From positions 1 to 40,214 of the forward strand of contig NZ_NTHN02000054.1 of the NCBI RefSeq assembly GCF_002300555.2: 40,214 nucleotides of DNA, given 5' to 3'. Below the pieces are notes generated by a model, which was not told the DNA's origin, searched no databases, and was given only the letters and a program-made list of their open reading frames with translations. Every line of letters begins with the position of its first letter. Positions within the stretch are counted from its first letter, which is position 1. This document shows positions 1 to 40,214 of this stretch, one piece after another. A program made the position numbers and the translations under genes. This stretch comes from Alloyangia mangrovi. Lineage in GTDB: Bacteria; Pseudomonadota; Alphaproteobacteria; Rhodobacterales; Rhodobacteraceae.

Positions 1-921
1 CTCGTTTGGAGAACAGGCTAACTTCAAACTGCGGACTTTTCAGGGGAGCAGGTCAGGGACGATGATCAGTGAGATCGAACGGGACATCCAGAGTTAGGGT
101 ATAGAGCTTCGAGCTCGCCAACGCGATTTGGACCCGGTTCGCGCATCTCCATACGGGCCAGCGGCGCGAACGGCCGCAATGACAGGCCGTACAACGCGAA
201 CGCCTGCATCATGGCCGGCATGCCGTTCGAAGGAAACGCGCGGCCGAGGCGAGGATCGCCCGAGGCGCCCGAAACGGCGATCCGGGAGTATCGGCGCGAT
301 CCCGTGCGCAACCTCCCCACCCCAGCTTGTCGCGGACCGCCTTGAGGGCCAGTCCCGCAAGCCGGCGAGCACCTTCCCAGACCCTGAGTGGATCAGGCTA
401 ACAGTGTCGGCATGGCGGACCGGTCGACATCGGCATTTCGGCGCCTACCCCGGAGCTTGCACCGCGCTCGGACTGGGATCTCGAAGTCCTGTAGCAACGC
501 AGGGCCCTTCCGCGAGAGCGGCTCCCGCGCGGACAGCGCCAGTCCTGCCACGACAGGGTCTTACGCCCCGCCCTGGCAGGACACCCTTGAGCCCAAAAAG
601 GACCCCACCGAAGCGGGACCAGGTGGTCCTTCGCCACAACGGACAGATCAGAGATCATGTGGCCTACTCAGGACGGGGCAGGATGTCGACGCGACCGCAC
701 GGATCAATAAGCCATCCGTCACAACGCCGGTCGACGCTCGCGTCGGGACCGTGCTTATCGACGAAGGTACGACGCTCGTTGGAGGCAATAAATGCGGCAC
801 TCTGTACGATACGTCCGGCGCTATTCCAACCCTCGGAAAGTGAAGGCGGTAGGTTGCGGGCATTGCCTTAACCTTCTGTTCAACTTTTTGCCCATATGCT
901 GAGCCGATAGGAAGGAGCGCC
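1..921. other. No supported gene
   Basis: I see no convincing gene here. Several open frames cross the stretch on both strands, but their translations are rich in Arg, Pro, Ser and Gly with no motif, and none has a good ribosome binding site. The stretch lies outside the recombinase gene and could be decayed mobile-element DNA. A promoter for the next small ORF probably lies in the AT-richer bases just before 922. Confidence 0.5.
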
Positions 922-1086
922 ATGATGAAGACCACTGTGTCCTTGAGCGACGTGATGTCCGACTACATCAGCCGGTACGGGCTTACCGAAATGGCCAGAA
1001 GGTTTTTCCTTGAACGAGTGGAGCAAGAAGCTGCATCCGAGGGCTGGGTTCGTGCCGAAGAGAAAGACAAGCCGTCCTCGAAATAG
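922..1086 (+). CDS. Small hypothetical protein (54 aa) before the integrase
   Basis: ATG-started ORF of 54 codons with a good Shine-Dalgarno (GGAAGGAG) ending about five bases before the start; a second ATG follows directly. The product starts MMKTTVSLSDVMSDYI and continues with a charged, probably helical segment. The first 15 residues look like the beta-strand plus first helix of ribbon-helix-helix regulators, but the protein is too short and too weakly matched for a firm call. It lies about 115 bases upstream of the tyrosine recombinase on the same strand, so it could be an accessory or regulatory protein of that element. Alternatives are a non-functional remnant or an antitoxin-like protein. 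Confidence 0.45.
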   Translation: MMKTTVSLSDVMSDYISRYGLTEMARRFFLERVEQEAASEGWVRAEEKDKPSSK

Positions 1087-1203
1087 CGCGGCAGTCTGCT
1101 AGTCGGCCAAATCGCGGGGAAGCCTTGGTCGCTTTCTTGCGCGACGATTGCGCTATGCGGCGTAGGATACGCTTGGCAGTCAGGTGGACGAAGGAGGTTT
1201 GCC

Positions 1204-2700
1204 ATGACGTCTGCGCTGACCTCTTCCGAGCTCATTCCACCCACAGCACTCGACGCAATCGAAGCGTGCCCGTTTGCCGATGAAGCCGCCATCAGCGCCT
1301 TGCGGTTTCGCGAGACACCTTATTGGCATTCTCTTCTCCGGTGCAGGCACCTCGGCATTCATCGACCCGACGAGCGCATCTGCAACTGGACTGCCCGCAT
1401 ACTGACCAAGGACAAACGGTATATCCAGAAGTGCTTGGGCCCTGCCCTGAATGTTGGACGCGGGCAAGTCCCCTTCAATCTCGCCCTGGAGCGCGCCTTC
1501 GCCTGGTTTGCGCAGGCTGATATGCAGAAGATCTCGAATGAGCCGAAGCCGATCGGCAGGACCCGAGAAATCAGCATTTGTCCTATCGGTGATACCTACA
1601 CCGTCGGTCACGCGCTGCGCGACTACACGGATTGGACCCGCCTGGCGCGCTCTCCCGGCGGCCACTACAACAACCTTGTTCTGATCAACCACCATCTGAT
1701 TCCGGGCTTCGCGCATCTTCCCCTCGAAGACTTCGACGCGACCGACGTCTTGGCGCTTGCCAAGCAGGTGATCGAGACGCCGCCGCGTTTCGGCTTCATG
1801 CCCTACTCCTCGCGCCAGGAGGTGCAGGACCTGTCCGTCGATGTGCTGCGCAGAAGGAAGAGGACTTTCAACTCGCTGCTCAGCATCTTGCGTATGGCCT
1901 TTCGGCACGCGTGGGACAGCAGCCGCATCCAGTCGGAGAGACCTTGGCGCTGCCTGCATCGAATTCCGGTGGCGCATTCCCCGCGCACAATATTTCTGAC
2001 GCGTGAAGAGTGTCGGCGATTGCTCGAGGCATGTACCCCCGCACTCCGCAAGCTTGTACTTGCAGCGCTCTACACGGGCTGCCGTGTGGGTGAACTAGGT
2101 GCGCTGCGTGTCGAAGATGTCGGTCGGCAGGGCTTCGGGATCAGGGTCGGAGCCTTCAAGAGAGGCGCAGCAAGGTTCGTCTTTCTTCCGGACGAGGGCA
2201 TGGCATTCTTTCTGTCATGTTGCGAAGGCAAGCAGGACCGGGACCCGGTCTTCACGTCCGACATGGGACAAGTCTGGAGACGCCAACACGGCAACCTCTT
2301 CAGGCGGGCGGTTTCGGAAGCGCGTCTACCCAAGGCTTTTGTCTTTCATGGCCTACGCCACACCTATGCGAGTGATCTGGTCCGAGCCGGTGTTTCTATT
2401 GAAGTCGTCGCGAAGCAACTCGGCCACGCGAATACAATCACGGTCAGCAACACCTATGGGCATCTCTCGGAACAATATCGAGAGGAACAAGTTCGCACGC
2501 GCTTCAGCCCCCTGAGCCAAGCCCATCGAGCCTTGGCAGTCGAAAAACGCTCTGACCTCGAACACTTGTGGCATTCGTTCCAGCGCGAGGATTGGCGCGA
2601 CTACGCGCGGGTTGAAAGCAAAAGTTCGCATCCCAAACAGGCGTTTGCGCGGGGAAGCCAAGAGGTCATCCAGCTATTCGCCAGATTCCAAGCAGATTGA
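1204..2700 (+). CDS. Tyrosine recombinase / site-specific integrase
   Basis: A 498-residue phage-integrase-family protein that would catalyse DNA strand exchange through a covalent 3'-phosphotyrosine. The catalytic residues are in order in the C-terminal half: Arg294 in YTGCRVGEL, His382 and Arg385 in HGLRH, His408 in LGHA and the nucleophile Tyr418 in NTYGHL. The roughly 260-residue N-terminal part holds the arm/core-binding region and is longer than in simple XerC/D proteins, which suggests an element integrase rather than a housekeeping Xer protein. The start is supported by AAGGAGG about six bases before the ATG. Codon use and GC are less extreme than in the downstream genes, as expected for acquired DNA. 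No attachment-site pair is visible in the window, so the element it serves cannot be bounded. Confidence 0.9.
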   Translation: MTSALTSSELIPPTALDAIEACPFADEAAISALRFRETPYWHSLLRCRHLGIHRPDERICNWTARILTKDKRYIQKCLGPALNVGRGQVPFNLALERAFAWFAQADMQKISNEPKPIGRTREISICPIGDTYTVGHALRDYTDWTRLARSPGGHYNNLVLINHHLIPGFAHLPLEDFDATDVLALAKQVIETPPRFGFMPYSSRQEVQDLSVDVLRRRKRTFNSLLSILRMAFRHAWDSSRIQSERPWRCLHRIPVAHSPRTIFLTREECRRLLEACTPALRKLVLAALYTGCRVGELGALRVEDVGRQGFGIRVGAFKRGAARFVFLPDEGMAFFLSCCEGKQDRDPVFTSDMGQVWRRQHGNLFRRAVSEARLPKAFVFHGLRHTYASDLVRAGVSIEVVAKQLGHANTITVSNTYGHLSEQYREEQVRTRFSPLSQAHRALAVEKRSDLEHLWHSFQREDWRDYARVESKSSHPKQAFARGSQEVIQLFARFQAD

Positions 2701-2907
2701 CGATGCCAACATGCCGCTAGGTATGCAGTCTCGGCATCTGGTGGACCCGATTGGCGACGGACAAGTCGAATGCGGGTGTGTCGCTGAATCACAACAACTG
2801 ACCACCGGCTCTGGTGCCGCTGGGTGTCGCGCTGACCTGGCTCTGGGGCGCGCTGCGCACCGCCGCTGCGCTGTGCCGCGCCACGCTCAGGCGGGTCGCG
2901 TCCGTCA

Positions 2908-2922
2908 AGCTGGTGTAATTTC
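2908..2922 (+). repeat. IS256 terminal inverted repeat (transposase 3' side)
   Basis: AGCTGGTGTAATTTC, matched exactly in reverse complement at 5612-5626. It lies 21 bases beyond the transposase stop codon, as expected for an IS256 tip. Confidence 0.8.
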
Positions 2923-2943
2923 CCGGATGGCCTGAGGGCATGA

Positions 2944-3044
2944 TCAGGCGACTTTCGTTGTGATGCTGAGAATGGGGTCGATCTCCTCCTTGTCGATCTG
3001 GGCGAAGGCCTCGACCATCATGTAGCGACTTGCCGTCTGCCATT
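2944..3044 (-). pseudogene. IS256 transposase, severed C-terminal piece
   Basis: Minus-strand reading frame encoding the last 32 residues of an IS256-family transposase (WQTASRYMMVEAF...ITTKVA) and its stop. It has no start of its own. Joined to the piece at 4414-5518 it gives the continuous sequence EQND-E-WQTASRYMM, where the Glu codon is completed across the insertion point: one base from the upstream piece and two from this one. The separation is caused entirely by the inserted IS at 3045-4413. No function is expected from this piece alone. Confidence 0.9.
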
Positions 3045-3051
3045 TGATGGC

Positions 3052-3066
3052 ATGGACCACCTCGTC
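3052..3066 (+). repeat. IS1111 left subterminal inverted repeat
   Basis: ATGGACCACCTCGTC, seven bases inside the left tip of the element; perfect inverted partner at 4396-4410. Confidence 0.88.
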
Positions 3067-3115
3067 GACCTCGCCGCGATGTAGGCTGGTACTTGCCGTC
3101 AACCAGGAGCTTGCC

Positions 3116-4150
3116 ATGTCCGTCACGACCATCGGCCTCGATCTCGCCAAGTCCATTTTCCAGATCCACGGGGTTGATGCCCGCGGAAATTCTGTGCTGA
3201 AGCGCCGTGTCCGGCGCGGCGAGCTGCTCGCCTTTTTCGGAAGCCTGCCAGCCTGCCTTGTTGGCATGGAAGCCTGCTCGAGCGCCCATCACTGGGCGCG
3301 GGAGCTGCTGGCCCTCGGCCACGAGGTTCGCCTGATCCCTCCCCAATACGCAAAGCCCTATGTGAAGCGGAACAAGACCGATGCCGCCGACGCGGAGGCG
3401 ATCTGCGAGGCGGTAGGACGGCCCAACATGCGCTTTGTCCCGGTCAAGTCCAGGGAAAGTCAGGGACTGCTGACCCTGCATCGCGTCAGGTCACTCGTGG
3501 TCCGACAGCGGACTGCCAGCGTGAATGCAGCGCGCGGGCTGCTCAGCGAGTTCGGCATCACCGCACCCAAGGGCATGTGCCGGATCGCGACCCTGCGCCG
3601 GGACATGGAGGCTGCGACCGAAGATGTGCTGCCGCGGGAAGCCAGGGCTGCGCTCGATGTCCTGTTCGAACATCTCGATGATCTGACGAAGAAGCTCGAC
3701 GCTGTCGACCGGGACATCCTTGCCTGGCACAAAACCAGCGAGGCAAGCCAGCGTCTGGCCACTGCGCCCGGGGTCGGGCCGCTCACGGCGACAGCGCTGA
3801 TCGCGGCAGTGGGAGATGCGTCGCAATTCGCCTCCGCGCGCCATTTCGCTGCCTGGCTCGGCCTCACGCCGCGCATTTCCGCGAGCGGAAGCCGGGAACA
3901 TATCGGGCGGATCAGCAAAGGCGGGGACCGCTATCTCCGAACGCTGCTGATCCATGGCGCGCGGGCGCTGGTCGGCACCAGTTTCAGGCGCGGCGTGAAA
4001 CCGCGGCCCTGGCTGCAGGCACTGATCGGGAGGCGCCCGGTCAATGTCGCCTCGGTGGCCGTTGCGCACAAGACTGCGCGGGCGCTCTGGGCCATGATCC
4101 GGCGTGAAGAGGCCTACAGGCCTCCGGCGATATTCATGGCCGCCGCCTGA
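3116..4150 (+). CDS. IS110-family (IS1111-group) DEDD transposase
   Basis: A 344-residue transposase/recombinase of the IS110 family. The N-terminal RuvC-like domain shows the DEDD set: Asp9 in GLDLAK, Glu52 in GMEAC, Asp89 and Asp92 in KTDAADAE. The C-terminal Tnp domain has the conserved GVGPLTATALIA helix-hairpin-helix stretch and Ser267 in RISKGGDRYLR, the likely nucleophile of the family. I chose the ATG at 3116 because it follows CAGGAG and starts directly with the canonical MSVTTIGLDLAK; an in-frame ATG 72 bases earlier lies in the element's terminal repeat region. Family members move without target duplication, and some are guided by an RNA encoded in the element. The gene looks intact and could be active. 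Confidence 0.93.
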   Translation: MSVTTIGLDLAKSIFQIHGVDARGNSVLKRRVRRGELLAFFGSLPACLVGMEACSSAHHWARELLALGHEVRLIPPQYAKPYVKRNKTDAADAEAICEAVGRPNMRFVPVKSRESQGLLTLHRVRSLVVRQRTASVNAARGLLSEFGITAPKGMCRIATLRRDMEAATEDVLPREARAALDVLFEHLDDLTKKLDAVDRDILAWHKTSEASQRLATAPGVGPLTATALIAAVGDASQFASARHFAAWLGLTPRISASGSREHIGRISKGGDRYLRTLLIHGARALVGTSFRRGVKPRPWLQALIGRRPVNVASVAVAHKTARALWAMIRREEAYRPPAIFMAAA

Positions 4151-4413
4151 CAGGGATCAGCGCCGCTCGCACGGCGGCGCTGGCTTGCGAGGGAAACATG
4201 CGATGATGGCAGACCCGGGCAACCGGGGTTCGGCAAAGGTCCTTGAAATGATGCGAGCCTGCGTGAGCTCGTCCATTTGTCTGGCCGTCGAACCGCGGAA
4301 ACCATCAAGGCCAGCGACGGCAACGTCGTACAAACAGGCCGGATACACGACTGCAAGCACCGGCATCGTCATGATCGCAAAAAACTCCTTGCAAGGACGA
4401 GGTGGTCCATACA
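4151..4413 (+). ncRNA. Candidate bridge-RNA region in the right end of the IS1111 element
   Basis: These 263 bases between the transposase stop and the right tip hold no gene of the element. In IS1111-group elements a structured RNA that pairs with target and donor DNA is encoded on this side of the transposase. Visible structure includes a 9-bp stem CAGCGCCGC/GCGGCGCTG (4158-4182), CCCGG-GCAA-CCGGG (4214-4227) and CGACG-GCAA-CGTCG (4315-4328). CCATTTG at 4273-4279 equals the bases spanning the left insertion junction (3040-3046). This is an inference from element type and foldability; expression is unproven, and the 7-base match could be chance. Confidence 0.45.
4396..4410 (-). repeat. IS1111 right subterminal inverted repeat
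   Basis: Exact reverse complement of the repeat at 3052-3066, three bases inside the right tip of the element. Confidence 0.88.
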
Positions 4414-5518
4414 CGTCGTTCTGCTCGAACAGGACAGCGCCGATCAGGCGCATGATCGACGGTTCGTTCGGGAAGATGCCGACAACATCGGCGCGGCGCT
4501 TCACCTCCTTGTTCAGACGTTCAATCGGGTTTGTGGAGTGCAACTTGGTGCGGTGTTGCCGAGGGAATGACATGTAGGCCAGCACGTCGTGCTCGCTGGC
4601 ATCCATGAGATCGGCCAGCTTGGGCCACCGCGGGCGGAGTTGCTCTGCCACCTTGCGCCAGGTCTCGCCGGCATGGGAGCGATCGGGCTGATCGAAAGCC
4701 TGCCGGATCGCGGCGGCGACGACGGTATGCTGGCCGCGCGAGACATGTGCCAAGGCGTTCCTCATCCAGTGAACGCGACAGCGCTGCCAGGTCGCCTCGA
4801 ATACCCGCAAGATGGCGGCCCTGAGGCCGGTATGCGCGTCGCTGATCACCAGTCGGACGCCACCGAGGCCGCGGGCCTTGAGGGACCGCAGGAACTCCGT
4901 CCAGAAGGTCTCGGCTTCCGAGGGGCCGATGCCGAGGCCGATGATCTCGCGCCGCCCCTCTGTGTTGGCGGCGACAGCGATTATGGCCGCGACCGGGACG
5001 ATGCGCCCGCCCTGGCGGACCTTCAGGTATGTGGCGTCGAGCCAGACATAGGGCCACTCTCCGGTGAGCGGGCGATTCAGGAACTCGCCGACGCGCTCGT
5101 CTATGTCCTTGCAGAGCTTGGACACCGTGCTCTTGGAGATGCCGCTGAGCCCCATTGCCTGCACCAGATCGTCGACGCGCCGGGTCGAGACGCCTCCGAT
5201 CCATGCTTCCTGGATGACAGCGACCAAGGCTTGCTCTGACGTCTTCCGGGCCTCGAGGAAGCCCGGGAAGTAGCTGCCCTGCCGCAGCTTCGGCACCCGC
5301 AGGTTCAATGTGCCAAGACGGGTATCGAGGGTGCGATCGCGGTAGCCGTTCCGCCAGGTCGTGCGTTCACCGCTGCGCTCATGACGCCCGGCACCGATCA
5401 GGCCCTCGACGTCGGTTTCCATGATCAGTTGCAGAACGGCCTCGGCGATCGTGCGCAGGAAGTCACCCTGATCGTGTTTGGACAGCAGCTCGGACAGGTC
5501 CATGTTGGTCTTGGTCAT
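4414..5518 (-). pseudogene. IS256-family transposase, N-terminal 368 residues (interrupted)
   Basis: Mutator-type DDE transposase. The catalytic triad is visible: Asp161 in WLDATYLK, Asp227 in VISDAHTG and Glu333 in STNPIERLNKE, with the family motif CRVHWMRN between the last two. I place the start at the ATG giving MTKTNMDLSEL, the usual N-terminus for the family; an ATG 78 bases upstream would add an unrelated leader. After residue 368 (LFEQND) the IS1111 insertion supplies foreign sequence, and the reading frame runs about 85 codons through that element's right end before a stop. A chimeric protein could therefore be made, with the last 33 family residues replaced. All catalytic residues remain, so activity cannot be excluded. 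Confidence 0.92.
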
Positions 5519-5611
5519 CGGGGTCTCCGTATGGCTTGGGGTTGAAGCGTCGAAACTCCACCTCAATCCTACACCTCGATGGCCACCCGGGATCACACCG
5601 TCAGCGGCGTC

Positions 5612-5626
5612 GAAATTACACCAGCT
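5612..5626 (-). repeat. IS256 terminal inverted repeat (transposase 5' side)
   Basis: GAAATTACACCAGCT, the exact reverse complement of 2908-2922, about 95 bases upstream of the transposase start. The following 240 bases up to the next gene hold nothing I can name apart from that gene's leader. Confidence 0.8.
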
Positions 5627-5866
5627 CCTCGGACACTAACCTCAGGCGACACCCCTCGAGCCGCGAGAGCGCAGCGCAATGGCGCGAGATCTGGCGCGCC
5701 CGCTGCAGCTGGCTGCAGCCCTACTGACCCCGGCCCCTCCGCACCGGGCGTTCCGCCGCCGAAGCCCCAGATTTCCGTTGCAGCCCGCCGCCGTCTTGCC
5801 GAGGATTGCCGTGATTTGACACGGCACATTGATTTGCTTCCCCAGCGACACGGCGGGATTTCAAAC

Positions 5867-7555
5867 ATGTCTTTCCTCAGAGAATTCCTGATCGGCCAGC
5901 CCGAGCTGACCATCTTCCTCACCATCGCGCTCGGCTATGCCTTCGGCACGCTGCACATCGGCGATTTCTCCTTCGGTCCGGTCGCGGGCGCGCTCTTTGC
6001 CGGGCTGATCCTCGGGCAGATCGGCGAGGTGCCGATCCCCGGCGCCGCCAAAAACCTGCTATTCGACCTTTTCCTCTTCGGAGTCGGCTACTCGGCGGGG
6101 CCGCAGTTCCTGCAGGCGCTGCGCCGGGTCGGCACCGCCTCGGTGCTGCTGGCGCTGGTGGTCAGCGGCAGCGGGCTGGTCATCGCCTGGATCATGGCGC
6201 GGCTCGCCGGTTTCGATCCCGGGCTGGGCGCCGGGATGATGGCCGGTGCGCTGACCCAGAGCCCGGCGATCGGCGCCGCCGGCGAGGCGATCTCGCACTT
6301 GCCGCTGCCCGAGGACGCGCGCGAACAGCTCACCTCGCATGTCGCCGTCGGCTATGCGGTCTGCTACATCATCGGATCCACCGCAGCGATCTGGTTCTGC
6401 AGCTACATGGGGCCGAAGCTGCTCGGCGTCGACCTCGTGCAGGAGGCGCGCGACCTCGGCCGCAGCCTCGGCATCACCGAGGACCGAAGCGGCGTCATCC
6501 CCGGCTACCAGCGCTTTCCCTTCCGCGCCTACCGGCTGCCCGCGGCCTCGCCGGTGGCGGGTATGCGGCTCGGCGAGGCCGAGGCGGATTACGCAAGCTA
6601 CCGCCTCCACGTGCTGCGCCTGCGCCGCGACGGCCATCTGATCACCCCCGATCTCGACACCGTACTGCACGCCGGCGACATCCTCGCGGTAAGCGGCCAG
6701 GCCAAGGGGGTGATCGAGCTGCTCGCCGGCGCCGCCGAGGAGATCGCCGACCCCGAGTTGCTGGACCTGCCGTTCCGCGCCACCGGCGTCATGGTCACCC
6801 AGGGCGAGGTGATCGGCATGACCCTCGGCACGCTCGGCGGGCAGGACTGGGCGCGCGGCATGTACCTCGAGAGCCTGAGCCGCGCCGGGGTCGCCCTTCC
6901 GGTGGCCCCGGGCATAAGGCTCGAGCGCGGCGACGTGTTGAAATTCCTCGGCCCCGACGAGCTGCTGGCCCGCACCATCGCCCAAGTCGGCCGCGAGGTG
7001 ACCCCGCCCAAGGCGACCGACGTGGTGGTGCTGGGGCTGATGATCTTCCTCGGCGGGCTGATCGGTACGCTGATCCACGCCACCGTCTTCGGCATCGAGA
7101 TCCGCCTCGGCGCCAGCGTCGGTATCCTGCTGGCGGGGCTGGTCACCGGCGGGCTGCGCAGCCGCTTCCCGCTCTTTGGCCAGATTCCCGACGCGGCCGT
7201 GGCGCTGATGACCACGCTGGGGCTTGCCGCCTTCATCGCCATTGTCGGGCTGCAGGCGGCGCCCGATCTCGGCCCGGCGCTGGCCTCGGCCGGGCTGCTG
7301 CTGCCGCTCTTCGCGGTGGTGGTGGCGCTGGTGCCGCTGCTGGCCGGCGCGCTCTTCGGGCACATTGTGCTGAAGATGAACCCGGTGGTGCTCTTCGGAG
7401 GGCTCGCAGGCGCGATGACCGCGACCCCCGCCATGGCCGCCGTGCAGGCCCGGGCGCAGAGCCCGCTGCCGGTGCTAGGCTACGCGCCCACCTACCCGAT
7501 CTCACAGGTGCTGCTGACACTCTGGGGCAGCCTGATGGTGGCGCTGCTTGCCTGA
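5867..7555 (+). CDS. AspT/YidE-type aspartate:alanine exchanger-family transporter
   Basis: A 562-residue membrane protein with the duplicated layout of the AAEx family: an N-terminal block of hydrophobic helices (about 1-190), two central soluble TrkA-C/RCK-C-like domains (about 215-390), and a second hydrophobic block (about 395-562). The paired glycine-rich segments FGPVAGALFAGLILGQIG near the start and IRLGASVGILLAGLVTGG in the second half are the repeated family signature. Members exchange amino or dicarboxylic acids across the inner membrane; the substrate here is not deducible. I take the ATG giving MSFLREFLIGQPEL because family proteins start just before the first helix; the open frame extends about 290 bases upstream into the IS end but that part has no family character. 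The next gene, also on +, follows after about 140 bases. Confidence 0.85.
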   Translation: MSFLREFLIGQPELTIFLTIALGYAFGTLHIGDFSFGPVAGALFAGLILGQIGEVPIPGAAKNLLFDLFLFGVGYSAGPQFLQALRRVGTASVLLALVVSGSGLVIAWIMARLAGFDPGLGAGMMAGALTQSPAIGAAGEAISHLPLPEDAREQLTSHVAVGYAVCYIIGSTAAIWFCSYMGPKLLGVDLVQEARDLGRSLGITEDRSGVIPGYQRFPFRAYRLPAASPVAGMRLGEAEADYASYRLHVLRLRRDGHLITPDLDTVLHAGDILAVSGQAKGVIELLAGAAEEIADPELLDLPFRATGVMVTQGEVIGMTLGTLGGQDWARGMYLESLSRAGVALPVAPGIRLERGDVLKFLGPDELLARTIAQVGREVTPPKATDVVVLGLMIFLGGLIGTLIHATVFGIEIRLGASVGILLAGLVTGGLRSRFPLFGQIPDAAVALMTTLGLAAFIAIVGLQAAPDLGPALASAGLLLPLFAVVVALVPLLAGALFGHIVLKMNPVVLFGGLAGAMTATPAMAAVQARAQSPLPVLGYAPTYPISQVLLTLWGSLMVALLA

Positions 7556-7695
7556 GGCGGCATGGGCGGCGCCGCGCCGCCCCCCTACCCCGCGCCGATT
7601 GCGCCTTGCATGGCCCGCCTATGCCGCCTACCTAGCAGGGGTTTCCCAAGGGTGCCCCGGCGCTTTCCGCCCCGCACCCCCTGTCTTCAGAGATC

Positions 7696-9177
7696 ATGAC
7701 CATGCAGAGCTCCCCCGTTTCCGCCGGTGGCCCGGACCCCGTTTCCGATCCCGACCTCGCCGCGCGCAACCGCCTCGTCATCCTGCTGCTGTTGGTCTCG
7801 GCCTTCACCGTTATCCTCAACGAGACGATCATGGGCGTCGCCCTGCCCCGGCTGATGAAGGATCTGAACGTCACCGCCAATGCCGCGCAATGGCTGACCA
7901 CGGCCTTCCTGCTGACCATGGCGGTGGTGATCCCGATCACCGGCTTCCTGCTGCAGAGGCTGCACACTCGGACGATCTTCACCCTGGCCATGGGGCTCTT
8001 CAGCACCGGCACGCTGATCTGCGCACTTTCGCCGGGGCTCGGCATGCTGATCTTCGGCCGGGTGGTGCAGGCCTGCGGCACGGCGATCATGATGCCGCTG
8101 CTGATGACCACGGTCATGACGCTGGTGCCGCCCGAGAGCCGTGGCAAGACCATGGGCAATATCTCGATCGTCATCTCGGTGGCCCCGGCCATCGGGCCGA
8201 CGATCTCGGGCATCATCCTCAACGTGCTGGACTGGCGCTGGATGTTCTGGCTGGTGCTGCCCATCGGGCTCGGCGCTCTGGCGCTCGGCTATGCCCGGCT
8301 GCAGAACGTCACCGAGCCGCGCAAGGCGCCGCTCGACCTGATCTCGGTGCCACTCTCGGCGCTGGCCTTCGGCGGGCTGGTCTACGGGCTCTCGACCTTG
8401 GGCGAAGGCCATGGCAGCGGCGGCTCCGTGCCGGTCTGGGCACCGCTGGCGGTGGGTTTCGTGGCGCTGGCGCTCTTCATCGCCCGGCAAATCCGCCTCG
8501 CCCCGCAGGGCCGGGCGCTGCTCGACCTGCGCACCTTCCGGGTGCGGGTGTTCAGCGTCGCCGTGGTGATGATGGCCTTCTGCATGATGTCGCTCTTCGG
8601 GATGATCATCCTCTTGCCGATCTACATGCAGAACGTGCTGGGGATGGAGCCTCTCGAGGCCGGTCTCCTGCTGCTTCCGGGCGGGCTCGCCATGGGGCTC
8701 ATGGCACCCTGGGTCGGGCGCACCTTCGACCGCATCGGCGCGCGCAGGCTGGTGATCCCGGGCGCGGTGCTGGTCTGCCTCGGGCTCGGCTCGATGTCGC
8801 TGCTCGGCACCGGCAGCGCGGTCTGGCAGGTGCTCGCCTGCCACCTGCTGCTGAGCATCGGCCTTGCGCTGCTCTTCACCCCGCTGTTCACCTCCTCGCT
8901 CGGCTCGCTGCCCAAAGAGCTCTACTCCTACGGCTCTGCAGTGATCGGCACGGTGCAGCAAGTTGCGGGCGCGGCGGGCATCGCGCTTTTCGTCTCGATC
9001 ATGTCGATCCGCATCGGCGCCGAGATGGCCGCCGGGGCCGAGCTGGTGGATGCCACCGCCGCCGGGGTGCGCGCGGGCTTCCTCACCGGCGGGATGATCT
9101 CGCTGCTGATGATCGGCGCCAGCTTCTTCGTCCGCCGCCCGCCGCTCACCACGCCGCAGATGCCCGGCAGCCACTGA
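7696..9177 (+). CDS. DHA2-family MFS drug:proton antiporter
   Basis: A 493-residue major facilitator protein with about 14 hydrophobic segments, the topology of the EmrB/QacA (DHA2) group. Visible features are the N-terminal membrane start after a polar 25-residue leader, NETIMGVALPRLMKDL in helix 1 and AAQWLTTAFLLTMAVVIPITG in helix 2, typical of DHA2 multidrug exporters, and FGRVVQACGTAIMMPL with the Arg of motif B. It should extrude lipophilic compounds with proton exchange at the inner membrane; the substrate is unknown. No membrane-fusion partner (EmrA-like) is adjacent, so it may act alone. A second ATG two codons in is an alternative start; no strong Shine-Dalgarno distinguishes them. 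Confidence 0.9.
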   Translation: MTMQSSPVSAGGPDPVSDPDLAARNRLVILLLLVSAFTVILNETIMGVALPRLMKDLNVTANAAQWLTTAFLLTMAVVIPITGFLLQRLHTRTIFTLAMGLFSTGTLICALSPGLGMLIFGRVVQACGTAIMMPLLMTTVMTLVPPESRGKTMGNISIVISVAPAIGPTISGIILNVLDWRWMFWLVLPIGLGALALGYARLQNVTEPRKAPLDLISVPLSALAFGGLVYGLSTLGEGHGSGGSVPVWAPLAVGFVALALFIARQIRLAPQGRALLDLRTFRVRVFSVAVVMMAFCMMSLFGMIILLPIYMQNVLGMEPLEAGLLLLPGGLAMGLMAPWVGRTFDRIGARRLVIPGAVLVCLGLGSMSLLGTGSAVWQVLACHLLLSIGLALLFTPLFTSSLGSLPKELYSYGSAVIGTVQQVAGAAGIALFVSIMSIRIGAEMAAGAELVDATAAGVRAGFLTGGMISLLMIGASFFVRRPPLTTPQMPGSH

Positions 9178-9200
9178 GCCGGGCCCGCAAGCCCGGGGCA

Positions 9201-9218
9201 GCGGCGGCTCTCCGCCGC
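9201..9218. terminator. GC-rich hairpin after the MFS gene
   Basis: GCGGCGG-CTCT-CCGCCGC, a perfect 7-bp stem 23 bases after the stop codon. There is no T run, so termination is only a possibility. Confidence 0.3.
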
Positions 9219-9327
9219 CCCTGCCCCGCAACAGCCTGCCCCGGCACGGCGATCTTGATTTTGCACCGCAAGGGCGGTCTCCTGCTGCGCAGAAAACTCC
9301 TGCATTTTGCCAAAATCGAGATTGCTC

Positions 9328-10356
9328 ATGTCCCTTCCCAAGACGATGAAGGCCGCCGTCGTTCCGGCGCTCGGCCAGCCGCTGGAAATCCGCGAGGTCC
9401 CCGTGCCCGAGGTCGGCCCCGGGCAGGTGCTGATGCGGGTGCGCGCCTCGGGCGTGTGCCACACCGACCTGCATGCCGCCGAGGGCGACTGGCCGGTCAA
9501 GCCCACCGCGCCATTCATCCCCGGCCACGAGGGGGTCGGCGAGGTCGCCGCGCTCGGGCCGGGGGTCACCCACCTCAAGGAAGGCGACCGCATCGGCGCC
9601 CCTTGGCTGCACACCGCCTGCGGCCGCTGCGAGCATTGCGTCGGCGGCTGGGAGACGCTCTGCCCCGACCAGCAGATGACCGGCTACACGGTGGACGGCG
9701 GTTACGCCGAGTTCGTCCTCGCCGATGCCAATTTCGTCGGCATGCTGCCCGACGGGCTCGACTGGGGCCCCGCCGCGCCGGTGCTCTGCGCCGGGGTCAC
9801 CGTCTACAAGGGGCTGAAAGAGACCGAGGCGAAACCCGGTGACTGGGTGGCCATCTCCGGCATCGGCGGGCTCGGCCACATGGCGGTGCAATATGCCGTG
9901 GCCATGGGGCTGCGGGTGATCGCCGTCGACATCGCCGAGGACAAGCTGGCTCTGGCCCGGCAGATGGGCGCCGAGATCGCGCTCAACGCCGCCGAGGTGG
10001 ACGTGGCGCAGGAGGTGCACAAGCTGGTCGGAGGCGCGCATGGGGTTCTGGTCACCGCCGTTTCGAACGCCGCCTTCGCGCAGGCGGTGCGCATGTGCCG
10101 CCGCGGCGGCTTCATGGCGCTGGTCGGCCTGCCGCCGGGGGACTTCCCGCTGCCGATCTTCGACATCGTGCTGCAGAGGATCACCGTGCGCGGCTCGATC
10201 GTCGGCACCCGCAATGACCTGCGCGAGGCGCTGGCCTTCGCCGGGGCGGGCAAGGTCGCCTCGCACTTCAGCTGGGACAAGCTCGAGAACATCAACGCCA
10301 TCTTCGACACCATGCGTGCCGGCAAGATCGACGGGCGGATCGTGCTCGAGATCTGA
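9328..10356 (+). CDS. Zinc-dependent alcohol dehydrogenase (AdhP-like)
   Basis: A 342-residue medium-chain dehydrogenase that would oxidise primary alcohols or reduce aldehydes with NAD(H). The catalytic zinc ligands are Cys44 (SGVCHTD), His67 with Glu68 (GHEGVGEV) and a Cys near 154 in PVLCAGVTVY. The structural zinc site is complete: Cys98, 101, 104 and 112. A Rossmann motif GIGGLGHMAVQYA follows. Length and motifs match bacterial AdhP-type enzymes. Start: I prefer the ATG at 9328; ATG at 9346 (MKAAVV) is also credible and 9307 less so, since none has a strong Shine-Dalgarno. The gene stands alone between the MFS gene and a convergent gene. Confidence 0.9.
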   Translation: MSLPKTMKAAVVPALGQPLEIREVPVPEVGPGQVLMRVRASGVCHTDLHAAEGDWPVKPTAPFIPGHEGVGEVAALGPGVTHLKEGDRIGAPWLHTACGRCEHCVGGWETLCPDQQMTGYTVDGGYAEFVLADANFVGMLPDGLDWGPAAPVLCAGVTVYKGLKETEAKPGDWVAISGIGGLGHMAVQYAVAMGLRVIAVDIAEDKLALARQMGAEIALNAAEVDVAQEVHKLVGGAHGVLVTAVSNAAFAQAVRMCRRGGFMALVGLPPGDFPLPIFDIVLQRITVRGSIVGTRNDLREALAFAGAGKVASHFSWDKLENINAIFDTMRAGKIDGRIVLEI

Positions 10357-10438
10357 GCCCCCTGCCCCGCAAACAGATACCGGCCGCGCCATGGCGCGAC
10401 CGGTTCCCGGGGGTGCGGTGCCCCCGTCCCCGCGTGGT

Positions 10439-10456
10439 CCCGGTTCCGCAACCGGG
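10439..10456. terminator. Hairpin between convergent genes
   Basis: CCCGGTT-CCGC-AACCGGG, a perfect 7-bp stem with a 4-base loop, located between the end of the dehydrogenase gene and the end of the convergent FG-GAP gene. It could terminate from either side, but no T run is seen. Confidence 0.4.
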
Positions 10457-10482
10457 CCCCCGCATCTGGTTTCGGTAGAGGA

Positions 10483-12607
10483 TCAGGCGACGAGAAGATC
10501 TCCGAACTCGCCCGCCCGTGCCCAGCCATAGGTTTCGTCGCTGTCCGCCAGGCCGGTCGGAACGGCGGTGAAATTGGCGTTCCCGTCGTTGAGCAGCAGA
10601 TAGGGCGCCGCGCCGATCGGGGTGCCGCTGGCGCTGAGGATCAGGTCGATGTCGCCATCGCCGTCGAAATCCCCCTGCGCCGTGATCTGCCCGACGATGC
10701 TCGGATCGAGCTTGTCGACCACGATGTCGATCAACCCGTCCTCGACCGGGAACTCGAACACCCGCAGCCCGGGGTCGAGATCCTCGGAGCTGTTCTGGAT
10801 GCTGGCATTGACCATCTCCAGCGCGCCATCCCCGTCGAAATCGGCGATCTCCAAACCGCCGATGCCGTTCAGCTCGCCCCTGGGGAACCACGGTCCGTAG
10901 CCGTCGCTCGCCCCAGTCCCGTCGTTGATATAGGTGTTGATGCCGCCGCCGTCGCTGATCGCCACGTAGAGCACGTCAAGATCGCCGTCCCCGTCGAGAT
11001 CGGCCGGAATCTCGGTGCTGTTGCCGTCGTCGCTGCCGCCATACCTGCCGACCCAGTCGAAACCCCCGGCACCGTCGTTGATCATCACCTGCGTCGAGCT
11101 GGTCTCCCAGGCAACGCTGAGCAGGAGGTCGAGCAGCCCGTCGTCATTCATGTCGGCCAGCCGGATGTAGTTGCCGCCCGGGCTGAGTTCGCCACCGAAG
11201 AGATACTCCGACGGGACCGGCAGCACCGACAGGCTGAAGCTGTCGTCGCCGTTGTTGTCGAAGAGCAGCAGCTCGTTGCCGAGCCACGACGCCCCGACGA
11301 AATCCACGTCGCCATCGCCATCGATGTCACCGGCCTCGCCGACCTCTAGGATCTGCCAGGCCCGGTCGACATCCTCGGCGGGCCAGCCATAGACCCCGGT
11401 CCAGTAGCTGCTGGTGTCGGTGGCCACGACGCTGAAGCCGCCGCTGCCGTCGTTCTCGTAGACCGTGGTCTCGAACACAAATTCGAAATCGTCGGTGTAA
11501 GTGTCAGGGTCGGGCAGCGGGAACGGGTCGACCACTTCGACGCGCAGGAAATCGAGATCGCCGTCGCCGTCCATGTCCACGGCGCGCAGCGAGCCGCCAG
11601 CCGCGAGACCGGTATCGACCTCGGTGAAGGCGCCACTGCCGTCATTGAGCGCGACATAGACCTCGCCGCCTCGCATGTACCAAAGATCCAGCCTCCCCTG
11701 CGGCGGGGTTGGCCCGCCCGAGCCGCCCTCGACTGCGGTGAACTCCAGGTAGTCGACCCGCAGCGGCTCGCCGCCGTCGCCTTCGCCGCGCAGCTCGATC
11801 ACGTCACCGACCGCCAGGTCGAGCCCTGCGATCACCTCGCTGGCGCGGCTGGCAGTGCTGGCGATGGCCGCGCCGGTGCTCGCATCCCAGTCCCACTCCG
11901 CCACGACGGCGCCATTGACCAGCACCTGCATCCAGGAGGCGCCGTCGGTCTCGTCGAAATAGCCGATGGCAAGATCGAAACTCCCCGCCTGCTGCACGGT
12001 GTAGCTCGCCCGCGCGGTGCCCCCGCCCGTGTGCTGCAGGGTCTGATCGCCCGAGGCGGCGCCGTTGTTGCCGATGCCGAAGCCGGACAGGATCTGCAGG
12101 TCCTCGGCCTCGATGACAAAACTCTCGCCGACCGCCGGCGTGGCGCTGGCGAGGATCTCAATCGCATCGGTGCGCAGCGGCTCGCCGCCGTCCGCCATGC
12201 CGCGCAGCTCGATCACGTCGCCCGGCGCCAGCACCAGCCCGGCGATCGAGGTCACGGCCGCCGAGGCCTTGGTGACGATGGCATCCCCCCCCGGTCGCGT
12301 CCCAATCAAAGGCCGCAACCAACGCGCCGTTCACCAGCACCTCCATGTAGGAGACGCCGTCGGTCTCGTCGAAATAGCTAAGGTTGATATCGTAAAGGCC
12401 GACAGGGCCTTCGAAAACGCCGCCCGCGCGGGAAGTCGCGGCGGTGGCCTGAAGGTAGCTTCCAGCAGAGGCATGTGGATTGGAAACGACCGAGAACCCA
12501 CTGGCAATGCTAAGATTTTCGGCCTCTGTCAGGCCGGGAAACAAGCTAGCCGCGAAGTCGACCTCGGGAAAGCCGCCAAGCGACGGCGGTGACTGTGTCG
12601 TGGGCAT
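10483..12607 (-). pseudogene. Secreted-type protein with two CBM-like modules and FG-GAP repeats, frameshifted
   Basis: Read on the minus strand from ATG at 12607 (GGAGG seven bases upstream), the gene would encode about 707 residues but for one extra base. A run of eight G (C at 12285-12292 on +) moves the frame after FDWDATGG; with seven G the frame continues as DAIVTKASAA. The protein has two similar beta-sandwich modules of carbohydrate-binding (CBM6/35, malectin-like) appearance, each with YFDETDG and VGDVIELRG or PGDVIELRG motifs, then at least six FG-GAP/VCBS calcium-loop motifs such as DMDGDGDLD and DFDGDGDID. There is no N-terminal signal peptide, and the hydrophobic C-terminus (GDLLVA) would suit type I secretion. 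It probably binds surface glycans; no catalytic domain is seen. The shift may be a true mutation, a phase switch or a sequencing error. Confidence 0.75.
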
Positions 12608-12781
12608 AATCTGCCTCCGAAATGTAGATTTTTATAATGCGGAAATTAAATGCCCGACCAGAGTGCTCTGCGGGAGCGAATGCGTCAACCGCGGCCTGTG
12701 AATCGGCGGTTCTTTGCGCAGGTTTTTCGAACGGACGCGGACCTCGGAGCCCCTGTCGAACGGGCAGGTCGGGCCGATACG

Positions 12782-13462
12782 TCAGGCGATGACCTGCACC
12801 TCGTCGATCCCCGCGTCGACGCCGCGACACACGTTCAGCAGCCGCGCCCCGAGGTGGCTGGCCACGTAGCTCGCGTGGAAGCGGGTCGGCGCGCCCAGCA
12901 CCAGCCGCCCCCCTGCCCTCTCGCGCCGCTCAAGCGCGGCGAACCAGGCGGCATAAAGCGCCGGATCCTCCTCGTGCAAGATCGCCTTGGCCAGGCCCCA
13001 GTCGGAGGCGTCCGTCAGGTCCGGCGTGGGAATTTTTCCCTTGATCGGGAGAGGCACGATTTTCTCGTCCGCCTCGCTGCCCGAAAGCCGCTGTTCGAAG
13101 TCCGGCCCGACGTCACCCCAGCGATCACGGCTGTCCTCGAGGATGCGCTCGATGGCGAGGGAATACTCGCTGACCCGGCCCCGCGCCCCCTGCCGCTTGA
13201 CCCGCAGCCAGCCCATGGCACGCAGCTTGGCCATCTCGCGCTTCACCGTGCGCTCGTCGACCATCCAGAGCCGGGCGATCTCGCGCTGGCCGACCGCCAG
13301 CTCATCCCGCGCCCAGTTGTAGCGGGCGGTGATCAGCGTCATCAGCCGCAGCACCAGCACCTGCCGGCCCTTCTCCTGCGCCAGCGCAAAGGCTCCCATC
13401 ACGGTAAGCAGGTCATATTTCAGGGCCGAGGCATTGCGCCCGACCGCCTTCGTGGCAAGCAT
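12782..13462 (-). CDS. DnaA-like plasmid replication initiator
   Basis: A 226-residue protein. Residues about 10-110 form a winged-helix-like DNA-binding domain (LAVGQREIARLWMVDERTVKREMAKLRAMGWL). The C-terminal 50 residues (WFAALERRERAGGRLVLGAP...ASYVASHLGARLL) resemble the N-terminal domain of DnaA, the hallmark that gave DnaA-like replicases of roseobacter plasmids their name. It should bind the nearby origin and recruit the helicase. I chose the ATG giving MLATKAVGRNASALKYDLL, preceded by GAGGGG; the frame stays open 250 bases upstream but that part lies in the origin region and has no conserved character. The gene is divergent from parAB across a 697-base repeat-rich gap. Confidence 0.82.
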   Translation of the reverse strand: MLATKAVGRNASALKYDLLTVMGAFALAQEKGRQVLVLRLMTLITARYNWARDELAVGQREIARLWMVDERTVKREMAKLRAMGWLRVKRQGARGRVSEYSLAIERILEDSRDRWGDVGPDFEQRLSGSEADEKIVPLPIKGKIPTPDLTDASDWGLAKAILHEEDPALYAAWFAALERRERAGGRLVLGAPTRFHASYVASHLGARLLNVCRGVDAGIDEVQVIA

Positions 13463-13690
13463 GGTGCTGCCCCTCGCTCTGTCCCCGCCTGTCTGCGGTG
13501 CCTCTGTGGATCCGAGCTCTGCTGGCCCGGTGCATCGATATCGGAGAAGAGCGAGTGCGATTTTGATCAAACCCAACGCTCTTTCCCGACCTTGTGCTAT
13601 TTGCGTCCGGTTTCTCGATTCTGTCAAGCGGTGGGGGCGTTCGGTTCTGTCCACCCTCCCATTTCCGAATGGAAAAATGGGTATTCTGGT

Positions 13691-13772
13691 ATGGGGGGAC
13701 ATACAGGATGTCACCTATTGAGGCAAAAATGTCCCCCAATATGTAGCGGGGGTCCAGATCGTGTCCCCCATT
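13691..13772. repeat. Three related TGTCCCCC boxes
   Basis: ATGGGGGGACAT (13691-13702), ATGTCCCCCAAT (13729-13740) and GTGTCCCCCATT (13761-13772). The first is inverted relative to the others. Each contains TGTCCCC, the half-site of the 16-bp palindrome found nearby, so they may be weak or single-arm sites for the same protein, or iteron-like sites for the initiator. Confidence 0.45.
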
Positions 13773-13996
13773 ATTCGGTCCTCCGGGCCCAAGACCGCGG
13801 CGGATTTCCCGAATCGGATCCGACCCTTGCGACTCGCTCTTCGCCCTTCTGGCACTGGCGCTGCGCGGGAGGTGGACCGGAAAGCCACGCAATTTGGCGG
13901 ATCCCGCGTTTCCAGAGTATTAGCTTTTGCCTTGATTGCAAATTCGGCGTAAATTCCAGCCCATCGGAAATTAGCGTCCCGCGTTTTCGGAAAGCC

Positions 13997-14150
13997 TGTC
14001 CCCGCGGAGACAGCGCGCTTCCGGAGAGGCGGCCCCGGGCAGAAGCCGAGTGGGTGTCCCCGCGGGGACAGAGACGGCAGAGTGTCCCCGCGGGGACAGA
14101 GGCAAAGCGCCCGCAGTGGCGCGACACTATAGGGTGTCCCCGCGGGGACA
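13997..14150. promoter_or_regulatory. Palindrome cluster (parS/operator) upstream of parA
   Basis: Four copies of TGTCCCCGCGGGGACA: 13997-14012 (one mismatch, A at position 12), 14055-14070, 14083-14098 and 14135-14150. The last one directly abuts the parA Shine-Dalgarno GGAGG, and TATAG lies five bases before it, so a protein bound there would cover promoter and ribosome site. The sites probably act both as partition sites for ParB and as autoregulatory operators, as is common in par operons. Binding by ParB, ParA or the initiator is not distinguishable from sequence. Confidence 0.7.
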
Positions 14151-14159
14151 GGAGGCAGG

Positions 14160-15464
14160 ATGTTTACACATGAAGACCTTGCGCGGCTGCAGGCGCAGTC
14201 GCTGAAGATGCAGGGATGGATCCGGCAGCAGACCTTCTCGCCCGAGATGGAGAAGACGCTGCGCCGCTTCTCGAGCTGGGAGGTGGCCGAGCTGATCCTG
14301 CAGGTGAACCAGTCGACCCTGCGGGGACGCATGGCCGCCGACCCGCACCTGCCGCAGGGGCTGGTCGAGGAGGACGGGCGCCAGCGCTGGTACTCGCTGG
14401 AAGAGATCAACGAGATCCGCCGCAAGCTGAAGGTCAACCGCAAGAGCCTGATGCCCTACCGCCCCGCGGGCAAGCGCGCCTTCCGCGTCGCCATCTCCAA
14501 CTTCAAGGGCGGCGCCGGCAAGTCCACCGTGGCGCTGCACTTCGCCCATGCCGCGGCGCTTGACGGCTACCGGGTGCTCTGCGTCGACTTCGATCCGCAG
14601 GCGACGCTCAGCCATTCCATGGGCCTTTCGGACGTCACCGAGGAATACACCGTCTGGGGCATCATGGCCCGCGATCTGATCCGCGAGACCGAGCGGATGA
14701 ACGCCGCCACCCGCGGCGCCGAGAGCGGCTCCGCCCTGCCCCAACGCAAGCTGCCCGAGGCGATCACCTCCATGGGGCTGCGCGACCTGCGCGCCGCCGA
14801 TTTCATCAAGCCGACCTCCTGGCCGACCATCGACATCATCCCGAGCTGCGCCAACGCGGCCTTCGTCGAGTTCGCCAGCGCTCAGTACCGGCACCTGAAC
14901 CCCGAGTGGTCCTTCTTCGCCGCGGTCAGCCGCTACCTCGACAGCCTGCCGCCCGATGCCTACGACCTGGTGATCTTCGACTGCCCTCCGGCGATCGGGT
15001 ACCAAAGCATGAACGCGGTCTTCGCCGCCGACATGCTCTACATCCCCTCGGGGCCGGGCTACTGGGAGTACGACTCGACCACCTCCTTCATCGGCCAGCT
15101 CTCCGAGGCGCTCGGCGATCTGTCGGGCTTCGAAGGCGTTGTCCCCGCGGGGACACTCACCCTGCCGAAGGCGTTTCTCGACGTCCGCTTCCTGCTCACC
15201 CGCTACGAGACCGGCAACGAGCTGCACCGCGCGATGCGTCAAGCCTTCCAGAAGGTCTGGGATGAAAGAATGACCGAGCACCCGATCGAGATGACCCGCG
15301 CGGTCGAACAGTCCGGGCGCTTCCTTAGCTCGATCTACGAGATCGACTACCGCGAAATGACGCGGGAAACCTGGCGCCGGGCGCGCGCCTCCTTCGACCG
15401 CGCCTACGAGGAATTCCGCACCCATGTCCAGGCGGCCTGGGACAAGCTGGAGGATGAGGCATGA
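14160..15464 (+). CDS. ParA-type partition ATPase with N-terminal DNA-binding region
   Basis: A 434-residue plasmid partition ATPase. The first 105 residues form a helical, MerR/HTH-like region (LRGRMAADPHLPQG...RWYSLEEINEIRRKL) as in large ParA/RepA proteins that repress their own operon. A deviant Walker A motif KGGAGKS sits at 116-122, DFDPQATLS follows (Walker A' region), and FDCPPAIGYQS is the Walker B region. It would form ATP-dependent gradients on the nucleoid to move ParB-bound plasmids. GGAGG precedes the ATG by four bases. Residues 328-332 (VPAGT) are encoded by a perfect copy of the local palindrome. Its stop overlaps the parB start (ATGA), so the pair is translationally coupled. 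Confidence 0.93.
   Translation: MFTHEDLARLQAQSLKMQGWIRQQTFSPEMEKTLRRFSSWEVAELILQVNQSTLRGRMAADPHLPQGLVEEDGRQRWYSLEEINEIRRKLKVNRKSLMPYRPAGKRAFRVAISNFKGGAGKSTVALHFAHAAALDGYRVLCVDFDPQATLSHSMGLSDVTEEYTVWGIMARDLIRETERMNAATRGAESGSALPQRKLPEAITSMGLRDLRAADFIKPTSWPTIDIIPSCANAAFVEFASAQYRHLNPEWSFFAAVSRYLDSLPPDAYDLVIFDCPPAIGYQSMNAVFAADMLYIPSGPGYWEYDSTTSFIGQLSEALGDLSGFEGVVPAGTLTLPKAFLDVRFLLTRYETGNELHRAMRQAFQKVWDERMTEHPIEMTRAVEQSGRFLSSIYEIDYREMTRETWRRARASFDRAYEEFRTHVQAAWDKLEDEA
15140..15155. repeat. Perfect palindrome copy inside parA
   Basis: TGTCCCCGCGGGGACA within the coding sequence, read as V-P-A-G-T. It could be an intragenic parS site. Confidence 0.85.
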
Positions 15465-16576
15465 GCAAGCGACGCGGTTTCGACATCGACTTCCCCGCGG
15501 GGACGGAAGCGCCGGCGGAGGAAGAGTTCCCGCGGGGCCCCGAGGGCTATTACACCGGCGGCGGCCGGGCCAAGCCGGGCGCGTCCCGGCGGGGACCGAT
15601 GGCGGCGGCGATCTCGGAAAACGCCGAGGCGCTGCGCGACCGGGCCGAGGCCGAACGCGCCATCCGCGAAGAGAACGACCGGCTGGCGCATGACTACGTC
15701 CGGCTGAAGCGCGCCGGGCTGATCACCGATCTCGTACCGATCGACGCGGTGCTGACCACCAAGCTGACCCGCGACCGCGCCGCCGGGCCCGACCCCGAGA
15801 TCGAGGAGCTCAAGGCCTCGATCCGCGAGGTGGGCCTGTCGAACCCGATCCGGGTCGAGCCGGTGGGCGACCATTACGAGCTGGTGCAGGGCTTCCGCCG
15901 CCTCTCGGCCTATCGCGAGCTCTATGCTGAGACCGGCGACGAGGCCTATGCCCGCATCCCCGCGGGGCTGGTCGCCTCGGGCGAAGCGCTGGTCGGTCTC
16001 TACCGCAAGATGGTCGACGAGAACCTCGTGCGCCGGGGCATCTCCTTCGCCGAGATGGCGCAGCTGGCGCTCAGCTTCGCGCGCGATCCCAACACCGAGA
16101 CCACCGACATCGAAGAGGCGATCACCCTTCTCTATGCCTCGGCCGGCCGGCAGAAGCGCAGCTACATCCGCCATTTCGCCACGCTGCTCGAGGAACTGGG
16201 CGACGAGCTGACCCACGCCGAGGCGATCCCGCGCAAGCTCGGCCTCGACCTGGTCAAGCGCATGGGCGACGAGGAGGGTTTCACCGACGGCCTGCGCGAG
16301 ATGCTTTCGGGGCAGGGCGAGGTCTCGTCCGACTACGAGGTCGCCCGTCTCGCCGACGCGCTGAAGAGCGCGCCCAAGGCCGGCCCGAAACCCAAGGGCA
16401 CCTCGGCCAATGCCGCCGCCAAGACCACGCTGCGCTGCACTGTCCCCGCGGGGACGGTCCGCTGCGCGGCGCGTGACGGCAGGGTCGAACTGGCGATGGA
16501 GCGCGACTTCTCCAGCATCGACCGCCACCGGCTCGAGGCGGCGGTCGCGGCCTTCATGGCGGCGCTCGACGACTGA
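15461..16576 (+). CDS. ParB-type partition / centromere-binding protein
   Basis: A 371-residue ParB-family protein. Residues about 85-190 are the ParB/Srx-like CTP-binding domain, with PIRVEPVGDHYELVQGFRRL (the box-I ERR-equivalent region) and EALVGLYRKMVDENLVRRG. A helical DNA-binding domain follows at about 195-290 (SFAEMAQLALSF, RSYIRHFATLLEELG). It should bind the palindromic parS sites, spread, and stimulate ParA. Two palindrome-derived segments lie in the coding sequence: FPAGT at residues 11-15 (degenerate copy) and VPAGT at 328-332 (one mismatch). The last 44 codons are duplicated just downstream. It overlaps parA by four bases, which places it in the same operon. Confidence 0.92.
   Translation: MSKRRGFDIDFPAGTEAPAEEEFPRGPEGYYTGGGRAKPGASRRGPMAAAISENAEALRDRAEAERAIREENDRLAHDYVRLKRAGLITDLVPIDAVLTTKLTRDRAAGPDPEIEELKASIREVGLSNPIRVEPVGDHYELVQGFRRLSAYRELYAETGDEAYARIPAGLVASGEALVGLYRKMVDENLVRRGISFAEMAQLALSFARDPNTETTDIEEAITLLYASAGRQKRSYIRHFATLLEELGDELTHAEAIPRKLGLDLVKRMGDEEGFTDGLREMLSGQGEVSSDYEVARLADALKSAPKAGPKPKGTSANAAAKTTLRCTVPAGTVRCAARDGRVELAMERDFSSIDRHRLEAAVAAFMAALDD
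15490..15505. repeat. Degenerate palindrome copy at the parB start
   Basis: CTTCCCCGCGGGGACG, three mismatches to the 16-bp consensus, encoding F-P-A-G-T in the same frame as the other intragenic copies. Confidence 0.55.
16441..16456. repeat. Palindrome copy in the parB 3' region
   Basis: TGTCCCCGCGGGGACG, one mismatch (last base). It encodes V-P-A-G-T at residues 328-332 of ParB and forms the left edge of the tandem duplication. Confidence 0.85.
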
Positions 16577-16607
16577 CGCCCGGCAGATCGCCGTCAGGGT
16601 TCAGCCC

Positions 16608-16634
16608 CTGTCCCCGCGGGGACAGTTGGTTTTC
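16608..16634 (+). terminator. Terminator-like palindrome just after parB
   Basis: CTGTCCCCGCGGGGACAG forms an uninterrupted 9-bp arm hairpin about 32 bases after the parB stop, followed by TTGGTTTTC. The T tract is imperfect. Confidence 0.5.
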
Positions 16635-16719
16635 TTGCCCGCCGTCCGGTCTGCAGGCCCTGGAATTCGCCTGTCCCCGCGGGGACACCTCCGGCTTTCA
16701 GCACGGTCCGCTGCCCTCT

Positions 16720-16854
16720 GTCCCCGCGGGGACAGTCCGCTGCGCAGCGCGTGATGGCAGGGTCGAACTGGCAATGGAGCGCGACTTCTCCAGTATTGAC
16801 CGCCACCGGCTCGAGGCGGCGGTCGCGGCCTTCATGGCCGCGCTCGGCGACTGA
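16720..16854 (+). pseudogene. Duplicated C-terminal fragment of parB (44 codons)
   Basis: Encodes VPAGTVRCAARDGRVELAM... to a stop codon, identical to the last 44 residues of ParB except for one Asp-to-Gly change near the end. The other differences I counted are synonymous. There is no ribosome site or start at its head; an internal ATG exists (ELAMERD). It is not expected to be a gene of its own, but the synonymous bias suggests its sequence diverged while under coding constraint, for example in another plasmid's parB before recombination. Confidence 0.75.
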
Positions 16855-16882
16855 TGCCCGGCAGATCGCCGTCAGGGTTCAG

Positions 16883-16912
16883 CCCCTGTCCCCGCGGGGA
16901 CAGGGGTTTTTT
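16883..16912 (+). terminator. Intrinsic terminator built on the palindrome
   Basis: In this copy the palindrome is extended to CCCCTGTCCCCGCGGGGACA followed by GGGG (24 bp, perfect) and then six T, the classical form of a rho-independent terminator. It lies 28 bases after the stop of the duplicated parB tail and would end par transcription that passes the first hairpin. Confidence 0.75.
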
Positions 16913-17233
16913 CTTGCCCGACGTCCGGTCTGCAGGCCCTGAAATTCGCCTGTCCCCGCGGGGACACCCCCGGCTTTCAGCACGCACCGCCGCCCACTGT
17001 CCCCGCGGGGACAGCCCTGCGACGTGCGCATCGCCCGGTGTTTCCGCCCCTGTCCCCGCGGGGACAGCGCGGTTCGGCGGTTAGATCATCTCAGTATTAT
17101 GTAAAGAATAGCCACAGCTCCGGGCGCCCGGTCGGCAAGCCGCCGCTCGCCATACGCGAACACCTGCCAAATCTTTCCCGCTCAAGTGAAAATCGCGGTA
17201 TTAATGGGAGATTGACTGCACCGAAGGCTTTTG

Positions 17234-18751
17234 ATGTCCAGATTGTCCAGATACCCCGCCGGATTGCCCGCGCTCTTTCTCGTCGAGATGTGGGAACGTT
17301 TCAGCTACTACGGCATGCGGGCCATCCTCGTGCTGTACCTCGTCGACGCGGTGGAGACCGGCGGGATGGGGCTGGAGACCTCGGAGGCGGTGGCGATCTA
17401 CGGCATCTACACGGCGGCGGTCTACATCCTCGCGCTGCCCGGAGGCTGGGTGGCCGACCGCTTCTGGGGCGCGCGCAAGGCGGTGGCCGTTGGCGGTGCG
17501 GTGATCATCCTCGGGCACATCCTGCTGGCGATCTCGGGATCGATGGCCGCGATCTTCCTTGCGGGGCTCTGTTGCATCGCGGTGGGGACGGGGCTGCTGA
17601 AGCCCAATATCTCGACCATGGTCGGCGAGCTCTATCCCAAGGAGGATGTCGGCGGGCGCGACGCGGGCTTTTCGTTCTTCTACATGGGCATCAACCTCGG
17701 GGCGATCCTCGGCGGCTTCGTCGCGGGTTATCTCGGCGAAGTCTGGGGCTGGCACTGGGGCTTCGGCGCGGCGGCAGTGGCCATGGCCGTCGGGCTGCTC
17801 AACTTTTTCTACGCCGGTCAGCGCTCGTTGCGCGGCAAGGGCGAGCGACCGCCGCCCAAGGTGGTGGACGCGGCAACGCATCGGCGCGACCGCAGGGTGA
17901 GCCTCGGGATCACCGGCGCGGTGGTGGTGATCCTGGCGCTGCTGATCGGCACCGGGGTGATCGAGGTGACCAGCGCGGCAGGGGTGGCGCAGGCGACCGG
18001 CGTGCTGATCGTGACCGTCGCCGTGGGGTTCTTCCTCAATATCTACATCGCCGGGGACCTGTCGAAGGACGAGAAGAAGCGGATGATCGTGCTCGCCGTG
18101 CTCTTCGTCGCCGCGGCGGTCTTCTGGTCGCGCTTCGAGCAGGCGGGCTCGTCACTGTCGATCTTCGCCGCCGAGCTGACCAGCCGCGACCTCATGGGCT
18201 TCCAGGTACCGGCCTCGTGGTTCCAGAACCTCAACCCGGCCTTCATCATCCTGCTGACCCCGCTCTTCGCCTGGTTCTGGACGCGGGCGCAGGACCGGGG
18301 CTGGGAGATCTCGGTCTTCGTCAAGTTCGGGCTGGCGCTTGTGCTGGTGGGCCTCGGCTTCTGGATCCTCGTGCCGGCGGCGCAGATCGCGATGACCGGA
18401 GCGAAGGTCTCGGCGCTGTTCCTGATCTGCACCTTCTTCATCCACACCTGCGCCGAGCTGCTGCTCAGCCCGGTGGGCCTGTCGACCTTCTCGCGGCTCG
18501 CACCCGAGCGCTTTGTTAGCCAGATGATGGGCTTCTGGTTCCTCGCCGCCTCGCTCGGCAACCTGCTTGCAGGGCTGCTCGCGGCGGGCATGGACACCGA
18601 GACCCCCTCGGCGCTGCCGGGGCTGTTCAACCAACTGTTCTTCGGCAGCGCGATCGCCGGGCTCGTGCTGATCGCGCTGTCTTGGCCGCTGAGCCGCTGG
18701 GCGCTGTCCGGCAAGCCCCCGGTCGAGGAAGAACAGCGCCCGGTCCAATAG
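17234..18751 (+). CDS. POT/PTR2-family proton-dependent peptide transporter
   Basis: A 505-residue inner-membrane transporter for di- and tripeptides. The family signatures are clear: ALFLVEMWERFSYYGMRAIL in helix 1 (ExxERFxYY proton site), GLLKPNIST in helix 4, and the PTR2 signature FSFFYMGINLGAILGG. Twelve or more hydrophobic segments follow. Start: the ATG at 17234 (MSRLSRYPAG), with GAAGG about seven bases upstream; a TTG codon directly before it is not needed. It begins 168 bases after the last palindrome and is probably transcribed separately from par. Substrate range (peptides, possibly nitrate-like or amino-acid derivatives in relatives) cannot be fixed from sequence. Confidence 0.92.
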   Translation: MSRLSRYPAGLPALFLVEMWERFSYYGMRAILVLYLVDAVETGGMGLETSEAVAIYGIYTAAVYILALPGGWVADRFWGARKAVAVGGAVIILGHILLAISGSMAAIFLAGLCCIAVGTGLLKPNISTMVGELYPKEDVGGRDAGFSFFYMGINLGAILGGFVAGYLGEVWGWHWGFGAAAVAMAVGLLNFFYAGQRSLRGKGERPPPKVVDAATHRRDRRVSLGITGAVVVILALLIGTGVIEVTSAAGVAQATGVLIVTVAVGFFLNIYIAGDLSKDEKKRMIVLAVLFVAAAVFWSRFEQAGSSLSIFAAELTSRDLMGFQVPASWFQNLNPAFIILLTPLFAWFWTRAQDRGWEISVFVKFGLALVLVGLGFWILVPAAQIAMTGAKVSALFLICTFFIHTCAELLLSPVGLSTFSRLAPERFVSQMMGFWFLAASLGNLLAGLLAAGMDTETPSALPGLFNQLFFGSAIAGLVLIALSWPLSRWALSGKPPVEEEQRPVQ

Positions 18752-18790
18752 GGCAGGGGACCAGTCAAGGAGAAAGGCCGGGAGCGGAAA

Positions 18791-18809
18791 GGCGCCGTAT
18801 TCCGGCGCC
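18791..18809. terminator. Hairpin after the peptide transporter gene
   Basis: GGCGCCG-TATTC-CGGCGCC, a perfect 7-bp stem 40 bases after the stop; no T run. Confidence 0.4.
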
Positions 18810-19199
18810 TCCGTCGCCGTGGTGCCCAAGTCTCGGGCGGCGTTGAACAAATCCTGCGGGTTTGGCGGCGCAACAATGTTCGCTGAGGTTCCTTTGACAG
18901 GCCGAGGGCACCTCCGGTCGTGACGTGGCGCGCAAATCACTATACCGTGGGGTGTGTCACAGGACATAGGGCGGGATTTGCGCTGGTTTTGGCCATGAGT
19001 CCTCGCCCGAAGGCCGTGATCATTTTGAACGATACGTTTAATTGAACTGATTTTTTTGGCGCGCTGCGGCGCGGGTACGGGAACGGTGTCACAGGCGTCA
19101 GTATCGGCGTGTCTCGGGATTTGTGCCGGGGCGGGGCGGGCGGCTGCTGCGAGTCCCGACGATTTCGAGCGGAGTAATTACATGGAGGAGAGCATCGTG
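18810..19199. other. Gene-free leader before the TetR-fusion gene
   Basis: No gene is supported. The stretch is locally AT-richer around 19020-19055 and holds a short palindrome (AACG-ATA-CGTT, 19028-19038), so it probably carries the promoter and operator of the downstream regulator. Open frames on the minus strand here run into the regulator gene and are not convincing. Confidence 0.4.
19028..19038. promoter_or_regulatory. Possible TetR-type operator
   Basis: AACG-ATA-CGTT, a short palindrome in the AT-richer leader 162 bases before the TetR-fusion start. TetR proteins often bind such palindromes in their own promoter. The site is short and unique in this leader, so the call is weak. Confidence 0.3.
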
Positions 19200-20843
19200 A
19201 TGAATTCCGGTCCGGCATCCGACGGCAATGGGACGGCACGTCGCCACTGGAAGCAGAATCCCGAAGCGGTGCGGGCGAACATCCTCGAGGTGGCCCGCAA
19301 GGCCTTTGTGGCGCACGGTCTGATCGGGGCGAAGATAGATGACATCGCGGCGGGGACCGAGACCTCGAAGCGGATGATCTACTATTACTTCGGCGACAAG
19401 GAAGGGCTCTACCGCGCGGTGCTGGAGGATGCCTATGCCCAGATGCGGGCCGCCGAGGACGATCTGGAGTTGGCAAGCCTGCACCCGGTCGAGGCGCTGC
19501 GGCGGCTGGCGGAATTCACCTTCGACCACCATGCCTCGCACGCGGATTTCGTGCGGCTGGTGATGGTCGAGAACATGCACAATGCGCGTCACATGCAGAA
19601 GGCGGGCGACCTGTCGGGCCAGAACATCTCGGCGATCCGGCTGCTCGACGAAATCTACCAGCGCGGCTGCGCCGAGGGGCTGTTTCGCCGCGGGCTCACC
19701 GCGCTCGAGCTGCATTGGCATATCTCGGCGCTGGCGATCTTCAACGTCGCCAACCGGGCGACCTTTTCCAGCCTCTTCGGCGGCTCGCTCTTCGAGCCCA
19801 AGGGCCAGCAGCAGTTGCGCCGGCATGTCGGGGACATGCTGTTGCGCTTCGTGATGAAGCCGGGGCTTTCGGTCGAGGAGGCCTCGACCAAGCCGATCGC
19901 CGAGGCGCGGGCCATCCATCCCGACATCTACCGGTTCCGCGAGACCTGGGACGCCACCTGGGCGACGCTGCCGACCGAGGGCGACGCGGCCACCCGGCGG
20001 CTGCATTTCGAATCCGTCTCGCGTTCGCTGCGACTGCCGAGCCCGGAGGGGGTGGAGACCGACGAGGAGCATTGGATCGACACCGAATGCGGCCCGGTGC
20101 GGGTGCGGCTGTTCCGGCCTCCCGGCGCCGAGCCGCTGCCGGGACTGGTGTTCCTGCACGGCGGCGCCTGGCGCCAGGGCAGCCCCGAGACCCATTGGAA
20201 CATCACCGCGCGGCTCGCGGCATGGTCCGGGTCCCTGGTGATCTCGGTGGATTACGCCTTGGCGCCCGAGCATACCTATCCCGAGGCGCTGCAGCAGGTC
20301 CCGGCGGTGCTCGACTGGGCGCGGGATCATGCCGGGGTGCTGGGGCTGGACCCGGACCGGCTGTCGATCGGCGGTGACGGGGCAGGGGCCAACCTTGCCG
20401 CCGCCGCCACGCTGATCTGCCGAGATGCCGGGGTGAAGCTGGCGGCGCAGCTGCTGATCTACCCGGTCTGCGATTTCGACACCACGCGGCCGTCCTGCGC
20501 GGAATATGCCGAAGGTCCGCTCTGGACGCTGGCGCAGCTGCTGTCGGCGCATGCGCAATATTGCCCCGACACCACCCGGCGGCTGAGCGATCCGCTGATT
20601 TCGCCATTGCTGGCGCGCGATCACGCGGGGCTGCCTCCCGCCTACCTGGCGTTGGCCGAGCACGACCCGCTGCGCGACAGCGGCATCGCCTATGCCGAGG
20701 CGCTGCGGGCCGCCGGTGTCGCGGTGGAGGTGGATGCCGGCAAGGGGCTGGTGCGCGACTACCTGCACGCCATCGGCTTCGGCAGCGCCGCCGAGGACCG
20801 GCTGCGCGAGATGAGCGCCTGGCTGAAGACACTGGCGGGGTAG
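19200..20843 (+). CDS. TetR-family regulator fused to an alpha/beta-hydrolase-like domain (nucleophile Ser replaced by Gly)
   Basis: A 547-residue two-part protein. Residues about 24-72 are a TetR helix-turn-helix (KIDDIAAGTETSKRMIYYYFGDKEGLY), followed by the all-helical ligand/dimer domain to about 225. Residues about 300-547 are an HSL-type esterase fold: oxyanion motif HGGAW at 320-324, the elbow GGDGAGAN at 391-398 where family enzymes have GDSAG, Asp489 in AEHDPL and His523 in YLHAIGF. Gly394 replaces the serine nucleophile, so ester hydrolysis is not expected; the domain more likely binds a small ester-like or hydrophobic ligand. The frame is continuous, with no stop or restart. GGAGGAG nine bases before ATG 19200 supports that start; ATG 19182 is an alternative. 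It is convergent with the Slam gene. Confidence 0.88.
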   Translation: MNSGPASDGNGTARRHWKQNPEAVRANILEVARKAFVAHGLIGAKIDDIAAGTETSKRMIYYYFGDKEGLYRAVLEDAYAQMRAAEDDLELASLHPVEALRRLAEFTFDHHASHADFVRLVMVENMHNARHMQKAGDLSGQNISAIRLLDEIYQRGCAEGLFRRGLTALELHWHISALAIFNVANRATFSSLFGGSLFEPKGQQQLRRHVGDMLLRFVMKPGLSVEEASTKPIAEARAIHPDIYRFRETWDATWATLPTEGDAATRRLHFESVSRSLRLPSPEGVETDEEHWIDTECGPVRVRLFRPPGAEPLPGLVFLHGGAWRQGSPETHWNITARLAAWSGSLVISVDYALAPEHTYPEALQQVPAVLDWARDHAGVLGLDPDRLSIGGDGAGANLAAAATLICRDAGVKLAAQLLIYPVCDFDTTRPSCAEYAEGPLWTLAQLLSAHAQYCPDTTRRLSDPLISPLLARDHAGLPPAYLALAEHDPLRDSGIAYAEALRAAGVAVEVDAGKGLVRDYLHAIGFGSAAEDRLREMSAWLKTLAG

Positions 20844-20846
20844 GGG

Positions 20847-20876
20847 GCGCGGCCCCTGCATCGGAGAGGGCCGCGC
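20847..20876. terminator. Bidirectional hairpin between convergent genes
   Basis: GCGCGGCCC and GGGCCGCGC form a perfect 9-bp stem with a 12-base loop that fills the gap between two convergent stop codons. It would serve the TetR-fusion gene and the Slam-like gene. Confidence 0.6.
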
Positions 20877-22166
20877 TCAGAAGGCGCTGGTCAGCCCGGC
20901 GCTGAGCCGCAGGTCGCGGTAGCTGTAGGCGTCGAAGGGGCTTTCGCGCCGCGCTGCTTCGATCTGCACGTAGGGGGTGAGCCTGCTGAAGAGGAAGGTG
21001 TCGGTCTTGTCGATGCGCAGCTCGAGCCCGTATTCGGTCTCGTGGCGGGCTTCGCCGAGGATCGGGTTCGCGCCGATCTGGTCGTAGGCGGCGGCATAGG
21101 CGGAAGGCTCCAGCAGGAAGCCGCCGCCCACCTCGACCCGGCCGGCGAGGCGCAGCTCGGCGTAGTCGTAGGAGAGGTCGTCGCGCTCCGCCTCCTGGTG
21201 CTGCAGCGACAGGCTGCCGCCGATCTGGGCGCGGCCGCGCAGCGGGCGGATCACCGTGAGCTTGGCGCTGGCGCGCTGCACGTCGATACCCGGATAGCGC
21301 TCGAGGTCGACGTCGTGCCATTCGGCCTCGAGCGTGGTGGTGAGACCCGAGGCCGTGCGCCAGCTGACGCCGGCACCTATGCCGAGACGGTCCTCGACTT
21401 TTTCGCCGCCGAAGTAGTCGGTCCCGGCGATGGCCTCGGCCCAGGCGGTGGTCTGCGGCCATGTGAGCTGCAGGCCGGCGCTGAGATCGGTGCCGAACTC
21501 GTCCCAGTCGCTGCCGGAGGTCTGGTAGAGATCGCCCTCGGCCTGCAGGTAGCCGGTCAGCCGGGCACCGCCTCGGCGCGCGTGCAGCGGCCATTGCTTG
21601 CGGATCGCGCCCGAAAGCTCGAGCCCGGTGAGCGGCGCCTCGTCGCGGTCCATCGTCAGGACCGCGGGGCCGTTGACGGATCGGACCTCGATCTCGTCGC
21701 TGTCGTAGCTGCGTCCGGCGCCCTCGGGGGCGCGCAGTGCAAAGGAGAAGCGGCTGCGCAGCCCCTGCCGCTCGTCGATGGCGCGCAGGAAGCGCAGCAC
21801 GTTGGCGCGCACCGCCGGGGGCAGGTCGGGGCTGGAGAGAACGATGCGGAACTGCTCGCGCGATTGGGCATATTCGCCGGCCTCGAAGAGCGCGCGCGCC
21901 AGCTCGAGCCGCACGCGCAGCAGGCCGGGATCGACGGCAAGCAAGCCGCGCAGCAGGCGCACGGCGGCCTCGGGCCGGCCACTGGAGAGGGCGGACATGG
22001 CCTGCTGGAAACGGGCCTCCATCTGGGTCGGGGCAGGGGAGGCGGGGGCGGGGGAGACGGGGGCAGGGACAGCGGCCTGCTGGGCCTGCGCCCCGGGTGC
22101 CCCGGCCACCGGCGACATCGCGGCAAGCGCGAGCGCGGTGGCCAGGGCCCGTGACGGGCGGGGCAT
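20877..22166 (-). CDS. Slam-like outer-membrane translocator (type XI secretion)
   Basis: A 429-residue protein with a signal peptide (cleavage likely after AQA near residue 28), a Pro/Ala linker, a TPR-like helical domain at about 50-130 (FQQAMSALSSGRPEAAVRLL, LELARALFEAGEYAQSREQF), and a C-terminal beta-barrel of alternating strands ending in aromatic Phe (LRLSAGLTSAF). This is the layout of surface-lipoprotein assembly modulators (DUF560), which move lipoproteins to the outer face of the outer membrane. It begins two bases after the stop of the lipoprotein gene, so the two are one operon and the lipoprotein is the likely cargo. No iron- or heme-receptor gene is adjacent. Confidence 0.82.
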   Translation of the reverse strand: MPRPSRALATALALAAMSPVAGAPGAQAQQAAVPAPVSPAPASPAPTQMEARFQQAMSALSSGRPEAAVRLLRGLLAVDPGLLRVRLELARALFEAGEYAQSREQFRIVLSSPDLPPAVRANVLRFLRAIDERQGLRSRFSFALRAPEGAGRSYDSDEIEVRSVNGPAVLTMDRDEAPLTGLELSGAIRKQWPLHARRGGARLTGYLQAEGDLYQTSGSDWDEFGTDLSAGLQLTWPQTTAWAEAIAGTDYFGGEKVEDRLGIGAGVSWRTASGLTTTLEAEWHDVDLERYPGIDVQRASAKLTVIRPLRGRAQIGGSLSLQHQEAERDDLSYDYAELRLAGRVEVGGGFLLEPSAYAAAYDQIGANPILGEARHETEYGLELRIDKTDTFLFSRLTPYVQIEAARRESPFDAYSYRDLRLSAGLTSAF

Positions 22167-22168
22167 GG

Positions 22169-23062
22169 TCAGCGGCTGCTGTCGACCGCGCCGAAGGCGC
22201 CGAAGTAGGTGCTGTCGGCGGTGCTGCCCGAGAAGGTGCCGCCCACCTCCTGCGCGTTGTCGCCGTAGAACTGCCCATTGACCGAGCCGGTCAGCACGCC
22301 GGTGTCGATGTCCGCGCCAAAGCCGGTGCCGCTGACGCTGCCGGCGGTGTAGAAGTCGAGATCGGAGCGGTCGCCGGTGATCGCCCCGGTGACCGGGTCG
22401 GCGGTGACGGTGTCGCTGCTGTAGACCTCGACCGTGTCGAAATCGGTGTCCACCGCGATGTAGGAGGTGGTCATCTCCACCTTGTCGCCGGTGATCACAT
22501 GGCCAAGGCTGTCGCCGTAGTAGCTGGCCGTGCCCGAGGTCGGCATCTGGCTCTCCGAGGTGCGCACGCCGATCGATCCGGCCCCGGCGACACGCGAGGT
22601 GCCGTTGAGCCCGGATTGCCAGGCGCCGAAGCTCTGGTAACTGTAGCCGCCCTTCGTGGGGTCCGCGGCCACCAGCATGACATCGCCATCAGCACTTGTG
22701 GCAAGGATGCCGTTGAGCACAGTGCTGACGTCGAAACTGTCGCCGCCAGCGGTGGAGAGGCTGACCGTGCCCTTGCTGGTGGTCAGCGTCACGGCGCTCA
22801 GCTCGCCGCCCTCGTAGGTCATGTCTGCGGTAATGTCGCTCTCGGTCTCGGGCGTGCCGAAGGCGAGCACGTTGCCCGCCGCATCGGTGGTGTAGCCCGA
22901 GGAGACGGCCATGCCGTTGGCGCGGTAGGTGCCGTCTTCGGGGGAGGTCATATCGGTGAGTGGGGTGATGGCGCTCGACGAGCTGCTGCGGGCGCTGGTC
23001 TTGCCGTCGCTGCAGGCTGCCAGGAGCGCCAACGCGGCTGTACCGACTAAAACGTACTTCAT
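22169..23062 (-). CDS. TbpB-like surface lipoprotein, probable Slam substrate
   Basis: A 297-residue lipoprotein. The signal peptide ends in a lipobox LAAC with Cys17 as the lipidated residue, followed by a Ser-rich tether. The rest is beta-rich with Gly/Thr/Ser repeats and ends in GGTFSGSTADSTYFGAFGA, the closing strand pattern of transferrin-binding-protein-like barrel domains that Slam proteins recognise. It is probably displayed on the cell surface and may bind a host- or environment-derived ligand; no ligand can be named. The start is supported by GAGGAATT directly before the ATG. It is the first gene of a two-gene operon with the Slam-like translocator. Confidence 0.8.
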   Translation of the reverse strand: MKYVLVGTAALALLAACSDGKTSARSSSSSAITPLTDMTSPEDGTYRANGMAVSSGYTTDAAGNVLAFGTPETESDITADMTYEGGELSAVTLTTSKGTVSLSTAGGDSFDVSTVLNGILATSADGDVMLVAADPTKGGYSYQSFGAWQSGLNGTSRVAGAGSIGVRTSESQMPTSGTASYYGDSLGHVITGDKVEMTTSYIAVDTDFDTVEVYSSDTVTADPVTGAITGDRSDLDFYTAGSVSGTGFGADIDTGVLTGSVNGQFYGDNAQEVGGTFSGSTADSTYFGAFGAVDSSR

Positions 23063-23256
23063 AATTCCTCACGATCAAAAAAACACGACGAAATTGGTTC
23101 TTGCTTGCTTGGGCGCGGCACAGGAGCGCCGGGCTGGGGTCACAAATGTTCCACGAGCAGCGGGAGAGGCAAAGAAGTCTATAAAAATCAAGCGCGACTC
23201 GCGGACTCGCCCCGTAAGGGAAGCACATAAGCCAGCGATCTGCAAAGGTTTCCGCC

Positions 23257-23739
23257 TCAGGCGCTGTCCGCGAGGGTGGTCCGGTGCCGCTGCAGCAGCG
23301 CCGATTGCCGGTAGCTCCGGTCGTAGGTCACCTCGGCCCCGAGCCATGCCGGGCGGGTGAACTCGGTCTCTTCGGAGGGCAGTTCGATCTCGGCGATCAG
23401 CGTGCCGACGAGCGCGCCGTGGTACTCGTCGACCGTCCAGCGCTGCCCGTCGTGCTCGACGTGGTGGCGGGTCTTGCAGATCGGCGGGCCCTCGCAATGC
23501 CGCGCCAGCAGCGCCCGGCCGTCCTCGAGGGGGATGGGATATTCGAACTCGTCGCGCGACATGCCGGTGCGCGGGCCCTTGATGCTGAGGGTGACATGGC
23601 TGTCGCCGTAGAACCGCAGCCTGACCTTGCGCCCGTCACGGAAGGCGATGATCCCGTCGCGGAGTTCGACCCGCGTGACGACCGCGAAGCGCCAGCCTTC
23701 GGATGCGACCAGGAACTTTCGTTCGATTTCGCGTGCCAT
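23257..23739 (-). CDS. CYTH-domain protein (triphosphate tunnel metalloenzyme family)
   Basis: A 160-residue protein that begins MAREIERKFLV, the ExExK signature of the CYTH/TTM fold. Further basic and acidic strand residues typical of the tunnel are visible (VRLRFYG, LSIKGPR, EFEYPI, WTVDEYHG, IAEIELPSE). Relatives hydrolyse inorganic triphosphate or thiamine triphosphate, or make cAMP (class IV cyclases); short single-domain bacterial proteins are mostly phosphohydrolases. I use the ATG at 23739 with GGAG six bases upstream; an in-frame GTG two codons earlier is less likely. It is divergent from nothing and stands alone, about 195 bases upstream of the lipoprotein gene. Confidence 0.88.
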   Translation of the reverse strand: MAREIERKFLVASEGWRFAVVTRVELRDGIIAFRDGRKVRLRFYGDSHVTLSIKGPRTGMSRDEFEYPIPLEDGRALLARHCEGPPICKTRHHVEHDGQRWTVDEYHGALVGTLIAEIELPSEETEFTRPAWLGAEVTYDRSYRQSALLQRHRTTLADSA

Positions 23740-23927
23740 GACCACTCCGCCATTCCTGACCGGGTCACTGTCACCGGGGCAAGCCGAAAAGGCAAGGTGG
23801 CGCTATGCCCCGCCCGGGGAACCGGGCGAAAGCACGGTGCCTGCCCGGTGGATGGGCGGTCGCGTGCCGAAAATCGCGCCGGCATGGCGGCTTCGGCACG
23901 CGGCAGGCCCGAATCCGGTGGGCGCGA

Positions 23928-24347
23928 TCAGGCGGGGATACGCAGCACCTGCCCGGGGTAGATCTTGTCCGGGTCGCTGAGCATCGGCTTGTTGGCCTCG
24001 AAGATCTCGGTGTAGCGCGACCCGTCGCCCAGCGTCGCCTCGGCGATCTTCCACAGGTTCTCGCCTTCCTTGACCTCGTGGAATGTCGGGGAAGGGCCTT
24101 CGGCCTCATCCTCGACCTCGGCCACGCCCTCGATATTGCCGACGGCGAGGATCATCTTCTCGCGGGTTTCCTGGTCCTTGGGCTGGCCCTTGATCTTCAC
24201 CTTGGAGCTGTCCGGCTCGACCTCGATCTCGACGCCGCTCTTGTCGAGCCCGAGCGTGTCGAGTTCGGCCTCGAGCTCGGCCTTGGCCGGTGTCGCTTCA
24301 GTGCCGAGCTTCTTGCCCTTGCCCTTGAGGAAGCTGAAAAGTCCCAT
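23928..24347 (-). CDS. BON-LysM protein (YgaU/Kbp family)
   Basis: A 139-residue cytosolic protein of the Kbp family, whose E. coli member binds potassium. After a short basic start (MGLFSFLKGKGKK) come a BON domain (about 20-85, VEIEVEPDSSKVKIKGQ...AVGNIEGVAEVEDE) and a LysM domain (about 88-138, HEVKEGENLWKIAEATLGDGSRYTEIFEANKPML...YPGQVLRIP). There is no signal peptide, in line with the family. It lies 188 bases upstream of the CYTH gene on the same strand; a functional link is not evident. Confidence 0.92.
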   Translation of the reverse strand: MGLFSFLKGKGKKLGTEATPAKAELEAELDTLGLDKSGVEIEVEPDSSKVKIKGQPKDQETREKMILAVGNIEGVAEVEDEAEGPSPTFHEVKEGENLWKIAEATLGDGSRYTEIFEANKPMLSDPDKIYPGQVLRIPA

Positions 24348-24609
24348 GCCGGAATCTCCCGTTAAATGTGTTGGGTTGAATGGCGGCAGTGTCGCTCAGC
24401 CGCCGCGTGCCAGCCACCGGAAAGATTCCGGGTGGCGGGAGTTGGCCTGCCGGGGGAGGGCGCCTATCCCTTCGGAGAGTGCCGCACCCATCCGCCACGC
24501 CTTGCCATCCCGCCGCGGGTCTCCCCGCGCCGCGCGTGCCGGCCTAAGGTGATCTCACGCCACCGGGATCATCCGATGTCCGGTGAGGCAGGTCGAAAGG
24601 AGAAAGAAA

Positions 24610-24780
24610 ATGGTCAACGGACTCCTGAAAATGGCTGGGTATCGCGTCGAGTACGTCTGCGACTGGGGCACCTACGACCGCCGCTACGGCGACATGGAAT
24701 ATTACGTCAACCTCCCGATCAACCGGGAGATGAAGATCGCGCCGCCCTGGGCCGAGAAGCGCATAGTCCGCAAGCACTGA
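24610..24780 (+). CDS. Small conserved-looking hypothetical protein (56 aa)
   Basis: ATG with a strong AAAGGAG eight bases upstream; 56 residues, starting MVNGLLKMAGYRVEYVCDWG and ending in a basic tail (EKRIVRKH). Rich in Tyr and charged residues, without membrane segment or signal peptide. I do not recognise the family. The good ribosome site and GC-skewed third positions argue that it is translated. Confidence 0.6.
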   Translation: MVNGLLKMAGYRVEYVCDWGTYDRRYGDMEYYVNLPINREMKIAPPWAEKRIVRKH

Positions 24781-24977
24781 AACCGCGGGTCGGCGCGGGG
24801 CCCTGGCCAGCAGGGGTCGGCGCAGAGCGGTCGGGCCACAGGCGCATGGCCGTGCCGCCGGGGCGGCATGGTCCTGGCGGCTGCAGGCTGGACCTCGGCA
24901 GGGCCTATCCGTCATATGGTGCAGCGCCCGCGGATGGCGGGCGCGCAGGCGGATAGACCCAGGATGTGACCGAGCAG

Positions 24978-25469
24978 ATGACCGAGCAAACCACACCGAC
25001 AGCAGACAGCGGCATGGCCGCGCCCCGCAGCCTCTATCTCGAGGATATCGCCGTGGGCGACCGCTTCGTCAGCGGCGAGCATGCGCTCGATGCCGATCAG
25101 ATCAAGGCCTTTGCCGCGCAGTATGACCCCCAGCCCTTCCACCTCGACGAGGCCGCCGCCGAAGGCAGCCTGTTCGGCGGGCTTGCCGCCAGCGGCTGGC
25201 ACACGGCGGCGCTGACCATGAAGCTCTTCGTCTCGGCGGTGCCGGTGGCCGAGGGGCTGATCGGTGCCGGGGTAGAAGTCACCTGGCCGAAACCGACGCG
25301 GGCCGATGACATCCTTCACACGGAAAGCACGGTGACCGAGATCACGCCGTCGCGCTCGCGCCCCGGGCGGGCGATGGTGACGATCGAGACGCTGACGCTG
25401 AACCAGAGCGGCGAGACCCGGCAGCGGCTGGTCTCGCGCGTGGTGATGTTCGCCCGCGCGCAGGGCTGA
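24978..25469 (+). CDS. MaoC-like hotdog dehydratase
   Basis: A 163-residue hotdog-fold protein of the MaoC/(R)-specific enoyl-CoA hydratase type. After a polar leader, YLEDIAVGDRF opens the fold and YDPQPFHLDEAAA carries the hydratase Asp and His; FGGLAASGWHTAAL follows as in the family. It should add or remove water at an enoyl-CoA or similar thioester. Start is uncertain: a GTG at 24966 and the ATG at 24978 are both possible, with AGGA 14 bases before the ATG. It is convergent with the GntR gene; whether it belongs to that locus is unclear. Confidence 0.85.
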   Translation: MTEQTTPTADSGMAAPRSLYLEDIAVGDRFVSGEHALDADQIKAFAAQYDPQPFHLDEAAAEGSLFGGLAASGWHTAALTMKLFVSAVPVAEGLIGAGVEVTWPKPTRADDILHTESTVTEITPSRSRPGRAMVTIETLTLNQSGETRQRLVSRVVMFARAQG

Positions 25470-25487
25470 GCCCGGAGCGCGGCACGC

Positions 25488-26186
25488 TCAGAGTTCGAGG
25501 GGCGAATTCTCGTCGGTGATGAGAGCGCTCAGCAGGCCGCGGCGGGTGTTCTCGGTGTGCAGGCTGATCGCCTCGCGTGCCGCCGCGCCGTCGCGGGCGC
25601 GCAGGGCGGCGACGATGCGGCTGTGGTCTTCCTCGGTCTCGGGGGTGACGTCGCGGATCGTCGCGCCCATGTGGAAGAGCCGGGTGCATTCCTCGAGATA
25701 GCCGGTGATCAGCGCATGCAGCCGGGGGACCCGGGCGCCAAGCGCGATCGCGGCGTGAAAGCGGTTGTTGGCGGCGACGAACTCCAGCACCGGCAGGCTC
25801 TTGTCCTGCCCGTAGGTCTGGTGCGACAGCGCCTCGAGCTCGTCGAGTTCCGCGTCGCTCATGCGCAGCGCGGCCAGCTCGGCGGCCACGCCTTCGAGCG
25901 CCTTGCGCACGGTGAAGATGTCGGTGATGTCCTTCACGGTGACCGGGGTCACCCGGTAGCCGCGTCGCGGGAAGGCCTCGACCAGCCCCTCTAGGGTGAG
26001 CCGGGCCAGCGCCTCGCGCACCGGCGTCTTGCTCATCGAGAGCCGCGCCGCCAGTTCCTGCTCGCCGATGTCCGTGCCGGGGCGCAGCGTGCAGGTGATG
26101 ATCTCTTCGCGCAGCCGGGCATAGGCCTGATCGGTCAGCGAGGGCGCCTTGGCGCGCTCGCCAGCGGGCTTTTGCAGTTTCGTCAT
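25488..26186 (-). CDS. GntR-family (FCD subgroup) transcription regulator
   Basis: A 232-residue regulator. A winged helix-turn-helix at about 15-78 (AYARLREEIITCTLRPG, ELAARLSMSKTPVREALARL) is followed by an all-helical FCD ligand domain with His residues suited to metal binding (FHAAIALG, HSRIVAAL, HTENTRRG). It most likely controls the adjacent transport and catabolic genes in response to a pathway metabolite. Its ATG overlaps the stop of the upstream C-S lyase gene (ATGA), which makes it the last gene of the minus-strand operon. A palindromic box TGATATATCA, suitable for this subgroup, occurs twice in the divergent arm. Confidence 0.92.
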   Translation of the reverse strand: MTKLQKPAGERAKAPSLTDQAYARLREEIITCTLRPGTDIGEQELAARLSMSKTPVREALARLTLEGLVEAFPRRGYRVTPVTVKDITDIFTVRKALEGVAAELAALRMSDAELDELEALSHQTYGQDKSLPVLEFVAANNRFHAAIALGARVPRLHALITGYLEECTRLFHMGATIRDVTPETEEDHSRIVAALRARDGAAAREAISLHTENTRRGLLSALITDENSPLEL

Positions 26187-27349
26187 GCCTGCTCCGTTTT
26201 CTCTGCGCCGCGATCGCGCAGGGCCCGTGCCATGCGCTGCAGCGCCTCCTCCAGCACCTCTGGCGTGCAACCGTAGTTGAGCCGGGCCCAGCCTTCCAGA
26301 CCTGACCCAAAGTCGGTGCCGCCGCTCAGCGCCACGCGGGCGCGGTCGAGGAAGAACTCCGCCGCCGGCACCGGCAGCTTGAGCGCGCGGAAGTCGATCC
26401 AGGCGAGGAAGCCGGCCTCGGCGGGAAGCATCGCGGCGCCGGGGAAGAGCTCGGGCAGCCGCGCGGCCAGAAGGTCACGGTTGGCGGCGAGGCGCGCGCG
26501 GGCTGCGTCGCGCCAGTCGGTGCAGAGCGCGTAGGCCGCGCTCATCCCGGCAAGCCCGAGCACGTTGACGCTGTCGACCATGCCGCGTTTCGAGGCCTCG
26601 AAGCGGGTGCGCATCGCGGCGTCGGGGATAATGGCGAAGGCGGTCTTCAGCCCCGGCACGTTCCATGTCTTGGAGGCAGCCATCAGCGTCACCGAGCGCG
26701 CGGCGATCTCGGGCGAGAGCGAGGCGGCGGGGATGTGGTGGCGCCCGTCCAGCACGAGGCCGCAATGGATCTCGTCGGAGATCAGCACCATGTCGTGGCG
26801 CAGGCAGAGCTCGGCGCGGAACTCCAGCTCGGCGCGGGTGTAGACCCGGCCCGTGGGGTTCTGCGGATTGCACAGCAGCAGCGCGTCGGAGGCGCGTGCG
26901 GCCGCTTCCAGCTCGGTGGCGTCGCTGGTCCAGCGCCCGGTCTCGGGGCGCTGCCAGATCGCGTTGAGCGTCAGGCCCCAATGGCCGGGGGCGGCGCGCA
27001 GGGGGGCATAGACCGGAAGCTCTTCCAGCACGCCGCCGCCGGGAGAGGTGAAGGCTGACAGCGCCATGTTGAAGCCGCCCTCGACCCCGGGCAGGAAGAC
27101 CAGCCACTCGGGCTCGATCTTCCAGCCGTGGTCGCGCAGCATCGCCCGGACCAGCACCTCGCGCTGTTCGTCCGTGGCCCGGCCGTAGCCGAGCACGCCA
27201 TGGTCGAGCCGCGCCCGGATCGCCTCGGCGATGCGCGGGTCGGCGGCGAAATCCATGTCGGCGACCCAGAGCGGCAGCACGTCCGCCGGGTAGCGGCGCC
27301 ACTTGTTGCTGTCGGTGCCGCGCCGGTCGGGCGCTGTCAGCCTCGTCAT
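26183..27349 (-). CDS. PatB/MalY-type PLP-dependent C-S lyase / aminotransferase
   Basis: A 388-residue fold-type I PLP enzyme. The start MTRLTAPDRRGTDSNKWRRYP and LPLWVADMDF are typical of PatB/MalY cystathionine beta-lyases. PLP contacts are visible: CNPQNPTGRVY (160-170), DEIHCGLVL with Asp192, and the Schiff-base Lys227 in SKTWNVPGLK. The reaction would be beta-elimination of a sulfur-containing amino acid to pyruvate, ammonia and a thiol; some relatives are aminotransferases. Its start overlaps the SDR stop and its stop overlaps the GntR start, so translation is coupled on both sides. With the rhodanese gene in the divergent arm it hints at sulfur release in this pathway. Confidence 0.88.
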   Translation of the reverse strand: MTRLTAPDRRGTDSNKWRRYPADVLPLWVADMDFAADPRIAEAIRARLDHGVLGYGRATDEQREVLVRAMLRDHGWKIEPEWLVFLPGVEGGFNMALSAFTSPGGGVLEELPVYAPLRAAPGHWGLTLNAIWQRPETGRWTSDATELEAAARASDALLLCNPQNPTGRVYTRAELEFRAELCLRHDMVLISDEIHCGLVLDGRHHIPAASLSPEIAARSVTLMAASKTWNVPGLKTAFAIIPDAAMRTRFEASKRGMVDSVNVLGLAGMSAAYALCTDWRDAARARLAANRDLLAARLPELFPGAAMLPAEAGFLAWIDFRALKLPVPAAEFFLDRARVALSGGTDFGSGLEGWARLNYGCTPEVLEEALQRMARALRDRGAEKTEQA

Positions 27350-28098
27350 CAGAGCCCCCGGATCATCCCGCCGTCGACTCGGATCATCGAGCCGGTGACA
27401 TAGGCGGCCTGCTGCGAGCAGAGGAAGGTGACCATGGCGCCGAACTCTTCCGGTGCGCCGTAACGGCCCGCGGGGATGGTCTTGCGGCTGGCCTCCTGCA
27501 CGGCCTCGAGCGAGGCGCCGGACTTGTCGGCCTTGATGCCGTCGAGCTGCGAGAGGCGGTCGGTCGCGATGCGGCCCGGCAGCACCATGTTCACGGTCAC
27601 GCCGTGCGGGGCGACTTCCTCGGCGAGCGTCTTGGACCAGCCCGCCACCGCGCCGCGCACGCCGTTCGACAGCGCAAGGCCCGGGATCGGCTGGACGATG
27701 CCCGAGGAGCCGATGGTGACCACGCGGCCCCAACCCTTGGCAATCATGCCGGGCAGGGCGGCGTCGGTAATGGCGAAGATCGGGGCGGCCATGGCCTCGA
27801 AGGCGGCGGCCCAAGCGGCGCTGCTCTGGCCCTTGGCGGGACCCGCGGCGGGGCCGCCGCAGTTGTTCACCAGGATGTCGACCGGCTGCTCGGCGAGCCG
27901 CGCGATCAGCGCTTCGACGCTGGCCGCATCCACGAGGTCGAGCTTCAGCCCTTCCATGCCCTCGGCGGGGGCCTCGCCGCTGCGCGAGGCGGCGATCACA
28001 TGCGCGCCCTCGGCGGCCAGAAGCGTGGCGCTTGCCGCGCCGAGCCCACGGCTCGCGCCGAGTACCAGCGCCGTCTTGCCGTTCAGTCCCAGATCCAT
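27349..28098 (-). CDS. Atypical short-chain dehydrogenase/reductase-like protein
   Basis: A 249-residue SDR-fold protein with the cofactor motif GASRGLG (14-20), NNCGG in place of NNAG, and a C-terminal YVTGSMIRVDGGMI. The catalytic Tyr-x-x-x-Lys is absent: the aligned stretch reads SNGVR after GSSGIVQPIPGLAL. This matches a known divergent SDR subgroup related to ketoacyl reductases that lacks the perfect tetrad. Redox function is therefore unsure; it may still bind NAD(P). It overlaps both neighbours by a few bases and is part of the minus-strand operon. Confidence 0.88.
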   Translation of the reverse strand: MDLGLNGKTALVLGASRGLGAASATLLAAEGAHVIAASRSGEAPAEGMEGLKLDLVDAASVEALIARLAEQPVDILVNNCGGPAAGPAKGQSSAAWAAAFEAMAAPIFAITDAALPGMIAKGWGRVVTIGSSGIVQPIPGLALSNGVRGAVAGWSKTLAEEVAPHGVTVNMVLPGRIATDRLSQLDGIKADKSGASLEAVQEASRKTIPAGRYGAPEEFGAMVTFLCSQQAAYVTGSMIRVDGGMIRGL

Positions 28099-29024
28099 CA
28101 GTTCAGCTCCTTCAGTCGTTTCTCTTGCCGGGCGAGCAGGCGCTCGACCTCGGCGATGGCCTCGGGGGCGAGCCCCGCTCCCGGTGCGCGCAGCGCCGCC
28201 GAGCCTATGGCCCCGCGTTTTGCCAGCACGTATTTGCGTACCGCCAGCCCCGCGCCCGGCTGTTGCTCGTAGCGCACCAGCGGCAGGTAGGCGTCGAAGA
28301 TGTCCTGCGCCCGATCCATATCTCCTGCGGCAGCGCGCTGCACAACCTCTGCCAGCATCTCGGGAAAACCGAAGCCGGTCATTGCGCCATCGGCGCCGCG
28401 CGCCACCTCTTCGGGCAGGAAGACCCCGCCGTTGCCGCAGAGGATCGAGATCCGCCGCCGGCCCTCGGCTTCGGCGCGGCGCAGCTTGCTGATCTTGGCG
28501 AGACCCGGCCAGTCCTCGTGCTTGAGCATGACCACCTGCGGGATGTCGTCGATGATCCGCCCCAGCACCTCGTCGGAGATCTGCACGCCCGTGGCCAGCG
28601 GGAAGTCCTGCAGCACGAGGGGCACATCGTCCCCGAGGGTGCGGGCGACCTGCGCGAAATAGCCGTGGATCTGCGGGTCGGTCTTGAGGCTGCCGGGGGT
28701 GGTGACCATGCAGCCTGCGGCGCCCATGTCCATCACCGCCTTGCCGAGCTCGCCGATGGCGGCAAGGCCGGGGGCCGAGACGCCGACCACCACGGGCTTG
28801 CCGGCGGCGCGCTTGATGACGCGCTCGGCGACGGCGCGGCTCTCGGCCTGGGTCAGTTTCGGCGCCTCGCCCATCATGCCAAGGATGGTGAGCCCGTCGG
28901 CGCCCTTCTCGAAGTAGAAATCGACCACCCGGTCGAGGCTGTCCCAGTCGATTTCGCCCTGATTGGTGAAGGGGGTGACAGAGATGACGTAGACGCCCTT
29001 GGCGTCAGAGGTGAGCAGGGTCAT
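28098..29024 (-). CDS. DapA/NAL-family aldolase-like lyase
   Basis: A 308-residue TIM-barrel protein of the dihydrodipicolinate synthase / N-acetylneuraminate lyase superfamily. The Schiff-base lysine is Lys168 in VVMLKHED; ILGMMGEAPKLT replaces the usual GTTGE motif. The conserved YNxP tyrosine region reads LQDFP, so the usual proton-relay Tyr is missing, which points to a substrate other than lysine precursors. A pyruvate-dependent aldol cleavage or condensation is the family reaction. The gene overlaps the amidohydrolase stop by four bases and the SDR start by one. Confidence 0.88.
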   Translation of the reverse strand: MTLLTSDAKGVYVISVTPFTNQGEIDWDSLDRVVDFYFEKGADGLTILGMMGEAPKLTQAESRAVAERVIKRAAGKPVVVGVSAPGLAAIGELGKAVMDMGAAGCMVTTPGSLKTDPQIHGYFAQVARTLGDDVPLVLQDFPLATGVQISDEVLGRIIDDIPQVVMLKHEDWPGLAKISKLRRAEAEGRRRISILCGNGGVFLPEEVARGADGAMTGFGFPEMLAEVVQRAAAGDMDRAQDIFDAYLPLVRYEQQPGAGLAVRKYVLAKRGAIGSAALRAPGAGLAPEAIAEVERLLARQEKRLKELN

Positions 29025-30415
29025 TGGACGTGTCCTTGATCGGCGAACCAGCCGGAAGCGCCGCGCGCCACGTAGCGGCCGCTGCCGGGGGTGTTGAGAA
29101 TTTCCGCGCCATCCCAGACCGGGGCGCCGCGCAGGTAGGTTGCGGCGACGCGCACGCTGAACGTGTCACCGTGGAAGGGGGACCACTTCAGCCCGTCCCG
29201 CGCGCTGGCCTCGTCGTAGGGGAAGGCGCCCTTTTCGAGCACGGCGAAATCGGCGTCGCGGCCCGGGGCGATGGCGCCCTTGCCGTCGAGCCCGAAGAAG
29301 CGGGCCGGGCGGGTGCAGAGCTGCTCGGCGGCGAGCCGCGCGGCGTCGAGCCCGCGCGCCTCGGCCAGCGTGTAGAAGAGCGGCAGCAGTGTCTGCAGCC
29401 CCGGCACACCGGCACCCGCGTCGAAGATCGAGGCGGTCAGCTTGTTGTCGATTGGCCAGCTCGAATGGTCCGAGGAGGTGAAGGCGACCTGACCTGCCTC
29501 GATGGCCTGCCAGAGCCCCTCGACCCGGCCGGCGCGGATCGGCGGGTTCACCTTCATCCGCGCGCCGAGCCGTTCGCCGTCCGCCGCCGCGTCGAGGCAG
29601 AGGTAATGCACGCAGGTCTCGCCGGTGACCCGGGCGCCGAGCCCGGCGAAGGCGGCGACCTGCGCGAACCCCTCGGCCCCGGTGAGATGCACCGGGTGGG
29701 CATGGGCGCCGCTGGCCTGCGCCAGCGCGAGGAACTGGGCGGTTGCCGCGAGTTCGGCGGCCATGGGGCGTGCCTCGGCGTGGGCTTCGATGCCGTCGCG
29801 CCCGGCGGCGCGGGCCTCGGCCATGCGGGCGCGAACGATCTCCTGATCCTCGTTGTGCAGGCCGAGCGGCAGGTCGGTGGCGGCCAGTACCTCCATCATG
29901 TCGAGCATGAGATCGGCGCCGATGCGCGGGAAGCGGGTCGGGCTGCTTTCAAACGAGGAGATCTTGAAAGCGCAGACCCCGCCCTCGATCAGCGCCCGCA
30001 TCTCCTTGGTGCGGGTCTCGCGGGTGGCGGTGCCGTAGAGCGCCATGTCGGCATGGGCGTGCTCGGCGATGGCGGCGGTCTTCTCGGCCAGCCGCTCGGG
30101 GCGGTCGAGCGGCAGCGGGTTGTCATAGGGCATGTCGACGAGCGTGGTCACCCCGCCGGCGAGCGCGCCGCGGGTGGTCTCGGCGATGCCGGCCATGCCC
30201 TTGGCGCTGGTGGCATGGGTCTGGCCGTCGACCACGCCGGGCAGGATCAGCGCGTCGCCATGGTCGACGGTGCGGGCGGCGGCGGGGGCGTCGGCGCCCT
30301 GTCCGAGTGCGGCGATGCGGCCGCCGGCAACCGCGATCCAGCCATGCTCTAGCGTGGCCTCGGGCGTGACGATCGTGCCGCGGAGGAGAAGATCGATGTC
30401 AGTCCTGTCGGCCAT
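29021..30415 (-). CDS. Hydantoinase/dihydroorotase-like amidohydrolase
   Basis: A 464-residue cyclic amidohydrolase (DHOase/allantoinase/hydantoinase group). Expected metal ligands: the carboxylated Lys151 (AFKISSFE), His187 (LGLHNED), His243 (HPVHLTG) and Asp316 (SSDHSSW) are present. The first motif, normally D-x-H-x-H, reads D63-G-Q65-T-H67, so one His is Gln and the metal centre may be altered. It should open a cyclic amide ring such as a hydantoin. The racemase gene immediately upstream (one-base gap) fits a hydantoin-type substrate. Start: ATG 30415 (MADRTDIDLLL); an upstream in-frame ATG overlaps the racemase end and is less likely. Confidence 0.87.
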   Translation of the reverse strand: MADRTDIDLLLRGTIVTPEATLEHGWIAVAGGRIAALGQGADAPAAARTVDHGDALILPGVVDGQTHATSAKGMAGIAETTRGALAGGVTTLVDMPYDNPLPLDRPERLAEKTAAIAEHAHADMALYGTATRETRTKEMRALIEGGVCAFKISSFESSPTRFPRIGADLMLDMMEVLAATDLPLGLHNEDQEIVRARMAEARAAGRDGIEAHAEARPMAAELAATAQFLALAQASGAHAHPVHLTGAEGFAQVAAFAGLGARVTGETCVHYLCLDAAADGERLGARMKVNPPIRAGRVEGLWQAIEAGQVAFTSSDHSSWPIDNKLTASIFDAGAGVPGLQTLLPLFYTLAEARGLDAARLAAEQLCTRPARFFGLDGKGAIAPGRDADFAVLEKGAFPYDEASARDGLKWSPFHGDTFSVRVAATYLRGAPVWDGAEILNTPGSGRYVARGASGWFADQGHVQ

Positions 30416-30416
30416 G

Positions 30417-31091
30417 TCAGGCTCCGGTCTTTGCAAATGCGTAATAGTCGAGATCGAGCGCGGCGACGGCGGCGGCGACGGCGGCCTGGACCGGGTCGAT
30501 CACCGGCAGGCCGATCGCGGTCTGCAGCGCGGCGCGGTGCAGACCCATTCCGGCGCAGCCGAGGATGATCACCCCGGCGCCGTCGCGGTCGCGCAGGGCC
30601 TCGGCGGTGGCGCGGATCTTGGCAAGACTTTCCGGGCGGTTGCCCTCGGCGACACTCATCGAGATCTCGCGGTCCCCGGCAAGACGCGCGCCCAGTCCCA
30701 GCTCGTCGATCCGCGCGGCATGGCGGGCGATGGAGGAGGGGCCGAGCGAGATCACCCCGAAGCGCGGGGCGAGTTGCAGGGCGGCGTAATAGGCGGCCTC
30801 GGCGATGCCGATCACCGGGCGGCCCGGCAGGGCGGCGCGGGTGCGCGCGACCCCGGGATCGGAAAAGCAGGCGATGACGGTGGCGTCGGCCCCGGCGGTA
30901 GCGGTGCGGGTCTGCACCATCGGCACCACGCGGGCGACATCGGCGTCGCTCTCGATCCCGGCGGGGGCGTCCGCCAGCTCGGTGCAGCAGATCTCGTGCC
31001 GGGTCAGCCGGCGCTGCGGCGCGAGGCAGGCCGAGATCGAGGCGGTGATCGCCTCGGAGCTGTTGGGGTTGAGGACGAGGATGCGGGACAT
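30417..31091 (-). CDS. Asp/Glu/hydantoin racemase-family protein
   Basis: A 224-residue protein of the Asp/Glu-racemase superfamily, hydantoin racemase branch. The two catalytic cysteines are Cys75 in VIACFSDPG and Cys179 in ILGCAGMG, and the N-terminus ILVLNPNSSEAIT is typical. It would interconvert enantiomers of a cyclic or acidic amino-acid derivative and feed the stereospecific amidohydrolase that follows after one base. It lies 38 bases downstream of the ABC ATPase gene. Confidence 0.9.
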   Translation of the reverse strand: MSRILVLNPNSSEAITASISACLAPQRRLTRHEICCTELADAPAGIESDADVARVVPMVQTRTATAGADATVIACFSDPGVARTRAALPGRPVIGIAEAAYYAALQLAPRFGVISLGPSSIARHAARIDELGLGARLAGDREISMSVAEGNRPESLAKIRATAEALRDRDGAGVIILGCAGMGLHRAALQTAIGLPVIDPVQAAVAAAVAALDLDYYAFAKTGA

Positions 31092-31129
31092 GGGGGTCTT
31101 TCGGAGGGGCTATCGGAGGGGGGAGGGGC

Positions 31130-32917
<1,788 letters not shown>

Positions 32918-32989
32918 ACGGAATCCGTCGGGAGGTGATGGGGGATTTACAGCCGATCCGATCTATGGTGTCAAATATAAATGTACTAA

Positions 32990-33004
32990 CTGATATATCA
33001 GAGT
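32990..33004. promoter_or_regulatory. Candidate GntR operator in the divergent promoter region
   Basis: CTGATATATCAG (32990-33001) is a perfect 12-bp palindrome; the 14 bases TGATATATCAGAGT (32991-33004) recur exactly at 34006-34019. It lies between the ABC ATPase gene and the rhodanese gene, in an AT-rich stretch within otherwise GC-rich DNA, ten bases before the rhodanese ATG. Confidence 0.6.
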
Positions 33005-33010
33005 GAGCGG

Positions 33011-33892
33011 ATGAGCCGGAGCCAGATCATGCCGACACCCGATGCCGAAACGCGCCGCAAGGTGCTGCTGACCCCGCAGGAGCTGCACGTGATGCTGCAT
33101 GGCGAGACGCCTCCGGTGGTGATCGCGGTGCAATCGGTGAACCCCTATACCGGGGTCTCGTCACGCAACGGACGGTGGATCCCCGGCGCCGTCGATGCCG
33201 AGGCCTACGCCGATTTCGCCGCCCCCGCCGCGCCCGAGCTGGGCCAGCGTCCGCTGCCGCGGATCGAGGCGCTGCAGGCGGCGGCGCGGGGCTGGGGGGT
33301 CATCAGGGGACGCACCGTGGTGCTCTATGATGCCGAGCGCGCGATGACCGCGGCGCGGGCGTGGTGGGTGCTGCGATGGGCCGGGATCGGTGATGTGCGG
33401 GTGCTGGACGGCGGGCTCGATGCCTGGGTAAAGGCCGGTTTCGAGACGCAGGACCAGGCTGAAAAACATGAGGAAAGCGATGTAATCCTCACTCCGGGAC
33501 AGATGCCGGAGTTGGATGCGGAGGGCGCGCTGGCGCTGGCCTCGGAGGGCGTTCTTCTTGATGCGCGGATCCGGCCCAACTACATCGGCGGCCCGCGGGA
33601 GGGCGGCGATCCGAAGCGCGGTCACATCCCCGGCGCGCTGAGCGCCCCGGCACCGGACAACTTCACCGACGAGGGTCCGCTGACCAATGGCGCCACGCTG
33701 GCCGAGATGTACCGCGGGCTCGGCGCCACCGGCGAAAGGCCGGTCGGAGTCTATTGCGGGGCGGGAATGTCGGCAGCGGTTACGGTGCTCGCGCTGGCCT
33801 CCATCGGGGTCGAGGCGGCGATGTACCCGGGCTCCTGGTCGCAGTACGTCGGCGATACCGGGCGGCCGGTGACGCGGGGGCCGTTTCCCTGA
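33011..33892 (+). CDS. Rhodanese-family sulfurtransferase (two-domain)
   Basis: A 293-residue thiosulfate/3-mercaptopyruvate sulfurtransferase-like protein with two rhodanese domains. The N-terminal one (about 15-150) has RGRTVVLYDAE and lacks the Cys; the C-terminal one carries the catalytic Cys249 in GVYCGAGMSAAV and the start motif LLDARIRPNYIGG. It would accept sulfur on Cys249 and pass it to a thiophilic acceptor, and could handle thiol or sulfide released by the C-S lyase encoded nearby. It stands between two copies of the 14-base box, so it may be a unit by itself. Confidence 0.9.
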   Translation: MSRSQIMPTPDAETRRKVLLTPQELHVMLHGETPPVVIAVQSVNPYTGVSSRNGRWIPGAVDAEAYADFAAPAAPELGQRPLPRIEALQAAARGWGVIRGRTVVLYDAERAMTAARAWWVLRWAGIGDVRVLDGGLDAWVKAGFETQDQAEKHEESDVILTPGQMPELDAEGALALASEGVLLDARIRPNYIGGPREGGDPKRGHIPGALSAPAPDNFTDEGPLTNGATLAEMYRGLGATGERPVGVYCGAGMSAAVTVLALASIGVEAAMYPGSWSQYVGDTGRPVTRGPFP

Positions 33893-34005
33893 CGCGTGAC
33901 ATTTTCCGCAGCGCTTCGCCCCGCTGCCCAATCTATGGGCGCTCTGTGAATCGAGGGGTGGAAATGGCGGAAATCGGGATCATGTCGCAAAAGAAATATT
34001 GCACG

Positions 34006-34019
34006 TGATATATCAGAGT
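34006..34019. promoter_or_regulatory. Second copy of the candidate GntR operator
   Basis: TGATATATCAGAGT, identical to 32991-33004, located 75 bases upstream of the substrate-binding-protein start in a short AT-rich gap. It probably controls the transporter operon. Confidence 0.6.
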
Positions 34020-34093
34020 CGCAAACTCCGACGGCAACTCGCGACTCGGTCGCGCAACAAGGGCCGCGGCCCGATCCAACACAGGAGCGAAAG

Positions 34094-35668
34094 ATGAAAC
34101 TGACGCGCAGATTGTTCGGGGTCCTCTCCGGCGCGGCGCTGGCGCTGGGGACGGTGCCGCTCACCGCCCAGGGGCTCGCGGCGCAGGAAGCCTCGACGCT
34201 GGTGATCGCGGTGCCCTCCGATCCCGCCGGGCTCGAGCCGGGGATCAACAAGGCCGAGCCGATTGGCTCCGAGATCATCCTCAACGTCTTCGACACGCTG
34301 GTGGCGTGGAAGGCCCCGGAGTTTTCGGAACTCGAAGGGCGCCTCGCGACCGGCTGGACCGTGTCCGAGGACGGCAAGACCTTCGATTTCACCCTGCGCG
34401 ACGGCGTCACCTTCCATGACGGCACGCCCTTCAACGCCGAGGCGGTGAAATTCTCGATCGAGCGCACTGCCGGGATGAACCCCTATGTCGAGGCGACGCT
34501 GGGCCTGATCGAAAGCATCGAGACCCCCTCGGAAACCGAGGTCGTCTTCATCCTGTCGCGGCCCTATCCCGCCTTCCTGTCGATCCTCGCGCAGCCGCAA
34601 TCGGCGATCGTCAGCCCGGCCGCGGTCGAGAAGTTCGGCGATGACTTCGCCACCAACCCGGTCGGTACCGGTCCGTTCAAGTTCCGCGCCTACCAGGCCG
34701 ACACCCGCGTCGTGCTCGACGCCAACGCCGACTACTTCCGCGGCGCGCCGAAGCTCGAGCGGCTGATCTACACCATCATCCCCGAGGCCTCGACCCGGCG
34801 GCTCGAGCTCGAAAACGGCGGCGTCGACATCATCCAGCAGGCGGGACAGCTTTCTGCGGTGCCCTCCGAGGAGATGGCGGCCTTTGCCGGCAACCCCGAG
34901 ATCCAGATCCTCGAGAGCCCGTCGCAGATCATCCGCCAGCTCGAGTTCAACAATTCGCTGACCGAGGGCCCGTTCACCGACGTGCGCGTGCGCCGCGCCA
35001 TCGCCATGGCGATCGATAATGACGGGCTGCTCTCGGGTGTCTTCGACGGCACCGCCGAGCGCGTCTACGGCCCGCTCACCTCGAACAGCTGGGCCTTCGA
35101 TCCGGCGGTGAAGGATCTCGCGCCGAAGTACGACCCCGAGGGTGCCAAGGCGCTGCTCGAGGAGGCCGGCGTCGATCCGGCGGACCTGTCGGTCAAGCTC
35201 TACAGCTTCCAGGGTGCGCTCTGGGGTGCGGTGGCGACCTTCGTGCAGGCCAACCTTGCCGAGATCGGCGTTGACGTCGAGATCGCGCAGACCGAGTTCC
35301 CCTCCTACCGCGCGCTGCACGTGGCGGGCGAGTGGCAGATGGCGCTCGACGGCCGCCAGCCCTGGTACAACGACCCCGACGCACATGTGACCATCGGCTA
35401 CCTCTCGTCGCTGAAGGACAGCGCGATGACCTTCCGCATGCCGGAAAACGCCGAGCTCGACGCCAAGATCCTCGAAGCGCAGGGCGAGGCCGACATGGAC
35501 ACGCGCAAGGCGCTCTACTCCGAGATCCAGAAGGAGATCGTGGAAGAGGTGCCGGGCGCCTATCTCTTCAGCCCCAAGCTGATCGTCTTCGCCCGTTCGA
35601 ACGTCGATGGCCTGGTGGTCAACAGCGCGCCGCCGCTCAACGAGTACTGGAGCGTGTCGAAGAACTGA
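34094..35668 (+). CDS. Periplasmic substrate-binding protein of peptide-type ABC transporter
   Basis: A 524-residue SBP_bac_5 (DppA/OppA) family protein with a signal peptide (MKLTRRLFGVLSG...GLAAQ, cleavage near residue 30). Family landmarks are the lobe-I opening EPGINKAEPIGSEIILNVFDTL, WTVSEDGKTFDFTLRDGVTFHDGTPF, and the hinge NPVGTGPFKF. It captures a small peptide-like or amide compound in the periplasm for the adjacent permeases. Start is preceded by GGAGCGAAAG. First gene of the plus-strand transport operon; 81 bases to the next gene. Confidence 0.93.
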   Translation: MKLTRRLFGVLSGAALALGTVPLTAQGLAAQEASTLVIAVPSDPAGLEPGINKAEPIGSEIILNVFDTLVAWKAPEFSELEGRLATGWTVSEDGKTFDFTLRDGVTFHDGTPFNAEAVKFSIERTAGMNPYVEATLGLIESIETPSETEVVFILSRPYPAFLSILAQPQSAIVSPAAVEKFGDDFATNPVGTGPFKFRAYQADTRVVLDANADYFRGAPKLERLIYTIIPEASTRRLELENGGVDIIQQAGQLSAVPSEEMAAFAGNPEIQILESPSQIIRQLEFNNSLTEGPFTDVRVRRAIAMAIDNDGLLSGVFDGTAERVYGPLTSNSWAFDPAVKDLAPKYDPEGAKALLEEAGVDPADLSVKLYSFQGALWGAVATFVQANLAEIGVDVEIAQTEFPSYRALHVAGEWQMALDGRQPWYNDPDAHVTIGYLSSLKDSAMTFRMPENAELDAKILEAQGEADMDTRKALYSEIQKEIVEEVPGAYLFSPKLIVFARSNVDGLVVNSAPPLNEYWSVSKN

Positions 35669-35749
35669 TCTTCGCCGTCTCCTGACGCTGGCCCCGGCCC
35701 GGACCGCTCCCGTCCGGGCCGGGGCCCCCCTCTCTGACCGGACCCACCG

Positions 35750-36760
35750 ATGTTTGCCTTCCTCGTGCGGCGCCTGCTGTCGCTCATCCCCGTTCTCGCA
35801 CTGGTGCTGGTGATCGTGTTCTCGCTGGTGCGGATGATCCCCGGCGACCCGGCCATCACCCTGCTTGGCCCCGGCGCCACCGACAGCCAGATCGCCGCGC
35901 TGCGCGCCCAGCTCAACCTCGACGAGCCGGCGCTGCTGCAGCTCTGGCACTACGTGGCGGGTCTGGCGCAGGGCGATCTCGGCGTGTCGCTGAAGTCGGG
36001 GCAGCCGGTGCTGAGCGAGATCCTGCTGCGCCTTCCGGCGACGTTGGAGATTTCCATTGCCGCGGTGCTGGTCGCCATCCTCGTCGGCACGCCGATCGGG
36101 GTGCTTTCGGCGACCCGGCCCAACTCGGGTTTCGATCACGGCGTGCGCATCCTGTCGCTGACCGGCGTGTCGATGCCCGCCTTCCTGCTGGCGCTGCTGC
36201 TGCAGCTGATCTTCGCCACCTGGCTCGGATGGCTGCCGGTCTCGGGCCGGATGTCGAGCTATCTCTTCGTCGACAATGTCACCGGCTTTGCGCTCATCGA
36301 CGGCTGGCTCTCGGGCGAGGAGGGCGCGGTGCGGAGCGCGCTGCTGCACATGATCCTGCCGGTCACCGTGCTTGCCGCCTTTCTTGCCGCGACGCTCGGC
36401 CGCTTCGTGCGCGCCACCATGCTCGAAACGCTGGGCGAGGATTACGTGCGCACCGCCCGTGCCAAGGGGCTGAGCCGCCGCGAGGTGATCTATGGCCACG
36501 CGCTGCGCACCTCGCTCTTGCCGGCGATCACCGTGGTCGGGCTCAAGTTCGCCGAGATGCTGGGCGGCGCGATCCTGACCGAGACGATCTTCAGCTGGCC
36601 CGGCATCGGGCGCTTCATGTTCGAGGCGATCCGCAACCGCGACTACCCGGTGATCCAGGGCGCGACGCTGGTGTTCGCGCTGCTCTTCATGCTGACCTCG
36701 CTGCTGGTCGATATTCTCTATGCCGTGCTGGACCCGCGCGTCCGCCGCAAGATGCGCTGA
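35750..36760 (+). CDS. ABC transporter permease (DppB type)
   Basis: A 336-residue inner-membrane permease with about six hydrophobic helices. The start MFAFLVRRLLSLIPVLALVL is typical of DppB/OppB proteins, which cross the membrane once and then have a periplasmic loop. The EAA coupling motif is visible (ATMLETLGEDYVRTARAKGLS). It pairs with the next permease and the fused ATPase. It follows the binding protein and precedes the second permease by 12 bases. Confidence 0.93.
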   Translation: MFAFLVRRLLSLIPVLALVLVIVFSLVRMIPGDPAITLLGPGATDSQIAALRAQLNLDEPALLQLWHYVAGLAQGDLGVSLKSGQPVLSEILLRLPATLEISIAAVLVAILVGTPIGVLSATRPNSGFDHGVRILSLTGVSMPAFLLALLLQLIFATWLGWLPVSGRMSSYLFVDNVTGFALIDGWLSGEEGAVRSALLHMILPVTVLAAFLAATLGRFVRATMLETLGEDYVRTARAKGLSRREVIYGHALRTSLLPAITVVGLKFAEMLGGAILTETIFSWPGIGRFMFEAIRNRDYPVIQGATLVFALLFMLTSLLVDILYAVLDPRVRRKMR

Positions 36761-36772
36761 CGGGGCAACGCC

Positions 36773-37609
36773 ATGACAGAGCTGATCCACTTCCTTCGCC
36801 GCAACACGCTCGCCATGGTCGGCGCGGGCATCCTAGGGGCGCTGCTTCTGGCGGTGCTCGTCGGGCCGCTGCTGGTGCAATCGCCGACCGCCATCGACAT
36901 GGGCGCCAAGCTGCTGCCGCCGGGGCCGGGGCACTGGCTGGGCACCGACAGCTTCGGGCGCGACATGCTCTCGCGGCTGGTGCATGGCGGGCGCTACACG
37001 CTGGCCATCGGCATCGTCGTGGTCGGCATCGCCTTCGTGATCGGGGTGTTCTTTGGTGTGCTCGCGGGCTTTGCCGGCGGCTGGCTCGATACGGTGATCA
37101 TGCGGATCGTCGATGCCATGCTGTCCTTTCCGGCGCTGGTGCTGGCGATCGCGCTCGCCGCCGCCTTCGGTCCGAGCCTCGAGAACGCCATGATCGCCGT
37201 CGCCATCACCATGGCGCCGCAGTTCGCCCGGGTGGCGCGCAGCCAGGCACTGGCGGTCTCGTCGCGGCTTTATGTCGACGCGGCCCATGCGCTTGGCCTG
37301 CCTCAGCGCCGGATCTTGCTGCGCTACGTGCTGGTCAACGCGATCGGCCCGCTGCTGGTGCAGGCCTCGCTCAACGTCGGCAGCGCCATCCTGCAGACCG
37401 CCAGCCTCGGCTTTCTCGGCCTCGGGGCGCAGCCGCCGATGCCGGAATGGGGCGCCGATGTCTCGGCCAACCTTGCCTTTGCCCGCTCCAGCCCCTGGAC
37501 CGCGCTCGGCCCGGGCTTCGCCATCCTGCTGGCGGTGCTCTCCTTCAACCTGATCGGCGATGCGCTGGCCGATTGGTTCAACCCCCGCCGCCGGAGCCAG
37601 ATCGGATGA
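36773..37609 (+). CDS. ABC transporter permease (DppC type)
   Basis: A 278-residue permease with an N-terminal helix, the family motif GTDSFGRDMLSRLVHGGRYTL and the EAA motif SRLYVDAAHALGLPQRRILL. It forms the channel heterodimer with the preceding permease. Its stop codon overlaps the start of the next gene (ATGA), so that product is translationally coupled to it. Confidence 0.93.
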   Translation: MTELIHFLRRNTLAMVGAGILGALLLAVLVGPLLVQSPTAIDMGAKLLPPGPGHWLGTDSFGRDMLSRLVHGGRYTLAIGIVVVGIAFVIGVFFGVLAGFAGGWLDTVIMRIVDAMLSFPALVLAIALAAAFGPSLENAMIAVAITMAPQFARVARSQALAVSSRLYVDAAHALGLPQRRILLRYVLVNAIGPLLVQASLNVGSAILQTASLGFLGLGAQPPMPEWGADVSANLAFARSSPWTALGPGFAILLAVLSFNLIGDALADWFNPRRRSQIG

Positions 37610-38988
37610 GCCTTCCTTCCGTCCCGACCATCGCGTTGGAGAAGATCGACTTCCTGCCGCCCGACCGGGTGACCGACGATTGCAGCGTGCTGACGCTGAA
37701 GTCGCTGGTGCTCGAGCCGATGCTGCGCTGGCAGGACGGCGAGATCCGCCCCGGACTCTTCGCGGACTGGGCGCTGGATGAGACCGGCTGCCGCTGGAGC
37801 CTCTCCATCCGCCCGGGCAAGGTCTTTCACGACGGCACCCCGGTCCGTGCCGCGCAGGCGGCGGAGTTCATTTCGCGCATGCTGGAGTCGCGCGACATGT
37901 TCGGCATGCCCTGGTCCTATGCGCGCTACCTCGAAGGTGCGGAGATCTCCGCCGAGGGACAGTTGCTGACCATCGAAACGCCGAAACCCTTCCCCGACCT
38001 GCCCGAGATCCTGTCGGAGTTCTACCTGCCGAAGATGGATGCCGAGGGCCGTCCGGTGATCGGCACCGGGCCGTGGCGGGTCGAAGCTTTCACCCCGGGC
38101 CGCGAGGTGCTGCTGCACCGCCGCGGCGACGGGCGCAGGCTGCGCTTCGTGGCCATGCCGCTGGCCGAGGACCGGCTCGCTGCGCTGACGGCGAACGAGG
38201 TGCAGGCCGCGACCCACATGGAACGGCTCGAGACCCCGCGCCACGGCCTTGAAGGCTTCGGCTGGCAGGAGCAGACCAGCACGCTGTCGGTCATGGCCTA
38301 CATGAACGGTTTCGGAGGCGCCTTTGCCGATCCGCAGGCGCGGCTAGCGGCCAATCTTGCGATCGACCGTACCCGGCTGGTTGCCGAGGTCATGGGCGGG
38401 CTCGCGCTCCCCGCGGATACCATCGTCAGCCCCTGGCACTTCGGCCATGCCGAGGCCCGCCTTGCACCGCTGCGTTTCGACCCCGAGGAGGCGCGCCGCC
38501 TGCTGGCGCAGTCGCAGGGACCGCGCGAGGTGGTGCTGCGCAGCCCGACCTACATGCCCGAACGCGCGCCGGAGATCGCCGACTTCATGGCCAAGGCCTG
38601 GGACGCCATTGGCTTCGAGACCCGGATCGAGATCGCCGAGGACCGCCCGCAATACGCCCGCGACATCGGCGAGAAGCGCATGGGGGACGCCGCCATCTTC
38701 GACAGCTCGCCGCACAGCAGCTTCCGGGTGCTCGACGACAAGATCTCCGGTCTCAGCCGCGCGGTCTGGTGGCAGGGGGTGCGCGACCCTGAGGTCGACG
38801 CCGGCTTCGATGCCGCGCGGCACCTGACCGACACCGCCGCCCGCGCCGACGCCTATGGCGCGCTGCTGCGCCGACTGCAGGCGGCGCCGCCCTGGGCCTA
38901 TCTCTTCCACCCCGTGCTCTGCCTTACGCATGTTCCCGCGCTGCAGGGGCTGAGCCTCGATCACAAGGGCATCCTGCGCATCACCTGA
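37606..38988 (+). CDS. Binding-protein-like (SBP_bac_5) protein without a signal peptide
   Basis: A 460-residue protein homologous to the DppA/OppA binding fold: LEPMLRWQDGEIRPGLFADW, WSLSIRPGKVFHDGTPVRAAQ and GTGPWRVEAFTPGREV are recognisable. The N-terminus MSLPSVPTIALEKIDFLPP has no hydrophobic leader, so it is probably cytoplasmic, unlike the exported binding protein of the same operon. The start is fixed by the ATGA overlap with the permease stop. It could sense or hold the imported substrate, as in the ligand domain of SgrR-like regulators, though no DNA-binding domain is present. A truncated or alternative leader cannot be excluded. Confidence 0.85.
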   Translation: MSLPSVPTIALEKIDFLPPDRVTDDCSVLTLKSLVLEPMLRWQDGEIRPGLFADWALDETGCRWSLSIRPGKVFHDGTPVRAAQAAEFISRMLESRDMFGMPWSYARYLEGAEISAEGQLLTIETPKPFPDLPEILSEFYLPKMDAEGRPVIGTGPWRVEAFTPGREVLLHRRGDGRRLRFVAMPLAEDRLAALTANEVQAATHMERLETPRHGLEGFGWQEQTSTLSVMAYMNGFGGAFADPQARLAANLAIDRTRLVAEVMGGLALPADTIVSPWHFGHAEARLAPLRFDPEEARRLLAQSQGPREVVLRSPTYMPERAPEIADFMAKAWDAIGFETRIEIAEDRPQYARDIGEKRMGDAAIFDSSPHSSFRVLDDKISGLSRAVWWQGVRDPEVDAGFDAARHLTDTAARADAYGALLRRLQAAPPWAYLFHPVLCLTHVPALQGLSLDHKGILRIT

Positions 38989-39027
38989 GCGCCGCCCTCC
39001 CGACCATCAGACAGCAAGGAGCCGATC

Positions 39028-39411
39028 ATGCTCAAGGAATGCGCGATCACCTTCTACTACTACGAGGATATCCATGCCGTGGCCCCCTTCTACGAGGAGG
39101 TTCTGGGCTTCGAGCTGGTGCTCGACCAGGGGCTGGCGCGGATCTACCGCATCGCTGGCAACGCCTATTTCGGCATCGTCGACGGCAACAAGGGCCACCT
39201 CAAGCACCAGCCGCAAAGCGCGACGCTGCTCACCGTGGTCTCGGAGGACGTGGCGGGCTGGCATGCGAAGATGACCGAGGTCGGCGTGGCGGGGCTCTCG
39301 GAGATCCTGCGCGGCACCTATTGCGAGCATTTCTTCTTCGAGGACCCGGCGGGCTACGCCATCGAGATCCAGCGCTTCCACAACCCGGACGTGGCGAAGC
39401 TGTTCAAATGA
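39028..39411 (+). CDS. VOC / glyoxalase-family protein
   Basis: A 127-residue single vicinal-oxygen-chelate domain with the paired beta-alpha-beta-beta-beta pattern (CAITFYYYEDIHAVAPFYEEVLGFELV in the first half, FFFEDPAGYAIEIQRFH at the end). Possible metal ligands are a Glu in EIQRF and His residues nearby, but the set is not certain. It may be a dioxygenase, isomerase or binding protein of the pathway. It follows the binding-protein-like gene after 39 bases and overlaps the next start by four bases. Confidence 0.85.
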   Translation: MLKECAITFYYYEDIHAVAPFYEEVLGFELVLDQGLARIYRIAGNAYFGIVDGNKGHLKHQPQSATLLTVVSEDVAGWHAKMTEVGVAGLSEILRGTYCEHFFFEDPAGYAIEIQRFHNPDVAKLFK

Positions 39412-40214
39412 CCGAGCTGCCGATCCTGCCGCGCCTTGTGGACTTCACTCATGAGGACCGCGCCGCCAAGGGGCTGCGGGTCTTCGCCGAGGGCGCTGAG
39501 CCCGAGGTGGCGGTGCAGTTCACCGCCTCCGAGATGGTCTCGGTGCACCGCGCGCAGCTGCTGCATGCGCCGCGCGGCGGCGGCAAGACCACGCTGGCGC
39601 GGTGTCTCTTGGGCGCGCTGAAAAGCCAGCGCGCAGAAGACCCCGCGCCGATCCCCGGGGCGCTCTGCCGCCCGGCGATCCGCAACCCGGAGGGCCTGTC
39701 GCTCCCACAGGTCTGGGAGGCAGGTGTGCCTCTTCCGCTTGTCTCCGCTCCGGGGCAGGGCAGGGCGACGCTGGCCGCGGCGCAGGCGGAGAGCGGCCCG
39801 GTGCTGCTGATCCTCGACGGGCTCGAGCGCGAGCCGGAGCCTTCGGCGCTGGTTCAGGAGGCGATGGTTTGGCTCGCCGGGGCACCCGAGGCACGGCTGC
39901 TGATCCTCTGCGAGAGCGGCGCGCTCGAGAGCATCCGCCTGCACCCGGACCTGCGCGCCCATGCCTTGCTGCCGCTGCCCGCGCCCGAGCGTGCCGCGGC
40001 GCTGGACGGGCGCTCCGATCCCTGCGCCGACATGTGGGTCGAGCCCGGTCTCTGGGCGCTCTCGGTGGCCGAGGGGCGGGCGCTGTCGCTTCCCGAGGCC
40101 GCCGCGCTTCCGGTTGCCGCCGACTGGCTGCAGGAGGCCCGTGACGCCGTCACGCTCGCCGCACTGCCGCCGACCGAGATCGCCGCCCGCGCCGCACAGG
40201 ATCCGCGCCGCTGG
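39408..40214 (+). CDS. P-loop NTPase-like protein, partial (continues past the window)
   Basis: ATG overlapping the VOC stop (ATGA), then 269 codons without a stop to the window end. The Walker A motif APRGGGKTTLA lies at 54-64 (APRGGGKT, 54-61) and Walker B VLLILDGLE at 132-140. Between and after them the sequence is Leu/Ala/Glu-rich and helical (ALVQEAMVWLAG, LLILCESGALESIRL). The pattern resembles STAND/NACHT-like NTPases more than ABC ATPases, because no ABC signature motif follows the Walker A. Function unknown. Its tight coupling to a transporter/VOC operon is unusual; the C-terminal domains needed to name it are outside the window. Confidence 0.7.
   Translation, partial: MTELPILPRLVDFTHEDRAAKGLRVFAEGAEPEVAVQFTASEMVSVHRAQLLHAPRGGGKTTLARCLLGALKSQRAEDPAPIPGALCRPAIRNPEGLSLPQVWEAGVPLPLVSAPGQGRATLAAAQAESGPVLLILDGLEREPEPSALVQEAMVWLAGAPEARLLILCESGALESIRLHPDLRAHALLPLPAPERAAALDGRSDPCADMWVEPGLWALSVAEGRALSLPEAAALPVAADWLQEARDAVTLAALPPTEIAARAAQDPRRW

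Follow-up and report, generated by a model that had tools for sequence, protein, structure and literature searches.

Can a transcriptional repressor use an esterase domain that has lost its catalytic residues to sense a ligand, or is such a domain simply carried along? This question is raised by a gene of the marine bacterium Alloyangia mangrovi lying within a stretch of 40,214 nucleotides, the whole of which is called here the window. An earlier note on this DNA had described a TetR regulator continuing in frame into an HSL-type esterase domain with the nucleophile Ser changed to Gly, and had proposed that the dead esterase serves as a sensor, as does GID1 in plants. The main features are collected in Table 1. 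Our best reading, at a probability of about 0.5, is that of an autoregulated TetR-type repressor, descended from the regulator of a quinate/shikimate-type locus, with a non-catalytic and probably ligand-binding esterase domain.

Table 1. Features of the fusion locus and of one related gene (positions in the window unless a contig is named; live fusions are those with an intact Ser-Asp-His triad)
Feature	Position	Strand	Remarks
POT-family peptide:H+ symporter	17231..18751	+	Upstream neighbour of the fusion, conserved synteny
Weak second operator-like element	18874..18895	+	Score 9.6; precedes the main site by about 149 bp
Operator-like imperfect palindrome TTTTGAACGATACGTTTAATTG	19023..19044	+	Within the leader of the fusion gene itself; motif derived from 79 upstream regions
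Possible 5' extension	19182..19199	+	Start ATG 19182 or GTG 19197; ATGGAGGA conserved in relatives (leader alignment)
TetR-Abhydrolase_3 fusion gene	19200..20843	+	Single frame, 547 aa counted from ATG 19200
TetR_N (residues 28-74) and TetR_C_29 (residues 96-213)	19281..19838	+	Pfam
HSL-type alpha/beta-hydrolase domain	19911..20834	+	Residues 238-545; Pfam stretch 316-520
HGGAW motif (oxyanion hole), intact	20157..20171	+	Residues 320-324
Asn334	20199..20201	+	Asp in live fusions; Asn in 0/86 (best 120 of 634 matches)
Gly394 at the nucleophile position (GDGAGAN)	20379..20381	+	Alignment to 2hm7 and fusion alignment
Asp489, catalytic acid position, intact	20664..20666	+	Alignment to 2hm7 and fusion alignment
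Arg519-Asp520	20754..20759	+	Live fusions have the catalytic His, then (99%) Gly here
Slam-type pair	20877-23062	-	SlipAM-like outer-membrane protein and TbpB-barrel lipoprotein; adjoins the fusion in 7/7 genomes
Stand-alone intact esterase	G000:C81:53926-54855		48% identity; GDSAG and GLIHGY present

A single frame for two domains

The in-frame fusion of a TetR regulator to an esterase-fold domain is confirmed: the frame contains no stop between the two domains, and the TetR_N, TetR_C_29 and Abhydrolase_3 models each exceed their Pfam cut-off, with 41.7 bits against 24 for the TetR_N helix-turn-helix domain. There are three in-frame start candidates, ATG 19182, GTG 19197 and ATG 19200, and the conserved ATGGAGGA...GTG in the leaders of relatives fits better with a start at 19197 or 19182 than at 19200. 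The scores do not support identity with RutR (41.2 bits against an NCBIfam equivalog cut-off of 368) or LipP1 (235.6 bits against 350).

The distribution of the fusion is patchy. Among 295 genomes sampled from the family, 10 have any match to it at E 1e-110, three of these matches covering the esterase part only and one having an in-frame stop. Within the genus (Salipiger/Alloyangia), 7 of 20 genomes carry the fusion.

Loss of the catalytic residues

The protein alignment comprised 121 proteins, namely the query and the 120 best listed of 634 matches at E 1e-10 (8000 candidates scored), of which 99 are full-length fusions, longer than 500 residues and with both domains. Aligned to the carboxylesterase chain 2hm7, Gly394 falls on residue 155, Asp489 on residue 252 and Arg519 on residue 282. 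We take this chain to be an Est2 variant and its Ser155, Asp252 and His282 to be the catalytic triad. The replacement of the nucleophile by Gly394 is borne out by both alignments, and HGGAW and Asp489 are intact, as the earlier note had stated. Its assignment of an intact catalytic His at residue 523 does not hold: the true column is that of Arg519, occupied by His in 91 of the 99 fusions and by Arg in 8 Salipiger/Alloyangia rows (best 120 of 634 matches). With Gly394 at the Ser position and Arg519 at the His position, two of the three catalytic residues are therefore lost. As an HSL-type esterase, the domain thus has the HGG oxyanion-hole motif and lacks both the GxSxG Ser and the catalytic His. 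Gly394 and Arg519 recur in all 14 Salipiger/Alloyangia rows (10 non-identical, 8 after dropping near copies over 95%), which excludes a sequencing error.

The catalytic triad reads S-D-H in 86 of the 99 fusions, G-D-R in 8, G-D-H in 4 and N-D-H in 1 (best 120 of 634 matches). The G-D-R fusions are the 8 Salipiger/Alloyangia rows, P0001 and P0002 being near copies. Stand-alone relatives of 300-329 residues have S-D-H in 17 of 17 cases (best 120 of 634). Residue 394 is thus far from always non-Ser in such fusions, and the idea that the TetR-esterase architecture is itself a dead-sensor design is not supported. Fused homologs combining an unchanged GDSAG with esterase activity had been named as a finding that would refute the sensor idea; half of this, the intact triad, is what the 86 fusions display for the family. 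The Salipiger/Alloyangia clade is derived.

Quinate-type loci as the probable origin

A scan of genome contigs gave 336 related stretches, the best 80 of which were kept and yielded 78 loci, or 79 with the window; gene context was counted by tblastn in the 78 fetched loci and the window. These 79 loci (best 80 of 336) comprise 18 live fusions, 2 dead fusions of Martelella (one of the two records being marked unverified), 4 dead fusions of Salipiger/Alloyangia including the window, 16 loci with TetR and esterase in neighbouring frames, 5 with the two genes apart and 33 with TetR only; L049, where an esterase alone lies close to the border of the stretch fetched, was left out of the context classes.

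The same kinds of neighbours recur outside Salipiger/Alloyangia. Among the same best 80 of 336 stretches, a dehydrogenase-like gene (shikimate/quinate) is found in 18/18 live, 2/2 Martelella, 16/16 two-frame, 5/5 apart and 30/33 TetR-only loci; TRAP genes in 18/18, 2/2, 15/16, 5/5 and 22/33; and a dehydratase/HPPD-like gene in 11/18, 2/2, 9/16, 3/5 and 27/33, respectively. Each of the three is present in 0/4 Salipiger/Alloyangia loci, and no shikimate/quinate-type gene was found beside the dead fusion in these four or in the stretches of the six other Salipiger/Alloyangia genomes with the fusion. A dehydrogenase-like, dehydratase or dehydroquinase gene is present in 32 of the 33 TetR-only loci, in whose fetched flanks no esterase relative was found (best 80 of 336). 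Pfam models identified in reference members of the relatives' loci are Shikimate_dh_N, DctP, DctM, DUF3237, DHquinase_II and an AP_endonuc_2 + Glyoxalase_5 pair. The substrate domain of the dehydrogenase-like neighbour reaches 82 bits (cut-off 27), and the C-terminal models for the same protein fall below their cut-offs. The AP_endonuc_2 + Glyoxalase_5 pair is the QuiC1/QsuB architecture of quinate/shikimate degradation, as given in an excerpt of PMC7442255. From these neighbours, we infer that the relatives' loci serve quinate/shikimate-type catabolism. They point to compounds of this type as the ligand, which is thus less open than the earlier note had it.

In the two-frame loci, the TetR stop overlaps the first esterase start by 4 bases in 7 of 16 cases (best 80 of 336), a count that hangs on start-codon choice, with L030 as an eighth case if a later start is taken. 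This overlap suggests a plain route to fusion, the presumed direction of change being from separate to fused genes.

How often and when catalysis was lost

All trees were obtained by a quick method, with SH-aLRT as the sole support measure. In the tree of the 99 fusions (best 120 of 634 matches), the 13 Ser-less rows need about four changes, three of which are forced by well-supported branches. P0021, P0030 and P0052 are further fusions without the nucleophile Ser, located elsewhere in the tree. The joint tree left out P0052 (long branch), P0002 and the rows after P0058; the later TetR-only and esterase-only trees left out P0002 and the rows after P0046, and an earlier esterase tree, which included P0052, left out the fused loci repeating P rows.

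A group uniting Salipiger/Alloyangia, Martelella and the live P0013 (Pseudooceanicola sediminis) has a support of 99 in both the joint and the TetR-only trees, and the esterase-only data agree with it when constrained to it. The dead Salipiger/Alloyangia and Martelella fusions form one clade with a support of 94 in the joint tree and 27 in the esterase-only tree; in the TetR-only tree P0013 falls inside the dead group, the dead clade still not being rejected (p-AU 0.216). With P0052 included, the esterase-only tree does not place P0013 beside the dead groups; with P0052 removed, forcing them together is no worse. The TetR-only and esterase-only tests therefore lower the certainty of a single Ser loss common to Martelella and Salipiger/Alloyangia, which is not secure, and leave the odds of the main reading unchanged. 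If there was one loss, Ser would have disappeared while the gene was still in a quinate-type locus, as in L006 and L009, and His later. The stem branches of the dead groups are long, at 0.57 and 0.66 compared with a median of 0.19 for end branches.

Two further substitutions accompany the loss of Ser. Asp520 is found in 11/13 Ser-less and 0/86 Ser-bearing fusions, and Asn334 in 9/13 and 0/86 (best 120 of 634 matches); P0030 carries both, yet sits in another part of the trees. We read this recurrence, which takes two events for each residue on the joint tree, as a probable sign of remodelling, not decay.

Selection on the dead domain

Rough dN/dS values were obtained by simple counting. The six pairs among the window, L001, L002 and L003 give 0.20-0.25 for the esterase part, 0.23-0.29 for its core (300-530) and 0.08-0.11 for the TetR part, and the dead pair L006-L009 gives 0.16 for the esterase and 0.06 for TetR. 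Seven of eight live pairs range from 0.06 to 0.19 (esterase) and from 0 to 0.13 (TetR), the eighth, L008-L012, reaching 0.30 and 0.26; four distant pairs, dead versus other form, give 0.32-0.39 and 0.18-0.32. The dN/dS of the dead domain is thus about double that of the TetR part when the same pairs are compared, and it exceeds the values of seven of the eight live pairs. On these counts, it is under purifying selection, though relaxed.

Among the eight dead rows, the active-site surroundings are invariant at 38 of 48 positions, versus 159 of 260 elsewhere in the domain (p 0.02), a test whose bias favours invariance, three of its eight centres (334, 394 and 519) having been seen beforehand to be fixed in the clade. 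In matched live groups (605, overlapping), the invariant fraction averages 0.86 near the active site (range 0.79-0.94) against 0.58 elsewhere, so that the dead value of 0.79 stands at their low end.

A predicted operator in the leader

An expectation-maximisation (EM) search for palindromes over the 79 upstream regions returned a motif resembling TTGTAC-N6-GTTAATT, which frequently occurs twice with a spacing of about 28-31 bp, as well as motifs with lower totals. With a matrix derived from half of the non-Salipiger loci, 38 of 38 held-out upstream regions score at least 15, versus 22 of 1939 randomly drawn pieces. Some of these pieces may themselves overlap with true sites, and the full matrix had served to locate the training sites. 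When the matrix was built without the Salipiger/Alloyangia loci, the best site of the window was the one at 19023, equalled in 0 (direct) or 1 (palindromic) of 2000 shuffles. All seven dead-fusion leaders hold a site scoring at least 19.5, and in the leader alignment the site at 19023 stands out as a conserved island amid otherwise changed sequence. Six of the 7 genomes have its clade form, at up to two mismatches, before the fusion gene; the leader of G016 lacks it and has a different family-type site. At three mismatches, the clade form has three more matches elsewhere, in G007, G012 and G016, that of G012 being near its stand-alone TetR. No promoter-like or terminator-like match was found in the fusion leader. 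The fusion likely represses its own transcription through this predicted operator.

The core of the weaker upstream element, ATGT(T/A)CG (ATGTTCG in the window), is conserved in the clade according to the leader alignment. One member of the dead clade, P0008, has an altered recognition region (YYDFGDTAGLC).

Related loci and possible targets

A scan of the whole genome (5.5 Mb) with the degenerate form and no mismatches, which misses sites more degenerate than this form, gave five sites: one at the TetR gene of contig C81, two at that of C91, one in the window and one in C128. The latter sits inside murJ and was taken as a chance match. All three regulators of this genome have the recognition helix TSKRMI(Y/F)Y in common. 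The C81 locus (L087 5430-10661) contains an intact esterase, DUF3237, a TRAP transporter and a more distant TetR with a family-type operator; no shikimate dehydrogenase match was found in this stretch. The earlier note had spoken of the absence of a paired enzyme; the genome does contain this stand-alone relative with an intact GDSAG. The C91 locus (L088 7260-13827) is of the quinate/shikimate type, with a stand-alone TetR (55%), a dehydrogenase, TRAP genes and a dehydratase. Its TetR gene is preceded by two strong predicted operators and a weaker third. Such a third operator-like site before the stand-alone TetR occurs in 4 of 6 fusion genomes (two of them weak), two sites being found in the five fusion-less genomes; this may reflect kinship only.

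Two targets other than its own gene can be considered for the fusion protein. The dead fusion lies between the POT and SlipAM genes in 7/7 Salipiger/Alloyangia genomes, the window and six others, which include those of L001-L003. The constant position of the POT gene upstream and in the same orientation in all seven could suggest a local regulator of this transporter responding to a peptide-derived ligand. This is very unlikely, since none of the eight best-scoring sites of the window lies upstream of POT, the sole strong one being in the fusion leader; moreover, the gap extends to about 1.35 kb in L124 (same protein as P0006, the record of P0006 being named plasmid), and the flanks fetched for the remaining 74 loci contain no POT gene (best 80 of 336 stretches). 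A role exerted chiefly in trans, at the quinate-type locus of C91, for example in competition with its stand-alone TetR, appears less remote but still unlikely. The common recognition helix and the similar operators would allow it, and a stand-alone TetR relative (E 1e-60 or better) occurs in 6/7 fusion versus 5/13 fusion-less genomes. This co-occurrence is not significant (Fisher p 0.07) and not corrected for kinship, and the context was checked in the window's genome; furthermore, one C91 site is three positions off the clade form, and the other is absent at three mismatches.

Receptor or passenger

The sequences themselves establish the fusion, the loss of Ser and His, the kinship to regulators of quinate-type loci, the family-type operator and the purifying selection. 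The interpretation proposed earlier keeps its fused regulator, its esterase domain devoid of nucleophile and base, its operator and its conservation by selection, and loses the architecture-wide dead design. In the proposed history, the ancestor would have regulated a quinate/shikimate-type catabolic locus, whose esterase gene adjoined the TetR gene, with the 4-base overlap still seen in some relatives, before the two fused, presumably in that order. In the line leading to Martelella and Salipiger/Alloyangia, Gly would have replaced Ser, and Asp the residue that follows the catalytic His, in the simplest case a single time. The Salipiger/Alloyangia forms would have exchanged His for Arg, with relocation of the gene between the POT transporter and the Slam-type surface lipoprotein locus. 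The present protein would dimerise on 19023-19044 and repress its own transcription, while the non-hydrolysing esterase domain would bind an ester or hydroaromatic ligand and signal to the TetR part. The protein may, in addition, be a competitor for the similar C91 operators.

The strongest objection to a sensor comes from the 33 TetR-only relatives, 32 of them at quinate-type loci (best 80 of 336), whose existence suggests that the TetR part is able to function by itself. These relatives likely sense through the TetR_C_29 pocket, and the ligand may therefore bind the TetR_C_29 part. The dead esterase domain could then be a passenger serving folding or dimer stability, with all sensing done by that pocket, a possible but rather doubtful account that would also be favoured by the weaker constraint acting on the esterase part and by the length of the stems of the dead groups. 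It fits less well with the 8-10 distinct proteins that keep the full domain open, the four compared showing purifying selection, with the intact HGGAW and Asp489, or with the recurrence of Asp520 and Asn334 in separate Ser-less lines. The intact HGG motif and acid might also be taken as signs of hydrolysis by some mechanism dispensing with a Ser nucleophile; with nucleophile and base both missing throughout the Salipiger/Alloyangia clade, this is extremely improbable. Beyond the main reading of a repressor with a probably ligand-binding dead domain, a broader scenario is put forward tentatively: the repressor would have captured the esterase of its own pathway and turned it repeatedly and independently into a receptor, the live fusions being hydrolysing sensors and those of Salipiger/Alloyangia and Martelella pure receptors.

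Comparison with known systems

The fusion has the DNA-binding and C-terminal domains of the TetR_C_29 subgroup of the TetR family (PF00440 + PF17938), with a palindromic operator-like site by its own gene. It differs by an extra alpha/beta-hydrolase domain of about 310 residues, whereas 3npi, the single chain called TetR in the list of 60 solved sequences, has only 251 residues. With bacterial HSL-type esterases (Abhydrolase_3; 2hm7, LipP1), it has in common the fold family, the HGG motif and the Asp, but not the nucleophile Ser and the catalytic His. The gibberellin receptor GID1 of plants has an HSL-type hydrolase fold that lost catalysis. The fusion may work like it, since it also has an HSL-related domain with lost catalytic residues and a proposed receptor role; here, in contrast, the dead domain is joined to a DNA-binding domain, with no partner protein known.

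The fungal quinate repressor QutR/QA-1S is a relative of the shikimate-pathway protein AROM, and its target is an activator protein, according to an excerpt of PMC10512348. Here, an esterase domain is attached to a DNA-binding repressor, and the two systems are not homologous as far as the named domains indicate. The two-domain dehydroshikimate dehydratase QuiC1/QsuB (PMC7442255) has the same dehydratase + HPPD-like architecture as the protein neighbouring the relatives' regulators, where it is an adjacent enzyme and not the regulator. Among the matches listed from open-licence PMC (titles and beginnings of abstracts), none concerned a TetR-esterase fusion, or this TetR group at quinate loci.

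Living genomes appear to display a whole series leading to a one-component regulator, from separate genes to overlapping genes, fusion, lost catalysis and relocation. Should the dead domain be a sensor, bacteria would have their own equivalent of the receptors built from dead hydrolases, for which the intact relatives provide built-in controls, next to a predicted operator and a small set of candidate ligands. If the repeated conversion of a captured esterase into a receptor is true, one family would hold both stages of a plant-like change from a hydrolase type to a dead-hydrolase hormone receptor.
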